This document shows positions 1-64,000 of a DNA stretch of 64,000 nt, one piece after another. The stretch's first letter is position 1, and each line of letters starts with the position of its first letter. Source of the DNA: Lacibacter cauensis (lineage in GTDB: Bacteria > Bacteroidota > Bacteroidia > Chitinophagales > Chitinophagaceae). The stretch spans positions 1 through 64,000 of the forward strand of contig NZ_VLLE01000006.1 of the NCBI RefSeq assembly GCF_007830055.1, in the 5' to 3' direction. A model generated the notes under the pieces. The model did no database searches. It was not told the origin of the DNA and saw only the letters and a program-made list of their open reading frames with translations. A program made the translations under genes and the position numbers.

Positions 1-42
1 AAAAAAAATTGTTTTGTAAAAGAAAAAATGGAAAAAAAGAAA

Positions 43-57
43 GCCTTACAGTAAGGC
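43..57 (-). terminator. Rho-independent terminator, minus strand
   Basis: A perfect 7-bp inverted repeat (GCCTTAC / GTAAGGC) with a one-base centre. Read on the minus strand, it is followed by a T-rich run (TTTCTTTTTTT), the usual form of an intrinsic terminator. It would end transcripts coming leftward from the glutamylcyclotransferase-like gene or from any small transcript at 123-320. Confidence 0.6.
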
Positions 58-285
58 GGCTGCAGGAAAAACAAAAAGGAAACGGAATAAATTAAATCTG
101 AAGTAGTGTGGGATAGACTTGTTTATGCCGTAGTCTTTTTGGCGTTTAATAAATCATCAATGCAGCCGCATAACTTCGCTTTCGCTTTGCCCATTTTCTT
201 ACAAAACAGGTTATAACTACTTGTTGTGTCTTCGAGAGAAGAAGAAAAAAATATAAGTTGAGATTGCTCTGAGATTTGTTTATCT

Positions 286-407
286 GGAATTGTGTTTGCT
301 GAAGAATGAAGCAATCTCAATTCCCAATAGTGTTTAACCGGGGCAGTTCTCCAGGCTTATTTGCCGCAGGCGGAAAAGAAATAAGACGGGTGTACTGCAC
401 CGGGTCT
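286..407. repeat. Two-hairpin structured repeat, copy A
   Basis: First hairpin: GGAATTG (286-292) pairs with CAATTCC (318-324), with an inner TTGC/GCAA stem. Second hairpin: CCGGGGCAGT (338-347) pairs with ACTGCACCGG (394-403) with one mismatch, and an inner CTTATTT (356-362) pairs with AAATAAG (379-385). Copy B at 1043-1186 lies in the same orientation with the same outer bases but different inner stems that still pair, so structure is conserved more than sequence. It could be a mobile palindromic element, a recombination site flanking a cassette, or a structured RNA. I do not recognise the family. Confidence 0.6.
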
Positions 408-489
408 TTGATGAGAGAAGAACAGAACGATGAACGGAGCGTCGCAACAGAAGATGCACAACGGTATAAATGCTGGTAACAAAAGAATA

Positions 490-993
490 CTACTTGCCTG
501 ACAGAATAGAATAGTTTTTAATTCTTCTTTCTTCATTATGGTCACGAATGCAGGTAATAGATTGTAGCTGTAAAATATATTCGGCAGGTAATTTATTCTG
601 GATAGCACCGCTTACAATAAATTCTTTATACCAATCATACGGCAGCAAAGTATTATCTATAGAGTTACTATCGGCAATATAAATCTGCGCAGCGTAAGAG
701 TTATTGGTTTCATCAAAAAATGTCAGTGTGTCCTCATTGTAACCTTTACCTAAACCTTCTGCTTTATCAAGCAAGGCTTTCGCATTGCTATCAATAGAAA
801 ACAATACTCCCCAAACCAATTCGGCAGGAACATCTGTCTTTATAATATTCGCCTTTGCAGAACCGTCGTTGCTAATTTTATTAAAAACTGCTTTGTGACC
901 GGTAATAAATGCATTGGTAACCTTCACTGCTGAAGGAACCCGTTTTGTGAGCCTGTTCAGGTTCATATTTGAGCCGTAAGCAAAAATCAACAT
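490..993 (-). CDS. Gamma-glutamylcyclotransferase-like protein (GGCT/AIG2 fold)
   Basis: Predicted cytoplasmic enzyme of 167 residues. Members of this fold release 5-oxoproline from gamma-glutamyl peptides or amines. The N-terminus MLIFAYGSNM carries the diagnostic YGSN substrate loop, and the glutamate in the later segment LDKAEGLGKGYNE sits where the catalytic Glu of the family is expected. A longer frame opens at a TTG at 1017, but the ATG at 993 puts YGSN at its normal N-terminal position, so I chose it. The gene stands alone between the two copies of a two-hairpin repeat (286-407 and 1043-1186), which suggests a cassette-like insertion. The actual substrate cannot be read from sequence. 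Confidence 0.8.
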   Translation of the reverse strand: MLIFAYGSNMNLNRLTKRVPSAVKVTNAFITGHKAVFNKISNDGSAKANIIKTDVPAELVWGVLFSIDSNAKALLDKAEGLGKGYNEDTLTFFDETNNSYAAQIYIADSNSIDNTLLPYDWYKEFIVSGAIQNKLPAEYILQLQSITCIRDHNEERRIKNYSILSGK

Positions 994-1042
994 GTGGAAT
1001 TCAGATTTAGATCGCAAAATTATATTGCTTCTTTGACTATCT

Positions 1043-1186
1043 GGAATTGTGCTTGGCGGGATAGTTTAGTTGTATCTGCCAATAGCCAAGCTCAATTCCC
1101 AGAATCATTGACCGGCACAGTGGTTCTGCCATCTGTCGTAGTAAGAGTGGACGTTTGATAAGGCAGAAGGGCTGTGCCGGGTCTTC
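1043..1186. repeat. Two-hairpin structured repeat, copy B
   Basis: First hairpin: GGAATTG (1043-1049), one unpaired base, GCTTGGC (1051-1057) pair with GCCAAGC (1085-1091) and CAATTCC (1093-1099), giving 14 perfect pairs. Second hairpin: CCGGCACAG (1112-1120) pairs perfectly with CTGTGCCGG (1172-1180), and inside it TTCTGCC (1124-1130) pairs perfectly with GGCAGAA (1162-1168). Both copies end in CCGGGTCTT. Relative to copy A at 286, the inner stems differ in sequence but keep pairing, which is covariation between the two copies. The repeat sits between the cyclotransferase-like gene and the GmrSD-type gene, which diverge from it. Confidence 0.65.
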
Positions 1187-1236
1187 TGGTAATTTAGCAA
1201 ATCTGGTTATATTAGCAATTCAGCAATAATCTGTTT

Positions 1237-2933
1237 ATGGCAATCTGGAAATCATATAAAATATCAGATGTAATCAACGAAATCGAAGAGGAAAAGTTTG
1301 TACTCCCTGTTATTCAACGACGGCTGGTTTGGGATGAGGAAAAAATGGAATTATTGTTTGATACACTTCTGAAAGGAGATTCTTTCGGCGGTGTTATGGT
1401 GATTGAAGAAGAAAAAGGAAGTAAACCTCTTTTTAATTACAGGACCTTTACAAAAGATGGTGGTATCATAAATTCAAGACAAGTAGACACGTTAACCCAA
1501 TTACAGAATTTCGTTATTGACGGGCAACAGCGATTGCAATCTTTCTATATTGGATTGAAAGGAAGTATCAATGGCAAGGTGTTGTATTTTGATTTGTTCA
1601 GCGATTATAATACGGAATTTGAATTTAAGTTTGAGAAAGAAGAAAGTAAACTACCCAAAAATTCAAAGGGAAACGAAGACAGAACAATCCCTGAACATAA
1701 CTGGTATCTTGCCAGTTCGTTATTGAAAGATTAAAAGATACCAATGATGAAGACCAGGTTGCTGAAGAAATAATAAAGGCACAAAATATACAGGATGCTA
1801 TTCAAAGAAAACATGTCGAAAAAAACATAAAAGCGTTTTACAAGAACACTTTGACAGCAGATTGTCTCGGTATTTCAAAAGTATCGGTTAATAAATCCTT
1901 TGATGAAATAACCAATAAGCAAAGAATCGTTGAGTTATTCCGAAGGTTGAACGATGGCGGCACAAAACTTTCTTCTTTTGATTTAGTAGCTTCTGTGCTC
2001 AAAGGTTTTGAATGGGAAATGGAAGGCTTTTTGGAAGAAACATTAAAGAGCTATGAAGAAATAGGGCTAACACAAGACAATCTTATCAAGTTAATTTTCC
2101 TGTTGCAGGACAATCACAAAAAAGAGATGGCTGCAATTGAAGCGGCGGATGTACAGTTTGCCATAAAGAACAGAGAAAGAATAAAAATTACCCTGAAATG
2201 TCTCAAAGACTTTCTCATTAATTCAAAACTATATTATTACTATAAAGATGGCAACCGATCCTTTATTCCATTGTTTTTTATTGCCTATCATCTTTTTCAT
2301 AAGCAAATAAGCGATGGAGAATTGGAAAAATATTTTGCAAATTTTGATGCTAAAAATACGGAACACCCAAGAATGGAGAAATGGATATACCATTCCCTGA
2401 TTAATGGGGTGTTCAAAAGTAAAGGTGCAGGATGGATACCCTACAAAACAGGCATCCGTAAGCTATTGGATAAGATGCAACATTTCAAGAATAAAGATTT
2501 TCCAACCGATGAATTGTTCCAGGTTTATACTGACCATCCGATAACATTTACCAGATCCTATGCTATTGATAATCTCGATGAATTGGAAAGCTCATTTGTT
2601 TATTATCTTATGTACGACAGAGGGCAGACTATAAGGATAAATGATATTGACCACATCATGCCGAAATCAATATTAGATTCTTTAAACTTTGAATCAGCCA
2701 AAATTAATACTATCAGAAATTTCCAATTGATAGACTTCAGCACTAACCGTGGATTAAAAAATGCAAGTCCATTCAAAGATTGGATCAGTAATCATGTAAC
2801 TGATAAAGCTGCCTTTGTAAAGAGGCATTTAATCCCTGCTGACGAAACATTGTGGACTGAGGATAAATTTGAAGACTTTGCCAAGTCAAGAGCGACCCTG
2901 ATTTTGAATTGTATTTCTACGCATTTGAAATAG
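1237..2933 (+). pseudogene. GmrSD-type (DUF262 + HNH) restriction protein, frameshifted
   Basis: One gene of about 565 codons split by a single frameshift near 1726-1728. The first part (1237-1734) has the DUF262 ParB-like region, with FVLPVIQRRLVWD near residue 22 and the DGQQR motif near residue 97 (nucleotides 1528-1542). The second part, read in the next frame from about 1728, continues with RLKDTNDED, the NDGGTKLSSFDL segment typical of DUF262, and a C-terminal HNH-like region (DIDHIMPKS, then NFQLID and NRGLKNAS). This is the arrangement of type IV GmrSD enzymes, which cut modified DNA. Adding one A to the run at 1726-1728 restores a continuous frame, so this may be a sequencing undercall rather than a dead gene. 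It starts at the ATG at 1237, just after repeat copy B. Confidence 0.8.
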
Positions 2934-2986
2934 CTTTTATAATTGGCAGCGGTAATGTTTAAAATCAAACTTTATATAGCTAAGCG

Positions 2987-3415
2987 ATGAAAGACAAATT
3001 ATTTAAGAATCTCCTGCACAGCGCCGAAGGTTATGCAGTTCTCAATTCAGGGGGACAACTTGCTAAGGGGTATAAACCCGATACTGTCTTGCAAAAGGAG
3101 AATGAGTACATCATTATGGAATGTGACACAGGAACAAGCCGTAAGGGGTATTTAGGTGCAATGCTGAAAGCAGCAAAATATTTGATCAAGGAAAAGAATG
3201 GCATACTAATACTGGTAATAAAAGAGAAGCCAAATACAACGGTTAAGCAAATTGCAGAACATCTTCGGGAGTATTTGACATGGCTAAATCCGCTTACCAA
3301 CCTGAGAGTAGTTTACTTAATAGAAACAACTAAGTATTGCTCGGATAAGACCCCTCTAGAACTTTTGAGTTCAGAATTTAAAAAATACGCCATTACGATT
3401 AAGGCAGAAGTTTAA
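2987..3415 (+). CDS. Unknown small protein, possibly PD-(D/E)XK-like
   Basis: A 142-residue soluble protein that starts 53 bases after the GmrSD-type gene, on the same strand. I do not recognise the family. The centre has a PD residue pair (KPDTVL, near residue 31), a beta-strand-like EYIIMECDTG and a helix rich in K and A. This resembles the order of motifs in PD-(D/E)XK nucleases, but the usual ExK is ECD here, so catalysis is doubtful. The position next to a restriction gene supports a role with it. It could equally be an immunity or accessory protein. Confidence 0.5.
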   Translation: MKDKLFKNLLHSAEGYAVLNSGGQLAKGYKPDTVLQKENEYIIMECDTGTSRKGYLGAMLKAAKYLIKEKNGILILVIKEKPNTTVKQIAEHLREYLTWLNPLTNLRVVYLIETTKYCSDKTPLELLSSEFKKYAITIKAEV

Positions 3416-3467
3416 AAATAGCTACTCACCCCAAACTGAAACCAGCAAGATTTAGCATTGTCAATTA

Positions 3468-4424
3468 TTAATGTTTCATTTTCGAGCCAGTCTGATCCAA
3501 CGCATTTTTTAGTCCTTTGGCTAATTCTTCTGCATTTCCAACGCCCCAATAATGCAAAAAGAAAACCTTTGGTTCTTCATGTACCATATGATTATGAACA
3601 GCCACCACTTCGATACCGTTTTCAACTAAGGCCTTAATCACCGGAGCTACCTCATCTTCAAGCATTGTAAAATCACCACAAACCGCAGCTTTTTCAGGGG
3701 TTCCTTGCCAGGCTGCCCACGTATTAAATCCCATAAAAGTGCTGACAGGAATTCCATGTTCCTGGAGCTTGATATCTGGTCGGCCAATCGTGTATTTATA
3801 AACACCCTTGTTCATTTCTCCTTTATTGCCGATAATCGAATCCAGCATTGCAGTATTCAACGTGTTTGCAACACTGTCAGCTTTTTCTCCCTTGGGATCC
3901 TTACCTCTTATTTCTTTTACCTTATCAAAGATTGCCTTCACGCCGTTTGAAAGTGTCGTAATATCGGCTGACCGGTCTATATGCATGTACATCACGTTGG
4001 GTCGGTTGCGAACAAAATGATTATGAATTGCTGTAATTGCAAAGCCTTGCCGGATGACTTCCTGTTGTACGGGTTTTAAATCTGTTTCCGTTAAAATTAT
4101 ATCTCCCATTACCATCGCACTATCTCCACAAGGAGTAAAGGCCGCCCAACTACCCAGTCCCATTGGAGGAATTATTTTAAAACCATCGACGATAATATGC
4201 AAGTCATTTTGCGGAACAGTTATTTTGTACTCGCCATTTTTCTCAACACCTTTCATGCCGGTTATTTGCTCAATTTTTGCAATATCCAATTTGCTGCTAC
4301 CCGGTGGACATGAAATTGCATCCTTCTTTTTATTTGTTGATGTACCATCTTCCGAACCAGTTTTTTGGTTACAAGCTATTAAGAAGCTAAAGCCTGCACA
4401 TAAAAAAAACAGAAATGATTTCAT
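3468..4424 (-). CDS. DUF1259 (LppY/LpqO-type) lipoprotein
   Basis: A 318-residue predicted lipoprotein. The signal segment ends in a lipobox-like FLIAC (Cys 18). Two DUF1259 repeats follow. The first runs from about residue 45 to 175 and contains ITAIHNHF. The second runs from about 195 to 312 and contains VVAVHNHM. The paired HNH-type histidine motifs are typical of the family, whose biochemical role is not established. It is the last gene of the chrB-chrA-DUF5916-DUF1259 unit, 18 bases after its upstream neighbour, so it is probably co-expressed with chromate resistance. Confidence 0.8.
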   Translation of the reverse strand: MKSFLFFLCAGFSFLIACNQKTGSEDGTSTNKKKDAISCPPGSSKLDIAKIEQITGMKGVEKNGEYKITVPQNDLHIIVDGFKIIPPMGLGSWAAFTPCGDSAMVMGDIILTETDLKPVQQEVIRQGFAITAIHNHFVRNRPNVMYMHIDRSADITTLSNGVKAIFDKVKEIRGKDPKGEKADSVANTLNTAMLDSIIGNKGEMNKGVYKYTIGRPDIKLQEHGIPVSTFMGFNTWAAWQGTPEKAAVCGDFTMLEDEVAPVIKALVENGIEVVAVHNHMVHEEPKVFFLHYWGVGNAEELAKGLKNALDQTGSKMKH

Positions 4425-4442
4425 AATTGCTCTATTTTTATT

Positions 4443-6587
4443 TTAAAAAGTAAATCTCCAAACCAATTTTGCTGCGCCAGACGAAACATCAGGCCGGTTG
4501 AATTTCAGGTTATCCAATTTGTTGTAACCCCTGTTATATACCACATATATATCTGAGCCAACATTTGGTATCCAGTGTAATCTAAAATTACCGAATAGTA
4601 AATCATCCAATGAGTTCCATTGAACAAACATGGTGAGATTTAATCTTGGGTTAACAGCCATATTAATGTATTGTGCCAGCTCGTGTGTATTAACTGCACC
4701 TTCCAGTAAACGGATATTATTATAAGTATAGTCAGTGCGAAGATTAAAGTGTTTGTTTACATTAATACCCATCGAAGTTTCCAATGTGTTTATTTTGCCG
4801 CTATAAAAATCTCCCCAGGCATAATTGGCATCAGCCCATATTCTTCTTCCCTGGAAGCTGCCTAACTGAATTTCCATGCGGTGCATCCAGTATTTGCCCG
4901 ATGGAATGGCAATAGAGTCAGTTAAATGAAAAGGATGATCCAACCGTTCATATTGCTGGTACAGATTGTATTCAAACCGTTCCCCGCTTTTGGTAAAAAA
5001 ACCAAGCGGCCGTGATTCATTCAGGAACGATTCTACTTTACCAGATGTATGTGTTCTGAATAAATCGAAACCCCAAGGACGAAAATACATTTTACGGATT
5101 CCTAAGTTTGTAAACCATCTTGGTGTAAAACGGAAGAACCAGGAGAGGTTATCAAAATTTTTCCTGTTCAGGAATCCGAGTTCAGGATTAAAATTTTCCT
5201 GCACGCTTGAAAGTCCAATAAAATTATCAATCAAATCATTTGGATAATCTGCAAAGACCCGCCAGGCATACGCACCATCGCCGCTTTTATTTTTATCAAA
5301 GCTCCTGCTGAATAAGCCACCAATTACAAGGTTTTTATTTGTTAGAAACCGTGAGGTGGAAAATGCGCCATCAATTCCCGCCACCTGGTTACTGAGATCG
5401 CTGTTGATCTTGGAAGTGACAATTGCTCCAATGTATGACTGGCTGCCAATATCTCTTTTATAACGAATGACTGTGTTGTTAGTAGCCGGGACAGTATCTC
5501 TTTTCCCTGTTTCAATACTTAGCAAGCCAATATTGTTTGCCCCCATTTTACCAAATACTCTTGCACCGGCAATAACTGGTACTGATTTGAAATTTTCAAT
5601 ACCGATTTTTCTTGTATAAAAAAGCTCGTTACTGTTACCAAGATAAAATTGGTAATTCTGGTAACCTTCTAAAAAGAATTCTCTTTTTTCAGGATAAAAC
5701 AGGTTAAAGCGTGTAAGGTTAACCGCAATGCGATCCGATTCTACTTGCGCAAAATCAGTATTAGCTGTGACGTTTAATTTTAATGTTGGTGTGAGGTTTG
5801 CGTTTAGGTCTGCACCAATTTTACCCGTCCAATCTGTTGGATTGTGGTTACGTTTGTCGAAACTGCCTAACCCGTAAGGTTTCAGTTCAAAACGTTTTGC
5901 ATAACCAATATTTCGCAAGCCTTTTAAAACACCCGCATTTACCAAACAATAAATTGAGCAGTCCCTTGTCCAGCCCTGCCATAAAACCTGTTCGTTTTTA
6001 CTGCGGATATTCCGTTCAAAATTGACGCTCCATAGATGTATTGAATCGTTACGAAATTGAAGACTGTTGAAAGGAATACGGATTTCGGCAAACCATCCCT
6101 CATTGGTAATTGAAGTTCTTACATCCCATACTCCATTCCAGTCTTTATTTGCGCTTTCATTGCCAGAGATCAACAAATCAGCTCTTGCCCCATTTGGATT
6201 AATAATAAAGAGATACCCGTTACGGCGGTCGCTGAAAGGCGAAAGTGCTACCTGGAAATTATCATCTTCCTCGTAAATAAAATCACGCTGCATATATTTT
6301 GCGTGAATGGTTTTTGTTTTCTGGAAGCACCAAACACCAACATATAATGCCAGCTTATCATACGCAATTGCAACTTTAGTAAGTTCTGTGGAAGGTTTTC
6401 CAAAATCAAGTTCTTTTTGCGTGAAATTTTTTATTACCGGAGCCGATTGCCAAATTGCTTCTGTAAGTTTTCCATCGAAAACTAATGTTTGATTAATGAA
6501 AGTGGCGTTAATGGTATCAGACTTCCCGCTCTGTGATAAAGCAGTTTTAGAAATTAAAATAAATATCAGGATAGTAAGTATTCGCAT
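4443..6587 (-). CDS. DUF5916 outer-membrane beta-barrel protein with CBM9-like domain
   Basis: A 714-residue exported protein. After a signal peptide (about residues 1-18) comes a carbohydrate-binding family 9-like domain (about 25-220, beginning VFDGKLTEAIW). The remainder is rich in alternating aromatic and polar strands and ends in VWRFTF, a terminal phenylalanine typical of outer-membrane barrels. The whole matches the DUF5916 architecture common in Bacteroidota. Its function is unknown; a ligand-binding or transport role at the outer membrane is inferred. It lies 12 bases downstream of chrA and 18 upstream of the DUF1259 gene, so it belongs to the same transcript. Confidence 0.82.
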   Translation of the reverse strand: MRILTILIFILISKTALSQSGKSDTINATFINQTLVFDGKLTEAIWQSAPVIKNFTQKELDFGKPSTELTKVAIAYDKLALYVGVWCFQKTKTIHAKYMQRDFIYEEDDNFQVALSPFSDRRNGYLFIINPNGARADLLISGNESANKDWNGVWDVRTSITNEGWFAEIRIPFNSLQFRNDSIHLWSVNFERNIRSKNEQVLWQGWTRDCSIYCLVNAGVLKGLRNIGYAKRFELKPYGLGSFDKRNHNPTDWTGKIGADLNANLTPTLKLNVTANTDFAQVESDRIAVNLTRFNLFYPEKREFFLEGYQNYQFYLGNSNELFYTRKIGIENFKSVPVIAGARVFGKMGANNIGLLSIETGKRDTVPATNNTVIRYKRDIGSQSYIGAIVTSKINSDLSNQVAGIDGAFSTSRFLTNKNLVIGGLFSRSFDKNKSGDGAYAWRVFADYPNDLIDNFIGLSSVQENFNPELGFLNRKNFDNLSWFFRFTPRWFTNLGIRKMYFRPWGFDLFRTHTSGKVESFLNESRPLGFFTKSGERFEYNLYQQYERLDHPFHLTDSIAIPSGKYWMHRMEIQLGSFQGRRIWADANYAWGDFYSGKINTLETSMGINVNKHFNLRTDYTYNNIRLLEGAVNTHELAQYINMAVNPRLNLTMFVQWNSLDDLLFGNFRLHWIPNVGSDIYVVYNRGYNKLDNLKFNRPDVSSGAAKLVWRFTF

Positions 6588-6599
6588 AATAGTTTATAT

Positions 6600-7766
6600 C
6601 TACAGCCAATATTTTATTAGTAAGCCTGCCAATGCTGCAACAAGTATAATATAGGGTTCCTGTATTTTTTTAAAATAGATTAAAGCAGCTAATGAAGCAA
6701 TTGTAATTATAGCAGTTGGGATGTCAATAATACTACGTGTTGCAATAACAATTACTGCCCCTACCAATGCGCCAACAACGGAAGCTGTGATGCCGTCTAC
6801 AAATGCCTTGATAGATTTATTCTTTGCTATTTTTTTAAAATAAGGTGCGGGAATTACAGTGAATAAGTAGCAGGGCAAAAATGTTGCTAAGGCCGCAACT
6901 GACGCCCCCGGAAAACCTGCAACCAGGTAGCCAATAAAACCAACCGTTATTACTACAGGGCCGGGTGTGATCATGGCTACTGCCACTGCATCTACAAACT
7001 CCTGTTCTGTGAGCCATTTATTTTCTGTTACCACACCGGCGTGTAAAAAAGGCACTATCGCAAGCCCGCTTCCAAATACAAATGCACCTGCCTTTGTAAA
7101 GAACCAACCGATTTTTTCCAGGGTATTCCATTCAAACTGCCAGAAGCCGGTAATACCAAGAAAGATGTTGTTTGCAGCTACCGGTTTCTTCATCCATTTA
7201 GGAGGTGCTTTTACAAACATATAGATCAACCCCGCAGCAATGAATAGTAACACATTTTCTGATTTGGTGACTGCTGTTACAATTATGCCGGCTGCATAAA
7301 AAAACCAGAGCAACCAGTTTTGTTTTAGCGATGGCAATTGTATTTTTCCTACCGATTTTAAAGTGAGTTTATAACTGCTCATCATAATAATTCCTATTAC
7401 GGCTGCACCCACACCATAAAATACCGCCTGCATCCACGGTAACCCTCCAAACAATTTATAAACGATACCCAGTAATACCACCATGATAAATGAGGGTATC
7501 ACAAATGCAAGTCCACACAATGTAGCGCCTACTATCCTGTAATGAACAAAGCCAAGATAAATGCCTAATTGTGCGGCCAGTGGCCCCGGTGCTAATTGGG
7601 CCAGTGCTAACCCTTCTTTATAGTCTTCTTCAGAAATCCAATTACGTTTTTCAACAAGGTCACGATGCATATAACCAACAAGTGCAACTGGACCACCAAA
7701 ACCGATGGTGCCCAATTTTAGAAAATACACGATAAGTTGACGAAGTGTATAAGTTGGCTGATCCAT
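6600..7766 (-). CDS. chrA: Chromate efflux transporter ChrA (long type)
   Basis: A 388-residue polytopic inner-membrane protein of the CHR family, which exports chromate using the proton gradient. It has two homologous halves. The N-terminal half opens with LGTIGFGGPVALVGYMH and contains the APGPLAAQLG motif. The second half has FGSGLAIVPFLH and the matching TPGPVVITVGFIG. The duplicated FGG/FGSG and PGP motifs are diagnostic of the two-domain long form. It follows the ChrB-like gene by 11 bases and precedes the DUF5916 gene by 12, which gives a compact resistance operon. Confidence 0.93.
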   Translation of the reverse strand: MDQPTYTLRQLIVYFLKLGTIGFGGPVALVGYMHRDLVEKRNWISEEDYKEGLALAQLAPGPLAAQLGIYLGFVHYRIVGATLCGLAFVIPSFIMVVLLGIVYKLFGGLPWMQAVFYGVGAAVIGIIMMSSYKLTLKSVGKIQLPSLKQNWLLWFFYAAGIIVTAVTKSENVLLFIAAGLIYMFVKAPPKWMKKPVAANNIFLGITGFWQFEWNTLEKIGWFFTKAGAFVFGSGLAIVPFLHAGVVTENKWLTEQEFVDAVAVAMITPGPVVITVGFIGYLVAGFPGASVAALATFLPCYLFTVIPAPYFKKIAKNKSIKAFVDGITASVVGALVGAVIVIATRSIIDIPTAIITIASLAALIYFKKIQEPYIILVAALAGLLIKYWL

Positions 7767-7777
7767 TTATGCAGAAT

Positions 7778-8236
7778 CTATTTTAAAAGTTCGGGATTCC
7801 AGGTGTGCCGTTCTTCCTGTACATATTTAGCCCAGCTATAAAGGGCATCATATATTTTCATCCCAATTTCCAGCATTTCAAAATCATCTTTATAATTATA
7901 AGAAAGCCCGGCGGAAATTGCCCAAAGTCCTGCCGATTGCTTTGCCAGGTCAAACTGATCAGTGTCTGCAGCACGAACAATGACGGCTAAGTGTAATAAA
8001 GCAGGGTCGGTTAGTTGATGCTTCCGTATAATATAATCAAATGTACATTCATCGGCATAATGGGAATATTCTGCTCCCGGGATATCGTAGGGAATAGCGC
8101 TTAACTCTTTTGCTTTTTCAAAAACCTGTTCTTTGGGAACATAAATAAATTCCGCATTGCTGTCAACAAAATTTTTGATAAGCCAGGGGCAGGCTATCCT
8201 GTCTATTTTGGGTCGTTCCCTCGTAATCCATTTCAT
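7778..8236 (-). CDS. ChrB-like chromate resistance protein (C-terminal domain only)
   Basis: A 152-residue soluble protein matching the C-terminal domain of ChrB. It begins MKWITRERPKIDRIACPWLI, and the segment RIACPWLI followed by PGAEYSHYADECTFDYII is characteristic. Full-length ChrB of proteobacteria has an extra N-terminal regulatory region of about 150 residues that is absent here, so a role as chromate-responsive repressor cannot be assumed. In related proteins this domain is thought to act on or sense chromate. It is the first gene of the chromate unit. The 119 bases upstream contain an 8-bp hairpin (8253-8272). Confidence 0.85.
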   Translation of the reverse strand: MKWITRERPKIDRIACPWLIKNFVDSNAEFIYVPKEQVFEKAKELSAIPYDIPGAEYSHYADECTFDYIIRKHQLTDPALLHLAVIVRAADTDQFDLAKQSAGLWAISAGLSYNYKDDFEMLEIGMKIYDALYSWAKYVQEERHTWNPELLK

Positions 8237-8252
8237 CTGTTTATTTTTTTAT

Positions 8253-8272
8253 TGTCTGCCTATCGGCAGACA
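8253..8272. promoter_or_regulatory. Hairpin in the 5' region of the chrB-like gene
   Basis: TGTCTGCC (8253-8260) and GGCAGACA (8265-8272) form a perfect 8-bp stem with a 4-base loop, 17 bases before the chrB-like start codon. No T-run follows on the minus strand, so it is not a standard terminator for the upstream adaptor gene. On the plus strand it is preceded rather than followed by T residues. It could be a regulator site, a 5' leader structure or a short palindromic repeat. Confidence 0.4.
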
Positions 8273-8355
8273 GGATTTTAGCCAGACGTAATTCGCCAAA
8301 TAATCATTGCTATGTATAGGCAACATTCTTATGGCTCATTTCATAAAATCGCATT

Positions 8356-9456
8356 TTAATGTTTCGCAATTTTTACTAGCAGCTTAGTATCTGCTTTCAG
8401 TTCCTCATTTCCTTTCAGCACTAATGTATCGCCTTCATCGAGCTTTCCAAATATCTCGGCTTTATCGGTAGCATTTACTCCCTGGCCAACATCAACCCAA
8501 CTGGTAATGTTGTTCTGCACTTTTATTACAAACTTTTTTTCCAATGTGGTTACCACTGCCGAAAACGGAACAAAAAAAGATTTTCCATCTCTTTGAATAT
8601 TTATTTTGCAATCAGCAAACATGCCGGCTTTCAGACTATGATCGTTATTATTAATTACAAATTCCCATACTTCACTTCGGGTGTTTACATCCAGGCTACC
8701 GGATTTACGGGATAACTTTCCTTCATATTTCTTACCCGGTATGGCCTTGATGGTAAATTGTACTTTTTCATCTTTTACTTTCGTACCGGTCATGGCTTCC
8801 GGCACAGCGATCCGCAAGCGAAGAGAACTATTGTCTTCTATTTCAAACAGCGGCATCTCAGCAGCTTTTCCTACATAAGCACCTGCATCTACATTCCTTT
8901 TTGTAACGATCCCTGTGAATGGTGCCCTTAAAGTTAAATAATCTGCTGTTTGTTGCACTGCATTTAATTCTGATTGAGCAGCCTCTACCAAAGCGGCGTC
9001 TGATGCCACCTGGTTTTTTGCTTTTTCTAAATCAGTGGGGGCAATTACGCCATCTGATTTGGAAGCTTCAGCAAGCCGTTTAAACACATCTGTACTACTG
9101 ATCCATTTTGCTTTTACAGATGCTAAACGTTGTTTGCTTTCTGCGATCTTCGATTGCATTTCCGGCGCATCCAAAATAGCAATCACCTGTCCTTGCTTTA
9201 CCGGCGAACCAATATCAACAAATATCTTTTTTACATAGCCACTTACTTTGCCATACACTTGTACTTTTTCGTTGGGTAACAGTTCCCCGGGAAGTGAAAC
9301 AGTTTTATCTAATGCGGCAGATTGCAAAGTAAATACTACTGTTGAATCTATTTTAGGTTTAGTGTCATCTTTTAATGGCTCTTTTTTGCCTGGCTGATGG
9401 CACCCAATAATGCCATTAATAAATAACAGCGCTATTACAATTTTTATCCCTTTCAT
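8356..9456 (-). CDS. RND efflux periplasmic adaptor (membrane fusion protein)
   Basis: A 366-residue lipoprotein adaptor that would link the RND pump encoded just upstream to its TolC channel. I start it at the ATG at 9456, which gives MKGIKIVIALLFINGIIGC with a lipobox Cys at 19; a longer frame from 9609 would overlap the pump gene by about 150 bases. Visible parts are a barrel-sandwich half-motif (VYGKVSGYVKKIFVDIGS), a helical hairpin (about residues 95-165), the second lipoyl half (LRAPFTGIVTKRNVDAG) and a beta-barrel plus membrane-proximal region. It lies one base after the pump stop codon and is the last gene of a five-gene set with its own two-component system. Confidence 0.9.
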   Translation of the reverse strand: MKGIKIVIALLFINGIIGCHQPGKKEPLKDDTKPKIDSTVVFTLQSAALDKTVSLPGELLPNEKVQVYGKVSGYVKKIFVDIGSPVKQGQVIAILDAPEMQSKIAESKQRLASVKAKWISSTDVFKRLAEASKSDGVIAPTDLEKAKNQVASDAALVEAAQSELNAVQQTADYLTLRAPFTGIVTKRNVDAGAYVGKAAEMPLFEIEDNSSLRLRIAVPEAMTGTKVKDEKVQFTIKAIPGKKYEGKLSRKSGSLDVNTRSEVWEFVINNNDHSLKAGMFADCKINIQRDGKSFFVPFSAVVTTLEKKFVIKVQNNITSWVDVGQGVNATDKAEIFGKLDEGDTLVLKGNEELKADTKLLVKIAKH

Positions 9457-9457
9457 T

Positions 9458-12400
9458 TTAGTTATTGTTTTGTTGGTTGTCGTAAAATTTACTTGATGCA
9501 TCATCCGGGTCAAGTGAAACATTGCTGTATATTTTTTTACGGGTAACTGCGTTATAGATAAGTGGCAGAATAAAAAGTGTTGTTGCCAGTGAAAAAAGTA
9601 ACCCTCCAATTACTGCAATGCCTAACGGCGCTGTTTGTTCGCCTCCTTCACCCAAACCAATTGCCATTGGTATCATTCCTGCGATCATCGCAAGGCTGGT
9701 CATTAATATGGGCCGTAGCCTTCCTTGCCCGGCAAGGGCTCCAATATTTATTGTTTGATCATTCTCTTTCCTGATGGTTTCTGCTTTTGTGATCAGCAGA
9801 ATGGCATTTGCAACAGAAACACCAATTGCCATAATACAGCCCATGAATGATTGTATGTTCAATGTCTTGCCTGCAAGGAATAATAACAGGAAAGATCCTG
9901 CTACAACTGCCGGTATAGTTGACAACACCGTGAACGATAATTTAAACGATTGAAAATTTGCTGCTAATAATAAAAAGATAACGGCAAGGGCCAACAGTAA
10001 ACCTGCTCCCAGTTCTGTTTGTGTTTGACCCAGTATTTCCGATTGTCCCCGTACATACACTTTTACACCCTGGGGTAATGAATCCAATTTGCTGATAGCC
10101 GAATTTACATCTTTAACCGCTGTACCTAAATCCTGCTTATGAAGGTTTGCTGACAGGGTAATGAACCGCTGTTGGTTCAACCTGTCGTATTCACCAACGG
10201 TAGTGGCTCTTTTCCATGTTGCCACATCTCGTAAAAAAATATTCTTATCCGCTGCTGAAACAGGAATTTGTTCAAGGTCTTCAGAAGATTTCATTTGGTA
10301 CTCCGGCAACTCCACCTGCACCTGGTAAGCGTTGCCGGCATTTTTATCTAACCAGTAGTTCAGCAGTATATTCCTGCTGGATGATGTGGCTGTAGAAACA
10401 GAACGGCTCATTTCATCCACTGTTAATCCTAATTGCCCGGCACGAACCCGGTCATAATCTATTTGCAAAGCCGGGTAGTCTAACGGGAGTGTATATTGAA
10501 CATCCCGCATGTAAGGCAGGGCTTCCATTTGTTTTTTCAATTTATCACCAATGGCCCTGCTCTGCTGCAGGTTTTTCCCCTGTACAACTACTTCAATAGG
10601 GTTATTCGTTCCCTGGCTCATTACCTGTTCCACTAAATCGGCTGGCTCAAAGGAAACCAGCATGGCGGGAATTTCTTTTTTAATAGCTTCTCTTAATTGC
10701 TCTTTAAAATTGTCCAGTTTAATGCCACTGTTATCTGCAAGTTTAACTTTCAGGATTGCTTCATGAGGGCCACCCGTCCATGTAAAAATGGAGTTGATGG
10801 CATAGGTTGGTGGCTGAAGACCCACATAGGCAGAGGTGATATCTATCCTTTGCTTTCCTGCTTCTTTTTCAATAATGCCCAGTACTTTTTTGGTATTATC
10901 TTCTGTACGTTCTATCCTTGTGCCTACGGGCATCCGCAGCCTTACCTGGAACTGGCCTGCATTTACTTTTGGAAAAATTTCCTGGCCCAGGAAATGATAG
11001 TTTGACCAAAGTAACAATCCGCATACCAGCAGGTAAATGCCAATGAGCAAACCACTTGCTTTGGATATTTTATTCTGAAGAGATGAATAGCGATTGGTTA
11101 ACCGGGTAAACCATTTTTTTTCTTTAAAATGTACGCCTTCTTTTAACAGCCAGTTTGAAATGACAGGAACAACGGTTTGAGAAATTAAAAAAGAAGCGAT
11201 CATTGCAAAGCCAACTGATAAAGACAAGGGCATGAACATGGCTTTTGGAATACCGGACATAAATAGTGCGGGAACAAAAACTGCAAGAATGCTTAGCAAG
11301 ATCAATAATTTGGGCAAAGCAATTTCTTTACTTGCATCAGCAATAGCCCTTGCTTTTGATTTCCCTTCTTCCAAATGCCGGTGAATATTTTCTACGGTCA
11401 CCGTCGCTTCATCTACTAAAATACCAATGGCCAGGGCCAGCCCGCCAAGGGTCATGATGTTGATGGTTTGCCCTGCAAGGTAAAGGCATACCACTGCCGA
11501 CAGCAATGCCAAAGGGATGGTGATAATAACGATCAATGCACTTCGCCTGTCAGCTAAAAACAACAACACCATTATACCGGTTAGTATAGCTCCGAGGCCA
11601 CCTTCAAACAAAAGGCTTTTCAATGAGTTCACTACATACGTTGACTGGTCAAATTCATACGATACTTTAATGTCTTCGGGAATAGCGGCCTGCATATCGG
11701 GCAATGCCTTTTTTATATTTTGTACCACATCCCATGTGGAAGCATCTGCTCTTTTGGTAACAGGAATATAAATGGAACGCTTGCCATTGACAAGCGCATA
11801 TCCTGAAGTGATATCTGCGCCGTTTTCCACCGAAGCAACATCACGGACATAAGCAGCAGTACCGCTTTTGGCCTGGAGTGGAATGTTTTCAAATTCCTTG
11901 ATATTGTCAATCACGGTATTTTGCGGAGTGATCAAAGCCTGGTCGCCCACTCTTAAATTACCTGCAGGTGATATCGTGTTCCCCTTAGCGATAGTTGCTG
12001 CCAGTTCATCTGGTGTAACGCCATAGCTGCGGAGGCGTTCAGGGTTTGCCCTGATAATAATGGTTCGCTGGTTACCACCTAACGGTGGCGGAGCAGAAAC
12101 TCCCTGTAAAGCTGCAAACATGGGCCTCACTTTAAACAAAGCCAGGTCCTGGATCTCATTCAATGATCTTGTGCTGCTGGTAAATACCAGTTGCCCTACC
12201 GGAACACTGCCTGCATCATACCGCATAATGAACGGCGGTAATGTACCGGGGGGCATAAAAGAACGGGCACGGGTTGCATAGCTGCCTACTTCAGCCATTG
12301 CATTGGCCATATCTGTTCCTTCATGAAATTGCAATTTAATAAGTGTTACACCCTGCACGGATTTACTCTCCACATACTTTATCCCTGTTACATACAGAAA

Positions 12401-12613
12401 GTGATATTCATAATAGGATGTAATAAAGCCTTCCATTTGCTGGGGCGATAATCCTCCATAGGTTTGTGCCACATAAATAACCGGTGTTCCTAATTTCGGA
12501 AAAATATCCACGGGCATTTTTCGCACGGCCAACCAGGAAAAAAACAGTACGCCTATTACGATTACCATTACCGTAACAGGCCTTCTTAATGCAGCTATGA
12601 TTAATTGCTTCAT
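9458..12613 (-). CDS. RND efflux pump, inner-membrane permease
   Basis: A 1051-residue RND permease of the hydrophobe/amphiphile efflux class, the proton-driven part of a tripartite exporter. The N-terminal TM1 is followed by a large periplasmic loop, the TM2-TM6 block, a second loop and the final TM block, giving the usual internal duplication. TM4 contains GILVDEATVTVENI, with the proton-relay aspartate in VDE. Near the end, RPILMTSLAMIAGMIPMAIG is the conserved RND signature. It sits between the TolC gene (4 bases away) and the adaptor gene (1 base away). The substrate is not readable; its chromate and two-component neighbours suggest metals or toxic small molecules. Confidence 0.92.
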   Translation of the reverse strand: MKQLIIAALRRPVTVMVIVIGVLFFSWLAVRKMPVDIFPKLGTPVIYVAQTYGGLSPQQMEGFITSYYEYHFLYVTGIKYVESKSVQGVTLIKLQFHEGTDMANAMAEVGSYATRARSFMPPGTLPPFIMRYDAGSVPVGQLVFTSSTRSLNEIQDLALFKVRPMFAALQGVSAPPPLGGNQRTIIIRANPERLRSYGVTPDELAATIAKGNTISPAGNLRVGDQALITPQNTVIDNIKEFENIPLQAKSGTAAYVRDVASVENGADITSGYALVNGKRSIYIPVTKRADASTWDVVQNIKKALPDMQAAIPEDIKVSYEFDQSTYVVNSLKSLLFEGGLGAILTGIMVLLFLADRRSALIVIITIPLALLSAVVCLYLAGQTINIMTLGGLALAIGILVDEATVTVENIHRHLEEGKSKARAIADASKEIALPKLLILLSILAVFVPALFMSGIPKAMFMPLSLSVGFAMIASFLISQTVVPVISNWLLKEGVHFKEKKWFTRLTNRYSSLQNKISKASGLLIGIYLLVCGLLLWSNYHFLGQEIFPKVNAGQFQVRLRMPVGTRIERTEDNTKKVLGIIEKEAGKQRIDITSAYVGLQPPTYAINSIFTWTGGPHEAILKVKLADNSGIKLDNFKEQLREAIKKEIPAMLVSFEPADLVEQVMSQGTNNPIEVVVQGKNLQQSRAIGDKLKKQMEALPYMRDVQYTLPLDYPALQIDYDRVRAGQLGLTVDEMSRSVSTATSSSRNILLNYWLDKNAGNAYQVQVELPEYQMKSSEDLEQIPVSAADKNIFLRDVATWKRATTVGEYDRLNQQRFITLSANLHKQDLGTAVKDVNSAISKLDSLPQGVKVYVRGQSEILGQTQTELGAGLLLALAVIFLLLAANFQSFKLSFTVLSTIPAVVAGSFLLLFLAGKTLNIQSFMGCIMAIGVSVANAILLITKAETIRKENDQTINIGALAGQGRLRPILMTSLAMIAGMIPMAIGLGEGGEQTAPLGIAVIGGLLFSLATTLFILPLIYNAVTRKKIYSNVSLDPDDASSKFYDNQQNNN

Positions 12614-12617
12614 ATCT

Positions 12618-13970
12618 TTATTTAACCTGGTTAATAAATAAATTCAGATCGCCATAAACGGCAGCTTTGAGCAACAGTGCCTTCCAAAGTTCTGCCTGCG
12701 ATCTTGCCTGTTCGATCTTTGCCTTTAGCAAAGCGAATTGTGTTTGCAGCAGTTCGGAGTAGTTTACAAGACCCGTGGTATATCTTACCTGCATGGCATT
12801 AAAAGCGTATTCAGCAGCATTTACCTGCACAGGCGTTTCTTTAATTACAGCTATTGCATTCAGGAAAGTGGCTTCTGAAAGTTTGCGCTGTTTTTTTAAT
12901 GCAAGGGTAACCTGGTTTAATTTCTCCTGGTCAGACCTGATGATTAAATCCTGTTGCTGCAACCGTGTTTTTACTTCTGTATGGTTTAGTATTGGAACGG
13001 ACAATTGCACACCAACGCCATAGTTAAACCGGTTAAGGTTAAAGCCATTAAATGATTTTATTGCACCTGTATAATCTACACCTGAACCTCTTGCATAAGT
13101 TGTTCCCCAAAAAGATAAACGGGGTGCAGTTAGTTTACTGATCGTAATTCGGTTTGTTTTACTTTCTTCTATCGTTAACCGTGCGGTTTTGCCAAAAGGA
13201 TGTTCAATGGTATCGTTTGCAGTTGCTGCAGGAACTGTATTGTAAAATGAAGTATCGCTGTTTATGATAATTGAATCGCTGGCAACAGATTCCTGTAACG
13301 ACAAAAGAATATTATCATAAGCGTTTTTTATTTTCAGCCATTCAATGCGGGTTCTCGAAAGTTCTGCCTGTATCAATGCGGTATCAATTCCCGGTTTTAA
13401 ACCTGTTACCGCCAATACATTTACCTGCTTCAATTGTCTTTCTGAAATGTGAATATTCTCCTCGTAAAGGTTTAGTAAATGCCGGTAATAAACAATATCA
13501 ATAAACTGGTTACATACTTTTACTTTATGATTGAATATTTCCTGGGCATTTTTGGATTGCAGTGTTTGTGAAGCTGCAGCAGCCAAATTAATTTTTGATT
13601 TACGATCACCAAATATTCCCGGTTGCCATTGAAAGAGCAGGCTTGCAGCGGAACCGGTTACGGGACTGTAATCATTTTCTGAAGATGGCGGGCCACTAAT
13701 GGGAAGTACATATTGTGGCTGCAACATCCCGGTGATATTATTGTGTGTAGCAAGGTTCGCCTGGTAGGTAGCATCCAGTTGCGGGATGATTGTTTGTTGT
13801 TGTAGTTTTATGTTTGCCTTTGATGCTTCCAGCTCATAACGGTTTGATTTTAGCTTTGGATAATTACTTTCCGCCAGTTGGAGGATTTCCGGCAATGATA
13901 AACGCACAGTGTCTTGTGCTTTGGTATTGCCAACAAAAAAGCAGGCGAGTGCTATCAATGTCCATCTCAT
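12618..13970 (-). CDS. TolC-family outer-membrane efflux channel
   Basis: A 450-residue outer-membrane factor with an N-terminal signal peptide (MRWTLIALACFFVGNTKAQ) and two long repeats, each a coiled-coil hairpin plus strands, as in TolC. The ATG at 13970 immediately follows a TTG, and I choose the ATG. The C-terminal half contains FNYGVGVQLSVPILN and the typical GLVNYSELLQTQFALL segment. It is followed by the pump after 4 bases and preceded by the histidine kinase gene at a distance of 55 bases, so the two-component genes and the exporter probably share a transcript. Confidence 0.9.
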   Translation of the reverse strand: MRWTLIALACFFVGNTKAQDTVRLSLPEILQLAESNYPKLKSNRYELEASKANIKLQQQTIIPQLDATYQANLATHNNITGMLQPQYVLPISGPPSSENDYSPVTGSAASLLFQWQPGIFGDRKSKINLAAAASQTLQSKNAQEIFNHKVKVCNQFIDIVYYRHLLNLYEENIHISERQLKQVNVLAVTGLKPGIDTALIQAELSRTRIEWLKIKNAYDNILLSLQESVASDSIIINSDTSFYNTVPAATANDTIEHPFGKTARLTIEESKTNRITISKLTAPRLSFWGTTYARGSGVDYTGAIKSFNGFNLNRFNYGVGVQLSVPILNHTEVKTRLQQQDLIIRSDQEKLNQVTLALKKQRKLSEATFLNAIAVIKETPVQVNAAEYAFNAMQVRYTTGLVNYSELLQTQFALLKAKIEQARSQAELWKALLLKAAVYGDLNLFINQVK

Positions 13971-14025
13971 CAATAATGATTTATGAAAACAAATGTAGCA
14001 GGCGATTTAGGATAAATTTTGGAGA

Positions 14026-15297
14026 CTACATCCTTCCAAAATCTATTAGCACATAGTGAACTCCGTTCTTATAATTGTATTGAAGACCCATTTTATAGAG
14101 TTGGGCAATTTGCCTGACCAATGATAGACCCAACCCGGTAGTTTTTGATTCTTTATTGCCTTTTCTAAACCGTTCAAATAACATTTCGGGTTTTTCTGTA
14201 ATTGCATCCCCGGAGTTTTCAATTGAAAATGTACTATCACTTAAACAAACCTTAATAAATCCTTGTGAGACGTTGTGTACCACCGCATTTTTGATCAAAT
14301 TGCTGAACAGGATTTCTGTTAATGCCGGGTTGGCCATAATGTATATACCAGAAACAATTGATTTGCTGAGTGAAGGAAAATCATCATAATGCTCCTGGTA
14401 AGTGGTAAGTATTCTTTCTACCAATGCGGAAATATTGATCTTCTCCTGTTCAGGAAACTGGTTATTATCAATTTTGGCAAGCAGCAGCAGGCTTTTGTTC
14501 ATCTGGCTCAGCCTGTCATTTGCTTCCGTGATATCTCCAAGCAAAGAAGCCGATTTTTCTGTAAGACTGGGTTCGTTGATCAGCAAATCCAATTTAGAGC
14601 GGATGATGGCGAGTGGTGTTTGCATTTCGTGAGAGGCATTCTCCACAAAATTCTTTTGATTGTTATAGGCGGTATTCACTTTTGCGATCATGCTGGTAAG
14701 CTCAGCATTCAACTGGTCAAATTCTGCAATACCAGTCTGCTGTTCTAACTGAGCAACCGGGTTGTTTACCACGTCATATCCTGAAGTCTTTTTTAAAGTG
14801 CGATGAAAGGGACGCCATAACAGGCGGGAACTTCTTCTGTTTATTACAACAATTGAAATTAATAGTAACAAAAAAACAAACGCCTCGGTTGCAAATACTT
14901 TTATGGTTAAGTGAAAAAATTCTTTTGATGAAACAAAAGTGGTGAGTTGATAATTCTCGTTATTAAAATGATACGCTTTAGTAAGCGCCTTAAAATTCAA
15001 TTTTTCTGAACTTCCTTCGATCAAAAGACTGGTGTCTCTTGGTTCATCCAGTATTTGTGCAGGCAGCAGGTAGTTTTTTTGAATGACATATTCTCCCTGT
15101 ATCTGCATTGTCATAGCTGCCGGTTGTGCTATAAATGCGTTCCAGACATTTTGTTGTTTCAGCGCTAATTGCTTTTCCTGCGTATGATGCGAATGCATGT
15201 TCAGCATTACGAAAAAAAGTAAGGACCCCAGCAATAATACCACCGGTAACCATATCATTAAGTAACGGGTACTTTTTTGTTCCAAGGTTTTATTCAT
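14026..15297 (-). CDS. Sensor histidine kinase
   Basis: A 423-residue membrane kinase. TM1 is near residues 12-32, a periplasmic sensor region of about 100 residues follows, and TM2 is near 135-153. The H-box reads NASHEMQTPLAIIRSKLDLL with the phosphoacceptor His near residue 221. The N-box is ILFSNLIKNAVVHN and the G-box is TTGLGLSLVRQIAQLY. The gene overlaps its response regulator by 4 bases (ATGA) and lies upstream of a TolC-RND-adaptor set, so it probably senses an envelope stress or metal and controls that exporter. The periplasmic domain shows no motif that names the signal. Confidence 0.93.
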   Translation of the reverse strand: MNKTLEQKSTRYLMIWLPVVLLLGSLLFFVMLNMHSHHTQEKQLALKQQNVWNAFIAQPAAMTMQIQGEYVIQKNYLLPAQILDEPRDTSLLIEGSSEKLNFKALTKAYHFNNENYQLTTFVSSKEFFHLTIKVFATEAFVFLLLLISIVVINRRSSRLLWRPFHRTLKKTSGYDVVNNPVAQLEQQTGIAEFDQLNAELTSMIAKVNTAYNNQKNFVENASHEMQTPLAIIRSKLDLLINEPSLTEKSASLLGDITEANDRLSQMNKSLLLLAKIDNNQFPEQEKINISALVERILTTYQEHYDDFPSLSKSIVSGIYIMANPALTEILFSNLIKNAVVHNVSQGFIKVCLSDSTFSIENSGDAITEKPEMLFERFRKGNKESKTTGLGLSLVRQIAQLYKMGLQYNYKNGVHYVLIDFGRM

Positions 15298-15968
15298 ACA
15301 GATAGTTTATAGCCCAGTCCATACACGGTTTGCAATAAATCGTCGCCACCTTTTTCTTTCAATTTTCGTTTCAGGTTTTTTATATGAGAATAGACAAAAT
15401 CAAATGAAGCCAGGTTGTCCGTTTGTTCGCCGTAAATATGCTCTGCAATGGCCTGCTTGCTTACCACCCGGTTTTTATTGGTTAAAAGAAATAACAACAA
15501 TTCATATTCATTTTTGGTGAGTAACAACGGTTGACCGGAGTAAGACACGGTTTTTAACAACAGGTCAAGTTTTAATTTATCAAATTCAATTACACTTGAA
15601 CTGGATGCATATTTCCTGCGCAACAAAGCTTTTACTCTTGAATATAATTCTGATAAATGAAATGGTTTGGTAAGATAGTCGTCTGCCCCTAAATCAAGCC
15701 CGGCAATTTTATCACCCAAAGAATCCCTGGCGGAAATGATAATAACACCATCGGCCTTTTTGTGTTTTCTCAAATATTCCAATAATGCTAACCCACTGCC
15801 TCCCGGCAGGTTAACATCAAGTATGATACAGTCGTATTGAAAATCGGTAGCTTTCTGAATCCCTTCCTTGTAAGTACTGGCTGTTTCACACAAGAAGTCT
15901 TCCTGGGTAAAGTAATCTGTAATGCTTCGCAGTAAGCTATCTTCGTCTTCTATTATCAGTAGCTTCAT
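15294..15968 (-). CDS. OmpR/PhoB-family response regulator
   Basis: A 224-residue regulator with a receiver domain (acidic pocket around E7-D8, phosphoacceptor Asp 51 in IILDVNLPGGSG, Thr/Ser in IIISARD, Lys in DDYLTKPF) and a C-terminal winged-helix DNA-binding domain (about 125-224, containing NEYELLLFLL and VYGLGYKL). It is the first gene of the unit with the kinase and the RND exporter. The binding site would be expected upstream of 15968, where I see no clear direct repeat. Confidence 0.95.
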   Translation of the reverse strand: MKLLIIEDEDSLLRSITDYFTQEDFLCETASTYKEGIQKATDFQYDCIILDVNLPGGSGLALLEYLRKHKKADGVIIISARDSLGDKIAGLDLGADDYLTKPFHLSELYSRVKALLRRKYASSSSVIEFDKLKLDLLLKTVSYSGQPLLLTKNEYELLLFLLTNKNRVVSKQAIAEHIYGEQTDNLASFDFVYSHIKNLKRKLKEKGGDDLLQTVYGLGYKLSV

Positions 15969-16059
15969 CTTGCCAATTTTAAGCTAAGCTAAAGATAGAT
16001 TTTGGAGAAATCTTGGTGAACCAAAGTTGATATTAATAAAGAAGGTATAGCACCTTTTG

Positions 16060-17331
16060 TTAATCTCTTTTGATTATTACCTTATCGATCCGCTGGCCAT
16101 CCATATCCACGACTTCAAAATCAAACCCATTCCACTTAACTCTTTCACCGGGTAGAGGGATATGATTTAATTCAGCTAGTATTAAACCACCAAGTGTGTT
16201 ATACCCACCTTTTATTTTTTCAGTGGATAAATTGAAATAATGTAAAAATTCAAAGAAAGGATATTGTCCATCGGCCAACCATGAACCATCTTCCCGTTCC
16301 CTGATTGAGTACTCATCCTGGTTATACTCGGTAGAATCGCCAATTAATGCATCAAGAATATCGTCCATACTTACCATACCCAATACAGCACCGTATTCAT
16401 CTACAATAAAAGCATAGTGAATTTTTGACTCTTTAAACTTTTCCAGTACTTTATACGCTGCCGTATTACCATGCACCATCACAGGTTGCTTAATGAAATG
16501 TTTAAGGCTAAATTCAGTTGTTTTGAAATTTTTAGGAAAAACATCTTTCACCGATACAATGCCCAATGGTTTGTCAAAACTTTTATTGACAACAGGATAA
16601 ACAGAGTGGGGTTCAATTTGCGCCCTTTGTTTTACCATATATAAGTCGTCGGTAATATCAAAATATACCAAATCGTTCCGGTGGGTCATCAGCTCACTTA
16701 CTTTCCGGTCTCCAAGAGCAAATACACGGTGCACAATATCCTGTTCAATTTCCTGGATTTCTCCTTCTTTTGCACTTTCCTGTACAATTGCTTTTATTTC
16801 TTCCTCACTCACAATGCCATCTTTACTTTTCTTCAAACCGAACAAACCCAGCACCAGGTTATTGGTAGTGGTAAGCAGCCATATAAACGGTTTGGTGAGC
16901 ATTGAAACAATGGTCATTGGTTGTGCCATGACCATTGCAATTGTTTCAGGAAACATCAGACCAATACGTTTCGGAATCAATTCACCAAACACAATGGAGA
17001 AAAAAGTAAGCACGATCAACACCAGTGTAACTGATATTGTATCGGCATAAGGGGCCAAAAAACTGATGCTTTCGACAAATAGTTTTACATCGGCAGTAAT
17101 CTTATCGCCACTGTAAATACCGGTAAGAATACCGATAAGTGTAATACCAATCTGCACGGTTGATAAAAACGTATCAGGTTTTTCTGACAAGGCAAGGGCT
17201 TTTTTTGCATTGACATTTCCTTTTTTAGCTTTTGTTTCCAGTTTAAACTTACGGGCAGAAACAAGCGCTATTTCACTCATGGAAAAAATACCATTGAGAA
17301 GAATGAGCATGAAAATGATAAATAATTCCAT
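16060..17331 (-). CDS. CNNM/HlyC-CorC family membrane protein with CBS domains
   Basis: A 423-residue protein with a four-helix DUF21/CNNM transmembrane domain (about 1-190, beginning MELFIIFMLILLNGIFSMSE), a CBS pair (about 205-335, including the VDEYGAVLGMVSMDDIL segment) and a C-terminal CorC_HlyC domain (about 345-423, GGYNTLGGLILAELNHIPLPGE). The family acts in magnesium or cobalt homeostasis at the inner membrane and is often misnamed hemolysin. It lies between the two-component operon (91 bases) and the OprM-like gene (38 bases), so it may be the last gene of the downstream RND transcript. Confidence 0.9.
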   Translation of the reverse strand: MELFIIFMLILLNGIFSMSEIALVSARKFKLETKAKKGNVNAKKALALSEKPDTFLSTVQIGITLIGILTGIYSGDKITADVKLFVESISFLAPYADTISVTLVLIVLTFFSIVFGELIPKRIGLMFPETIAMVMAQPMTIVSMLTKPFIWLLTTTNNLVLGLFGLKKSKDGIVSEEEIKAIVQESAKEGEIQEIEQDIVHRVFALGDRKVSELMTHRNDLVYFDITDDLYMVKQRAQIEPHSVYPVVNKSFDKPLGIVSVKDVFPKNFKTTEFSLKHFIKQPVMVHGNTAAYKVLEKFKESKIHYAFIVDEYGAVLGMVSMDDILDALIGDSTEYNQDEYSIREREDGSWLADGQYPFFEFLHYFNLSTEKIKGGYNTLGGLILAELNHIPLPGERVKWNGFDFEVVDMDGQRIDKVIIKRD

Positions 17332-17369
17332 GAGTGATATTTTAGTGATAAGGCATTTTAAGGGTTAAT

Positions 17370-18791
17370 TTATTTCCAGCCTCCGCCAATTGCTTTAAAA
17401 AGATTAGCGGTTTCCTGGTACTGATTTTTTTTCAACTGCACCAAAGATAGCTTTGCTTCGAGTAAGTTTTGTTGCGCCGTTAATACTTCCAGGTAATCGG
17501 CCCTGTTCGATTGAAAAAGCAGCCGTGCATTTTCAATCGCATTTTCAAGCACTTTCACTTCTTCGGTTTTCAATTGTATTGCCTGGCTGATGTTATCAAT
17601 TTTTCTCATGCCGGTATATACTTCGCCAAAAGCAGTAAGCATTGTTTGCTGGTAGTTGTTCAGCGCCTGCAGCTGCAATGCAGTTTGGGTATTGAACTGC
17701 GCCTTTAATGCACTGCGGTTAAATACAGGAGCCAGCAACCCGCCAAATAATCCATAGGCAACAGATTGCGCATTGAAAAAAGTAGCCGGACTAAATGCCT
17801 GCAAGCCTACTGTTGCATTAATGGTAAGCGTGGGGTAAAATGATTTTCGTGCAACCTCCACATCAAAGCGGCTTGCCTCCAGTTCGTACTGCGCCATTCT
17901 TATATCAGTTCTGTTTTGTAATAACTGCGATGGAATGCCGGTGCTTACAACAGCCGGTTGTTCCAGAAGCCAGTTCCTGTTGCGTTGTACAGGTTTGGGG
18001 TAACGGCTTAATAACAGGTTCATCATCTTTTCATTTTCAAGGATCGCTTGTTCAAGCTCCTTTGCAAGCGTTCTTGCGTTGAGTATTTGTGCCTTGAACT
18101 GATCAATTGCCAATGCTGTTGTACGTGCAGCTTCTTTTTGCGTTTCAATCATTTCCAGCATTTCCTGCTGCAACTGAATATTCTGTTGAATGATCTGTAA
18201 CTGTTCGTCCAAAGCAAGTATCTCGTAATAGGTTAAAACCAATGTATTGATGATGTTGGTCTGTAACCAGTTTTTACCTTCAATAGTAGAAAGATAACGG
18301 GCTAAGGCCGCTTGTTTTTGATTTTTCAGTTTACCATAAATATCGGGTTCCCACGAAGATTGAAAGCCTGCAAAATAATCGGGCAGATGAACCGGTATAA
18401 GTTTACCTGGTTGTATTTCTGTAGTGGCATTACCCGCACCATCCATTGTATAAAAACCGAACTTGCGGATGTTGGGTGCAAACAACCCGTTAGCAGTTGG
18501 CAACATCAATCCCCTGGCATTGCGCAATGAAGCTCTTGCAATCTGAATATTCTGATACGCATTCTGTAAATCGAGATTTTCAGTGATGGCAGCAGTAATA
18601 AGCGATCTCAGGCTGTCGTCTTTAAAGAAATAAGCATTGGTAACCATGGAGGCATCAATACTGTCTCTGTTGCCGGTATATGTTTCCGGTAAAGCGGTAA
18701 CAGGTGTACCTGTTACCGCTTTTTTTGCACTGCATCCATACATTACTGCAGTAACACTAAGCAGGATAAAAAAAATATGTCGTTTGTTCAT
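17370..18791 (-). CDS. OprM/NodT-type outer-membrane efflux lipoprotein
   Basis: A 473-residue outer-membrane factor. The signal peptide ends in the lipobox-like VMYGC (Cys 20), so it is lipid-anchored as in OprM. The body has the two TolC-like repeats, with RTDIRMAQYELEASRFDVEVAR (shown here only by its NodT-typical position near residue 295) and the terminal NRADYLEVLTAQQNLLEAKL. It is the third gene of an adaptor-pump-channel set and lies 14 bases after the pump. Confidence 0.9.
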   Translation of the reverse strand: MNKRHIFFILLSVTAVMYGCSAKKAVTGTPVTALPETYTGNRDSIDASMVTNAYFFKDDSLRSLITAAITENLDLQNAYQNIQIARASLRNARGLMLPTANGLFAPNIRKFGFYTMDGAGNATTEIQPGKLIPVHLPDYFAGFQSSWEPDIYGKLKNQKQAALARYLSTIEGKNWLQTNIINTLVLTYYEILALDEQLQIIQQNIQLQQEMLEMIETQKEAARTTALAIDQFKAQILNARTLAKELEQAILENEKMMNLLLSRYPKPVQRNRNWLLEQPAVVSTGIPSQLLQNRTDIRMAQYELEASRFDVEVARKSFYPTLTINATVGLQAFSPATFFNAQSVAYGLFGGLLAPVFNRSALKAQFNTQTALQLQALNNYQQTMLTAFGEVYTGMRKIDNISQAIQLKTEEVKVLENAIENARLLFQSNRADYLEVLTAQQNLLEAKLSLVQLKKNQYQETANLFKAIGGGWK

Positions 18792-18805
18792 TTGTTTTAG
18801 TTTGA

Positions 18806-21800
18806 TTACACTGTTTCTGTATAAGTCTTCTCTTCTTTTCTTCCTTTTGCCTGAAATTTTTCTGCAAGAGTTGCAAACACATAATACAATCCGGGAACAA
18901 GCAGTACTCCAAAAAGGGTTCCGAACAACATGCCCCCTGCTGCTGCAGTACCAATTGTTCGGTTACCAACCGCCCCGGCACCACTTGCAATCATCAGCGG
19001 AAGCATCCCCACAATAAAAGCAAAAGAGGTCATTAATATTGGACGTAAACGAAGCTTTGCAGCATCAATGGCTGCTTTTAATGGTGTAAATCCATCCCTG
19101 TGTTTCATCGAAGCATATTCGATAATGAGGATCGCATTCTTACCCAGTAATCCAATGAGCATAATCATGGCTACCTGTGCATAAATATTATTTTCAAGCC
19201 CAAACATCCATAACAAAAAGAATGCGCCGAATACGCCTGTAGGAAGCGAAAGAATAACCGGCAGCGGTAAAAGAAAACTTTCATACTGTGCAGCAAGCAG
19301 CAGGTACACAAAAATTAAACAGATAAGGAATATAACAATGGCTTCGTTACCGGCAGCTACCTCATCTCTTGTAATACCTGCCCAGTCAATATCAAATCCT
19401 TTGGGCAATTTTGTTTTTGCTACTTCCTGTATCGCTGCAATCGCTTGTCCGCTGCTGTAACCCGGCGCTGCCTCTCCATTTAATTCGGCAGAAGGAAACA
19501 TGTTGTAACGTGTGATCTGGTCAACACCATACACTTTTTCCATTTGTATAAATGCAGACAGAGGTACCATTTCTCCGGTTTTATTTTTTACTGTAAGCTT
19601 CAGTATATCTTCCGGCTTGGCCCTGTATTCGGGTAAGGCCTGTACCATTACTTTATACATTTGTCCAAAGCGAATAAAGTTGGTAGCATATTCGCTGCCT
19701 AACAATGTTTGCAGCGTACCCATTACATTGCTAACGGTAATACCTTTTTGCGTTGCCATATCCTCATCAATGTGCAACAGGTATTGAGGAAAGTTTGCAT
19801 CGAAGATGGAAAAGGCAGCACCGATTTCCGATCTTGCTTTGAGATCTGCTAAGAACTGAGCTGTTACCTGTCCTTGGTATTGCAGATCGCCACGGCCCGT
19901 TTTATCAAGCAGGCGTAATTCAAATCCGCTTGCGTTACCATAACCAGGCACAGCAGGTGGTGGAAACATTTCAATACTTGCGCCTTTGAGATGTTTGGTC
20001 TTTTCCTGTAAGCTGGCAATTACTTCATCAACAGAAAGCTTTCGCTCTTCCCATTTTTTCAGGTTAATAAGCAATGTACCATAGGTAGCACCAGTACCAT
20101 CGGAAAGAATATTTGTTCCTGAAAGAGAGGAAACACTTTCGATGTCGCTGATCTTTTGTGCAATTTCCTGAATGCCTGTTACCACTTCTCTTGTTTGCTC
20201 AAGCGTTGCTCCTGCAGGTGTGGTAACACTCACATAAAATGTTCCCTGGTCTTCGTTTGGAATAAAGCCTGTAGCAACCGTTTTTCCAAAAAGTCCGGCA
20301 CCTATACAAAACAACAATAAAGCAATAAACGTAACTGTTCTGCGGCTAACAATTACGCTTAACAGTTTCTGATAGTTTGTTTCAAGTTGGTTATAGCGTT
20401 TATTAAATCCGTTAAAAAAACGGTTGACGATATTATTTGATTGCTGTTTGTGATGATTACTTTTCAGAATCAACGCACATAAAGCAGGCGTAAGTGTTAA
20501 TGCAATAACCCCGGACAGCACAATTGATATGGCCATGGTTAAAGAGAACTGCCGGTAAAAAATACCCGACGGCCCACTCATAAATGCAACAGGAATAAAA
20601 ACGGCACTCATTACAAGTGTAATGGCAATGATAGCACCTGAAAGTTTTTTCATAGCAGCTTCTGTAGCCCTTAAAGGCGATAAGCCAGGATCGGCCTCCA
20701 TTTCCACATGCACACCTTCCACCACCACAATAGCATTATCCACCACAATACCAATTGCAAGTACCAATGCAAACAATGTGATAAGGTTTAAGGAAAACCC
20801 AAGGAACTGCATAAAGAAAAACGTACCTACCAGTGATACCGGTACAGCTAATAAGGGTATTAATGTTGAACGCCAATCTTGCAGAAAAATAAACACCACT
20901 AACGATACCAGCAGAAATGCTTCAATGAGGGTTTTAAAAACTTCATGTACTGATGCATCCAGAAATCTCGACACATCATAACTGATTTCATAATCCATTC
21001 CTTTCAAAAAAGAACCTGCCTTTAATTCTTCCATGCGTTTTTTCACATTGGCAATAACTTCACTTGCGTTGGAACCCGGCAACTGCTTCAACATTACTGA
21101 TGCGGTAGGTCTTCCGTTTAGTTTTGCTTCCACATCAAAATAGGTAGTGCCAAATTCAACATCTGCCACATCTTTGATACGCAGGATCTGTCCCTGATTT
21201 GTCGATTTTACTGGAATATTTTCATATTGTTCTTTGCTGTTGTATTTACCTGTGTACTTAATAACGTATTGTTTAGCCTGTGCTTTTTTATCTGAGCTTT
21301 CGCCCACTTTACCCGGTGCAGCTTCAATATTCTGTTCTTCCAATGCTTCCAGTATTTCATCGGCAGAAATATTATAGGTGAGCATTTTGTCCGGCTTCAG
21401 CCAGATACGCATGGCATATTCTTTTGCTCCAAGAATATCAGCGTAACCCACACCTTTGATGCGTTTTAATTCGGCAAGAATGTTAATGTCGGCAAAGTTG
21501 TACAGAAAACTCTCCCGCAAACTTGTATCAGAACTGTAGATATTCAGATACATAAGCATTGCATTTTCTTCCTTCGCAATCTTCACTCCATTCTTAATTA
21601 CTTCACTTGGAAGTTCGCCCATTACAGCAGCCACCCTGTTTTGAATATTTACAGCAGCTATATCCGGGTTGGTTCCTATTTCATGAATAACCTGCACCAC
21701 GCCAACGCCATCGTTACCGGCATCGGACGACATATACTTCATACCAGGCACACCATTTATAGCTCTCTCTAACGGAACCAATGCAGCTTTGGTTACGGTT

Positions 21801-21964
21801 TCGGCATTTGCACCTGTGTACTCAACCGTAACATTCACTTCCGGCGGAGCGATGCTGGGAAATAAAGTCATTGGCAAAGTAAACAGTGCCAATACACCCA
21901 GCAATGCTATAATGACCGAAATGACAATTGACAGAACAGGTCTGTGAATAAATTTTGCAGTCAT
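18806..21964 (-). CDS. AcrB-type RND multidrug efflux pump
   Basis: A 1052-residue HAE1-class RND permease, matching AcrB length. It starts MTAKFIHRPVLSIVISVII. TM4 has GIVVDNAIVVVEGVH: the first proton-relay Asp is present, while the second Asp of the AcrB pair is Asn here, as in some Bacteroidota pumps. The C-terminal RND signature (LRPILMTSFAFIVGMLPL) is intact. The adaptor gene is 3 bases upstream and the channel gene 14 downstream, which gives a complete tripartite multidrug exporter. Confidence 0.93.
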   Translation of the reverse strand: MTAKFIHRPVLSIVISVIIALLGVLALFTLPMTLFPSIAPPEVNVTVEYTGANAETVTKAALVPLERAINGVPGMKYMSSDAGNDGVGVVQVIHEIGTNPDIAAVNIQNRVAAVMGELPSEVIKNGVKIAKEENAMLMYLNIYSSDTSLRESFLYNFADINILAELKRIKGVGYADILGAKEYAMRIWLKPDKMLTYNISADEILEALEEQNIEAAPGKVGESSDKKAQAKQYVIKYTGKYNSKEQYENIPVKSTNQGQILRIKDVADVEFGTTYFDVEAKLNGRPTASVMLKQLPGSNASEVIANVKKRMEELKAGSFLKGMDYEISYDVSRFLDASVHEVFKTLIEAFLLVSLVVFIFLQDWRSTLIPLLAVPVSLVGTFFFMQFLGFSLNLITLFALVLAIGIVVDNAIVVVEGVHVEMEADPGLSPLRATEAAMKKLSGAIIAITLVMSAVFIPVAFMSGPSGIFYRQFSLTMAISIVLSGVIALTLTPALCALILKSNHHKQQSNNIVNRFFNGFNKRYNQLETNYQKLLSVIVSRRTVTFIALLLFCIGAGLFGKTVATGFIPNEDQGTFYVSVTTPAGATLEQTREVVTGIQEIAQKISDIESVSSLSGTNILSDGTGATYGTLLINLKKWEERKLSVDEVIASLQEKTKHLKGASIEMFPPPAVPGYGNASGFELRLLDKTGRGDLQYQGQVTAQFLADLKARSEIGAAFSIFDANFPQYLLHIDEDMATQKGITVSNVMGTLQTLLGSEYATNFIRFGQMYKVMVQALPEYRAKPEDILKLTVKNKTGEMVPLSAFIQMEKVYGVDQITRYNMFPSAELNGEAAPGYSSGQAIAAIQEVAKTKLPKGFDIDWAGITRDEVAAGNEAIVIFLICLIFVYLLLAAQYESFLLPLPVILSLPTGVFGAFFLLWMFGLENNIYAQVAMIMLIGLLGKNAILIIEYASMKHRDGFTPLKAAIDAAKLRLRPILMTSFAFIVGMLPLMIASGAGAVGNRTIGTAAAGGMLFGTLFGVLLVPGLYYVFATLAEKFQAKGRKEEKTYTETV

Positions 21965-21967
21965 AGG

Positions 21968-23086
21968 TTAACGGTTTTGTGTGTTCAGTAAATCATTCAT
22001 TGGTTTCAGCACCGTTTGTACCTGGTCGCCATCTTTTACCAACTGCACACCTTCGTAAAGAATATAATCGCTGGCAGTGAGTCCACCCTTAATAGCATAT
22101 TCATTTGTAAGACGTACAATAGGATCAACTTTCCGTTGCGTTACCTTACCGTTTTTATCCACTACAAACACATATAGATTTTCCTGTACCTCGTATGTTG
22201 ATTTTACTGGAATGAGCAGTGCATTATTCAATGGTTTGTTTAAAATAATTTTACCGCTGGCGCCATGTTTTAAAATCTTATTGGGGTTGGGAAACCTTGC
22301 ACGGAATGCAATGGTTCCTGTTTCAGAATTTATTTCGCCATCAATGGTTTCAATGCTTCCCTTGTGTGCAAACAAAGAACCGTCGGCCAGTTTTAATTCA
22401 ACCGTTTTATACAGTTCAGGTTCTTTGATGTATTGCAGGTAATCCACTTCAGACACGTTGAAATAGGCAAACACCTGCTGATTGTTTGACAACGAGGTTA
22501 ACAAATCAGCTTCTTCCACCAATGCACCCGCTTTTTTCGGAATCCTGTTGATATAGCCACTGAACGGAGCCCTGATCTGCGTGTAGCTTAATCCGGTAGT
22601 TGCCTGCGATATAGCTGCCTTCGATTGATCTATGATGGCAAGCATAGCATCTTTCTTTGCCTGCAATGAAGTGAGCTCTGCTTTTGAAACAACATTTTTG
22701 CTGATGAGCAATTCAACATTTCTGATTTCAATTTCAATTTGTTTCAGTTCGGCTTCGGCCTGTTTTAAAGCAGCATTTGATTTCGACAATTCATCTCTGT
22801 ACTCTTTGCTGTTGAGCGTAAACAGCAGTTGCCCTTGTGTAACAAATGCACCTTCATCAACATGCACACGTTCAATAAAACCTTTTGCACGTGACCGTAT
22901 CTCTACATTTTGTTGCGATTGAATATCGGCCACATATTCCTGCTGATAACCGGTTGAAGAAAGTAAGGGTTGCGTAACAATGTATTGATCGGGTTTTACC
23001 GTTTCAGCAGGTTTATTCTTACAGGAAAATTGAACTAATAGCAACATCCCGGCAGCAAGTGCCGGAACACATATGTTCTGTTTCAT
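21968..23086 (-). CDS. AcrA-type RND periplasmic adaptor
   Basis: A 372-residue lipoprotein adaptor with signal peptide and lipobox-like FSC (Cys 22). It has the first lipoyl half (VEIRSRAKGFIERVHVDEGA), a helical hairpin of about 70 residues, the second lipoyl half (YTQIRAPFSGYINRIPKKAG), a beta-barrel and a membrane-proximal domain. It is the first gene of an adaptor-pump-channel operon. No regulator gene is adjacent; the 84 bases upstream separate it from a small secreted protein gene on the same strand. Confidence 0.92.
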   Translation of the reverse strand: MKQNICVPALAAGMLLLVQFSCKNKPAETVKPDQYIVTQPLLSSTGYQQEYVADIQSQQNVEIRSRAKGFIERVHVDEGAFVTQGQLLFTLNSKEYRDELSKSNAALKQAEAELKQIEIEIRNVELLISKNVVSKAELTSLQAKKDAMLAIIDQSKAAISQATTGLSYTQIRAPFSGYINRIPKKAGALVEEADLLTSLSNNQQVFAYFNVSEVDYLQYIKEPELYKTVELKLADGSLFAHKGSIETIDGEINSETGTIAFRARFPNPNKILKHGASGKIILNKPLNNALLIPVKSTYEVQENLYVFVVDKNGKVTQRKVDPIVRLTNEYAIKGGLTASDYILYEGVQLVKDGDQVQTVLKPMNDLLNTQNR

Positions 23087-23170
23087 TTGATTGAATGATT
23101 AAATTATTTTAAATAAACAGGCAGGCGCAATCATTAACTGATTGTACAAGCAGGCAAACAAAAAAATAAT

Positions 23171-23533
23171 TTAAACTTCGGGGGGAGGTGATAGAATATC
23201 GAAAGCAGATAATGTAATGTCTCCGCCTTTATAAGAAGGATATGCTGTTGTTGAAATAGAGATTGAAGTTTGTGCCAGATCGGCAAAAGCATTGTTGCTG
23301 AACAGATCAACCGTTTTAATCAGAATAAAATGCTGGCCGCCGTCATCATCTTCGTCTTCAGGCGTACTGTCATTGTTTTCTAATACCACCTGGTCGATAT
23401 ATTCGATTAAGCTGTTAATATCGTCCTGTTGCTGTCCGTTCAGAGTAAAACTATCCTTTTCCGCAATTTGAGGCAGAAACATGGAAAAGTTCATGTGACA
23501 AAACAGTAATATAAACGTAACAGCTTTCTTCAT
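23171..23533 (-). CDS. Small secreted protein of unknown function
   Basis: A 120-residue protein starting at the ATG at 23533 (MKKAVTFILLF), which gives a clean signal peptide; a longer frame adds seven residues upstream. The mature part has an acidic run (PEDEDDDGG, about residues 60-68) and ends in SPPPEV. I do not recognise the family. It is the gene upstream of the AcrA-AcrB-OprM set. A second small exported protein with a proline-rich PPPE near its end lies upstream of the CusA operon (33696-34088), so the two may play similar accessory roles. Confidence 0.6.
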   Translation of the reverse strand: MKKAVTFILLFCHMNFSMFLPQIAEKDSFTLNGQQQDDINSLIEYIDQVVLENNDSTPEDEDDDGGQHFILIKTVDLFSNNAFADLAQTSISISTTAYPSYKGGDITLSAFDILSPPPEV

Positions 23534-23802
23534 CAGCGGCAAAGATAGGTGCAATAAGCTACAATAAACAAAAGCTATCTGTAGTTCCTAACTCTATTTT
23601 GAATACAGCAAATAGAGGTCCTGTTTTATCACATGAGAGACTGGTTGTTGAGAAACAGAATAATTATAACTGATACTTCAACAATTTAGCCACAGCCTGC
23701 TGATATTCCCATTCTGTTTGCAAGAATTTATCATAAGCAGTAAAATAAAAACAAGCCATGCCACTTTTTTTGCGCTTCAATAATCAGTTAACTTTGAAGC
23801 AC

Positions 23803-24123
23803 ATGCAATATGCGATACATTATTTCCTGCACCTTATTTTCCCAATCGTACTAGCTTTTTTCATTGATAAAAATCACTGGTTACGTGTTTACCTGATTTT
23901 GCTTGCAACCATGTTAGTGGATCTTGATCACCTGTTTGCCACTCCTTTGTATAACCCCTGTCGTTGCAGCATAGGTTTTCATCCCTTGCATAGCTATCTT
24001 GCCATTGGCGGGTATGCTTTGCTTTTGATACCAAAGAAGACACGCATTCCCGCCATCGGTTTGTTACTGCACATGCTTGCCGATTCTATTGATTGCCTGT
24101 TTATCCGGCAGGTATGCCCCTGA
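23803..24123 (+). CDS. DUF6122 family membrane protein
   Basis: A 106-residue membrane protein with about three hydrophobic segments. The block MLVDLDHLFATP followed by NPCRCSIGFHPLHSY is characteristic of DUF6122, a Bacteroidota family resembling membrane-bound metal-dependent hydrolases through its DLDH and HPLH residues. I start at the ATG at 23803 (MQYAIHYFLH), which matches the usual N-terminus; a longer frame opens at 23758. It is the only plus-strand gene in the efflux block and converges with the membrane-anchored protein gene 10 bases away. Its function is unknown. Confidence 0.75.
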   Translation: MQYAIHYFLHLIFPIVLAFFIDKNHWLRVYLILLATMLVDLDHLFATPLYNPCRCSIGFHPLHSYLAIGGYALLLIPKKTRIPAIGLLLHMLADSIDCLFIRQVCP

Positions 24124-24133
24124 TCAATTCCTG

Positions 24134-24745
24134 TTATATCACATATTGTCCCTTCAACCTGATAGTTACTACTACATCTGACTTTCCATTGTTCCTGAAG
24201 TACCAGCCATGCTTACCTTCGAATGGCGAAAGCAGGGTGCCTACCATATTATCAGCATAAGCCAGCGTGTAGCTCTCGTAATAAACGTCTTTAACTGCCT
24301 GTGCCTGGTTTACCTCTCCGTGAAAATCGACATACAAAACATCTTTATCTGTCGTCCACTCATATTTTACCTGCCCGTGTTTGAGCATGTAAATTTTATA
24401 TTCGATCCCTTTGCCTGCAGGTACAGTAACCTGTACACTATCTTCCCTTATTTCATATTGCTGCGAAGGAGGCGGGTTGTTTGCTTCTACCGGCTTTGCT
24501 ACAGTTGAATCAGAGCCTGCCTCTGCCATTTTAATACGTGGATAAGAAGCCCTGACAACGGTTGTTGAATCGGCTGATACATGTAGCCGTGTAAAGCCCA
24601 GCTTTTTTCCAATACCAGTAGGGTCAAGTCCATACTCCGCCGGAAGCACTGCACCCACAAGCAGTACCGAGGCTATCAGCAGGGAAATGATCAACGCTTT
24701 AATAATCTTTTTTTTACCGAGAACCGGGTGATATAATTCTGACAT
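24134..24745 (-). CDS. Membrane-anchored periplasmic protein of metal-efflux loci
   Basis: A 203-residue protein with a short cytoplasmic N-terminus, one TM helix (about 13-34, ALIISLLIASVLLVGAVLP) and a periplasmic domain (about 85-203) with YKIYMLKHGQVKYEW and HGWYFRNNG. Proteins of this form are annotated as transmembrane anchor proteins and occur beside HupE-like and metal-exporter genes. It lies 35 bases downstream of the HupE-like gene, so it is probably translated from the same message. Its molecular role is not known. Confidence 0.65.
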   Translation of the reverse strand: MSELYHPVLGKKKIIKALIISLLIASVLLVGAVLPAEYGLDPTGIGKKLGFTRLHVSADSTTVVRASYPRIKMAEAGSDSTVAKPVEANNPPPSQQYEIREDSVQVTVPAGKGIEYKIYMLKHGQVKYEWTTDKDVLYVDFHGEVNQAQAVKDVYYESYTLAYADNMVGTLLSPFEGKHGWYFRNNGKSDVVVTIRLKGQYVI

Positions 24746-24780
24746 GATAAATTATTTATTTAAATAGTTTTTTGATCGTT

Positions 24781-25473
24781 TTATTTTGAAATGAAATAGC
24801 CTGCCAGTTGGTAGCCCAGCAATAAAAACCCTGCCGCCATAAGAAGCGTATTCGTTAAGGTTGAAAATTTAAGAAAGCTTGGTTTTGTACGCCAAATGGC
24901 AATTAATGAGAGAACCATTGCAAGTGCTATAAACTGTCCTGCTTCTACACCAATATTGAAAGCAATCAGGTTACTGACAAGCCCCTCTTTATCAAATTTA
25001 AATTCCTGCAATTTAGTGGCAAGGCCAAAGCCATGAAAAAGCCCAAAGATGAGTACAGCCGCTTTTGTATTTGGCTGAAAGCCAAGGAAACGTTTGAAGC
25101 CACCCAGGTTATCGAACCCTTTATAAACAATTGACAAAGCTATGATCGCATCAATGAGGAATGCATTTACGTTGATATCGGCAAGTACACCCAGGAGCAG
25201 CGTGATGCTGTGACCAATGGTGAAAAAACTTACATACAGTAAAATTTCTTTCGTTTTGCATAAAAAGAAAATAACACCTACAAGAAATAACAGGTGATCA
25301 TAACCAGTGAGCATGTGTTTAGCACCGATATATAGGAATGGCCCGAAAGCAACGCCTGCGTTACCGGCTAAAAAAGTTTGTGTGTCGCCATCTACACCAT
25401 GAGCCTGCACAGTGCACCAGATACAACAAAGCAGGAAGGTTAAAAAAAGAAGTGCTGTTTTTTTAAGATACAT
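24781..25473 (-). CDS. HupE/UreJ family membrane protein
   Basis: A 230-residue protein with a signal-like N-terminus and about six further TM helices. The conserved family block GAKHMLTGYDHLLFLVGVIF is present, followed by TIGHSITLLLG and LFHGFGLA, whose histidines and aspartate could bind a metal. HupE/UreJ proteins are linked to nickel or cobalt movement. Here the neighbours are heavy-metal exporters, so a role in metal passage is inferred. A 12-bp perfect hairpin (25493-25520) lies just before its start. Confidence 0.85.
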   Translation of the reverse strand: MYLKKTALLFLTFLLCCIWCTVQAHGVDGDTQTFLAGNAGVAFGPFLYIGAKHMLTGYDHLLFLVGVIFFLCKTKEILLYVSFFTIGHSITLLLGVLADINVNAFLIDAIIALSIVYKGFDNLGGFKRFLGFQPNTKAAVLIFGLFHGFGLATKLQEFKFDKEGLVSNLIAFNIGVEAGQFIALAMVLSLIAIWRTKPSFLKFSTLTNTLLMAAGFLLLGYQLAGYFISK

Positions 25474-25492
25474 TGTAATTATTCATTAAGAG

Positions 25493-25520
25493 GCTTTCTC
25501 CTGCACCAGCAGGAGAAAGC
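25493..25520. promoter_or_regulatory. Intergenic 12-bp hairpin upstream of hupE-like gene
   Basis: GCTTTCTCCTGC (25493-25504) and GCAGGAGAAAGC (25509-25520) form a perfect 12-bp stem with a 4-base loop. It lies between the His-rich protein gene and the HupE-like gene, 19 bases before the latter. No T-run follows on the minus strand, so it is more likely a message-stabilising or attenuating structure than a complete terminator. Confidence 0.5.
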
Positions 25521-25548
25521 ATGAAAAAAATGAAATTAAAACAAGCCA

Positions 25549-25962
25549 TTAATGTTGATGGCCATGTTGTTTTTCCGCATCTGTCACCGTATTCTTAAAT
25601 TTTGTGGATACAGACTTTCCGTCTACCTCGAAAGTAATTGTACAAAATTCAAAAATGTTTGCTTTAGGCAGTGAGGTACATAAGCTGCTGTTTTTGCAGG
25701 AGGAAAGTGTAGCAGTGGATTTTGTCTTATTAATAAACTCATATTCCACCTTAGCGTTGGTTACTTTACTAACAACCTTGTTTTCGCCGTTCATTACGTA
25801 AAAATTAAGGCTGTCTTTTGCTTTTACCATTTCAATATGGTAACCACCCGCTTCCTGCAATGTGCCTCCGTGCGGGGCTTTATGTGAGTGTTGGGCAGAT
25901 GCAGCAGTTGCTCCTGCAATAATTACGAGCAGTGAAAAAAAGGCTTTCCTGATCATTTTCAT
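25549..25962 (-). CDS. His-rich periplasmic protein of the metal-efflux unit
   Basis: A 137-residue exported protein. After a signal peptide (about 1-23, ending ATAASA) the mature N-terminus reads QHSHKAPHGGTLQEAGGYHIEM, and the C-terminus ends KQHGHQH, so both ends carry histidine clusters able to bind metal ions. Two to three cysteines (SSCKNSSLCTS, EFCTI) lie in the middle. Such HGG-containing small domains occur beside CusB-type adaptors. It is followed by the HupE-like gene and preceded by the P-type ATPase (30 bases). A metal-buffering or delivery role in the periplasm is inferred. Confidence 0.7.
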   Translation of the reverse strand: MKMIRKAFFSLLVIIAGATAASAQHSHKAPHGGTLQEAGGYHIEMVKAKDSLNFYVMNGENKVVSKVTNAKVEYEFINKTKSTATLSSCKNSSLCTSLPKANIFEFCTITFEVDGKSVSTKFKNTVTDAEKQHGHQH

Positions 25963-25992
25963 GTTTTGTTGTTTTTATGAGTGATTAAAAAT

Positions 25993-27834
25993 TTACTTAA
26001 TAGGTATCCGTAATAGTTTTATTGAATTAATAAACACCAATGTGTCGGGCAGCAAATGGATGGCCGCAGCTTCAACAGGCCCGAGTATTTTCAGCAAGAC
26101 CAAAACGATCCCGATCACATGCACCACACCAACGCCGACAATTATATTTTCTTTGATGGTGCGGAAGGCTCTTTTACTGATAGCTCTTGCTCTTTCGATC
26201 TTTTCTAATTTGTCTTCCATTAAAACAATGTCGGCAGCTTCCATAGCAGCCTGTGTTCCCATTGCCCCCATTGCTATTCCTACATTTGCCTGAACCAATG
26301 CCGGGGCATCATTAATTCCATCACCCACCATAGCCACTTTTGCCCCTTTGCCTTGCAGCTCTTTTACTATTTTAATTTTATCCTCCGGTAATAAGTTTGC
26401 CCTGAACTCTGTAATACCAACTTGTTCAGAAACATGTTTTGCTGTTTCGGGGTTATCACCTGTAAGCATTACGATATTTTTTACCCCGCTTTTTCTAAGA
26501 CCCGCAATCATATCTTTTGCTCCTGCACGTATAGTGTCGGATATATAAAATATGCCGGCCAATTTATTATCAACGGAAAGATAGATTGCCGTATCGGTAA
26601 GGTTTTCTGAAGTGGTTAGAACCGGAACATTGCGTTCTGTCATGAATGACTTATTGCCGAATAAAACTGCCTTGCCATCTACACTTGCTGAAACACCACG
26701 GCCTTTTATTACTTCAAAGTTTTCCGGTTCCCCATAGGTGAGTTTTAATTTGTCAGCATAGGTCAAGATGGCTTTTGCCAATGGATGACTGGAGCGCCTG
26801 TCAACAGCGGCAGCCATTTGCACCAAATACTTTTCATCCACACTCTTATCTACCAGCTCAACATGATTGACCGTGGGGCTTCCAACCGTTAAGGTTCCTG
26901 TTTTATCAAAAACAATCGTGTTAACCTTGGCGAGTTCTTCCAAAAACTTTCCACCTTTTACAAGAATACCTTCCCGTGCAGCACGGGCAATGGCAGCAAT
27001 CGTAACAAGCGGTGTTGCCAAACCTAATTCAGCAGGAGAAGTAAATATCAGCAACGCTATTACCAGCCTTATATCACGGGTGTAAAAATAGACCGCACCT
27101 ACAAAAATGAACACTACAGGGATAAGCCATGACGCTACTTTATCGGTGAGCTTTTCAATAGGGGCCTTTTCACTTTCTGCTTCTTCTACCAATGTGATGA
27201 TGCGTGAGAAAACAGTATCCTTGCCTGCTTTGGTCATTTGAATATCGAGTGCCCCCAATTCAACAATTGTTCCGGCAAAAGCATCGCTCCCAACCATTTT
27301 TTCCTGCGGAACACTTTCCCCGGTAATAGGAGCCTGGTTAACGGAGCCTGTGCCCCCGGTTACTTTTCCATCTACCGGGATTTTCTCCCCGGCTCTTACC
27401 AAAATAATGTCCCCGATTTTTAAATCATCTATTTGTACTGTTTCTTCTTTACCATCTTTTTTTACAATGGCTGTTTTAGGAACAGAACCAATTAACTCTT
27501 TTATGGAAGCTCTTGCCCTTTCACCACTTGCACTTGCTATGTATTCGGCAATAAGAATGATCATTAATACAACCGCACCAGCTAAGTATTCCTTGCCAAG
27601 CACTGAAACAACAACCGCAATTGTAATGAAGATCTCTGTGCCTATCTTTCGTTCTTTGAACAGATCAATGGCTGCTGTTTTCACCAAAGAGTAAAGACCG
27701 AACGCCATTGCCGCAAGTAACACAGGTAATGGGATAACGTCTAAATAAAAAAGTAAACTTGCTATACCTACAGATAAAATCCGTACAATTTCCCAGAGGA
27801 ACTGGCGTGAGAAAAAAACTTGTGTGAGTGCCAT
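25993..27834 (-). CDS. P1B-type heavy-metal ATPase with unusual metal-site motif
   Basis: A 613-residue P-type ATPase without an N-terminal metal-binding domain. It has the actuator motif TGES (171-174), the phosphorylated DKTGT (Asp 310), the HP signature of P1B pumps (SSHPLA) and GDGINDAPALVQ. In the sixth TM segment, where P1B pumps carry CPC, SPC or a similar motif, the sequence is TSPAELGLATP (S266-P267-A268), with no cysteine. The last TM segment reads HLLPDTLVFINS, unlike the usual zinc/cadmium DxG pattern. The metal specificity is therefore uncertain. It is co-oriented with CusA/CusB genes and follows the 57-residue membrane protein by 18 bases. Confidence 0.88.
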   Translation of the reverse strand: MALTQVFFSRQFLWEIVRILSVGIASLLFYLDVIPLPVLLAAMAFGLYSLVKTAAIDLFKERKIGTEIFITIAVVVSVLGKEYLAGAVVLMIILIAEYIASASGERARASIKELIGSVPKTAIVKKDGKEETVQIDDLKIGDIILVRAGEKIPVDGKVTGGTGSVNQAPITGESVPQEKMVGSDAFAGTIVELGALDIQMTKAGKDTVFSRIITLVEEAESEKAPIEKLTDKVASWLIPVVFIFVGAVYFYTRDIRLVIALLIFTSPAELGLATPLVTIAAIARAAREGILVKGGKFLEELAKVNTIVFDKTGTLTVGSPTVNHVELVDKSVDEKYLVQMAAAVDRRSSHPLAKAILTYADKLKLTYGEPENFEVIKGRGVSASVDGKAVLFGNKSFMTERNVPVLTTSENLTDTAIYLSVDNKLAGIFYISDTIRAGAKDMIAGLRKSGVKNIVMLTGDNPETAKHVSEQVGITEFRANLLPEDKIKIVKELQGKGAKVAMVGDGINDAPALVQANVGIAMGAMGTQAAMEAADIVLMEDKLEKIERARAISKRAFRTIKENIIVGVGVVHVIGIVLVLLKILGPVEAAAIHLLPDTLVFINSIKLLRIPIK

Positions 27835-27852
27835 TGTATACAGTTTAAATTA

Positions 27853-28026
27853 TTAATGTTGGTGACTGGTGCCTACATTCAGATTGTTTGCAAGAAAGGA
27901 TAATACCAGTAGCAGCACGATCACAAAAACGGCGATTATCATCATTAACTTACCATTTGATTTCGGCTTGTTGTTTACCGGTGCTGGTATAACCTTTTTC
28001 TTTTTCCGATGCTTTCCTGGCTTCAT
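27853..28026 (-). CDS. 57-residue single-pass membrane protein
   Basis: A short gene with an ATG at 28026 and a TAA at 27853-27855. The N-terminus is very basic (MKPGKHRKKKK), one TM helix follows (about residues 28-46, rich in I, V and L), and the tail ends SHQH. The pattern predicts a cytoplasmic N-terminus and a short periplasmic tail with two histidines. It fits exactly between the adaptor (35 bases) and the P-type ATPase (18 bases) on the same strand, which supports a real gene. A small subunit or chaperone-like role for the ATPase is a guess. Confidence 0.6.
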   Translation of the reverse strand: MKPGKHRKKKKVIPAPVNNKPKSNGKLMMIIAVFVIVLLLVLSFLANNLNVGTSHQH

Positions 28027-28061
28027 ATTGACCTGTATTGAGACATGTGGTAATTTCTTAG

Positions 28062-29192
28062 TTACTCATCTGCCGTATTCTTCATTTTCATTAAAAGATT
28101 GTAAGCCCCTTTCAATACAAATGTTTCTTTTGCCTTGTTCTCATCAATCATAATTTCTGTAAACCCGTTTTCTGTGTTACCGGTTTTTACCTCAATCATT
28201 TCAAATTGATTTTTTCCTTTTTCGATGAAAACATATTGTTTGTTTTCAAAACTGACGATGGCATCTGATGGCACTACTGTTGCATTACTGCTTTTTACTT
28301 CTATTTCAGCATTCATGTACATGCCGGGAATAAGTGTTTTATCATAGGATGCAAAATGACAATGCACTTCTACGCTTTTATCTTCAGAAAAGTCTTTCCC
28401 GATCAAAATAATTTCGCAGGGATATTTTTTTTCAGGATTGCTATTGGTGTAGGCAATAAGTTTTTGCCCAATGAAAAGATTATTAACGTCTTTTTCAAAG
28501 GCTGTTAGCACTAAGTGTATGTCCGCAGGGTTTACAATTTCAAACAGCACATCGGCAGGGGCCACGTATTTGCCAATATTCACGTTTACTTTAGAAACAA
28601 AACCGTTGATCGGTGAAGCAATGCTAATGCTCTTTGAGATATTGCTTACAGTCCTGTTGGCAGGATTGATGCCGATCAGTTCTAATTTTTCAGCAAGTGA
28701 TTTTAGCAGAATTTCCAGTGAAGTGTAATCGGCCAATGATTGCTGGTAAATTTTATCGCTGCTGGCTTTGCTTTGGTTCAGCTCTCTTTGTCTTTCATAT
28801 TCTTCTTTTGCAAATACCAATTTTGCTTTTGCTGTTAAATAATCCTGCTGCAATTGTATGTATTGCTGATCTTCCATGATGGCAATACTTTCGCCTTTTT
28901 TCACATAGGTGCCGGGTAACAGTTTCGTGTATTTCAAATATCCACCCAGCGGAACACTGATGGAAACCATGTTTTGTGGCGGCACATCTATCTTACCATT
29001 TACTTTCAGGAGCGATGAAATAGATTGCTTCTCCAGTTTACCTGTTTGTATCCCGGCATTTTTAAATTGCGCATCGGTTAGTGTAACAAGGTTTTCTGCT
29101 GTTTGACCTTCTGTTTTTTGTTCTTCTTTATTACTGCCGCCACAGGCTGCAAGCAGTAAAGAAATATTCAGGATGATGATTAATTGTTTCAT
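28062..29192 (-). CDS. CusB/CzcB-type periplasmic adaptor
   Basis: A 376-residue lipoprotein with signal and lipobox (LLLAACGGS, Cys 17). It contains the lipoyl halves VSISVPLGGYLKYTKLLPGT and SIASPINGFVSKVNVNIGKY, a helical hairpin between them, and a C-terminal barrel ending in a region with VKTGNTENGFTEI. It lies 10 bases after the CusA-TolC fusion gene, so it is its adaptor partner for heavy-metal export. There is no obvious methionine-rich or histidine-rich N-terminal metal-binding extension. Confidence 0.9.
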   Translation of the reverse strand: MKQLIIILNISLLLAACGGSNKEEQKTEGQTAENLVTLTDAQFKNAGIQTGKLEKQSISSLLKVNGKIDVPPQNMVSISVPLGGYLKYTKLLPGTYVKKGESIAIMEDQQYIQLQQDYLTAKAKLVFAKEEYERQRELNQSKASSDKIYQQSLADYTSLEILLKSLAEKLELIGINPANRTVSNISKSISIASPINGFVSKVNVNIGKYVAPADVLFEIVNPADIHLVLTAFEKDVNNLFIGQKLIAYTNSNPEKKYPCEIILIGKDFSEDKSVEVHCHFASYDKTLIPGMYMNAEIEVKSSNATVVPSDAIVSFENKQYVFIEKGKNQFEMIEVKTGNTENGFTEIMIDENKAKETFVLKGAYNLLMKMKNTADE

Positions 29193-29202
29193 TATTGTAA
29201 AC

Positions 29203-32200
29203 TTATTTAGAGATAAATGAATTGATTTCTACTGCGCTTTCATTTCTGTTTTTAACAGCTTCTATGTAATCGCTTTGTATGGCAATAGCCTGGTTAATGA
29301 GAAGCACCCACTCCAGGTAGTTTATTTCACCATTTATAAACTGCTTATTGGCTGTACTCGTAGCGAGATCAGCATTTTTTAAGGCCGTTGTTTCAAAATA
29401 GGAAATTGCCTCAGAATATTTTTGATACTGTATAAGCGCTGCTTTATAGGCAGTTTCAAAATTCTTAAGACCAACCTCGTATTGATTTGCTACAACTTTT
29501 TCATTGATTTTAGCTGCATTAATTTTTGCCTTTTGCCCATTGTTAAATATGGGTATGCCTAAACCTGCCTGGATTGATTGAAAACGTGGTGTACTATTAT
29601 ATTCCTTATTGTTTGCCCCGGTACCCCGTATTCCCATGATATTGTAACCAAGTGTAAGACTGGGCAGCAGTTTCGTTTTTTCTACTTGTGTAGCAGCCGC
29701 AGCTATTTGCTGTTGCTGTCTTAAATACTCCATTGAAGGATGAACAAGCAGTAAAGAGCTATCCCCTTTTACCAATACATTTATCTTGAACTCATTTTCA
29801 TTTGGAACAAATGCAATGTTGGTATTGAGCAATAAATGAAACCGCAACTGAAGCAAATCCAGATCCTGCTGTAATTGACTTAGTTGTAATCCTATTTGTC
29901 CCCGTTGATTTTCTGCAGTGGTTTTTTCTAAAATATTACTTTCACCTTTGTTGAAACGTAATGTTGCCCTGCTTAAAAATTCAGAAAAAAGACTGTCAAC
30001 TTTTTGCAGCAGTTTTTTCTTTTCCCGCAAATACAAAAAGGAATAATATACCTGTGCTACCTGTTTCTTTAGTATAGCTTCATTTACGCCCACATTTAAC
30101 ACACTGCTTTTCCACTCTTCTGTTAACAATGCTCTTTGAATGGCATACACTTTTGGGAAATTTATAGTTTGAGAGATACCCAATCTCGTATCCACGTAGG
30201 CGCTATTGATTTGTCCAAAATCGCCTGTAACATTTGTAGCTGGTAAATTTTTCGCCGATTTTATTAATTGCTGCTGATACTCCGCTCTTAACTTTTCATT
30301 TTTAACGGTCAGGTTATTTTTCAATGCCGTATCAGTTGCCGCTTGTAATGTGATAGGTGTTTCCTGCCTGACAGTACCAATTTGTGCATTTGCAATTTGA
30401 AAAGGAAAAACCATTAATAATAAAATGGTTGCTGCAGCAATTGGCTTTTTCCCTTTAAAAGGAATTCCTTTCTCAAACATCATGTATAAAATTGGCAAAA
30501 CAAATAAGGTTAGAAATGTAGCTATGAGTAAGCCTCCAATTACCACTGTGGCAAGTGGTCTTTGCACTTCTGCTCCTTCTCCGGTACTTAATGCCATTGG
30601 TAAAAAACCCAACGATGCTACAAAGGCGGTCATTAATACAGGGCGTAACCTGATTTTTGTTCCCTGTGTAACGATTCTTTTCAGATCATGTAAACCCTCT
30701 TCTTTTTTCAGGCGATTGAATTCGGCCACCAACACAATACCATTTAATACCGCCACACCAAATAATGCAATAAACCCAACACCTGCCGAAATACTGAATG
30801 GCATCCCTCTTACGGCCAGCGCCAAAATTCCTCCAATTGCAGAAAGCGGGATAGCGGAGTAAATGAGAAGACCATGTTTTACAGAACGGAAAGCAAAGTA
30901 CAACATCAGAAAAATGAGTAACAATGAAACAGGCACGGCAATACTTAATCTCTTTTTTGCCGCCACAAGATTTTCGAATGCACCTCCATAGGTAATGTAA
31001 TAACCAGGTGGCAGTTTTATTTGTCGCTCAACTTTTTCCTGCAATTCCTTCACCATACTCTGCACATCCCTTCCACGTACATTAAAGCCCACAATAATTC
31101 TACGTTGCGCATCTTCCCGCTGAATTTGATTGGGGCCTTCAGTCACTTCTACCTTTGCAACATTATTTAATGGAATTTGTATGCCCTGTGCAGTGGGGAT
31201 TAAAAGATTTTGAACATCCTGCAAATTTTTTCGTTGTTCACCACTTAAACGCACTACTAAATCAAAACGTTTTTCGCCTTCGTAAACTGTTCCTGTGCTT
31301 TGTCCTGCAAATGCAGTATTTACCACTTTATTGATGTCGCTGATATTTAAACCATATTGTGCAATGGCAGCACGGTTGTATTGGATTACAATTTGCGGCA
31401 TACCAGTAACAGCTTCTACATACAATCCACTTGAGCCCATTACTGTATTTACAACAGTTCCTACCTTATTTGCATACATGGCTAACGTGTCTAAATCTTC
31501 ACCAAAAATTTTACAAACTACATCCTGCCTTGCCCCGGATATTAATTCATTAAACCGCATCTGTACCGGATACTGGAAGCCGAATGTAACACCCGGCACA
31601 TCTTCCAGTGCTTTGCTCATTTTGGCTTCAAGTTCAGGATAAGTTTTTGCAGATGTCCATTCGCTTTTATCTTTTAAAATAACCATCATATCGCTGGCGT
31701 CAATAGGCATAGGATCGGTAGGGATTTCGCTACTGCCTGTTTTGCCAACCACTTCTATCACTTCAGGGAATTTTTCTCTTAAAATTCTTGCACCTGTTGA
31801 AACTGCATTCATGGAGGTATTAAGATTACTGCCAGGCAGCACTCTTGTTTCCACCGCAAAATCGCCTTCGGGGAGAGATGGGATGAATTCACCACCTAAT
31901 TGAGTAAGTATAAAAACCGCAATAGCAAAGAGGGATAATACCGATGTAATAACTGTTTTCGGAAAATGCAATACTTTTTCAAGTGTATGCTGGTAGATAC
32001 GCTCCAAGCGTCCCATCATCCTGTCAGACAAAGTCTTTTTGTGAGAAATCTTTTTACTCAGAAACAAAGCACTCATCATTGGAATGTAAGTAAGAGAAAG
32101 GATGAAAGCGCCCAACAATGCAAAGGCAACTGTTTGCGCCATTGGTTTGAACATTTTTCCTTCAATACCTTCTAATGAAAAAATGGGGAGATAAACGATC

Positions 32201-33579
32201 AGAATAATTATTTGCCCAAAAACAGCACTGTTCATCATGCGGCCTGCAGATTGTTTTACTTCTCCATCCATCTCTGCCTGGCTTAACTGATTGACTTTAC
32301 TGAAATGCTTGCTATGTGTAAGCCGGTGCATAACCGCCTCAACAATAATTACTGCCCCATCCACTATTAAGCCAAAATCCAATGCTCCGAGGCTCATGAG
32401 GTTTCCACTTACACCGAACAGATTCATCATGATGATGGCAAATAACATGGCCAAAGGAATTACAGAAGCAACCAGAAATCCAGCCCGGAAATTTCCAAGA
32501 AATAAAACCAGTACAAATACTACAATCAATGCTCCTTCCAATAAGTTTTTAGAAACAGTACTGATGGAATTGTTCACCATTTTTGTACGATCGAGAAAGG
32601 GATCAATTACAACACCTTCGGGCAAGGTTTTTTGAATTTGTGTAATACGGTCCTTAATATTTTTTATTACTTCATTGCTATTAGCGCCTTTCAACATCAT
32701 TACCACTGCACCCGATACCTCCTGAACACCATTGTAAGTCATGGCTCCGTACCTGGTGGCACTGCCCATATTTACCTCAGCAACATCACGAATCAACAAC
32801 GGGGAGCCGTTAGCAAGATTTTTAACTACTACATTTTCTATGTCTTCAATAGTACCTATAAGACCTTCACTGCGGATAAATAAAACAGTCGGCCCTTTTT
32901 CAATATACGCACCGCCTGTGTTTTGATTGTTATTTTGAAGCGCATCAAAGACATTATTGATTGTAATATTGTTTGCCTTTAATTTATCAGGTACAACAGA
33001 AATTTCATATTGCTTCAGGTATCCACCAAAACTACTTACGTCTGCTACACCACTAACACCTAATAATTGCCTTCGCACAATCCAGTCCTGAATGGTGCGC
33101 AAGTCCATTGCGGTGTATTTACTTTCAAATCCTTTTTTTGGTCGAACCGAGTATTGATAAATTTCGCCCAGCCCAGTAGTAACAGGTGCAAGTTTAGGTG
33201 TACCAAAACCTTTCGGAATTTGTTCCTGCACTTGTTGCAGCCTTTCTGTTACCTGCTGTCTTGCCCAATACACATCTGTTTCATCATCAAATACTATTGT
33301 AACAACAGATAAGCCGAAACGGGAAAAACTTCTGATCTCTTTTAAGCCGGGAATATTGGCATTTGATTGCTCAATAGGAAATGTAATAAGCCGTTCAACT
33401 TCCGGGGCTCCTAGAGCCGGTGCAATTGTAATAACTTGTACCTGATTGTCAGTGATGTCAGGTACGGCATCAATAGGCAATTTTTTAACTTGGTAACTGC
33501 CATAACCAATGAGACCAAGTATAAATAAACCGATAATGAGTTTGTTCCGTATGGAAAACTCAATGATTTTGTTGAGCAT
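29203..33579 (-). CDS. CusA/CzcA heavy-metal RND pump fused to TolC-like domain
   Basis: A 1458-residue protein. Residues 1 to about 1040 are a heavy-metal RND permease: it starts MLNKIIEFSIRNKLIIG and has the class-defining TM4 segment DFGLIVDGAVIIVE and the signature RPVLMTAFVASLGFLPMALS. A hydrophobic, signal-like stretch (about 1046-1066, ending IANAQ) leads into a TolC-family outer-membrane factor (about 1067-1458). Pump and channel are thus one polypeptide, a fusion known in Bacteroidota; the internal segment could be processed. I chose the ATG at 33579, since the longer frame from 33639 adds 20 residues unlike the family. Its adaptor follows after 10 bases. Confidence 0.92.
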   Translation of the reverse strand: MLNKIIEFSIRNKLIIGLFILGLIGYGSYQVKKLPIDAVPDITDNQVQVITIAPALGAPEVERLITFPIEQSNANIPGLKEIRSFSRFGLSVVTIVFDDETDVYWARQQVTERLQQVQEQIPKGFGTPKLAPVTTGLGEIYQYSVRPKKGFESKYTAMDLRTIQDWIVRRQLLGVSGVADVSSFGGYLKQYEISVVPDKLKANNITINNVFDALQNNNQNTGGAYIEKGPTVLFIRSEGLIGTIEDIENVVVKNLANGSPLLIRDVAEVNMGSATRYGAMTYNGVQEVSGAVVMMLKGANSNEVIKNIKDRITQIQKTLPEGVVIDPFLDRTKMVNNSISTVSKNLLEGALIVVFVLVLFLGNFRAGFLVASVIPLAMLFAIIMMNLFGVSGNLMSLGALDFGLIVDGAVIIVEAVMHRLTHSKHFSKVNQLSQAEMDGEVKQSAGRMMNSAVFGQIIILIVYLPIFSLEGIEGKMFKPMAQTVAFALLGAFILSLTYIPMMSALFLSKKISHKKTLSDRMMGRLERIYQHTLEKVLHFPKTVITSVLSLFAIAVFILTQLGGEFIPSLPEGDFAVETRVLPGSNLNTSMNAVSTGARILREKFPEVIEVVGKTGSSEIPTDPMPIDASDMMVILKDKSEWTSAKTYPELEAKMSKALEDVPGVTFGFQYPVQMRFNELISGARQDVVCKIFGEDLDTLAMYANKVGTVVNTVMGSSGLYVEAVTGMPQIVIQYNRAAIAQYGLNISDINKVVNTAFAGQSTGTVYEGEKRFDLVVRLSGEQRKNLQDVQNLLIPTAQGIQIPLNNVAKVEVTEGPNQIQREDAQRRIIVGFNVRGRDVQSMVKELQEKVERQIKLPPGYYITYGGAFENLVAAKKRLSIAVPVSLLLIFLMLYFAFRSVKHGLLIYSAIPLSAIGGILALAVRGMPFSISAGVGFIALFGVAVLNGIVLVAEFNRLKKEEGLHDLKRIVTQGTKIRLRPVLMTAFVASLGFLPMALSTGEGAEVQRPLATVVIGGLLIATFLTLFVLPILYMMFEKGIPFKGKKPIAAATILLLMVFPFQIANAQIGTVRQETPITLQAATDTALKNNLTVKNEKLRAEYQQQLIKSAKNLPATNVTGDFGQINSAYVDTRLGISQTINFPKVYAIQRALLTEEWKSSVLNVGVNEAILKKQVAQVYYSFLYLREKKKLLQKVDSLFSEFLSRATLRFNKGESNILEKTTAENQRGQIGLQLSQLQQDLDLLQLRFHLLLNTNIAFVPNENEFKINVLVKGDSSLLLVHPSMEYLRQQQQIAAAATQVEKTKLLPSLTLGYNIMGIRGTGANNKEYNSTPRFQSIQAGLGIPIFNNGQKAKINAAKINEKVVANQYEVGLKNFETAYKAALIQYQKYSEAISYFETTALKNADLATSTANKQFINGEINYLEWVLLINQAIAIQSDYIEAVKNRNESAVEINSFISK

Positions 33580-33695
33580 GTCTGTATAAATATTATTAAT
33601 GTATAAAGCATGAGCCTTGTATAAAGCGCAAAAAACCAAATAGGAAATTATTGTCTGTTATGTAATAGACAATAAAGCCATTCAGCTAAATAATA

Positions 33696-34088
33696 TTAAA
33701 CAGTGGGAGGGCCTCGTCTGGAGGAAGAAGAAAAATATTTTTCAGGAGGAGGATAGACCTTATAACTGCCAAAAGGAGGCTTAACGATTGTCGGTAAATC
33801 AGTTGACAGGCAGACAATCATTATTGCAGGCAGAAAAGTTAGCGGAACATCAGCACATTTGTTTTGGCTGCTAGCCGGAACAAAGTTTTCGTCTAACTGC
33901 GAAAAGGAAAATACATGATGTTGATTGTCTTCGTTGTTATCCAGCGGCTGCTGTTCAAGAAGATGTTGATCGTGGGCATGATATATGTCGACAGAAATTT
34001 TGTCATGATGCAAATGTGGCAAAACATGATGGCCCATTACCGTCATTACGGCAACAAACAAAAATATCTTTTGCAACGCTTTCTTCAT
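33696..34088 (-). CDS. Small His-rich secreted protein upstream of cusA
   Basis: A 130-residue exported protein. The signal peptide (about 1-20) is followed by a histidine-rich region (HHVLPHLHHDK, then YHAHDQHLLEQ and NQHHVF), a hydrophobic stretch (TFLPAIMIVCLS) and a proline-rich tail with PPPEK ending in RRGPP plus two residues. The histidines suggest metal binding in the envelope. It is the first gene before the CusA-TolC fusion (116 bases). I do not recognise the family, although similar small proteins occur upstream of metal RND operons in Bacteroidota. Confidence 0.65.
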   Translation of the reverse strand: MKKALQKIFLFVAVMTVMGHHVLPHLHHDKISVDIYHAHDQHLLEQQPLDNNEDNQHHVFSFSQLDENFVPASSQNKCADVPLTFLPAIMIVCLSTDLPTIVKPPFGSYKVYPPPEKYFSSSSRRGPPTV

Positions 34089-34799
34089 GAAAAGCGAAGG
34101 TAGGGAAATAGATTATTACAGTAAAGTCTATTTATTCAATACTGGTTTGCAATCTTTTTTCTAAGAGCTTATTTCAAAAAAAAATCCTGCGATCTCAAGA
34201 TTCGGAATTCCGTAAGGTTACAATACATGAATAGTAGCCTGTTCATCATCTGAAGTAAAATAATAAGCAAGGCAAACTATATCCAAATAAACAGATTGGA
34301 TATCAAGTTTTTGCAATCTTGTAACTTATCTATACACTTTCAAAGGCTTTTCTACAATTTGGTTGATAGAAGATTCTCATGATGTGATTCAGTGAATCCA
34401 TACCCTTATAATTCACATACTTATGATGAATTAGTTTAACAAGTCAATATGTAAATTAAATTAACTACGCATTTGAAGTAATACAATGATAATAACAAAC
34501 TCAATATTATTGTGCGTTTAAATATTGCTAATAGATCAGGTTAATTGTCATGGCTACGATATTGTCAAAGTATGTAAAACTCAGGAATCAGATTTTGAAA
34601 CCTGCATGAGGTGGTGTTATTATTCGTTTTAGCAACGGCACTTCTGCCAAAGTCTTAAAGAAACTAACTGGGTTTCCTTATTCTTTGGTGTTGATTTTCT
34701 ACGTCAGATGTTGACTCAAAAATATTAAATTTGAAGTAGTAGAGTATGCTAAGAGTAACTAAACTTTAATTTGACTTTTTTTTACTTAAACTAACCTGC
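34089..34799. other. 711-bp AT-rich intergenic region
   Basis: Divergent region between the metal-efflux block and the AraC gene. I find no open reading frame with protein-like content. One perfect 7-bp inverted repeat (TATCCAA / TTGGATA, about 34279-34301) is visible; otherwise it is low-complexity AT-rich sequence. It must hold the promoters for the His-rich/cusA unit (leftward) and for the AraC gene (rightward), but no Bacteroidota -33/-7 pair is clear enough to place. Confidence 0.5.
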
Positions 34800-35765
34800 A
34801 TGAAATTACTATTAACCAATGGAGAGTTCATTGAGATGCTTCCCGGTTACTCAGAAAGTTTCACGGGACCTGTGCTTAAAGACGCTATTGCCTTTACATC
34901 AAAAACAGCTGTTACAGATTTAACAATTCAGGTAATTGCTTATGAAGATTTTGTAATTCGCTTAAGCATAGGAACATTACTTCAAAAAGTTAAATCATTT
35001 GACTGGATACAGAGAAGTGGCTGTTACAGCAGTTTTATGCTTAAAAACGGCATGTTTAAAGAAATCGGAAACTCAGGGAAATTTCATGTACGAAAGGATC
35101 AATACAGCTGTTACCTCACTCCCCCAGCTGAATGTTCTGCTTCATTCGAAAAGCATCAGGAATTCTGTCTGTTGGATATTTTTTATTCTACTACACTTAT
35201 TAACGAACTAAGCCGTGTTTTTCCTCAACTTACCCAATTTTTGCAAAGATCCGCTGTAGTTTTCTTACCACATAAAGCAAACTGGACATTTCCGAAAGTA
35301 AAAGAAATTTATAATCATATACTGGAAAGCCCATACAGCGATTCTTCCAGAAATTTCTATCTTAATTTAAAAGTACGTGAACTGCTATTTCACTTATTGG
35401 AAAAAGCATTTGCAACAAAGCCAGAAGAACTTTCTTTTACTGCATTTGAAACGGCACGGATTCATGAAGCAAGGAATATACTTGAAGAACATTTAGGCAA
35501 AAAGCCTCCTACCATCCGGAGCCTGGCAAAAAAAGTAGCCCTCAATGAATTAAAATTAAAGAAAGGTTTCAGAAAATACTTTGATTCGGGAATTTTTGAG
35601 TGGTTAACGAATCGAAAAATGGAACATGCAAGAATGCTCATTCTTACAACTAATAAACCAATTAAAGACATTGCTTCAATTGTTGGTTATCCGCTTACGA
35701 CGAATTTCATAACTGCTTTTAGAAGAAGATTTGGATATACACCAGGTTCGCTCAGAAGGCAATAA
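34800..35765 (+). CDS. AraC-family transcriptional regulator
   Basis: A 321-residue regulator with a C-terminal AraC double helix-turn-helix (about 224-321). The second HTH reads IKDIASIVGYPLTTNFITAF and is followed by RRFGYTPGSLRR, the family signature. The N-terminal 200 residues form a sensor region with no match I recognise. It lies 99 bases upstream of the MauE-like gene and may control it or the TlpA/SusCD unit. The ATG at 34800 is the first in frame. Confidence 0.9.
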   Translation: MKLLLTNGEFIEMLPGYSESFTGPVLKDAIAFTSKTAVTDLTIQVIAYEDFVIRLSIGTLLQKVKSFDWIQRSGCYSSFMLKNGMFKEIGNSGKFHVRKDQYSCYLTPPAECSASFEKHQEFCLLDIFYSTTLINELSRVFPQLTQFLQRSAVVFLPHKANWTFPKVKEIYNHILESPYSDSSRNFYLNLKVRELLFHLLEKAFATKPEELSFTAFETARIHEARNILEEHLGKKPPTIRSLAKKVALNELKLKKGFRKYFDSGIFEWLTNRKMEHARMLILTTNKPIKDIASIVGYPLTTNFITAFRRRFGYTPGSLRRQ

Positions 35766-35864
35766 TCCTTTTCGCAAAATTTGTAAGCCAGTCGGCAAAC
35801 CTATTTGATCAAAATATCACAAACCTTATTATGATCTTTATAGTGCAATTAAATCAGCAGCACT

Positions 35865-36326
35865 ATGAAGAAAGAAACACTACAAATTGTATTCATTGAA
35901 TCAAACGTTGCTCTGTTTATTTTCTTGTTTGTTTACACCGGAGTTAATAAACTGATGGACTATTCAGCTTTTCGTGTAGTACTATCAAAATCACCTCTTC
36001 TATCATTTGCTTCCTCATTTATTGCATGGTTTCTACCAGTTATTGAACTAATTGTTTCGCTTATTTTATTAATGCCATTTACGAGAAAGTTAGGATTACT
36101 TATATCTACATCCTTGATGGCTACATTTACTTTCTATCTCGCATACATGATTTTTTTTACTCCCAATCTACCGTGCTCCTGCGGAGGAATATTCAATAAT
36201 TTAAACTGGACAGAACACTTGATCTTAAATATCGTATTGCTGGTAATCGCTTTTACAGCCTGGTGGCTTTCGAAATCGAATCAACGCTTTATTGCAATAA
36301 ACAGGAATAGCCGAACACCTGTATAA
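35865..36326 (+). CDS. MauE/DoxX-family redox-associated membrane protein
   Basis: A 153-residue inner-membrane protein with four TM helices. The loop after the third helix contains LPCSCGGIF (Cys 104, Cys 106) and then NNLNWTEHLILN, a pattern typical of Bacteroidota MauE-like proteins. Such proteins are thought to pass electrons to extracytoplasmic thiol proteins. It lies between the AraC gene and a small secreted protein gene that has two cysteines, and a TlpA-like thioredoxin gene is convergent nearby, so a shared thiol-redox role is plausible. Confidence 0.8.
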   Translation: MKKETLQIVFIESNVALFIFLFVYTGVNKLMDYSAFRVVLSKSPLLSFASSFIAWFLPVIELIVSLILLMPFTRKLGLLISTSLMATFTFYLAYMIFFTPNLPCSCGGIFNNLNWTEHLILNIVLLVIAFTAWWLSKSNQRFIAINRNSRTPV

Positions 36327-36364
36327 AAAAGTAGGCAGCAATTTCTCAACAAAATAATAAGTGT

Positions 36365-36655
36365 ATGAAAAAGTATCTCTTAGGTATTATTGCTGTTGTG
36401 GCAGCAATTGGATTCAGCTCTTTTACAACAGATGAAAAGAAAGCCGCTGACGACATCTATTACTTTTACATGGTAGATGAAAATGGTGTTATCCAGGCTG
36501 GAACACCTGTTCAATTCGGAGGCCAGGTAACTCTTAGTTACGCAAATGCGAATGACGGCTGTACCGGATCGACCGCTCATTGCCTGCGTGGTTTCATTTC
36601 CCAGCCTTCATTGCCAACAAGTCAAAGTGGTGATGTACAGACCCTTAAAAACTAA
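36365..36655 (+). CDS. Small secreted two-cysteine protein (DUF6520-like)
   Basis: A 96-residue exported protein with a signal peptide (MKKYLLGIIAVVAAIGFSSF). The mature part has exactly two cysteines (Cys 66 and Cys 73 in CTGSTAHC), which probably form a disulphide. Size, signal and paired Cys resemble DUF6520 proteins that often follow MauE-like genes in Bacteroidota, but I give that name only tentatively. It starts 38 bases after the MauE-like gene and ends at a strong bidirectional terminator. Confidence 0.7.
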   Translation: MKKYLLGIIAVVAAIGFSSFTTDEKKAADDIYYFYMVDENGVIQAGTPVQFGGQVTLSYANANDGCTGSTAHCLRGFISQPSLPTSQSGDVQTLKN

Positions 36656-36665
36656 AACTTTAGTG

Positions 36666-36695
36666 CAAAGCAACCGCATTAATGCGGTTGCTTTG
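36666..36695. terminator. Bidirectional terminator, 30-bp perfect palindrome
   Basis: Positions 36666-36695 form a perfect 30-bp palindrome (CAAAGCAACCGCATT and its reverse complement) and are followed by a T-rich stretch on the plus strand. It sits between the convergent small secreted protein gene (ends 36655) and the TlpA-like gene, whose stop codon (36679-36681) lies inside the palindrome. It would terminate both transcripts. Confidence 0.85.
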
Positions 36696-37941
36696 TTTGT
36701 AGTCTTTCACGTAAAAAAAGCACGGGTACATCTCGCTTGTCTACAATTAATTCAAATCCCGCTTCAGACAGATCCTTCCTTAGATTAACTATTTTTAATG
36801 GGTAAAGGGATTGGTATCTGATAGCGCAGGTGACAGGTTCTGTTTGAAATGCTTCAATGAAAATAGGTAACGTCTGTTCGATTCTAACAGCTAACTCTCT
36901 TCCAAACTGATCAAATGGAATTTGGTTGAATTGTATAACAGAATCACCGGACGCCATAATTTTCTTTGTATTAAGTTTCATTACTCCGTTTCGTTTGCGA
37001 AGTACTAGAACATCCATATTTACTAATTCCACACTTGCGTTTAAATTAAAATACCGGGCAAGATCCTGCTGCATTATCGAGTAAGCCTTCGCTGTCTTCT
37101 CTTTAGGCAGTAACAATTCATAGCTATAAGCGTAATCTCGCATCCATTGGTCCAATGAATCGCTCTGAACCGGGTACTCATATTTAAACCTATCAATCAC
37201 GTCTAAAACAACATTGTATTTTTTATTGAAATTGTATTTGCCATTTTCTCCATACGCTTTACAGTATAAATTTCTAATTGAATAGCAGTTGCTGGCTATC
37301 GCAACTGCTGTACCTTGCTTTACTTTAACTGCTTCGGTACTTCCAACATTAATCGAGTCTGAGCAACGGGAAATCGATGAAAAATAGTCATAGTTGTGAA
37401 TATCAACAGATGATGTGAATTTTATCAATGTTGGATCACGAAATACCATATCGTTTCCATTTAAAAACCGATTAATTGTTTCTTTTGTTATAGCATGTGT
37501 ACCCGAATAGTATTTTACAACACCATTTTTAATCCAAGCAGAATAAGGGTATCCATCAACCGGAAACAGATCAGAAAGTCTGTTGCCATCCGTGATCATC
37601 GGAAGCCTCGGCTTGTAAAGGGATGGACGTTTCTTGAAAAAATCCTGTGTATATTCTTTGCTCTCACTATTCACAAGTACTACTTCTACTCTATCTCCAA
37701 AATATTGCTTTAATGAATCAAGTTTAGGAAACGCTTTAAAACAAGCCACACATCTTGTATTCCAGAAATCGATGATCAGAATCTTCTCTTTAAAATCATT
37801 TAAGCTCAGGTAATCAAATGGGTAATTGAGTACATCCTGAAAAACAAGATCCGGCAACTTATCACCTGGCTGAAGTTGCTGTGTATTTGCCTGAGTTATG
37901 GCAACAGTAATAGCCAGCATTAGTATGACTAATCGCTTCAC
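36679..37941 (-). CDS. TlpA-like thioredoxin-fold protein
   Basis: A 420-residue exported protein. After a signal peptide (about 1-20) comes a TlpA/redoxin domain (about 22-165) with the catalytic pair in FWNTRCVACFKAF (Cys 64, Cys 67). The remaining 250 residues have no domain I recognise. The frame opens at a GTG at 37941; an ATG at the eighth codon would shorten the signal peptide. It is 42 bases downstream of the SusD gene and is probably the last gene of the SusCD transcript. A periplasmic disulphide reductase role is expected. Confidence 0.85.
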   Translation of the reverse strand: MKRLVILMLAITVAITQANTQQLQPGDKLPDLVFQDVLNYPFDYLSLNDFKEKILIIDFWNTRCVACFKAFPKLDSLKQYFGDRVEVVLVNSESKEYTQDFFKKRPSLYKPRLPMITDGNRLSDLFPVDGYPYSAWIKNGVVKYYSGTHAITKETINRFLNGNDMVFRDPTLIKFTSSVDIHNYDYFSSISRCSDSINVGSTEAVKVKQGTAVAIASNCYSIRNLYCKAYGENGKYNFNKKYNVVLDVIDRFKYEYPVQSDSLDQWMRDYAYSYELLLPKEKTAKAYSIMQQDLARYFNLNASVELVNMDVLVLRKRNGVMKLNTKKIMASGDSVIQFNQIPFDQFGRELAVRIEQTLPIFIEAFQTEPVTCAIRYQSLYPLKIVNLRKDLSEAGFELIVDKRDVPVLFLRERLQTKQPH

Positions 37942-37983
37942 GTTTATTTATTTAAGAATTATTGAAAAGGATTTGCTGTAAAA

Positions 37984-39384
37984 TCAGTAACCGGCATTTT
38001 GAGTTAAAGACGGATTCAACAGTATCTGGTCAAATGGAATTGGATAAAGCACATCAGTCGCTTGCCAATTTGTTGTTTTCAAACCTCCTAATACACTGTT
38101 TATTCTATCTGATCGCTTTAAATCGAACCAACGGTGTCCCCATTCAGCAAACAGTTCGAGCTGTCGTTCTTTCTCGATTCCAAGTAATAATTCATCTTTA
38201 TTGTTTGCTGTTGTTCCGTTTAAGCCTGCACGTTGCCGGATAACATTGAGATCTGCCTTGCCTGCAGCAAAATTTCCCAGTTGGGCATTCGCTTCAGCAC
38301 GAATTAGGTATTGTTCTGCTAAACGGAACACAACATAGTACTCTGTTGGTACGGGAGGAGTGCTGGAAAAATCAGCACCTTTTTTATATTTCAGCGGATA
38401 GTAGGCAGCCATCCCATTGATTACAGTTGAAGCCAGCCATTTGCTTTTACGCAAATCATTCGATTCAAATGAACGATATAATGTATCTGTTACAATAAAG
38501 GGAGGTTTCAAAAATGAAAATGCCGGAATGAACATTTGCCCTTCTGAAGTATTACTTCTGTCCTGAATTAATGACCAGATAGTTTCGGTTGAATTGGACA
38601 GAAAGCAATTATTCAGTTCCGCAGGCAATGTATACATTCCCGAATTTATAATCTCTGATGATTGCTTTTCTGCATTCATCCAATCCTGTCGATACAGATA
38701 AACTCTTGCAAGTAATGCTGTTGCAGTAAACTTATTTGGCCGTACCCGAGCAGAACCTGGATAAGCAGCCGTTAGTAACCCTTTTGCTTCAAGCAGATCG
38801 GTTGTAACCCTATCATATACATTTAGCACACTTAGTCGGGCCATCGATTGATTTAGACGAAAGTCGGTGCTAAGTACTAACGGTACATCTCCAAACAGGT
38901 TGATAAGATAAAAATAGTTGAGAGAGCGTACAACCAGAGCCTCACCTTTTAATTGCCTTTTTAACGGTTCCGAAATACCTGCATTCTCTAACCCTTCCAA
39001 AATAGCATTTGCATGATAAATATTTTTATACGCCATTTGCCATAATGATCCGGAAATACTTCCATTCCTCACTTGTATATTATTCAATCTAAATTCATCG
39101 TCCGTATCAGGGCTGGTGGTATTAATCAGTTCATCTGCCGATAGTCCACAAAAACGTGTTAAGCCACCATTGGTAATTGTTGAACTGGTTAGCAACAACT
39201 GTCTGTATAAACCAGTAACTGCAGCAATGGCAGATTGATCGTTTTGAAAAATCTTTCTTGTTTCCAATTGCGTTACTGGCGGTTCAACTTCAATCAGCTT
39301 TGAACAGGATGTAACAAGTAGGATCTGCAGCAATGCAATTATGCTCCGTAAAAATTTATCGATTGTGTTATATTTTGTATACAT
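37984..39384 (-). CDS. SusD/RagB-family outer-membrane lipoprotein
   Basis: A 466-residue surface lipoprotein that captures substrate for the partner SusC channel. The signal and lipobox read LLQILLVTSCSKLIEVEPP. The RagB/SusD body has tetratricopeptide-like helices and ends with the family pattern EKERQLELFAEWGHRWFDLKR plus a C-terminal YPIPFDQI. I chose the ATG at 39384 (MYTKYN); the longer frame from 39423 would run into the SusC gene. The SusC gene ends 10 bases upstream. The substrate is unknown, and no glycoside hydrolase gene is nearby. Confidence 0.92.
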   Translation of the reverse strand: MYTKYNTIDKFLRSIIALLQILLVTSCSKLIEVEPPVTQLETRKIFQNDQSAIAAVTGLYRQLLLTSSTITNGGLTRFCGLSADELINTTSPDTDDEFRLNNIQVRNGSISGSLWQMAYKNIYHANAILEGLENAGISEPLKRQLKGEALVVRSLNYFYLINLFGDVPLVLSTDFRLNQSMARLSVLNVYDRVTTDLLEAKGLLTAAYPGSARVRPNKFTATALLARVYLYRQDWMNAEKQSSEIINSGMYTLPAELNNCFLSNSTETIWSLIQDRSNTSEGQMFIPAFSFLKPPFIVTDTLYRSFESNDLRKSKWLASTVINGMAAYYPLKYKKGADFSSTPPVPTEYYVVFRLAEQYLIRAEANAQLGNFAAGKADLNVIRQRAGLNGTTANNKDELLLGIEKERQLELFAEWGHRWFDLKRSDRINSVLGGLKTTNWQATDVLYPIPFDQILLNPSLTQNAGY

Positions 39385-39394
39385 CGAATAGAAT

Positions 39395-42300
39395 TTAAAA
39401 TGTGAAATGAACACCTGCAACAATTGTTTTTAATGGCGGAAGCACAGATATATCCTGTGTTTCGGGATCGGATCCTTTATACTTTGTGATCAGAAATAAG
39501 TTCTGTGCATTGATGTACACCCTGCTTGTTTCGATATGCAGCTTGCGTAGCAAATCAGCCGAAAAGAAATAAGACAATGCAATATTTTTTAACCGCATGA
39601 ACGATGCATCACTGTATATTCCGTCTGAGTTCGATAAGTAATTCGCACCGTTTGCAGTTGCTCCTCCAGAAAAGCGGCTGGTATATTTCTGAACCTGTGC
39701 ATGATCGCCCGATTTCTGCCACCTATCCAGAACAATCTCCGGTTGATTCAATGCTATTCCTGGCGGATTCCTGTCGATGTAAGCAAGAAAATTTCTACCT
39801 GTTTGTTTACGATACTCGAAGAAAAAGGAAACACTAAATTGTTTGTACTCAAAACTGTTTTGCAAGCCACCATAGAATACAGGATCGGTTGTTCCCAAAA
39901 ACTGATAATCTGCAGGAAAACGGATCAATCCGTCACGATTAAAATCTTCAACGATATAATTACCTGTGAGCGGATCTATACCAAGGTATTTGGCTTTGTA
40001 AATGCTATTAAGAGGAAGCCCTTCTTTAAACTGTGTCCGATAACTGGAGCTGCTCAAACCAGGAAAAGAAATGAGTTTGTTCTTGGGTAAGGTTATATTA
40101 AATGAACTTGTCCATGAAAAACTTTTAGCAGAAATGTTCTTGCTTGTGAGTACGATTTCTACACCGCTGTTCTGCACCAAGGCCGGAAGATTTCGTATCA
40201 CTCCTGTAAATCCTGTTTGATCAGGTAATTGATAATTGATCAATTGATTGCTGGAACGGTTTCGGTAACCTGCAACTGAAAATAGTAATCGGTCCTTCCA
40301 TAAACCCAATTCAAGTGCAGCTTCCAGCTTATTTGTTTTTTCCCATTCGTAATTCGGGTTGAACAAACTGCCAGGCTGTAAACCCGGAATTCCCTGGTAA
40401 GGTATCGTTGTTGAATTCCATAAATCGAGGTATTTGTAATTACCGATCTGATCGTTACCGGTAATACCTGCACTTGCTCTTATTTTCCCAAAACTGATGA
40501 ACTGAAACTTTTCTTTGAAAAATGATTCGTTTGAGAAAATCCATGCCGCACCAATCGCCCCGAAATTGGCGAACCTGTTTTCAGTTCCAAACCGGCTTGA
40601 ACCATCCCGTCTTGCAGACAGATTAATGATATACCTGCCTGATAAATTATAATTCACCCTTCCGAATATTGCAGTGTACCTGTATTGTGCCGAATTATTT
40701 GTTCCGGTAAGTATGCCTGCCGCTCCCATTGAGTTCAATAATAAATCGCTGGTATAGTTCTGTGCATTCACAAAAGAACTTTTCGTAGTGCGGTCCTGCA
40801 ATGTTGATCCTAACAACAGATTGAATTTCCCTTTACCAAAAGCTGTTCCATACTCCAGTTGCGGGTCAATATTCCAGCTTTGCGAAGTGCTATAACCAAA
40901 TTTTGAAGAGGCGAGTTGACTTGTTGAAGGATCCAGTGATGCTCTTGGTGTAGTAGCCACTTCATCTGTTATAAACTTATTAAACCCTGCATTTATCCGG
41001 AATGTAAGCTGCGGTGCGATCCTGTATACCAGTTGCAGGCTGGCAAGTGCATTATCATTTTTTGTGAGATAGGTCTTTAGTAATTCTGCTGAAGGAATAC
41101 CGGGCAACCCAAGATTGATATAATTAAACGGAATACCTTTCTGCAACCATGCAGGTTTCCCGAGAGAATCATATAAAGTAAAATTTGGAGGAAGATTGAT
41201 AAACTGTGTAAGATCTTTCTGAATCAATTGATTTTTTTCAGCAGAGTAAAAGCCTGAGAAATTTGTTTCAAACTTTTTATCCGCAGATTTATGATTGATA
41301 TTGAAATGTAACGAAGCACGTTGATCAGTTAACGCTTTTGAAAACACATTTGTCTCTTTGTGGTATGCTCCACCAATAGAGAAAAACGTATTGCCTGAAC
41401 CTCCCGAAAAGTTTATTTCTGCGTTTGTAGCCTGTGCCGTATTTCCAATCAGCAGTTTTTTAAAATCAGTATAAATAGTTGTATCGAGTATGAGCAAATC
41501 CGGTGCATAGCCATTTGCAAACGGGACTGTAACCTGTGCTGTGTAACCGTCATTTGCAAAGGCTTCTCTGCGCATTTGCAAATACTCAGTTGTATTCAGC
41601 ATGCGCATGGTGCGGGCTACTTTACTCCAGCCGGTGTTCACATTCACACTCAGTTTTGATTTACCTGATTTTCCTTTTTTGGTAGTAATGAGTATTACAC
41701 CGTTTGCACCACGGCTTCCATAAATAGCTGTTGCATCAGCATCTTTTAATACCTCAATACTTTCAATATCCAGTGGATTAATTGTATTAAACGGACTGAT
41801 GCCTCCGAGGTTTGTAGAAAACGGTTTATTAACTGCCGATACAATCTGATTAGAAGCCAGATTTCCCGGCTCAAAGGGTACGCCATCGATAATAAACAGA
41901 GGGTCATTTCTTGAAAGTGCAGCATCCAGCGAACTTCTTCCCCTGATCTCTATATTAAAAGCTGAGCCCGGCACACCACTTGTTTGTGTAACAACTAAAC
42001 CCGGCACCCTGCCTGCCAGAGCAGCCAGCGGATTTGATACCGGTTGTTTGGCGATCTCCTCTCCTTTTATTTTTGATACGCTGCCTGTATTGTAGCGTTG
42101 TGTTGTTGAGCCGTAAGCAATAACTATTGTTTCATCTAGTATTTCAACAGCAATAGCCAGTTTTACAACATAATACAACCCTTTTCCTACGGGTATTTCT
42201 TTTTTTATATAGCCTATACTGGAGAAAATAAGTAGATCGTTTTCTTGCACACCGCTTAAAGAAAATTCGCCCTTATCATTAGTAGAAGTTGCGATGCCCG

Positions 42301-42751
42301 ATTTTTTTGCCGCAACCGTTGCGCCAATCAATGCCTCACCTGTTTCATTCATTACCTTGCCGGAAACTGTAATTGCCGTACTCGTTGGTAATACCGGAGC
42401 AGCTGCAACAACAGGTTTTGTTTGTACAACGATGTATTTATCAACGATGGTAAATGTAAGCGGCTGCTTTTCGAAACACTTGCGAAGAACCTGCTCCAGT
42501 TGTTCGTTCTTAACAGTAAGTGTTACAGGGCTTGTTTGTTCTAACTGGTTTCGCTGGAAAATAAACGAATAGCCAGTTTGGCGGGTAATTTCCTTAAAGA
42601 CTTTTTCAATAGGTGAATGGTTAAACGAAGCTGATACAGTTTGCGCAAAACTGCCTGCCGAAACCTGCATACAGGCCACTATCGTCAGCACGCATATGAG
42701 TTTCATGGTTAGAAATTTTTTACAGCAGTATCCTGCAATAGTTAATTGCAT
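39395..42751 (-). CDS. SusC/RagA-type TonB-dependent outer-membrane transporter
   Basis: A 1118-residue transporter with an N-terminal signal, an STN domain (about 45-115, FKEITRQTGYSFIFQRNQL), a carboxypeptidase-regulatory-like domain (about 130-210, VSGKVMNETGEALIGATV), a plug (about 215-340, GRVPGLVVTQTSGVPG and EIRGRSSL) and a 22-strand-type barrel ending in VHFTF. The STN domain shows that it signals inward through the FecR/ECF sigma pair. I start at the ATG at 42751 (MQLTIAGYCCKK), which restores the family N-terminus. FecR lies 134 bases upstream. Confidence 0.94.
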   Translation of the reverse strand: MQLTIAGYCCKKFLTMKLICVLTIVACMQVSAGSFAQTVSASFNHSPIEKVFKEITRQTGYSFIFQRNQLEQTSPVTLTVKNEQLEQVLRKCFEKQPLTFTIVDKYIVVQTKPVVAAAPVLPTSTAITVSGKVMNETGEALIGATVAAKKSGIATSTNDKGEFSLSGVQENDLLIFSSIGYIKKEIPVGKGLYYVVKLAIAVEILDETIVIAYGSTTQRYNTGSVSKIKGEEIAKQPVSNPLAALAGRVPGLVVTQTSGVPGSAFNIEIRGRSSLDAALSRNDPLFIIDGVPFEPGNLASNQIVSAVNKPFSTNLGGISPFNTINPLDIESIEVLKDADATAIYGSRGANGVILITTKKGKSGKSKLSVNVNTGWSKVARTMRMLNTTEYLQMRREAFANDGYTAQVTVPFANGYAPDLLILDTTIYTDFKKLLIGNTAQATNAEINFSGGSGNTFFSIGGAYHKETNVFSKALTDQRASLHFNINHKSADKKFETNFSGFYSAEKNQLIQKDLTQFINLPPNFTLYDSLGKPAWLQKGIPFNYINLGLPGIPSAELLKTYLTKNDNALASLQLVYRIAPQLTFRINAGFNKFITDEVATTPRASLDPSTSQLASSKFGYSTSQSWNIDPQLEYGTAFGKGKFNLLLGSTLQDRTTKSSFVNAQNYTSDLLLNSMGAAGILTGTNNSAQYRYTAIFGRVNYNLSGRYIINLSARRDGSSRFGTENRFANFGAIGAAWIFSNESFFKEKFQFISFGKIRASAGITGNDQIGNYKYLDLWNSTTIPYQGIPGLQPGSLFNPNYEWEKTNKLEAALELGLWKDRLLFSVAGYRNRSSNQLINYQLPDQTGFTGVIRNLPALVQNSGVEIVLTSKNISAKSFSWTSSFNITLPKNKLISFPGLSSSSYRTQFKEGLPLNSIYKAKYLGIDPLTGNYIVEDFNRDGLIRFPADYQFLGTTDPVFYGGLQNSFEYKQFSVSFFFEYRKQTGRNFLAYIDRNPPGIALNQPEIVLDRWQKSGDHAQVQKYTSRFSGGATANGANYLSNSDGIYSDASFMRLKNIALSYFFSADLLRKLHIETSRVYINAQNLFLITKYKGSDPETQDISVLPPLKTIVAGVHFTF

Positions 42752-42824
42752 AGTTTTGTAATGTTTGGGTTTCTGAAATTCGGTTGACAGCCTCAATTGA
42801 TAACAGGGTTAACCCAAACGTCCG

Positions 42825-42849
42825 CCGGAGGTGCTCGTAACACTTCCGG
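42825..42849. promoter_or_regulatory. Hairpin between fecR and susC genes
   Basis: CCGGAGGTG (42825-42833) and CACTTCCGG (42841-42849) form a 9-bp stem with one G-T pair and a 7-base loop. On the plus strand it is followed by TTTTTTGTTTG, but no plus-strand gene leads into it. On the minus strand it sits in the leader of the susC-like gene, 36 bases after the fecR-like stop, so it may attenuate or insulate SusC expression. Confidence 0.45.
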
Positions 42850-42885
42850 TTTTTTGTTTGTATTAACCGTTGGTTGGTTTAATCG

Positions 42886-44085
42886 TCAGGGTAATACATA
42901 AATGGTTTTGTTTTCAATTTTAAAATGAACGTAACCGTTTAATTCCAGCAGCTTGAGCAGCTTGGGTAAAGGTTCGCTCCGTAATATTTCTGCATTCAGT
43001 AATTTTTTTGTTTTTGATTCGTAAATAATCTTTGCGCCATACCATCTTTCTATTTGTGTCATCACCTTTTCAATCGAAGCATCGTGAAAAACAAATAAGC
43101 CATTCTTCCACCCTGTAATTGACTCTATATCCACAGTACTGTTTTTTGACAATCCTTCGCCACTAACAACAGCCTGTGTGCCCGGTTCAAGATATTGTAT
43201 TCTGCCTTTATGATAAACAGATACATGACCTTCAACCAGCGATACTTCGTTTTGCTTTGTATTATCATAGCACATTACGTTAAACTGTGTACCCGTTACA
43301 GTTACGACAGAACTATCGGGTAACACAACACGAAATGGTTGACGTTCATTTTTTGCAATTTCAAAATACGCTTCGCCACTAACCTCTACCCTACGTTCGC
43401 TACCCGCAAAAGCAACAGGATACCGCAGTGTTGTAGACGCATTAAGCCATACTTTGCTGCCATCAGCCAGTACAATTTTATATTGACCACCCACCGGTGT
43501 GGAGAGTGCATGAAGGGCTGAAACGGGGCCGTTGTTTTTTGCTTCATACACTAACTCTCCATCAGCCGGTTTGTTGGCATGAGAAACTAAGTTGCTATCG
43601 ATTAATCCATTCTTAGCTGTTGAAAGATCAATTACCGAACCATCGGCAAGCGTAAGCGTAGCATTATTACCGCCCGGTAACAGTTGCAGGGTATCAGCAT
43701 TAGCTATATTGGTTTGCTCTGGTTTGTTTTTCATGAATTGTAAAAGCAATACTGAACCTGCAATAATAATAGCGATTGCAGCCGCCATTGACCATACCGC
43801 TCTTTTTTGTTTTCGCATGAATTTTACTTCCGCCTGTACAAGATTGTTATTCACTTCCTTCCAACGTTGGTCTATCAACACAAGGTCCATACGTGCAAGG
43901 TTTGCCTTAATGTTTTCTTCATCCGTCAGGTCTTCAAACAATTGCATGTTATGGTCGCTTTGGTTTACCCAGTCGTCCAGTTCAAGATGTTCCTGTTTGG
44001 TAAGCGTGTTGCGAATGTAACCGGCAATAAGGTAAGCAATGCGATAGGCCAGCTGTTCCATATCGCTGTATGGGTTTTCTTTCAT
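42886..44085 (-). CDS. FecR-family anti-sigma factor
   Basis: A 399-residue inner-membrane protein. The N-terminal cytoplasmic part (about 1-95) includes DDWVNQSDHN, a TM helix lies near 98-116, and the periplasmic FecR domain contains TPVGGQYKIVLADGSKVWLN and VVTVTGTQFNVM. The C-terminal segment has the STN-like DUF4974 form (IEKVMTQIERWYGAKIIY). It relays the SusC signal to an ECF sigma factor. Its sigma gene is not adjacent but lies beyond the GHKL ATPase gene (44210-46252). Confidence 0.93.
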   Translation of the reverse strand: MKENPYSDMEQLAYRIAYLIAGYIRNTLTKQEHLELDDWVNQSDHNMQLFEDLTDEENIKANLARMDLVLIDQRWKEVNNNLVQAEVKFMRKQKRAVWSMAAAIAIIIAGSVLLLQFMKNKPEQTNIANADTLQLLPGGNNATLTLADGSVIDLSTAKNGLIDSNLVSHANKPADGELVYEAKNNGPVSALHALSTPVGGQYKIVLADGSKVWLNASTTLRYPVAFAGSERRVEVSGEAYFEIAKNERQPFRVVLPDSSVVTVTGTQFNVMCYDNTKQNEVSLVEGHVSVYHKGRIQYLEPGTQAVVSGEGLSKNSTVDIESITGWKNGLFVFHDASIEKVMTQIERWYGAKIIYESKTKKLLNAEILRSEPLPKLLKLLELNGYVHFKIENKTIYVLP

Positions 44086-44209
44086 GCTATTAAGTTACTC
44101 AGACTTTTAATAAGAAGGAAGCTGGAAAGAAAAACGTATAAAATTTCCTACTTTTTTTCGGGAAAATTCAAATTCGGAGTTTCGGTAGATGTATACAATT
44201 TGTCTATAA

Positions 44210-46252
44210 CTATTTGACGAGTCTAAGTTGTGCAGAAATTTTCTCAGTTATTAACTCGGCGTATTCGGTCTCGAATTTTTCATTAACCGATTTGTCTTTG
44301 ACTTTTAGTTGGTTAGATAAATATCCCAATTTTCTTTTGTTTTGCTCAATTAGTTCTGCCCATTCCATTACGTATACTTCAACATTTTTTTCAAGTTTTT
44401 TATCATACAGAAAAGGATGCTCCGGGAAACTTGTTCTACGTGATCTAACTTTTGATTTGGCGAATTTTGTAAGCTTTGAAGAAATTAATAAGAGCTTATA
44501 CTTTACTTTATTTGATGGCAAACCTGAATTTTCTTCTATAGTAAATGCATACCTGTCAATCTGATTTAGTTCTTTTTCACCTATTGCACATTTAGGTGAT
44601 TTTAATTCTACAACCATAATTTCTCTTTCATCAGAATCATTTACTTTTTCATTAAAAAAGAACAGATCAGTAATGTCATCCGGAGTTCCTTCTTTTGTAA
44701 TCAAATTCCCATCATCGACTGAAGGCTCATAATTGAAATACTTTTCTCTTATCTCTTTTAGGATATTTCCGATTTTCTTATCAGACCACAGCTGAGGGGT
44801 CCCGTTATAATTTTCTCCAAAAACCCATAATTCATTTTCGATAATTTTATGTAATTGACTTCTTTCCTTTAAATAAGCAGAAATATCACCATATGTCAAC
44901 TCATGCAAAAAATTCAGAAATTCCAGTTTATCTGAAACTAGATTTGCAAAATGAACAACATCTTCAATGTCAGTTTTCTCAAGTAACGACCGGAATTTCT
45001 GGACATTATCATCAGACATTTTTAGAATTTTTCGAAAAATATATTCGACATCCCCGTTTGAAATAGCCTTATCTAAAAGAGGATATAAAAAAGTCCTAAT
45101 AGAGTCGTTCTTTTTTATTAGCTCATGCTGTTCCTCAATAAGGTATGCAGCCTTTTTGAATATTATTTCCTGAGCTTTGGAAGGAGGTAATTCTTCTTTA
45201 TATGGATAATACCTATCTTTTTCTAGGTCTGATAAAAACTTTTCAAATTTCTTATTACGTGATTTGAAAAAATCGTTGATTATTTCCTTAACATTCTCTT
45301 TAATACCTTTTACTTCTTCTTCACCTAATGATTCAATATCTAGATTTCTGAACAAATCACTATTAAAGAAATCAGATTCCACATATATAAACCAAGTACC
45401 AAGATCAGGTGTATACCAATCTGAAGAGTACGTATACTCATGTGCGACACTTTTTATTCCAGAGTTATCAATTTGGAAAAATACTTTTACCTTATTGAGA
45501 GAAGATCGTATATTATAAAAGTAGAATCTGATATCATGATTTGCTCCTTTTTTATCAATATAATTTATAGACTTTTTTATCGGCAAATCAATCAAAAAGT
45601 CTTCACGTTTAATTAAATCACCATTAACATGAAACTTTACTTTGTCATGAAATATTTCATAAGGATAATTTTCAAAAATTGATTGAGAAATATTTTGAGG
45701 AAGAAAGTTTTGTGTTATCAGGTTTTTTCTAGCCGGTTTGTGATTAATGTTATGATGTAAGTTTTCGATTGTAACCTTATAATATGAATCTATGGGCAGA
45801 GAAAAGTACTCATAATCTACTTTAAATTCTGTTTGTTCTAATTGTGCATCACGAAAATCAGTAGTATCAATGCTGAAATTGGTTTTTGAATATTGCTTTT
45901 TGATATTATCGTAAGCCGCAGTTTCAATATGCATTAACTCGCCAATTTGAAACGAACTAAACCGACCAATACCCTGACCGCTCTTCTTTGCGGTTGTTCC
46001 AATTTCTAAAATCCGATTATCAAAATCTGAATAAGAAACGCCATGACCATCATCCAAGATGACAATTTTCGTAATTCCAGATCTGATAAGTAAATCATTA
46101 GTATACTGTATTTCGATCTCAATATTTTTAGACATAGCTTGAAGAGAATTATTAATTAACTCTTTCAATGCTGCGAAGGTGTCACTATACTTTGTTAGAA
46201 GGTCTTTAATTACTCTGGAGTTGGTAGTAATTTTTTTGCTAACGGTTGTCAT
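44210..46252 (-). CDS. GHKL ATPase with C-terminal PD-(D/E)XK-like domain
   Basis: A 680-residue cytoplasmic protein. The N-terminal Hsp90-like ATPase fold shows the N-box KELINNSLQA (Asn 34/35), the G1 box DDGHG and the G2 segment GQGIGRFSS. The C-terminal part (about 500-650) has a DDITDLFFF strand, then REIMVVELKSP (ExK near 548-550) and a basic helix, the order expected of a PD-(D/E)XK nuclease. Such ATPase-nuclease proteins are common in defence islands, but I cannot name a described system. The gene lies alone between the ECF sigma gene (165 bases) and the FecR gene (124 bases), splitting a pair that is normally adjacent. Confidence 0.75.
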   Translation of the reverse strand: MTTVSKKITTNSRVIKDLLTKYSDTFAALKELINNSLQAMSKNIEIEIQYTNDLLIRSGITKIVILDDGHGVSYSDFDNRILEIGTTAKKSGQGIGRFSSFQIGELMHIETAAYDNIKKQYSKTNFSIDTTDFRDAQLEQTEFKVDYEYFSLPIDSYYKVTIENLHHNINHKPARKNLITQNFLPQNISQSIFENYPYEIFHDKVKFHVNGDLIKREDFLIDLPIKKSINYIDKKGANHDIRFYFYNIRSSLNKVKVFFQIDNSGIKSVAHEYTYSSDWYTPDLGTWFIYVESDFFNSDLFRNLDIESLGEEEVKGIKENVKEIINDFFKSRNKKFEKFLSDLEKDRYYPYKEELPPSKAQEIIFKKAAYLIEEQHELIKKNDSIRTFLYPLLDKAISNGDVEYIFRKILKMSDDNVQKFRSLLEKTDIEDVVHFANLVSDKLEFLNFLHELTYGDISAYLKERSQLHKIIENELWVFGENYNGTPQLWSDKKIGNILKEIREKYFNYEPSVDDGNLITKEGTPDDITDLFFFNEKVNDSDEREIMVVELKSPKCAIGEKELNQIDRYAFTIEENSGLPSNKVKYKLLLISSKLTKFAKSKVRSRRTSFPEHPFLYDKKLEKNVEVYVMEWAELIEQNKRKLGYLSNQLKVKDKSVNEKFETEYAELITEKISAQLRLVK

Positions 46253-46417
46253 GTTTTGATAGGTCTAATGTGAATTTTCAGGTTAATACCCTCAAATCTA
46301 AATAATATTTATGTTATAGAATAATAAGGTTTAGAAGTCAAAATGAGGATTTATCAGTAATATTAAAAAAGACATGCCTTGTTTTCTAAATGCTTCTTGT
46401 TAAAGTATATATTACTG

Positions 46418-47011
46418 CTATGCGGAGTATAAAAAAATGAAAAATGACCAAATATGGAATAAGAAATTCTCCTTAATTTTTTCCCTTAGCATAGCCAGCC
46501 CCTGCTTCTTCTGATTTCTTACTGTACCGGGTGTTACATTTAGTTCTTCAGCAATTTCAACACTTGATTTGCCTTCCAGGTAATACATTTTAATAACCCG
46601 CTGGCTGCCGGGAGTAAGTTCTTTTAAAGCGGAGTGGATAAGTCGGTAGGTTTCTGTGCGTATTAAGTGATCGTAAGGGCTGTTAAATGAAATATCGGGT
46701 ACAGCTACAGCTTCCTCTACACTGTTGCGGCGTTTTTCTTTACGCAGGTAATGCATGGCATCACGGTACACAATTTTATACAGGTAGGCACGTATTGCAT
46801 TATAACTATCGAGCTTTTCGTGCATTTTCCAGGCTTTTAAGAAAGCACCTGAAGAAATTTCTTCTGCAATAGAAAAATCCTCAATCCATTTATTGGCATA
46901 GAGCGAAAGGGCTGGAAGAAACTCATGATAGAAATAAGATAAAGCAAGTTCATCTCCCTGTTGAAACAAGGAGGCGTATTGAGGTGCAGTATAAACAGGC
47001 CCGGCCTTCAA
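46418..47011 (-). CDS. ECF sigma factor (FecI-like) of the SusCD unit
   Basis: A 197-residue sigma-70 family factor with region 2 (about 12-80, LSYFYHEFLPALSLYAN and EEISSGAFLKAW) and region 4 (about 120-175, with SVEIAEELNVTPGTVRNQ as the recognition HTH). It would be released by the FecR protein and drive the SusCD genes. The only in-frame start is a TTG at 47011, directly after an in-frame TAG, and no ATG occurs until beyond residue 60; the start is therefore uncertain. Upstream lies a long structured hairpin (47074-47195). Confidence 0.88.
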   Translation of the reverse strand: MKAGPVYTAPQYASLFQQGDELALSYFYHEFLPALSLYANKWIEDFSIAEEISSGAFLKAWKMHEKLDSYNAIRAYLYKIVYRDAMHYLRKEKRRNSVEEAVAVPDISFNSPYDHLIRTETYRLIHSALKELTPGSQRVIKMYYLEGKSSVEIAEELNVTPGTVRNQKKQGLAMLREKIKENFLFHIWSFFIFLYSA

Positions 47012-47073
47012 CTATTTGCAGCATAAAAGGTGAATTGGAGCCACCAATGGTTACTGCAAAAAAACGGCGCAGG

Positions 47074-47210
47074 TCTCCACTTACCGTCTTGAGGCCCTCG
47101 GAGAGCCCGACCACGAATAAGGGAGCCCACGCCTAAACGTGAGCTCTTGCTTATCATCCCGTGGTCTTAAAATTTCCGAGGTTTCAAGACGAGACTCCAA
47201 GCGAAAGCTT
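47074..47210. repeat. Long rod-like imperfect palindrome with GNRA hairpin
   Basis: Successive paired arms: GTCTC (47074-47078) with GAGAC (47191-47195); CGTCTTGA (47086-47093) with TCAAGACG (47184-47191); CCTCGG (47097-47102) with CCGAGG (47176-47181); GACCACG (47110-47116) with CGTGGTC (47160-47166); AATAAG with CTTAT; and GAGCCCACG (47124-47132) with CGTGAGCTC (47139-47147). A small AAGC-GAAA-GCTT tetraloop hairpin follows at 47199-47210. This is about 120 bp of nearly continuous stem. It may be a structured RNA read on the plus strand or a hairpin recombination site. It lies between the sigma gene and the HTH gene, at an island junction. Confidence 0.55.
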
Positions 47211-47309
47211 CAATTAGTTATGAAGTAATTCGCAAAAATATGTTTTGACTTTATAGGTTGACTATAAAAAATCAAATAACACATTAAAAATAAGAAAAAA
47301 AACAACATA

Positions 47310-47327
47310 ACATCCACATGTGGATGT
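47310..47327. promoter_or_regulatory. Probable operator, 18-bp perfect palindrome
   Basis: Positions 47310-47327 read ACATCCACATGTGGATGT, a perfect 18-bp palindrome, 33 bases before the ATG of the HTH gene at 47361. This is the usual form of an autoregulatory site for a small XRE-type repressor. Confidence 0.6.
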
Positions 47328-47360
47328 GTTTAGGGTTTGACAATTGGATTCCTTGCTGTT

Positions 47361-47726
47361 ATGAAAAGTAAGGAGGAAATTATTGAGATTGAGATAGCAG
47401 AAATCGATCTGTATATCATTAATAAAGCGAGAGAACTGCGAGTTGCAAGAAGAATGTCACAATTGAAATTATCAATTGCGTTAAACCTTGCTGAGGGTGC
47501 AGTAAGTAAAATTGAGAATCCAAAGCAAAGAGCTAAATACAATATAAGGCATATAAATCTACTTGCAAAAGCACTTAAGTGTAACCCTGCCGATTTACTT
47601 CCACCGAAACCACTTAAAAACGATGTCATTCGTGCTAAACTAAAAATAACACGAAATCCGAAAGATAGAAAGGGTGAGCCTAATTATGTAGTAATTAGTA
47701 AAGTCCCGGTAAAGAATCATGATTAG
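47361..47726 (+). CDS. XRE-type helix-turn-helix protein
   Basis: A 121-residue DNA-binding protein with an N-terminal helical extension (about 1-20) and an HTH region (about 22-85): KARELRVARRMSQLKLSIAL, then LAEGAVSKIEN, followed by HINLLAKALKCNPADLLPP. The C-terminal 35 residues are basic. I start at the ATG at 47361; a TTG further upstream (47337) would overlap the operator region. It is the first plus-strand gene at the left border of the RM/CBASS region and may control itself through the palindrome at 47310. Confidence 0.8.
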   Translation: MKSKEEIIEIEIAEIDLYIINKARELRVARRMSQLKLSIALNLAEGAVSKIENPKQRAKYNIRHINLLAKALKCNPADLLPPKPLKNDVIRAKLKITRNPKDRKGEPNYVVISKVPVKNHD

Positions 47727-47787
47727 GTTGTGGTTATTAGTTTAGTGCCAGAAGAAAATAAACTTTCGCATTAGCTTAATACTGCAA

Positions 47788-48119
47788 ATGGATTCAAAGC
47801 AAAAACAAGAAGCTAAATTCAAACTTGGCATTTGTATAAACAAAATCATCGCCAAAAACAAAACCAAGAACAACCCTAACCTGGTAACAAGTTTAAGGAA
47901 GTTAGCTGCCGCATGTGATGTAGAGTATTCAATCATACAGAAAATAACTTCTGGCAAAAAAGATCCGCAACACACCACTATTGTAGCAATAATCGAAGGC
48001 TTCACAAATTACCTCCTGCTGATTTCTTTTCTATTTATGATAACATCTCCGATGCTGAAGTAGCGGAAACATCAACACCTGCCAAAAAGGCAAAAAAAGC
48101 CAAACCGAAATCGAAGTAG
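47788..48119 (+). pseudogene. Second XRE-type HTH gene, frameshifted
   Basis: The first part (47788 to about 47997) encodes an HTH protein (RKLAAACDVEYSIIQKITSG, then TTIVAIIEG). In the original frame the next residues become hydrophobic nonsense and stop at 48063. Shifting by one base at 47998 continues as LHKLPPADFFSIYDNISDAE and ends in a Lys-rich tail (KKAKKAKPKSK) with TAG at 48117-48119, which is the expected end of this HTH family (compare NPADLLPP in its neighbour). One missing G in the GG at 47998-47999 repairs the frame, so a sequencing undercall is possible. Confidence 0.7.
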
Positions 48120-48198
48120 TTCAAACAGCTTCTCTCTTTTTCGAAATTTCCGGTATTTTGCATTATACTCAATTTCTCAATAATACAACTACTTTCCT

Positions 48199-48444
48199 AT
48201 GACACTTTATCAATTCAATAATCTAGATGAAATGGAACAACTGGAAGCTATTTGGGATAATGGTGTGCAGGTTGCCGAAAGGGAAGACGATGTTAACCGC
48301 TATAAGCTTTACCAGATTGATGCATTTTATGTAGAAGAAGAATGGCACAAGGAGTATAAAGTGCGGCGGGCTTTTAGGAGCTTTGCCAGCACCAATGCAG
48401 AAATGTTAGAACCTTATTTAGATAAGATTAATCTTGGGTTCTAA
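48199..48444 (+). CDS. 81-residue protein, paralogue of the one at 62234
   Basis: A small acidic soluble protein with no domain I recognise. It shares a clear pattern with the 85-residue protein at 62234: an AxRED segment, RYxLY, FYVxExWHKE, F.S....ML.PYL..I, roughly 40 to 45 percent identical by eye. The gene converges with the metallopeptidase gene at the end of the RM operon (42 bases). The paired positions suggest duplication of a defence-associated accessory gene. Confidence 0.65.
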   Translation: MTLYQFNNLDEMEQLEAIWDNGVQVAEREDDVNRYKLYQIDAFYVEEEWHKEYKVRRAFRSFASTNAEMLEPYLDKINLGF

Positions 48445-48486
48445 AAACAATGCCAACTAAGTATTTTTGTAATAATATTGAAGCCC

Positions 48487-49182
48487 TTAAGCCAACATCT
48501 TTTCCAGCTTTTCTTTCCATTTCTCCCAATCCTTCATCTCTTTCGTTTGTAAATCAATAAACCGTTGTGTATGGTCATGGTGTATTAAATGGCAAAGCTC
48601 ATGGATGATAACATACTCAATGCAGCCTTTGGGAGCTTTAATCAATTCGGGGTTAAGTATGATCTTTCCCTTTGGGGTGCAACTTCCCCAGCGGGTAGGC
48701 ATATCTCTTAACTGAATGGACGTTGGTGCAACTTTGTATTTTTTGAAACGCTCAATCAAAGGACGGGCGATTAAATCAAACTTCACTTTGGAATTTTCCA
48801 AATACCATTCCTTCATCAACTTTTTTACTCTTGCTTTGTCAAGGGTTGTAACCTCAATGAATTTCCCTTTTAGCTTTACAGATTCAACACCTCCGTTTAC
48901 TTGCTTCAAACGATATTGCCTTCCCATGTATAGGTGGGTTTCTCCACTTACAAATTTTCGCACTGGGGTTTTAGGCTGGAATGACAGGAAGAAACTTAGT
49001 TGTTTGATAACCCACGGTGCTTTTTTTGACAGCTTTTCCTTCACCTTCTCAACCGGAGTATCAACCGGAGCTTTTACCACAACTTCCATTTCAGGGGTCA
49101 CAGTAATGCCAAGCGACTTTCTGTTTGAATAAGCGAGTGTAAAATCAATGCGCTTTGAGCCAAATTGAATATGTGAGGTCAT
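48487..49182 (-). CDS. SprT/YgjP-like zinc metallopeptidase (DUF45)
   Basis: A 231-residue metallopeptidase. The zinc motif is HELCH (194-198) with a further His pair at 201-202, preceded by the family segment LRDMPTRWGSCTPKGKIILN. This YgjP-like family is often encoded with type I restriction systems, and here its ATG overlaps the hsdR stop codon by one base (TAATG). It is the last gene of the ten-gene operon. Its role may be to process or clear a restriction component; this is inferred from context only. Confidence 0.9.
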   Translation of the reverse strand: MTSHIQFGSKRIDFTLAYSNRKSLGITVTPEMEVVVKAPVDTPVEKVKEKLSKKAPWVIKQLSFFLSFQPKTPVRKFVSGETHLYMGRQYRLKQVNGGVESVKLKGKFIEVTTLDKARVKKLMKEWYLENSKVKFDLIARPLIERFKKYKVAPTSIQLRDMPTRWGSCTPKGKIILNPELIKAPKGCIEYVIIHELCHLIHHDHTQRFIDLQTKEMKDWEKWKEKLEKMLA

Positions 49183-52100
49183 TACTTATAACGGAGTTTG
49201 GCAACATCAATACATCTACCTGCAATAGTATCCATTTCACCGAACGACAAATCAATGTTGTACTTGTCTCTAACTTCATCAATGAGGTAATCACCAATAT
49301 CAATAAGAAGCTTGCCCGTTATATTTGTCTTATCCTGCCAATCTACAACAGGCTTTCCTTTTTCTAAGACAGCCTTCTGAATCATTTCATCAATTTGTAA
49401 AGCGGCCTGTGTAGAAATTTCCCGTTTGATAATGTCATCCTGTAACTTATCGTCCAAAGCTTCCAGTGTTAAACCATAGAAAGCTTTCGCAACATCTTTA
49501 TCATGTAGTACCTCCGGTATTTCACTATCTGTATGCGCCAGTACATTATTCATGATCTCTTCAACCTTACTCAAGAACTGAGCTTCACTTAATCGCTTTG
49601 CCTCATAGTCTGCTATTGTTTCTTTCAGCATTTGAGAAAACTTTTTATAGAAGGCTGGGTCTTCGTCCATCTTTTCGGTAATATGCTTTGCAGTTCTGCT
49701 TGCAATTTTATCTGCTTTCGCAGCTTTACCTGTTGTGTTTTCTACTTCCTGTTGAAATTTTTCTTTATCAAAGATGTTCACTAACTCAGTAATCACTTCA
49801 ATTTTTTCTGTTGTAATATGGGTGTCAATCAACTTCTGAATCTGTCCTTCGTATTGTTTATAATTCACTTCATCGCTGTACCGTTCAATTACAGCAACAC
49901 GAAGCTTCATAAACGTTGATAAGTCTTCTTTATATCTGTTGATGAGTGATTCATCAACATTACGATGGAACTGAATTGAGGAAAGCGAAAGTTTTAAGCT
50001 TTTAGCAAAGGAAGCAAGCTTATCATAAAAGACAACTCTTATTGCTTTATCCTTCAATAACAATTGATATGCCTCAGCATCCCGTTTGTTTTTTATGGTT
50101 TTAAAAATATCCCAAAGCTCTGAGTGCTTCTGCGGCAGTTTTTTTACCTCTTCCGTAATATTGATTAAAGTCCCAGCTAAGTCTTCGCTATCAAATTCTT
50201 CAAATGAAGAATACATTTTTAAAGCACTGTCAAGCTCTTCAATCACTCCGTAGTAATCAATAATGTACCCAAACTCTTTATCAGGATAAATCCGGTTTAC
50301 CCTCGCTATTGCCTGTAAGAGTTTATGACCTTGCAGGTTTCTTGTGAGGTACAATACAGTATTCTTTGGCTCATCAAACCCAGTTAATAATTTATCAACT
50401 ACAATAATTATTTCAGGGTCTTTTTGATTTTTAAACCGACTGATGAGATTTCGTTCATATGTTTTAGGATTGCCATGCTCTTCCATCATCTTACTCCAAA
50501 ACCTATTTTCCCTTTCTGATGATTTGGCATAAGCACTATCTTCACCCTCCCTGTCATCCAATGGCGAAATCAAAACTTCACTTGATACTATGCCTATTTC
50601 ATCCAAAAACTCTTTGTAACGAATTGCGTTTACCTTTTTATCGCAAACCAATTGTGCTTTAAATGGAGTTCCTTTCCAGTTATTTCTAAAATGCAGACTA
50701 ATATCCCAGGCAATTGCATATATCTTTTGTTCTGCACCGTTTAACTGGTCGGCTCTTGTGAACTTATTTTTTAAATCGGCCTTTTGATAATCTGTTAAAG
50801 GTTCAGATACCATTTCAAAGAAGGTATCAATAGGGCTTTCATTTACCTGTTGTTTGGCAATTCTTCCTTCATATAAAAGAGGCACAACAGCTTTATCTGT
50901 TACAGCTTCATCAACAGTGTAAGAATCAATGATACCCCCAAACTTTTCTGCGGTGCTTTTATGCTTATGAAAAAGTGGAGTTCCGGTAAAAGCAATCAAA
51001 CAGGCATTGGGTAAAGTTTTCTGCATGTCAATATTAAAAATTCCATGCTGCGTTCTGTGTCCTTCATCAACCAATACAAAAATATCGTAACTGTCAAGCG
51101 GCTGGTCAATTTTCTTAATTGCAGCAACAAACTTGTTGATAATGGTTGTCACAATAGCATCGCTTTTGCTTTCCAATAAATCAACCAACCGTTGGCCTGT
51201 TGTTGCATTTTCTACAAACTTGCCGCATTTCCGGAAAGTATTGGTGATCTGACTATCTAAATCTGTGCGGTCTGTTACCAATACAATTTTGGGGTTTTTA
51301 ATGGTTGGTTCCATTGCAATTGCCTGTGCCAGCATCACCATTGTTAACGACTTACCACTTCCCTGTGTATGCCAAACAACACCACCTTTTCTTTTCCCGT
51401 TCTCTATTTGACGAATACGGTTCATTGATTTTTTGATAGCAAAATACTGTTGATACCTTGCTACTTTCTTTTCTCCATCATCAAACAACGTAAAATTGAA
51501 AGCCATTTCCATTAAACGAGAAGGGCTGCATAAGCTTAACAAATATTCATCCTGTACAGTTGGCAAAATTTCCTCTTGCTCCATCGCATCAAAATACTCT
51601 TGCACATACTTAAAGCGGTCGGAAAACAACTTTTCCTTGTGTGATGCTTCAAGCAGTTTGTTTTTGAGTTCAAGTAACTTTCTGCAATATGCATTTTCCT
51701 CATCAGCGTTCACAAATTTCTCCTGCCATTTTGCCCAAAATTTTTCGGGAGTTGCATTTGTTCCATATAAGCCATAATCTTTGGCAATACTTAATAAGAG
51801 CTGGCTGTACACATACAAACTCCGTATACCATCTTCCTGCTGGCTACGCAATTGCTGACTGATTGCCTGACTAAGCGGCTCTTTCATATCAGGCCGCTTA
51901 CACTCAATAATGCAAAGCGGAATACCATTTACAAACAAAACAATATCCGGCCTGTAATGCTCTTTACTCGTGCTACGCATTACACTGTACTCTTCTGTTA
52001 CATGAAACAGGTTGTTAGATATGTTTTTCCAGTCAACGTATTGAAGGGTAAAGCTCTTTTTATCACCATCAATCGATTGTTCTAAAGGCTTTCCTAATGT

Positions 52101-52406
52101 AAGGAGATTGTAAGCCGATTCACAAGCCGACATATACCCTTCGTTCATTGGTAAATCTTTCAAAGCAAGAATACCTCGTTCAATATTTTCGTCAGTAAAA
52201 ATGCTGGTTTTAGTAGCACTGATTTTAATGCTGTTGATTTCTTTCAACTGCTTGCGCAAAATATCTTCAAGTATTACATTGCTTGATTTATTGCCACGTA
52301 GCCTGTCTGCCTCCGCAGGTGTTATGTAAGTATATCCTAACTTTTGCAACATTTGCAAAGCTGGTATCTGACTTATATGATCTTCTTTAAAGCTTGGTGT
52401 GTCCAT
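49182..52406 (-). CDS. hsdR: Type I restriction endonuclease HsdR
   Basis: A 1074-residue motor-nuclease subunit. The N-terminal nuclease domain shows the PD-(D/E)XK residues RPDIVLF (Asp 154) and IIECKRP (Glu 168, Lys 170). The helicase part has Walker A HTQGSGKS (346-353), the DEGH box, FTGTPLF and later motifs (LLTGFDEPK, QAIARVNR). Length and motif order are those of a complete HsdR, which translocates DNA and cuts unmodified targets. Its ATG overlaps the GGDEF gene stop by one base. The other subunits (M and S) lie upstream, separated by CBASS-type genes. Confidence 0.95.
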   Translation of the reverse strand: MDTPSFKEDHISQIPALQMLQKLGYTYITPAEADRLRGNKSSNVILEDILRKQLKEINSIKISATKTSIFTDENIERGILALKDLPMNEGYMSACESAYNLLTLGKPLEQSIDGDKKSFTLQYVDWKNISNNLFHVTEEYSVMRSTSKEHYRPDIVLFVNGIPLCIIECKRPDMKEPLSQAISQQLRSQQEDGIRSLYVYSQLLLSIAKDYGLYGTNATPEKFWAKWQEKFVNADEENAYCRKLLELKNKLLEASHKEKLFSDRFKYVQEYFDAMEQEEILPTVQDEYLLSLCSPSRLMEMAFNFTLFDDGEKKVARYQQYFAIKKSMNRIRQIENGKRKGGVVWHTQGSGKSLTMVMLAQAIAMEPTIKNPKIVLVTDRTDLDSQITNTFRKCGKFVENATTGQRLVDLLESKSDAIVTTIINKFVAAIKKIDQPLDSYDIFVLVDEGHRTQHGIFNIDMQKTLPNACLIAFTGTPLFHKHKSTAEKFGGIIDSYTVDEAVTDKAVVPLLYEGRIAKQQVNESPIDTFFEMVSEPLTDYQKADLKNKFTRADQLNGAEQKIYAIAWDISLHFRNNWKGTPFKAQLVCDKKVNAIRYKEFLDEIGIVSSEVLISPLDDREGEDSAYAKSSERENRFWSKMMEEHGNPKTYERNLISRFKNQKDPEIIIVVDKLLTGFDEPKNTVLYLTRNLQGHKLLQAIARVNRIYPDKEFGYIIDYYGVIEELDSALKMYSSFEEFDSEDLAGTLINITEEVKKLPQKHSELWDIFKTIKNKRDAEAYQLLLKDKAIRVVFYDKLASFAKSLKLSLSSIQFHRNVDESLINRYKEDLSTFMKLRVAVIERYSDEVNYKQYEGQIQKLIDTHITTEKIEVITELVNIFDKEKFQQEVENTTGKAAKADKIASRTAKHITEKMDEDPAFYKKFSQMLKETIADYEAKRLSEAQFLSKVEEIMNNVLAHTDSEIPEVLHDKDVAKAFYGLTLEALDDKLQDDIIKREISTQAALQIDEMIQKAVLEKGKPVVDWQDKTNITGKLLIDIGDYLIDEVRDKYNIDLSFGEMDTIAGRCIDVAKLRYK

Positions 52407-53167
52407 TACACTATTGGTTTTGTACAGTTCTTTCCTTCTGCTTTTTTAGCTACGTTGAGAGCTTCAATAACCCTGTCTGTAAAAGATTTTAAGTCATCCT
52501 CTTTTTTGTATGCTGTTACTCCGCATGAAACAGTTAATTGATGATTCGAGTCATCTACTGAAAAGACTGCCTTTTCAACTAACTTTCTTTTTCTTTCTGC
52601 TGCTTGTGTTGCTTGGCTCAAATTTGTATCACTGGCAACTACTAAAAATTCGTCCCCTCTATTAAAGTAGCGAAACGTTTCGTCAGTTGCTCTTTTATCA
52701 TTACCTAACATTTCCCCAACTTTTTTGAGAATCTGATCAGCAGTGCTAAAACCAAACTTGGTATTAAAGGCTTTAAAATCATCAATATCCAATATAATTA
52801 TCGACAATGATTCGTCTTTCCGCTTGTATTCTTCGATTTTTTGATCTAAAAAATCTTTCAACGCCTTATGATTTTTAAGACCAGTCAATTCGTCTGTATA
52901 GTTATCCATTTGAACTTTTACAAGCTTTCGTTTAAACACCAAACCAACTATTAATGCGGTAACAATAATGAACATCAATGAAGCTATTATTAACCAATAA
53001 ACGGATAAAAGATATTTAGTCGATAGCAAATCTTTTAAACCCGGAATCCAGTTTGTAGGAATCAACAATATCAAAAAAGACAACACCCATTTAAATAAAT
53101 CATAAACGCCATTAGATATTGCGTCTTCTTTAAACTTGCCTAAGAAATTGCCTTTTTGTTTTCCCAT
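52406..53167 (-). CDS. Membrane GGDEF-domain protein
   Basis: A 253-residue protein with two N-terminal TM helices (about 22-38 and 57-78) and a GGDEF domain (about 88-248). Visible GGDEF features are DELTGLKNHKAL, the metal-binding DIDDFKAFN and the active loop FNRGDEFLVV (170-174), where the first Gly is Arg. The G-D of the usual GDxxL segment is AD here. It could be a diguanylate cyclase or a nucleotide sensor. It lies 9 bases after the second nucleotidyltransferase and overlaps hsdR by one base, so it is co-translated with the RM/CBASS operon. A GGDEF enzyme inside a restriction operon is unusual. Confidence 0.82.
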   Translation of the reverse strand: MGKQKGNFLGKFKEDAISNGVYDLFKWVLSFLILLIPTNWIPGLKDLLSTKYLLSVYWLIIASLMFIIVTALIVGLVFKRKLVKVQMDNYTDELTGLKNHKALKDFLDQKIEEYKRKDESLSIIILDIDDFKAFNTKFGFSTADQILKKVGEMLGNDKRATDETFRYFNRGDEFLVVASDTNLSQATQAAERKRKLVEKAVFSVDDSNHQLTVSCGVTAYKKEDDLKSFTDRVIEALNVAKKAEGKNCTKPIV

Positions 53168-53176
53168 GAGTTATGA

Positions 53177-54043
53177 TTAAATGATTGGAAATTTATCCCC
53201 AAATTGTTGCAACCAAATATTCGAAGCCTTTAATTGACTGTCCTGCTGCAATGCTTCTTCTGCATCCCTGATAAGTACGTTGAATGCCTCTTTGAAATTT
53301 GACTTCTGTGTGTAATCTAACTTTGCCAAAAAATCATCTCCTGGAGTAGCAGGATTTCTACTGATTGTTTCCCAGAAAAATGAGTTTCTGATTGCCTTTG
53401 CTGTTTCATAAAATGCAATGTCATCTCTTAGGTTTGCTTTATAGTAAGTGGCTACCCAAATGGAAAATGCAATGCCACTTGGCATTCTTTTATTTCTTTG
53501 TCCCGCCCACGCTTTGAAATATTTGACCAATCGAAGCAATTGCCCTCCTTTGTCTTTTTCCTTGCGTTGTTTTTCAAACCAATCACATAGCTCCTTTGGA
53601 TCGCTTTCTTGCCATTTTGTTTTTGTAGCAAGAAAGGGATGTTTATCATATAAGGTTTTGTAATATACTGGCAAGTCTATATCAAAATCTCCTTTGTAAA
53701 TTACCCTAATGCATTTATCTCTGTGTTCAATGCCTGAAACTGTTTGATCTTTCACAGCATCAGCTACATATTTTTGTAAAGTAATTGGTTCAACAGATGG
53801 CTTGGTAAGAAAGTACACACCTAAGTCTACATCATAGCTGCCATCTTTTTTGACTACCATCGTTTTCATTTTATAAGAACCTTGTATGTAGAACTTGGGT
53901 ACAGGCAAAGTCGTTTTGGTTTTGAAATACTCTATAATTCTTCTTTGTAATGCCTGACGAGATGCAATTAGTTTATTCTTCCTCGGAAGTGTAAGAGAAA
54001 TTGCTTGTTCAAATTTCAGAAATTGATTGTGGGTATTTGCCAT
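53177..54043 (-). CDS. CD-NTase-like nucleotidyltransferase 2 (CBASS)
   Basis: A 288-residue nucleotidyltransferase of the OAS/cGAS fold. The donor motif GS is at 55-56 (FYIQGSYKMKTMV), and the metal aspartates are YDVDLGVYF (Asp 71, Asp 73) and a third in DFDIDLPVYY (Asp 121 or 123). This pattern is that of CBASS enzymes that make cyclic nucleotides after infection. I start at the ATG at 54043; an ATG at 54136 would add a hydrophobic segment (LLRVLGVAVGGLILKKLF) and overlap the patatin gene by 68 bases. It follows the patatin gene directly, resembling the capV-dncV arrangement. Confidence 0.78.
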   Translation of the reverse strand: MANTHNQFLKFEQAISLTLPRKNKLIASRQALQRRIIEYFKTKTTLPVPKFYIQGSYKMKTMVVKKDGSYDVDLGVYFLTKPSVEPITLQKYVADAVKDQTVSGIEHRDKCIRVIYKGDFDIDLPVYYKTLYDKHPFLATKTKWQESDPKELCDWFEKQRKEKDKGGQLLRLVKYFKAWAGQRNKRMPSGIAFSIWVATYYKANLRDDIAFYETAKAIRNSFFWETISRNPATPGDDFLAKLDYTQKSNFKEAFNVLIRDAEEALQQDSQLKASNIWLQQFGDKFPII

Positions 54044-54068
54044 ATCATTATATTTTATTTCCTCATCG

Positions 54069-55142
54069 CTAAACAGTTTTTTGAGTATCAGCCCACCGAC
54101 TGCCACTCCCAAAACTCTTAATAATATTGGTAGCATTATTTTGAAATTCTATTGTTGCTTTTTCTGCAAGCTTTTTAAGTTTATCCTTATCGGTTTCATC
54201 CATTTCAATTAAACAACTTTCATCTAATTGAGTATCTATACGAATGTATCCGAAGTTATCTGGTTCTCTTCTGTCAATACCATTTTTTAAAATGCTGATT
54301 AAGTTTTGAACTTGTTGGGTTTGTCCCTGCATAAATACATCAATCAACCTTTTCTTACCATCTTCAAGCATCCAATATTTAATGCCATACTTGACACGAT
54401 GCTTTTTCTTCTTATCTAAACCGGCATCACAAAATCGTTGATGCCCAGTTCCGATAGATAGTACCGATATGTCCTTTAACTCAAGATTGAAAGCCTTTTT
54501 GGCTTCAATGATTCCATTTAGTGTTGGGTTATTAGCAAATACACCTCCATCCACTTTGTTTTGAAATGGCTTTTCAAGTCCGTTTAAATCAATGTAAGAA
54601 CTGGAATAAGGATCAAAGTAAGTTGGAGCTGCAGACGTTGCCAGCGCTGCTTGATAGGCGGGAATATGATAATCCCTAACAAAAGATTCATGGTATTTAC
54701 TTTTTAAAACCGAAGGTCTGCCTTCCATTAAATCGTAAATAGGAATTGCCACATGTGTTTTACAATGCTTTAACCTTGGGTCTTCTCCATCTTCTCCGTT
54801 GTGGTATGCTTTATATTTTTCTTTTACCAATTTTTCTAATTCGTCACGTGTATGTGCAGCATATTTGAAGCGCTTTAGAAAGCCTTTTTTCTTTCCAAAA
54901 ATAGTTTGTGCATTGTTCAAGTAGAGTTCGTAAATTTCTTTTGCAGGAATACCTAATGCCAATGCAATAGCCATAATGCCTCCGGTAGATGTACCGCAGA
55001 TCAAATCAAAGTTTTGAAAAACTTGCCATTTCTCAACTCCTTTGGCTTTAAGTTCTGATTCATAATTGGCTAAAAGCATAGCAGGGAATACACCTCTTAT
55101 ACCCCCTCCGTCAATAGACAATATTTTAAAAGATTCTGACAT
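54069..55142 (-). CDS. Patatin-like phospholipase (CapV-type CBASS effector)
   Basis: A 357-residue phospholipase with the oxyanion motif DGGGIRG (11-17), the catalytic GTSTGG (Ser 52) and the DGG dyad (Asp 198, in KVDGGVFANN). Size and motifs match CapV, the CBASS effector that is activated by a cyclic nucleotide and degrades the inner membrane. It lies one base after the full-length hsdS gene and is followed by a nucleotidyltransferase gene, so it is a likely effector of that enzyme or of the one at 56802. The cyclic-nucleotide specificity cannot be read from sequence. Confidence 0.85.
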   Translation of the reverse strand: MSESFKILSIDGGGIRGVFPAMLLANYESELKAKGVEKWQVFQNFDLICGTSTGGIMAIALALGIPAKEIYELYLNNAQTIFGKKKGFLKRFKYAAHTRDELEKLVKEKYKAYHNGEDGEDPRLKHCKTHVAIPIYDLMEGRPSVLKSKYHESFVRDYHIPAYQAALATSAAPTYFDPYSSSYIDLNGLEKPFQNKVDGGVFANNPTLNGIIEAKKAFNLELKDISVLSIGTGHQRFCDAGLDKKKKHRVKYGIKYWMLEDGKKRLIDVFMQGQTQQVQNLISILKNGIDRREPDNFGYIRIDTQLDESCLIEMDETDKDKLKKLAEKATIEFQNNATNIIKSFGSGSRWADTQKTV

Positions 55143-55143
55143 A

Positions 55144-56352
55144 TTACTTAATTCTTGTTTTACCAGTTAATAATTGTTGCATCAACCCTTTCTTCTTTTG
55201 TCTCAGCTTCTCAACCTTAGACTTCAAAAGTGATATTTCTTTATCTGCCATTAGCAAAATTTTGGCAATGGCGGCTTGTTCTTCAAGCGATGGTAGATGG
55301 ATTTTAATAATGGAAAAAGCATCCCAACGTAGTCCCCCCCTGCGATCAATCGATCCCTCCATTCTGTTTTGATATTGATAAACCAATGGGTGAGATTTCA
55401 ACAGTCTATAAAAGAAATGGTCATTAACAGATTTGTCAGTTTTAAAAACAGTGTACATTGGGCTTATCAAAGCCTCATCGTAGGATTCCTGATAACCAAT
55501 ACTTCCTTCTTCAATATGGTTTGTAGCGTAAGCAAAATGATTTTTAGGTACAATCTTGTAAGGACTAACATCATCCGCAAAAATCCTTCTGCCAAAGTAT
55601 TCAAGCGAAGGAACAAGTCCGCTATATTTCGTGCAAGACAACACTGTTAATTGTTTATCAGTTTTATTTCTAATACTGACTTCGTTTGCTATATCACGAA
55701 TGTGTACTTCCTTCCACTCTTCTGCAAAACCTTCAATGCGTTTTTTCCCCGTCAGCAATTGCTTTATGAGCCATTTTTTGCGGAGCTCTTTTTGAACGAT
55801 GAGCAGCTCAACAATCTTTATATTAAGATCACATGAACCCAAAATGGCTGCAATAGCTTTTTGCTCAAATATTGGGGGAAGTGGAATTGGGATGTTCTCA
55901 AGCGAGTTTTTGGTTAGCTTATATCTTCCAGCTCCTTGTCTTGTTAGATATGGAGTTAATTCCTTATGATTGAAATAATAAAAAAACCATTCGGTGATAT
56001 TCTTAGAGCCTTTGATTACATGAGCATGATTATTTACATTAAACTTTCCCTCAACAAGAAGAGTCATGGGCAACTCTTTCCATTTTAAAAAATGATCGCC
56101 ATCTTCACCAATCAAGACGTATTTCCCATCTAACCTATATTCATTAATATAGTCCTGAACCTTAGTTGGTCCATAGTATGGATATATGCCTTTTATTTTC
56201 TTGCGTTCCTCTTCGCTTATGGGAAACCTTAAGTTGTTGCATATCTCAAACGCTACTCCAACAGTGCTAATTTCCCAATCAGCCGGAATCAAAAGATTAT
56301 AAAAAGTCTTTTTATCTTCTTCAACTTTGTTTTTTCCTGCTGCTTGCTTCAT
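55144..56352 (-). CDS. hsdS: Type I restriction specificity subunit HsdS (full length)
   Basis: A 402-residue specificity subunit with two target-recognition domains, each followed by a conserved helix. The first ends in IPIPLPPIFEQKAIAAILG and the second in IHLPSLEEQAAIAKILLMAD; both helices carry the LxxQKAI/EEQAAIA pattern. The C-terminus ends KGLMQQLLTGKTRIK, and a similar QLLTGKKRIEG sits between the two domains. It gives DNA sequence specificity to HsdM and HsdR. It overlaps the E2-like gene by 32 bases and sits between CBASS genes rather than beside hsdM. Confidence 0.93.
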   Translation of the reverse strand: MKQAAGKNKVEEDKKTFYNLLIPADWEISTVGVAFEICNNLRFPISEEERKKIKGIYPYYGPTKVQDYINEYRLDGKYVLIGEDGDHFLKWKELPMTLLVEGKFNVNNHAHVIKGSKNITEWFFYYFNHKELTPYLTRQGAGRYKLTKNSLENIPIPLPPIFEQKAIAAILGSCDLNIKIVELLIVQKELRKKWLIKQLLTGKKRIEGFAEEWKEVHIRDIANEVSIRNKTDKQLTVLSCTKYSGLVPSLEYFGRRIFADDVSPYKIVPKNHFAYATNHIEEGSIGYQESYDEALISPMYTVFKTDKSVNDHFFYRLLKSHPLVYQYQNRMEGSIDRRGGLRWDAFSIIKIHLPSLEEQAAIAKILLMADKEISLLKSKVEKLRQKKKGLMQQLLTGKTRIK

Positions 56353-56812
56353 CTATTGTTTCTTTTTGTTTGTCAGCTTGTTTTTCAACTCCGGTTTCGT
56401 TGTGTATACCGCCACCTTGCCATGTGCCAGTACAAAGCCATATTTCATAGTGACAGAGCCATTCACATGCCCAAGGCACAACGGTGTCTGCTACGAGCAT
56501 ATTGCTGTTCCATTCTTTTGCTTTTCTATAGTAGAGGCAGAGCCATTGCTTCTCAGTATCATAAACATGAGGAAGTGTTGATTCTCCCGGAAATAGAATA
56601 AGCTTCGGAGCAACCACATAAACGTTCGGATTTTCACCCCTTACATAATGAAGTTTGACCTCATAAATACTACTCAACGGTGTTGGGGTTATGCTACTTT
56701 CCCACGTTAATTCATTTTGCGAAAAACGAATAGTAGAACTGGGAAAAACAGATCGAAGCCTTCCCGCTTGTACACCCATATTTAAACTGTGGTGTTTTAA
56801 CTTACTTGCCAT
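56321..56812 (-). CDS. E2-like protein of short type II CBASS
   Basis: A 163-residue protein resembling the stand-alone E2-like (Cap2-short) proteins of type II CBASS, which attach the nucleotidyltransferase C-terminus to a target. Visible features are a beta-strand region, the presumed catalytic Cys in QWLCLYYRK (Cys 92), then LVADTVVPWACEWL and the tail motif TGTWQGGGIH. No E1 or protease domain is present, as in the short form. It overlaps the stop of the preceding nucleotidyltransferase by 11 bases, so the two are translationally coupled. I judge the family by motif order, with moderate certainty. Confidence 0.65.
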   Translation of the reverse strand: MASKLKHHSLNMGVQAGRLRSVFPSSTIRFSQNELTWESSITPTPLSSIYEVKLHYVRGENPNVYVVAPKLILFPGESTLPHVYDTEKQWLCLYYRKAKEWNSNMLVADTVVPWACEWLCHYEIWLCTGTWQGGGIHNETGVEKQADKQKETIDEASSRKKQS

Positions 56813-58025
56813 GAAAATTATGTCCTTTTATCGTTGTTCCTACATTACCAATAGTTCCAGTTCCCGCAGCCATTTTCAGAATACCACTTTCTCTTTGTTG
56901 AAATTTTTGTGCACCGTAGTTGCTGAAAGTTTTCGTAACAGCTTCTTTACCGAAAGGCTTAATCATTGATTCGCTGATAAATTGCTGCCCTCTTCCTTTT
57001 TGACCGAGTACGTTGTTTAAATCCTTTTTCAACTCCTCTAACCACCTATAGAAATTCTTTTGCCTTTGCGGATATTCTACCCATTTGTCAGCAAAGTTTT
57101 CCTGTTCATTAACGGGATTTACTACCCATTTTATTGACTTTCCATGTCTTGCAGACCACCGATCTTCGATGAAGTCTGTCATATTGTTTACAACATTGAT
57201 TAGTCCTTCAATAATATTTGTTTCCCTTCCGTAAGCTTTTGCAGCCAATGTTGTAATAATGATTGAAATTGGCTTATCATCATCGCCATTAAACATCATG
57301 TCTCGATGCCTTTTTAAGATTTGTACAATGCGTTGTAAAGGCATTTTCTTTGTTTGATAGTTTGGTACGGGCTGAATAGATTCGCTAAGCAGCCTAATCT
57401 CCTGAAGCGCAGTTTTTGAACGCTCCTGAAACCAAATTGCATATCCAAAAGGATTGCTTTTCATCCACTCTTGAAGATTAGAAGATGTTCTGTAAATGGG
57501 TGATGTATTATCTGTAATTCTAACACCTAATCGTTCAGCATCGGAAAAGTCATTATTAGAAAAGGCTTTTTCAAGAATAGCTTTATATCCAGCAACAACC
57601 ACGGAAGGAAGAACGTCTAAGTGAAATTTTGCTGAGTCAGCGTACTGTAACGTCCAACACCTTCTGCCATCAGGCTTCTTGAGTAGTCGTTCAAGCATCT
57701 TGTTTGATTTTAACCGATCACCTACCATATGCTTTAGGCCATACTGTGTTAAACCTGGCCTTACTTTTTCAAGTTTACATACAAGGTCAATATCAAGTTC
57801 ATCATCCTCGTGGATGGGCTTTATCATTGTTTGCAATAAAAAAGATCCTTGCGGCAAAATTTCCGGGCTGTAATCTGCCAATGGTGAATCTTTTTGCGAT
57901 AGCCATTCTGCAACATGCGTATAACTTGTTACTGCTGCATTATATTGGGTTTCTGTTATGTCAAGTGTTTTACCCAGTTCTTCCAAAATATCACTGAATT
58001 GTTGCTTTTGTTCAATTGTTAGCAT
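56802..58025 (-). CDS. CD-NTase-like nucleotidyltransferase 1 (CBASS)
   Basis: A 407-residue nucleotidyltransferase. The donor motif is LPQGSFLLQTMI (Gly 60, Ser 61), the metal aspartates lie in DDELDIDLV (Asp 78, Asp 80) and the third in AKFHLDVLPS (Asp 137). The C-terminus ends in a flexible, Gly-rich tail (GTIGNVGTTIKGHNFHGK), the kind of tail that E2-like proteins conjugate in CBASS. It lies one base after hsdM and is followed by the E2-like gene with an 11-base overlap. Clearly different in sequence and length from the second enzyme at 53177. Confidence 0.8.
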   Translation of the reverse strand: MLTIEQKQQFSDILEELGKTLDITETQYNAAVTSYTHVAEWLSQKDSPLADYSPEILPQGSFLLQTMIKPIHEDDELDIDLVCKLEKVRPGLTQYGLKHMVGDRLKSNKMLERLLKKPDGRRCWTLQYADSAKFHLDVLPSVVVAGYKAILEKAFSNNDFSDAERLGVRITDNTSPIYRTSSNLQEWMKSNPFGYAIWFQERSKTALQEIRLLSESIQPVPNYQTKKMPLQRIVQILKRHRDMMFNGDDDKPISIIITTLAAKAYGRETNIIEGLINVVNNMTDFIEDRWSARHGKSIKWVVNPVNEQENFADKWVEYPQRQKNFYRWLEELKKDLNNVLGQKGRGQQFISESMIKPFGKEAVTKTFSNYGAQKFQQRESGILKMAAGTGTIGNVGTTIKGHNFHGK

Positions 58026-58026
58026 A

Positions 58027-59595
58027 TTATATTGTTTTTATTTGTTTAAGGTATTTTTCCATTTCAGCCTGTACGCTTTTCAATTCCTCTTCAAGCAGGT
58101 TAATCTCACGTTGCACTTCTTCAATATCAACTTCCGGTTCTTCTTCAAACGTATCTACGTAACGAGGTATATTCAAATTAAAATCGTTGTCTTTAATTTC
58201 TGCCAGTGTAGCAACATAGCTAAACCTTTCTTCAACAACACCAGCCGGAAGTTGCCCCTGATTAAACTTTCGATAAGTAGATACAATATCTTCAATGTGC
58301 TTTGTGTTGAGTTTATTTTGATTTTTACCGCTATCATACCTTTGGCTTGCATCAATAAATATCACGTTGGTGTTATCGCCTTTGGCTTTATTGAAAATTA
58401 TTATTGCCGCAGGTATGCCTGTTCCAAAAAACAGGTTAGCAGGCAAACCAATTACAGCTTCAAGCAGGTTTTCTTCAATCGTTTTCTGCCTTATTTTACC
58501 CTCACTTGCACCACGAAACAATACGCCATGTGGCACAACCACACCTGCCTTTCCTTGCTCATTCAATGTTTCAATCATGTGGCTGATAAAAGCCCAATCA
58601 CCTTTGCTCTTTGGTGGTACGCCACGCCAAAACCTGTTATAACGATCTGTTTCCGGGTCGTACGAAACGGTTTTCTTCTCTTCGTCTTTGTCTTCCACCT
58701 TTCCCCATTTATCCAATGAGAAAGGAGGGTTAGCAACAACTGTATCAAACTTCATCAGTTCATCACCCACTTTCAGTTTTGGGTTGCGTATTGTATCACC
58801 CCAGCGGATTACAGCATTATCAAAGCCATGCAGGAACATATTCATTACAGCCAAAGCCCAGGTGCTGCCGTTTGCCTCCTGACCATACAATGAAAAATTA
58901 TCTGAACCTACTTCCTCACCAGCTTTAATAAGTAAGGAAGCAGACCCGCAGGTAGGGTCGCATATACGTGATCCCGGTTTTGATTTTGTGAGTTTTGCCA
59001 GCAAGGTTGATACTTCCTTTGGCGTAAAAAATTCACCAGCTTTTTTGCCCGCATCACTGGCAAAGTTTTCAATGAGGAACATATAAGCGCCCCCAATGAT
59101 GTCAACACCATCTAAATGTGATGGACGAAGATCAAGCGCATCTTTATTGAAATCAAGCAACAGGTTTTTCAGCCTTGTATTTTTGTCCTTTGGTTCACCC
59201 AGTTTGCTGCTGTTAAAATCAATGTTCTGGAAAATACCTGCACCATCTTCACTGTACAGCTTCTCCCTGTTTGCTTCTTCCAAATCAACCAAAGCAATAT
59301 TAATTAGCTCACCGATATTTGTTTCGTTGCGGTTATTGTACAAATATTTGAAATGGCTGTTCTCAGGAACTACAAAACGCTCATGCTGCATGGCACGTTT
59401 TGCACGTTCAACATCACCGTTGTACTTTTTCAGGTAAGTTTCCATTTTATCATCATGTACATCACTGAGGTACTTGATAAAAAGCATGGTTAGCACATAA
59501 TCTTTGTAAACGCTTGGGTCAATGCTGCCACGAAATGTATCGCAAGCTTTCCAAACTGCATCGTTAATATCTTTCTGTGTTATTTTCTTTGACAT
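58027..59595 (-). CDS. hsdM: Type I DNA adenine methyltransferase HsdM
   Basis: A 522-residue N6-adenine methyltransferase. The SAM-binding motif I reads ICDPTCGSASLL (211-222), and the catalytic motif IV is NPPF (289-292), flanked by VVANPPFSLDKWG. The N-terminal HsdM_N helical domain spans about 1-160, and a C-terminal coiled coil (about 490-522) could contact HsdS. It modifies host DNA and, with HsdS and HsdR, forms the restriction complex. It lies 5 bases after the half-length HsdS gene and one base before nucleotidyltransferase 1. Confidence 0.95.
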   Translation of the reverse strand: MSKKITQKDINDAVWKACDTFRGSIDPSVYKDYVLTMLFIKYLSDVHDDKMETYLKKYNGDVERAKRAMQHERFVVPENSHFKYLYNNRNETNIGELINIALVDLEEANREKLYSEDGAGIFQNIDFNSSKLGEPKDKNTRLKNLLLDFNKDALDLRPSHLDGVDIIGGAYMFLIENFASDAGKKAGEFFTPKEVSTLLAKLTKSKPGSRICDPTCGSASLLIKAGEEVGSDNFSLYGQEANGSTWALAVMNMFLHGFDNAVIRWGDTIRNPKLKVGDELMKFDTVVANPPFSLDKWGKVEDKDEEKKTVSYDPETDRYNRFWRGVPPKSKGDWAFISHMIETLNEQGKAGVVVPHGVLFRGASEGKIRQKTIEENLLEAVIGLPANLFFGTGIPAAIIIFNKAKGDNTNVIFIDASQRYDSGKNQNKLNTKHIEDIVSTYRKFNQGQLPAGVVEERFSYVATLAEIKDNDFNLNIPRYVDTFEEEPEVDIEEVQREINLLEEELKSVQAEMEKYLKQIKTI

Positions 59596-59600
59596 ATCTT

Positions 59601-60158
59601 CTATTTTAATGTATTAAAAATTTGTTGTTGAATTAATTGTTCACGCAATGCTTCTATTTTCCTGTACAACCAGCTTTCACGTTGTTGTAATGAGGCAATA
59701 TGTAAAATTGCTTGCTGCTGTTCAACGCTCGGCACGGGAATTTCCAGTTCGTCCAAAACAGTTTTTGAAATAGAGACAATGGACGAACCAATTGCCTGTT
59801 CTTTCAAAAATGTCATTGTTGTTGGATGATTTAAATACCAAGCTAAATATGCAGGGAGAATACCGTTTTGGTAAAGCCTGATTACAAAAAACGAAGTGGA
59901 AGCTACCGCTGGAGGATTATGGCTTTCATAGATAGCAGCAAAGTTTTTTGCTCCTTTGGCAGCAAAAAGAATATCGCCTTGTTTAAGCAGGTGTTTTTCA
60001 GTAACTTTATTTGCTTTGAGATCGGGGTGCAAAGCCTCTTGAAGATGTCCATTTTCATCAAAATGCTTCACCTGCAAATAGGTAACATTCCCCGCCTGTT
60101 CAGGCTTGGCAAAGAGCCCTGTTTGAAGTTTTGCAATATCTTTAATTTTATGTCTCAC
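59601..60158 (-). CDS. Half-length HsdS-like specificity protein
   Basis: A 185-residue protein with a single target-recognition domain followed by one conserved helix (LEIPVPSVEQQQAILHIASL). Half-length specificity subunits can work as homodimers or pair with a full subunit. It is the first gene of the operon and is translated from a GTG at 60158, since no ATG is available upstream. Together with the full-length hsdS at 55144 the operon encodes two specificity proteins. Confidence 0.85.
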   Translation of the reverse strand: MRHKIKDIAKLQTGLFAKPEQAGNVTYLQVKHFDENGHLQEALHPDLKANKVTEKHLLKQGDILFAAKGAKNFAAIYESHNPPAVASTSFFVIRLYQNGILPAYLAWYLNHPTTMTFLKEQAIGSSIVSISKTVLDELEIPVPSVEQQQAILHIASLQQRESWLYRKIEALREQLIQQQIFNTLK

Positions 60159-60448
60159 AAATTTATATTTAAGTATTGGGACTACAAAAATGAGATATTG
60201 CTGTCAAATCTCCAAGCTATTTTATATTTATTTTGAAGTAGCCGTTCTACAAATATTGACATAATATTCTATTCAATTGAATTATAGCGTTTTGTAGCTT
60301 GGATATTTTTCAAATTTATCAATAAAAATCTGCTGAATTGTTCGTCTCTAAGGTTTATAACTCCTCCTTTTTTTGAAAGTTAATAGAAAAATATAAGTAT
60401 GGATATTGATATTCGATATTCAAGAATAGCAGCAATTTAAGATTGGCA
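60159..60448. other. Divergent regulatory region of RM/CBASS operon and toxin-antitoxin pair
   Basis: 290 bases of very AT-rich sequence without a gene. It must contain the promoter of the ten-gene minus-strand operon. I see no clear -33/-7 pair, tRNA or operator other than the tandem repeat at 60449-60519, which adjoins the rightward gene. Confidence 0.5.
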
Positions 60449-60519
60449 TGTCACAATTATTACTAAATATGTGACATTATTTGTACTAAAATGTCACAAT
60501 TATTACTAAATTTGTGACA
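60449..60519. promoter_or_regulatory. Tandem palindromic operator of the AbiE-type pair
   Basis: Two copies, 60449-60476 and 60492-60519, of a 28-bp sequence starting TGTCACAATTATTACTAAAT. Each has ends that are inverted repeats of each other (TGTCACA / TGTGACA), and the second copy ends one base before the DUF6088 ATG. The start-to-start spacing is 43 bases, about four helical turns. AbiEi-family antitoxins are known to bind paired inverted repeats in front of their own gene, so this is a strong autoregulatory site. Confidence 0.85.
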
Positions 60520-60520
60520 A

Positions 60521-61123
60521 ATGGAAAAGGCTCATACAATTATAAACAACTCACTTTCAAAGAAAAAGCCGGGAGAATTGCTTTTTCTATCTGATTTCAA
60601 GGGTGCAGGTTCAGATGCAGCCATCAGGCAAAGTCTTTCACGGCTTGTGCGGGCAGGCAGAATAAAAAGGATAGCGCATGGTATCTATTATTTACCGAAA
60701 ACAGATCCCCTGCTGGGCGAACTACATCCTTCTGCCGAAGAAATAGCACAAAAAATAGCGGCGAAAGAAAGGGTGCGCATTCAACCATCGGGTGCTTATG
60801 CTCTTAATAAGCTGGGACTGAGTACACAGGTACCTACCAGGTTAGTGTATTTAACCGATGGACCTCAAAGACTGATTACAGTGGGTAAAATGAAAATCAG
60901 GTTCAAGGCTACAACAGCAAAAAAGCTCTCTCTGAAAGGTGACCTGAGCAAGTTAATTATTCTGGCACTTGATGAACTGGATTTAAAAAATATGGATGAG
61001 CGGAGGGAAGCAAGAATCAAGGATCTGTTGTTAAAAGAAGATCCCAAAAAACTTAAGCATGATTTGTCGCTTGCACCAGGCCGTACACATGATTATATTG
61101 TAAAACTTTTAAAGCAGAAATAG
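60521..61123 (+). CDS. DUF6088 (AbiEi-like) antitoxin
   Basis: A 200-residue protein with an N-terminal winged-helix domain (about 10-75, AAIRQSLSRLVRAGRIKRIAHG) and a C-terminal AbiEi-like domain with RIQPSGAYALNKLGLSTQ. DUF6088 proteins are the antitoxin and transcriptional repressor of type IV toxin-antitoxin pairs. It begins next to a tandem palindromic operator and ends one base before the toxin ATG, so the two are co-expressed. Confidence 0.88.
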   Translation: MEKAHTIINNSLSKKKPGELLFLSDFKGAGSDAAIRQSLSRLVRAGRIKRIAHGIYYLPKTDPLLGELHPSAEEIAQKIAAKERVRIQPSGAYALNKLGLSTQVPTRLVYLTDGPQRLITVGKMKIRFKATTAKKLSLKGDLSKLIILALDELDLKNMDERREARIKDLLLKEDPKKLKHDLSLAPGRTHDYIVKLLKQK

Positions 61124-61124
61124 G

Positions 61125-62156
61125 ATGACAGGATGGTTATTGCTGACCGAAGAACAACGAAAAACTACTATCTCAGAAGCACAAATAAGATCGGGTGTTA
61201 TTGAGAGTGTAAAAGCAATTGAAAAAGACTGGTGGGTTACACTGGTTTTAAAAGCATTATTTCAATCGGCCTATGCGGAGCATCTTGTTTTTAAAGGAGG
61301 CACCTCATTAAGTAAAGGTTTTAAACTCATTAATCGTTTTTCGGAAGATATTGATCTGGCACTTGGTTGTGAAGCATTTGGGATGCAGTATGAAGAAAAC
61401 CCAACACCAAGTTATATAAGCAGGTTAAGGAGAAAAGGATTTGACTTTGCAACTACAAAGTTGCTAGATGAACTCCGCAATCAACTTACTGTTTTGGGTG
61501 TTCCTGATTCTATGGTCATATTGGATTTTGAACCCAGCCCACCAAATCAAACACCTGCAGACCCCGTCACTATTTATGTAAAGTATAAATCTCTATATGA
61601 TACCAACAAATATATTGCCGACCAGGTAAAAATTGAATTAAGTGTTCGGTCACGAAGCATACCCTTTACAACAAGACCAGTACTATCGCTATTGACTGAA
61701 TTTTTCTTCAATGACGCCTACGAAGAAACCGCTTTTGATGTTACAATTGTTGAGCCCAGGAAAACGTTTTTGGAAAAAGTGTTTTTATTGCACGAAGAAT
61801 TCAGCAAAAAAGAAAAGGCTCAAATAAGAACTGAACGGATGTCCCGGCATTTGTATGATCTGGCGACAATGATGCAAACCAATGTACTTAATGATGCGTT
61901 AGCAGATCATGCGTTATATGATTCATTGATTGACCATCGCAGGAAATACATTGCTGTTTCGTGGGCTGACTATGATACACTCCACCATTCTACTATTTCA
62001 TTTATACCACCAGCTGAAGTTGTAAATGCATACGAATTTGACTATGCAATAATGCTAAGCGAAATGATTTATGGAGATAGTTTGGATTTCAAGGCTATCA
62101 TTGAACAGTTAAAAGTGCTGCAAGAAAAAATCAGGCAAAAGTTGGATGTAAAGTAA
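61125..62156 (+). CDS. AbiEii-type nucleotidyltransferase toxin
   Basis: A 343-residue nucleotidyltransferase. The donor motif is FKGGTSLSKG (57-66) and the metal-binding pair lies in SEDIDLAL (Asp 75, Asp 77), both typical of AbiEii/AbiGii toxins, which add nucleotides to tRNA or block growth. It follows its DUF6088 antitoxin after one base. With that partner it forms a type IV, abortive-infection style toxin-antitoxin system between the RM/CBASS operon and the TrlF-like gene. Confidence 0.9.
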   Translation: MTGWLLLTEEQRKTTISEAQIRSGVIESVKAIEKDWWVTLVLKALFQSAYAEHLVFKGGTSLSKGFKLINRFSEDIDLALGCEAFGMQYEENPTPSYISRLRRKGFDFATTKLLDELRNQLTVLGVPDSMVILDFEPSPPNQTPADPVTIYVKYKSLYDTNKYIADQVKIELSVRSRSIPFTTRPVLSLLTEFFFNDAYEETAFDVTIVEPRKTFLEKVFLLHEEFSKKEKAQIRTERMSRHLYDLATMMQTNVLNDALADHALYDSLIDHRRKYIAVSWADYDTLHHSTISFIPPAEVVNAYEFDYAIMLSEMIYGDSLDFKAIIEQLKVLQEKIRQKLDVK

Positions 62157-62233
62157 TTAGCGAATCAAAATGTTCTATTAATCCCCTACTCTCTTTTCCA
62201 TAATTTTTGTATTTTTCTTGAAAGAACTAATCT

Positions 62234-62491
62234 ATGACTCCCTCTCAATTTCATGAACTCGAATGCGAAGAGCAAATGCTCGAAATCTTTAACAATGCCG
62301 TAGAGCTTGCTGTACGGGAAGATGCAGAACACCGGTATCACTTATATAAACTACACGATTTTTATGTAGACGAAATGTGGCATAAGGAAGAATGTGCAAG
62401 AGTGGCTATAAAAACGTTTACTTCTGTGGAGTCGGCAATGTTGCGGCCTTATTTGGAAAGGATTGATATTGCCTGCTTAGAAAGGAAATAA
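62234..62491 (+). CDS. 85-residue protein, paralogue of the one at 48199
   Basis: A small acidic soluble protein with the pattern REDxxxRYxLY, FYVDEMWHKE and MLRPYLERID, shared with the 81-residue protein at 48199. I do not know the family. It lies between the AbiEii toxin gene and the TrlF-like gene, on the same strand as both. The two paralogues flank the RM/CBASS operon on either side. Confidence 0.65.
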   Translation: MTPSQFHELECEEQMLEIFNNAVELAVREDAEHRYHLYKLHDFYVDEMWHKEECARVAIKTFTSVESAMLRPYLERIDIACLERK

Positions 62492-62614
62492 ATGGGCAAA
62501 TAGTTTTATACTTAAACTTCTATTCTTTTATATCTTTATTTTTTACTGAACGACTGCTTGAGAATCGATTTTTCAATATTCTAATCAGCATTCGATTTAA
62601 CCCAAACTAACATC

Positions 62615-64000
62615 ATGTCTGCCAATCCATATTCAAAAGGTTCTCAGTGGAGAAGATGGGATTTACATGTTCACACCCCGGGAACCAAAAAAAACGACCA
62701 ATTTGAGGGAAGTTCTATTGAGGAAAAATGGACTAATTATATTAACAATATTAATTCCTATGCTGGGGAAATTTCTGCTATTGGTATCACGGATTATACT
62801 TGCATAGAGAACTATTTTAAGTTTAAAGAATTAATGGCTGATGGTACGATTACAAAGCAAATACCTTTAGTAATCCCCAATATTGAATTACGAATCTTGC
62901 CAGCTACCGGTAGTGCCACACCCATTAATATTCATTGTCTTTTCAACCCCTCATTTGATCATAAAATCAAAGAAAGATTCTTGCACAGATTGAAATTCGA
63001 TTATCGAAGCAGAATATATTCAGCATCAAAAACAGACTTAATTGATTTAGGGAAATCATACAAAAATGATCAATCTCTAACTGATGATAATGCTGTCGAA
63101 GAGGCTATAAAGCAATACACTGTTTCCGTAACTGATTTAAGGATTTTATTTAAAGACGATCCTGAATTAAGAAGCAACCTGTTAATTGTAGTTGCTAATA
63201 GTTCAAAAGATGGGGCTTCAGGACTTAGAGATCATTCTGAATTAATAGAGGGCGTTCAATTTGCTGCATTGGATGCAACACGGCAGGCTATTTATCAATT
63301 TTCGGAGGCGATTTTTTCCGGTAGTGATAAGGATGTAAAATACTTTGCCGGAATAGGTGCTGATTCAGCCAAAGAGGTAAAAAGAAAATGCTTAGGGTTA
63401 ATGCCGTGTTATCACGGATCAGATGCGCATGATAACGCAAAGATTTTTGAACCCGATCTCAAACGCTATTGCTGGATAAAATCAGACCCTACTTTCAACG
63501 GACTGCGACAAACACTTTACGAACCTACTACCAGGGTAAGAATACAGGAGGACGAGCCGGAGGTAAAAAAAGATTACCTCGTTATTGACGAAGTAAAGTT
63601 TGTTCCGGCATCAGGAGACAAAACCTTTTCTCCCGATGCAATTGCTGTAAACGACAAACTGAACGCAATTATCGGTGGTAAATCCTCTGGCAAATCGCTT
63701 TTGCTTTACTATATCGCCAAAACAATAGACCCGGTACAGGTGAAGAGAAAACTGGAAGAACTTGAAATAGAAGCAGGATACACTTTTGATAATAACCCTG
63801 CGTTCGATTTTGAAGTAAAATGGTGTGACGGTGTCGTGTATAAGCTTCGACAGGTTGCCGGGGAAAAAAGCAGGCAGATCACCTATATACCTCAAATGTA
63901 TATCAATTTCCTTGCAGAGAAGAGAGGTAAAGAAGGGTTAAAAACCCTAATTCAGTCTTTCCTCGAAGAAAAAGATTCCTTTGCTGCCTTTTTAAAGGAA
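62615..64000 (+). CDS. PHP-domain plus ATPase protein (TrlF-like), 3' end cut by window
   Basis: A gene open to the right edge, so only the first 462 codons are visible. It starts MSANPYSKGSQWRRWDLHVH: the WDLHVHTPG segment is a PHP-type phosphoesterase motif, and HGSDAHD (near residue 269) is another metal-site motif of that domain. From about residue 340 an ATPase begins with the Walker A IIGGKSSGKS (near 353-360). This PHP-ATPase combination matches the TrlF-type AAA-like ATPases found in defence islands. The rest of the ATPase lies beyond the window, so completeness cannot be judged. Confidence 0.8.
   Translation, partial: MSANPYSKGSQWRRWDLHVHTPGTKKNDQFEGSSIEEKWTNYINNINSYAGEISAIGITDYTCIENYFKFKELMADGTITKQIPLVIPNIELRILPATGSATPINIHCLFNPSFDHKIKERFLHRLKFDYRSRIYSASKTDLIDLGKSYKNDQSLTDDNAVEEAIKQYTVSVTDLRILFKDDPELRSNLLIVVANSSKDGASGLRDHSELIEGVQFAALDATRQAIYQFSEAIFSGSDKDVKYFAGIGADSAKEVKRKCLGLMPCYHGSDAHDNAKIFEPDLKRYCWIKSDPTFNGLRQTLYEPTTRVRIQEDEPEVKKDYLVIDEVKFVPASGDKTFSPDAIAVNDKLNAIIGGKSSGKSLLLYYIAKTIDPVQVKRKLEELEIEAGYTFDNNPAFDFEVKWCDGVVYKLRQVAGEKSRQITYIPQMYINFLAEKRGKEGLKTLIQSFLEEKDSFAAFLKE

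Follow-up and report, generated by a model that had tools for sequence, protein, structure and literature searches.

Defence genes embedded in type I restriction-modification (RM) operons are already known, and PrrC (PMC12707154), TgvAB (PMC11411939) and DarTG2 (PMC12255303), the last of which occupies the hsdS-hsdR slot, are described in such positions in the portions of those papers drawn on here. An earlier, sequence-only reading of the locus described below took it that defence islands normally place their systems side by side; two of these accounts, as far as they are cited here, document embedding between hsd genes (PMC11411939, PMC12255303), and side-by-side placement is not the rule. 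The authors of the Panoptes (OptS/OptE) study speculate, in the sections cited, that further Panoptes-like systems await discovery (PMC12657218), and GGDEF enzymes are, in the cited part of another account, rarely reported as nucleotide-signal generators in conflict systems of the vWA-MoxR type (PMC7159879). Our literature search, which lay mostly outside subscription papers and preprints, returned no description of a CBASS with a GGDEF protein, a CBASS with two cyclases or a CBASS within a type I operon.

The window analysed here is a 64,000-nucleotide stretch of Lacibacter cauensis DNA (contig NZ_VLLE01000006.1, positions 1 to 64,000). Its minus strand carries, from 60158 to 48487, ten intact ORFs at the same coordinates as in the sequence-only reading (Table 1). 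HsdM, HsdS and HsdR are all present with intact motifs, and by gene content the locus is a type I RM system. Two genes have the GS and DxD...D motifs of CD-NTases, and an effector of a known CBASS class, the patatin, lies in the same operon. Misassembly and pseudogenes were considered and rejected, given the recurrence of the gene order in three genera and the intactness of the motifs checked.

Table 1. The ten genes of the locus, in gene order
Gene product	Position	Strand	Family match	Other features
Half-size HsdS (185 aa), first gene	59601..60158	-	Methylase_S	
HsdM N6-adenine methyltransferase	58027..59595	-	N6_Mtase/HsdM_N	NPPF intact
CD-NTase 1 (407 aa)	56802..58025	-	SMODS/DncV-like	GS and DID...HLD motifs; C-terminal tail ends HNFHGK
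E2-like conjugating enzyme (163 aa)	56321..56812	-		Cys92; PADLOC PDLC00863, 4e-54; without Pfam match
HsdS specificity subunit (402 aa)	55144..56352	-	Methylase_S	Between both CBASS halves
Patatin-like phospholipase	54069..55142	-	Patatin	NF041079 above cut-off; GTSTG and DGG intact
CD-NTase 2 (288 aa from inner ATG)	53177..54043	-	DncV-like/SMODS	NF041078 above cut-off; without C-terminal tail
Membrane GGDEF protein (253 aa)	52406..53167	-	GGDEF	RGDEF; catalytic positions invariant
HsdR	49182..52406	-	HSDR_N/SWI2_SNF2	Nuclease-like motif and GSGKS
YgjP-like metallopeptidase, last gene	48487..49182	-	YgjP	HELCH

The RM genes form an arrangement, hsdM-[slot 1]-hsdS-[slot 2]-hsdR-YgjP, that we call the chassis; it is present, with variable cargo, in 20 loci in 19 of 214 genomes of the family, with YgjP as the last gene in every locus and a half-size HsdS in 19 of them. 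CBASS genes occupy at least six of the 20 (the cargo genes were scanned in part, so this count is a minimum): in five of them hsdS cuts the CBASS in two, with a cyclase-E2 pair in slot 1 and an effector cassette in slot 2, and a sixth has a different CBASS in slot 2. Had RM and CBASS genes always been separate in homologous loci, that would have spoken against the sequence-only reading; they are not, and the interleaving of CBASS and hsd genes that it reported is confirmed. Other chassis loci carry unrelated cargo (kinase, Fic, RhuM, metallophosphatase and AlbA_2 genes), and cargo proteins of 336 aa (L176), 253 aa (L185), 366 aa (L187) and 245 aa (L179) gave no match. In the L176 locus hsdR lies in two frames.

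Conservation of the exact gene order had been proposed as a check, and the full ten-gene order does recur in two other genera (genomes G072 and G005), with one extra gene in each, Fic in G072 and AlbA_2 in G005, both adjoining the GGDEF gene. The CBASS proteins of these two are 54–90% identical to those of the window. Among the split loci, slot 2 holds patatin-CD-NTase 2-GGDEF in the window, G072 and G005 and an HNH-SAVED effector in two G134 loci; wherever slot 1 of a family locus holds CD-NTase 1-E2 (five of five cases), slot 2 opens with a CBASS effector. The two halves have different affinities: CD-NTase 1 and E2 of G072 are 87 and 85% identical to those of the G134a locus and only 59 and 58% identical to those of the window, while the patatin and CD-NTase 2 of G072 are 90 and 84% identical to those of the window. 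As judged from these sequence relationships, the cyclase-E2 and effector halves are exchanged independently of each other and of the chassis. The CBASS also exists undivided: locus L090 has contiguous CD-NTase 1-E2-patatin-CD-NTase 2 genes without GGDEF, and in L090 and L151 the 19.9 kb retrieved with the CD-NTase 1-E2-patatin(-CD-NTase 2) unit contain no RM genes. Relatives of CD-NTase 1 occur in 70 plasmid records, among which one neighbourhood was examined, and a search of viral contigs with CD-NTase 1 gave no match.

The junctions of the window locus are, in gene order, gaps of 5 and 1 bases, overlaps of 11 and 32 (the latter between E2 and the start of hsdS), gaps of 1, 25 and 9, and two one-base overlaps, both TAATG, so the close packing and overlaps described earlier hold. 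The widest gap, 25 bases, presumes that CD-NTase 2 starts at its inner ATG (54043). If the longer ORF, which begins at 54136, were used instead, it would share 68 bases with the patatin gene, but its family matches begin only at its residue 32. The claim that a single message must yield every subunit becomes, in our hands, the weaker statement that we infer co-transcription of the ten genes. In the relatives a single transcript is less certain because their gaps are wider: 74 bases after hsdM and 45 before CD-NTase 2, with gaps of 90 and 64 bases flanking the extra gene in G005 and of 118 and 251 bases in G072. A scan of the locus for a Bacteroidota-type promoter motif gave a chance-level result (10 matches against 7.2 expected), and a match at 60158-60188, whose last position is already the first of the start codon, is not counted as evidence.

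Among solved structures the nearest relatives of CD-NTase 1 are 9woo (best) and SmCdnG (8hsb, second), and the E2 has a single clear relative, the E2 of 8hsb; CD-NTase 1 does not reach the cut-off of NF041078, the model for cGAMP synthases. The Serratia enzyme reportedly undergoes E2-dependent processing and conjugation. Like E2-CBASS systems, the window encodes a stand-alone E2 with an active-site cysteine (the cysteine of the LCLYY segment is conserved in 9/9 aligned E2s) and a cyclase whose C-terminus has, as a sequence feature, a putatively processable glycine (H402 and G406 are invariant in eight aligned E2-linked orthologues); the contiguous cyclase-E2-effector operon is not found in the window, where hsdS lies between E2 and the patatin. 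The AlphaFold model of CD-NTase 1 (mean pLDDT 48) is uninformative on the tail.

Exactly one of the window's two cyclases has a C-terminal [HT]-x-[FN]-x-G tail, and there is exactly one tailed cyclase in each of the 13 loci whose E2 is of the window's kind. There is none in the three loci whose E2 is of a longer kind (G419, G468 and G658), nor in the four without E2 (G404, G050, G009 and G087), a class defined by BLAST with the window's E2 and PADLOC scans of the neighbours. The contrast between 13/13 loci of the first class and 0/4 without E2 gives a Fisher p of 4e-4, for a motif picked after the sequences had been seen. We confine the association to the window's kind of E2, because the longer-E2 loci have tail-less cyclases. 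Two loci with fused E1-E2 (G429 and G378), both without the tail, stand outside this count, from which the tail-less cyclases of G541, G634 and one of G658, whose neighbours' E2 status is unchecked, were also left out. The pairing of two cyclases of which exactly one is tailed looks new.

The GGDEF protein has a strongly hydrophobic stretch at about residues 50-85, preceded by a weaker one, and no extracellular sensor domain was found in it. Its GGDEF domain match scores 110 bits, and a Cas10 palm2 match (24.1 bits) falls below that model's cut-off of 27. The best 50 folds shown for its AlphaFold model, which is moderate (67.8) and of which the domain part alone was used, are diguanylate cyclase/GGDEF entries. 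At E<=1e-40 the GGDEF profile finds the window's own copy alone in 395 genomes of the phylum, which makes this type rare outside the family; at E<=1e-20 it finds 1 of 72,556 plasmid records. A scan with the protein itself finds 67 loci in named genomes (26–42% identity, apparently generic GGDEF proteins), and one with the GGDEF alignment finds 31 loci in viral contigs (29–40% identity). The gene adjoins a patatin and a CD-NTase in six of the seven copies found; the genes are arranged in four different orders, and the CD-NTases belong to three families. Six of the seven copies belong to a single bacterial family, and an ancestral gene order is common to three of those six. One relative, in G253, is truncated and away from any CBASS. 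The GGDEF gene is absent from the L090 CBASS and from both G134 loci and is therefore inessential to the cyclase-E2 half.

We think it probable that the locus is an RM chassis with two cargo slots, carrying one two-cyclase CBASS halved by hsdS together with a GGDEF guard; its biochemistry and the guard role we infer. RM would be the first layer of defence. Slot 1 would hold the sensing half, in which E2 acts on the C-terminal tail of CD-NTase 1, and slot 2 the killing half of patatin, tail-less CD-NTase 2 and membrane GGDEF enzyme. As infection proceeds, E2 would process CD-NTase 1 next to Gly406 and conjugate it, which would raise its cyclic-nucleotide output; CD-NTase 2 may supply cGAMP outside E2 control, and the patatin would open the membrane, so that the infected cell dies ahead of phage release. 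The GGDEF enzyme would make a cyclic dinucleotide, predicted to be c-di-GMP, most likely to guard the CBASS from phage proteins that sponge up or cleave nucleotides. Recombination of both halves around hsdS may reshuffle specificity, sensor and effector. A bolder version, which we offer tentatively, has a combinatorial immune operon in which hsdS recombination reshuffles specificity, CBASS sensor and effector as one unit, joined to a new, GGDEF-based guard that plays the part of mCpol in Panoptes; the GGDEF enzyme would then tonically make a dinucleotide decoy for which the cell has no other known purpose, and a phage protein that soaks up or cuts cyclic nucleotides would cause death through the membrane part of the GGDEF protein or the patatin.

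The GGDEF protein could instead be an ordinary diguanylate cyclase that feeds general c-di-GMP signalling and lies in the operon by chance. Its sequence and fold do resemble canonical diguanylate cyclases (DosC, PleD), and it keeps the residues that contact guanine. It is, however, the sole GGDEF protein found in the window genome, where searches for a second GGDEF, for EAL and for PilZ found none, and G072, G005, G050 and G009 likewise have one GGDEF and no EAL or PilZ (the searches covered GGDEF, EAL phosphodiesterases and, among c-di-GMP receptor types, PilZ); that, with its place beside patatin and CD-NTase in nearly all copies, makes chance residence in the operon highly improbable.

It is also conceivable that the RM operon is simply a stable, addictive landing place whose layers are unrelated beyond shared transcription, with the GGDEF gene a passenger. 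The great diversity of chassis cargo and the Fic and AlbA_2 genes beside GGDEF would suit such hitch-hiking, but random filling does not predict that an effector opens slot 2 in every CD-NTase 1-E2 locus, and the GGDEF gene is also found with patatin-CD-NTase pairs where there is no RM operon, so we regard it as unlikely. We give slightly less credence still to direct coupling, in which RM inhibition, unmethylated sites or HsdR-made DNA ends activate the CBASS, much as with PrrC beside EcoPrrI. The conservation of the interleaved locus in three genera and the E2/hsdS overlap in four of the five split loci (by candidate start codons) are what such coupling might produce, and PrrC offers a known example, from within a type I locus, of a protein that senses inhibited RM, according to the part of that account cited (PMC12707154); against it, the CD-NTase 1-E2-patatin unit occurs without RM, the chassis occurs with unrelated cargo and the cassettes are exchanged without the chassis. 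Since there are copies of this CBASS that lack RM and copies of the chassis that lack CBASS, the earlier proposal of a CBASS triggered by failed restriction or DNA damage is unsupported, as the independent exchange of cassettes also indicates. What survives of the single composite system proposed with it is the composite locus, real and conserved in order in three genera, without the RM-to-CBASS trigger. A modular, layered, swappable defence fits the facts better than a fixed trigger, although the layers may cross-talk, and the locus has the look of a two-layer defence unit whose parts can be swapped. If sensor and effector halves flanking a specificity gene are indeed exchanged independently, immune operons would be sets of interchangeable plug-in parts; a CBASS-dedicated GGDEF enzyme, if real, would solve independently, and for a second time, the problem addressed by Panoptes, the detection of phage proteins that remove an alarm signal; and the pair of tailed and tail-less cyclases makes the role of E2 directly testable inside one operon.

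Compared with known systems, the locus resembles type II-short E2-CBASS (Serratia marcescens CdnG-E2, 8hsb) in its E2, its CD-NTase 1 and the tail glycine near the C-terminus, and differs in adding a tail-less second CD-NTase and a GGDEF protein and in being halved by hsdS. Its patatin and CD-NTase 2, which pass the cut-offs of the cGAMP-activated phospholipase and cGAMP-synthase models, resemble CapV-type phospholipase CBASS, to which the window joins a second cyclase, an E2 and a GGDEF protein. Panoptes, in the sections of its description cited here, likewise has a cyclic-nucleotide synthase with a palm domain close to a patatin CBASS that includes ubiquitin-like conjugation, but the window has GGDEF rather than mCpol and its synthase is itself membrane-anchored (PMC12657218); the GGDEF protein has no mCpol domain, and no S-2TM-beta effector gene is among the ten genes. 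The vWA-MoxR systems share the use of a GGDEF enzyme as signal generator of a conflict system, but are not CBASS and, in the cases described in the cited part of that account, have neither a CD-NTase nor a patatin as partner (PMC7159879). A membrane GGDEF protein beside patatin and CD-NTase looks new, and is possibly a Panoptes-like guard. PrrC, TgvAB and DarTG2, as far as the portions cited describe them, also put a second defence system between hsd genes, but in the window both slots are filled by one divided system, either half of which is exchangeable.

Ten minus-strand open reading frames, which a sequence-only reading had described as CBASS genes interleaved in a type I restriction-modification (RM) operon, are all present at the coordinates it claimed, and profile searches bear out every gene family it named: half-S, hsdM, CD-NTase 1, E2, hsdS, patatin, CD-NTase 2, GGDEF, hsdR and YgjP. 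Successive junctions in this order are gaps of 5 and 1 bases, overlaps of 11 and 32, gaps of 1, 25 and 9, and two overlaps of 1. Motifs were found in HsdM, HsdR, both CD-NTases, the patatin, the GGDEF protein and YgjP. The inner ATG at 54043 is most likely the start of CD-NTase 2, because the PADLOC and NCBIfam matches start at residue 32 of the longer reading frame; the N-terminal extension is absent from the orthologue in genome G005 and present in the reading frame of genome G072. The synteny that the same reading had proposed as a check recurs in G072 and G005, both of other genera, where the first eight genes are followed by an extra gene (its product is Fic in G072 and AlbA_2/HATPase in G005), hsdR and YgjP. 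Their proteins are between 29% (G005 hsdS) and 90% (G072 patatin) identical to those of the window, and some gaps are wider (up to 251 bases around the G072 extra gene; 74-90 bases in G005). The order common to all three indicates that the ten-gene arrangement is real and maintained.

Features of the operon, its flanks and related loci (window positions unless a fetched locus is named)
Position	Strand	Feature
60158-48487	-	ten-gene operon
59601-60158	-	half-size HsdS gene, first in the operon
52406-53167	-	GGDEF gene; residues 159-174, hairpin before RGDEF 2 residues longer than in DosC, kept in six aligned relatives
60449-60476 and 60492-60519		28-base palindrome-like element (TGTCACAATTATTACTAAATnTGTGACA), two copies directly 5' of the AbiEi-like gene
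60521-62156	+	DUF6088/AbiEi-like gene, then AbiEii nucleotidyltransferase toxin gene; divergent neighbour of the operon
48199-48444	+	small gene, one side of the RM-CBASS and AbiE island
62234-62491	+	small gene, other side; 44% identical paralogue
L090 8388-9476		362-residue protein, family unassigned, after CD-NTase 2 at the place expected for GGDEF
L079 9792-10433		membrane GGDEF copy of genome G253

The paired 28-base element is possibly the operator of the AbiEi-like gene. The small flanking paralogues have no Pfam match; there are four copies in the genome and relatives in four of the five same-genus genomes searched, and they may mark an insertion hotspot.

An HsdM query of 214 Chitinophagaceae genomes (E<=1e-150) yielded 20 loci in 19 genomes (17 fetched, L075, L076 and the window). 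All 20 share what we call a chassis, namely hsdM, a cargo slot, hsdS, a second cargo slot, hsdR and YgjP; half-S comes first in 19, and hsdR is split over two frames in one (L176). By mechanical ORF calling, cargo is present in slot 1 of 17 loci and in slot 2 of 17. Among the genes scanned, the cargo is CBASS in at least six loci, and the non-CBASS cargo includes protein kinases, Fic, RhuM, a metallophosphatase with DUF3800, DUF6119, AlbA_2 and Bro-N. Three more chassis loci, from other families and met through CBASS queries, each carry an undivided CBASS: patatin-cyclase-E2 in slot 2 (L091), HNH-SAVED-cyclase in slot 1 (L149) and HNH-SAVED-cyclase-E2 in slot 1 (L150). Defence genes embedded in type I RM systems are already known (PMC11411939, PMC12255303, PMC12707154).

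Slot 1 holds CD-NTase 1 and E2 (the sensor half) in five of the 20 family loci, and in all five a CBASS effector opens slot 2: a patatin in the window, G072 and G005, and an HNH-SAVED nuclease in two loci of genome G134 (G134a and G134b). E2 and hsdS overlap in four of these, the window and, by candidate start codons, G072, G134a and G134b; a short gap separates them in G005. The parts are contiguous outside RM operons, as CD-NTase 1-E2-patatin-CD-NTase 2 in locus L090 and CD-NTase 1-E2-patatin in L151, with no RM genes within the 19.9 kb fetched for each, so the split halves evidently belong together, and either hsdS intruded or the CBASS inserted around hsdS. G072 and G134a have CD-NTase 1 and E2 proteins that are 87% and 85% identical and slot 2 contents that are unrelated; G072 and the window have similar patatins (90%) and CD-NTase 2 proteins (84%) but only 59% and 58% identity in CD-NTase 1 and E2, while HsdM identity among window, G072 and G134a is 84-91%. 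The chassis, the sensor half and the effector half thus differ in their histories.

These observations bear on the proposal, made from the interleaving of the genes, that restriction failure or DNA damage triggers the CBASS. Direct RM-CBASS coupling of this kind seems improbable to us, given that CBASS and chassis each occur alone and that the halves have been exchanged independently; that both partners exist freely and exchange independently also argues that CBASS needs no RM for sensing. The data are explained with the fewest assumptions by layered, co-expressed defences whose cassettes are exchanged around hsdS.

The GGDEF protein has a membrane segment and no extracellular sensor domain, and its predicted model has the fold of a canonical diguanylate cyclase by fold search. 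Its signature is RGDEF, and D127, N135, D144, D172 and E173, which we take from canonical enzymes to be the catalytic and guanine-contact positions, are invariant. A query with this protein found relatives in six of 294 same-family genomes (its own counted; G072 and G005 are two of the others), and any GGDEF is present in 11 of 288, one apiece. The window genome (99.99% complete) has a single GGDEF, and no EAL or PilZ was found in it or in the four further genomes that carry an intact membrane GGDEF. Six of the seven membrane GGDEF copies found adjoin a patatin and a CD-NTase, in the orders patatin-CD-NTase-GGDEF (window, G072, G005), CD-NTase-patatin-GGDEF (genome G050), GGDEF-patatin-CD-NTase (genome G009) and a divergent order (Runella slithyformis plasmid pRUNSL02); the seventh (G253) is truncated and adjoins the PADLOC defence candidate PDC-S05. 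The six copies outside the window came from GGDEF queries, so their neighbours were unselected. This repeated company of CBASS genes, in four orders and with three cyclase families, suggests that the membrane GGDEF protein is a CBASS component.

CD-NTase 1 has a C-terminal tail in which H402 and G406 are invariant (n=8 aligned sequences), and the cyclases of single-cyclase loci with the same E2 kind (genomes G313, G317, G336, G328) have one like it, with [HT]-x-[FN]-x-G no more than a few residues from the end. All five two-cyclase loci (window, G072, G005, G331 and the Runella plasmid) have it on exactly one cyclase. Exactly one tailed cyclase is present in 13 of 13 loci with the window's E2 kind versus none of four scored loci without E2 (p=4e-4, indicative only, as the motif was defined with the sequences in view and several of the loci are related to one another). 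No tailed cyclase was found where the E2 is of a longer kind (0 of 3 loci: G419, G468, G658) or fused to E1 (0 of 2: G429, G378), which rules out a tail in all E2 loci, so the tail is tied to one E2 kind and not to E2 in general. Cyclases next to the longer E2 (210-274 aa) in loci L152, L088 and L104 lack H/T-x-F/N-x-G and have other C-terminal ends; this E2 kind may use a different cyclase tail. The tailed Runella enzyme is a member of the CD-NTase 2 family, so the cyclase pair has arisen with different partners. Among solved structures, 9woo and 8hsb (SmCdnG together with its E2) come closest; the Serratia E2 reportedly processes the cyclase C-terminus and activates the cyclase by conjugation. 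In type II CBASS with E1-E2, conjugation proceeds via the C-terminal glycine (PMC10449767).

In the parts of the open-access literature that were consulted, we found no description of an hsdS-divided CBASS, a tailed/tail-less cyclase pair or a GGDEF enzyme as CBASS component; in other conflict systems, GGDEF domains are described as occasional generators of the signal (PMC7159879). A known parallel is Panoptes (PMC12657218). Its synthase produces a decoy, and coupling or fusion of mCpol genes to 2TM domains is also reported for it. As in Panoptes, a palm-domain synthase adjoins a CBASS that has both a patatin and a conjugation enzyme; unlike Panoptes, the GGDEF locus has neither mCpol nor an OptE-like gene and does not classify as a member. 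By analogy, the GGDEF protein may nevertheless work in a Panoptes-like manner.
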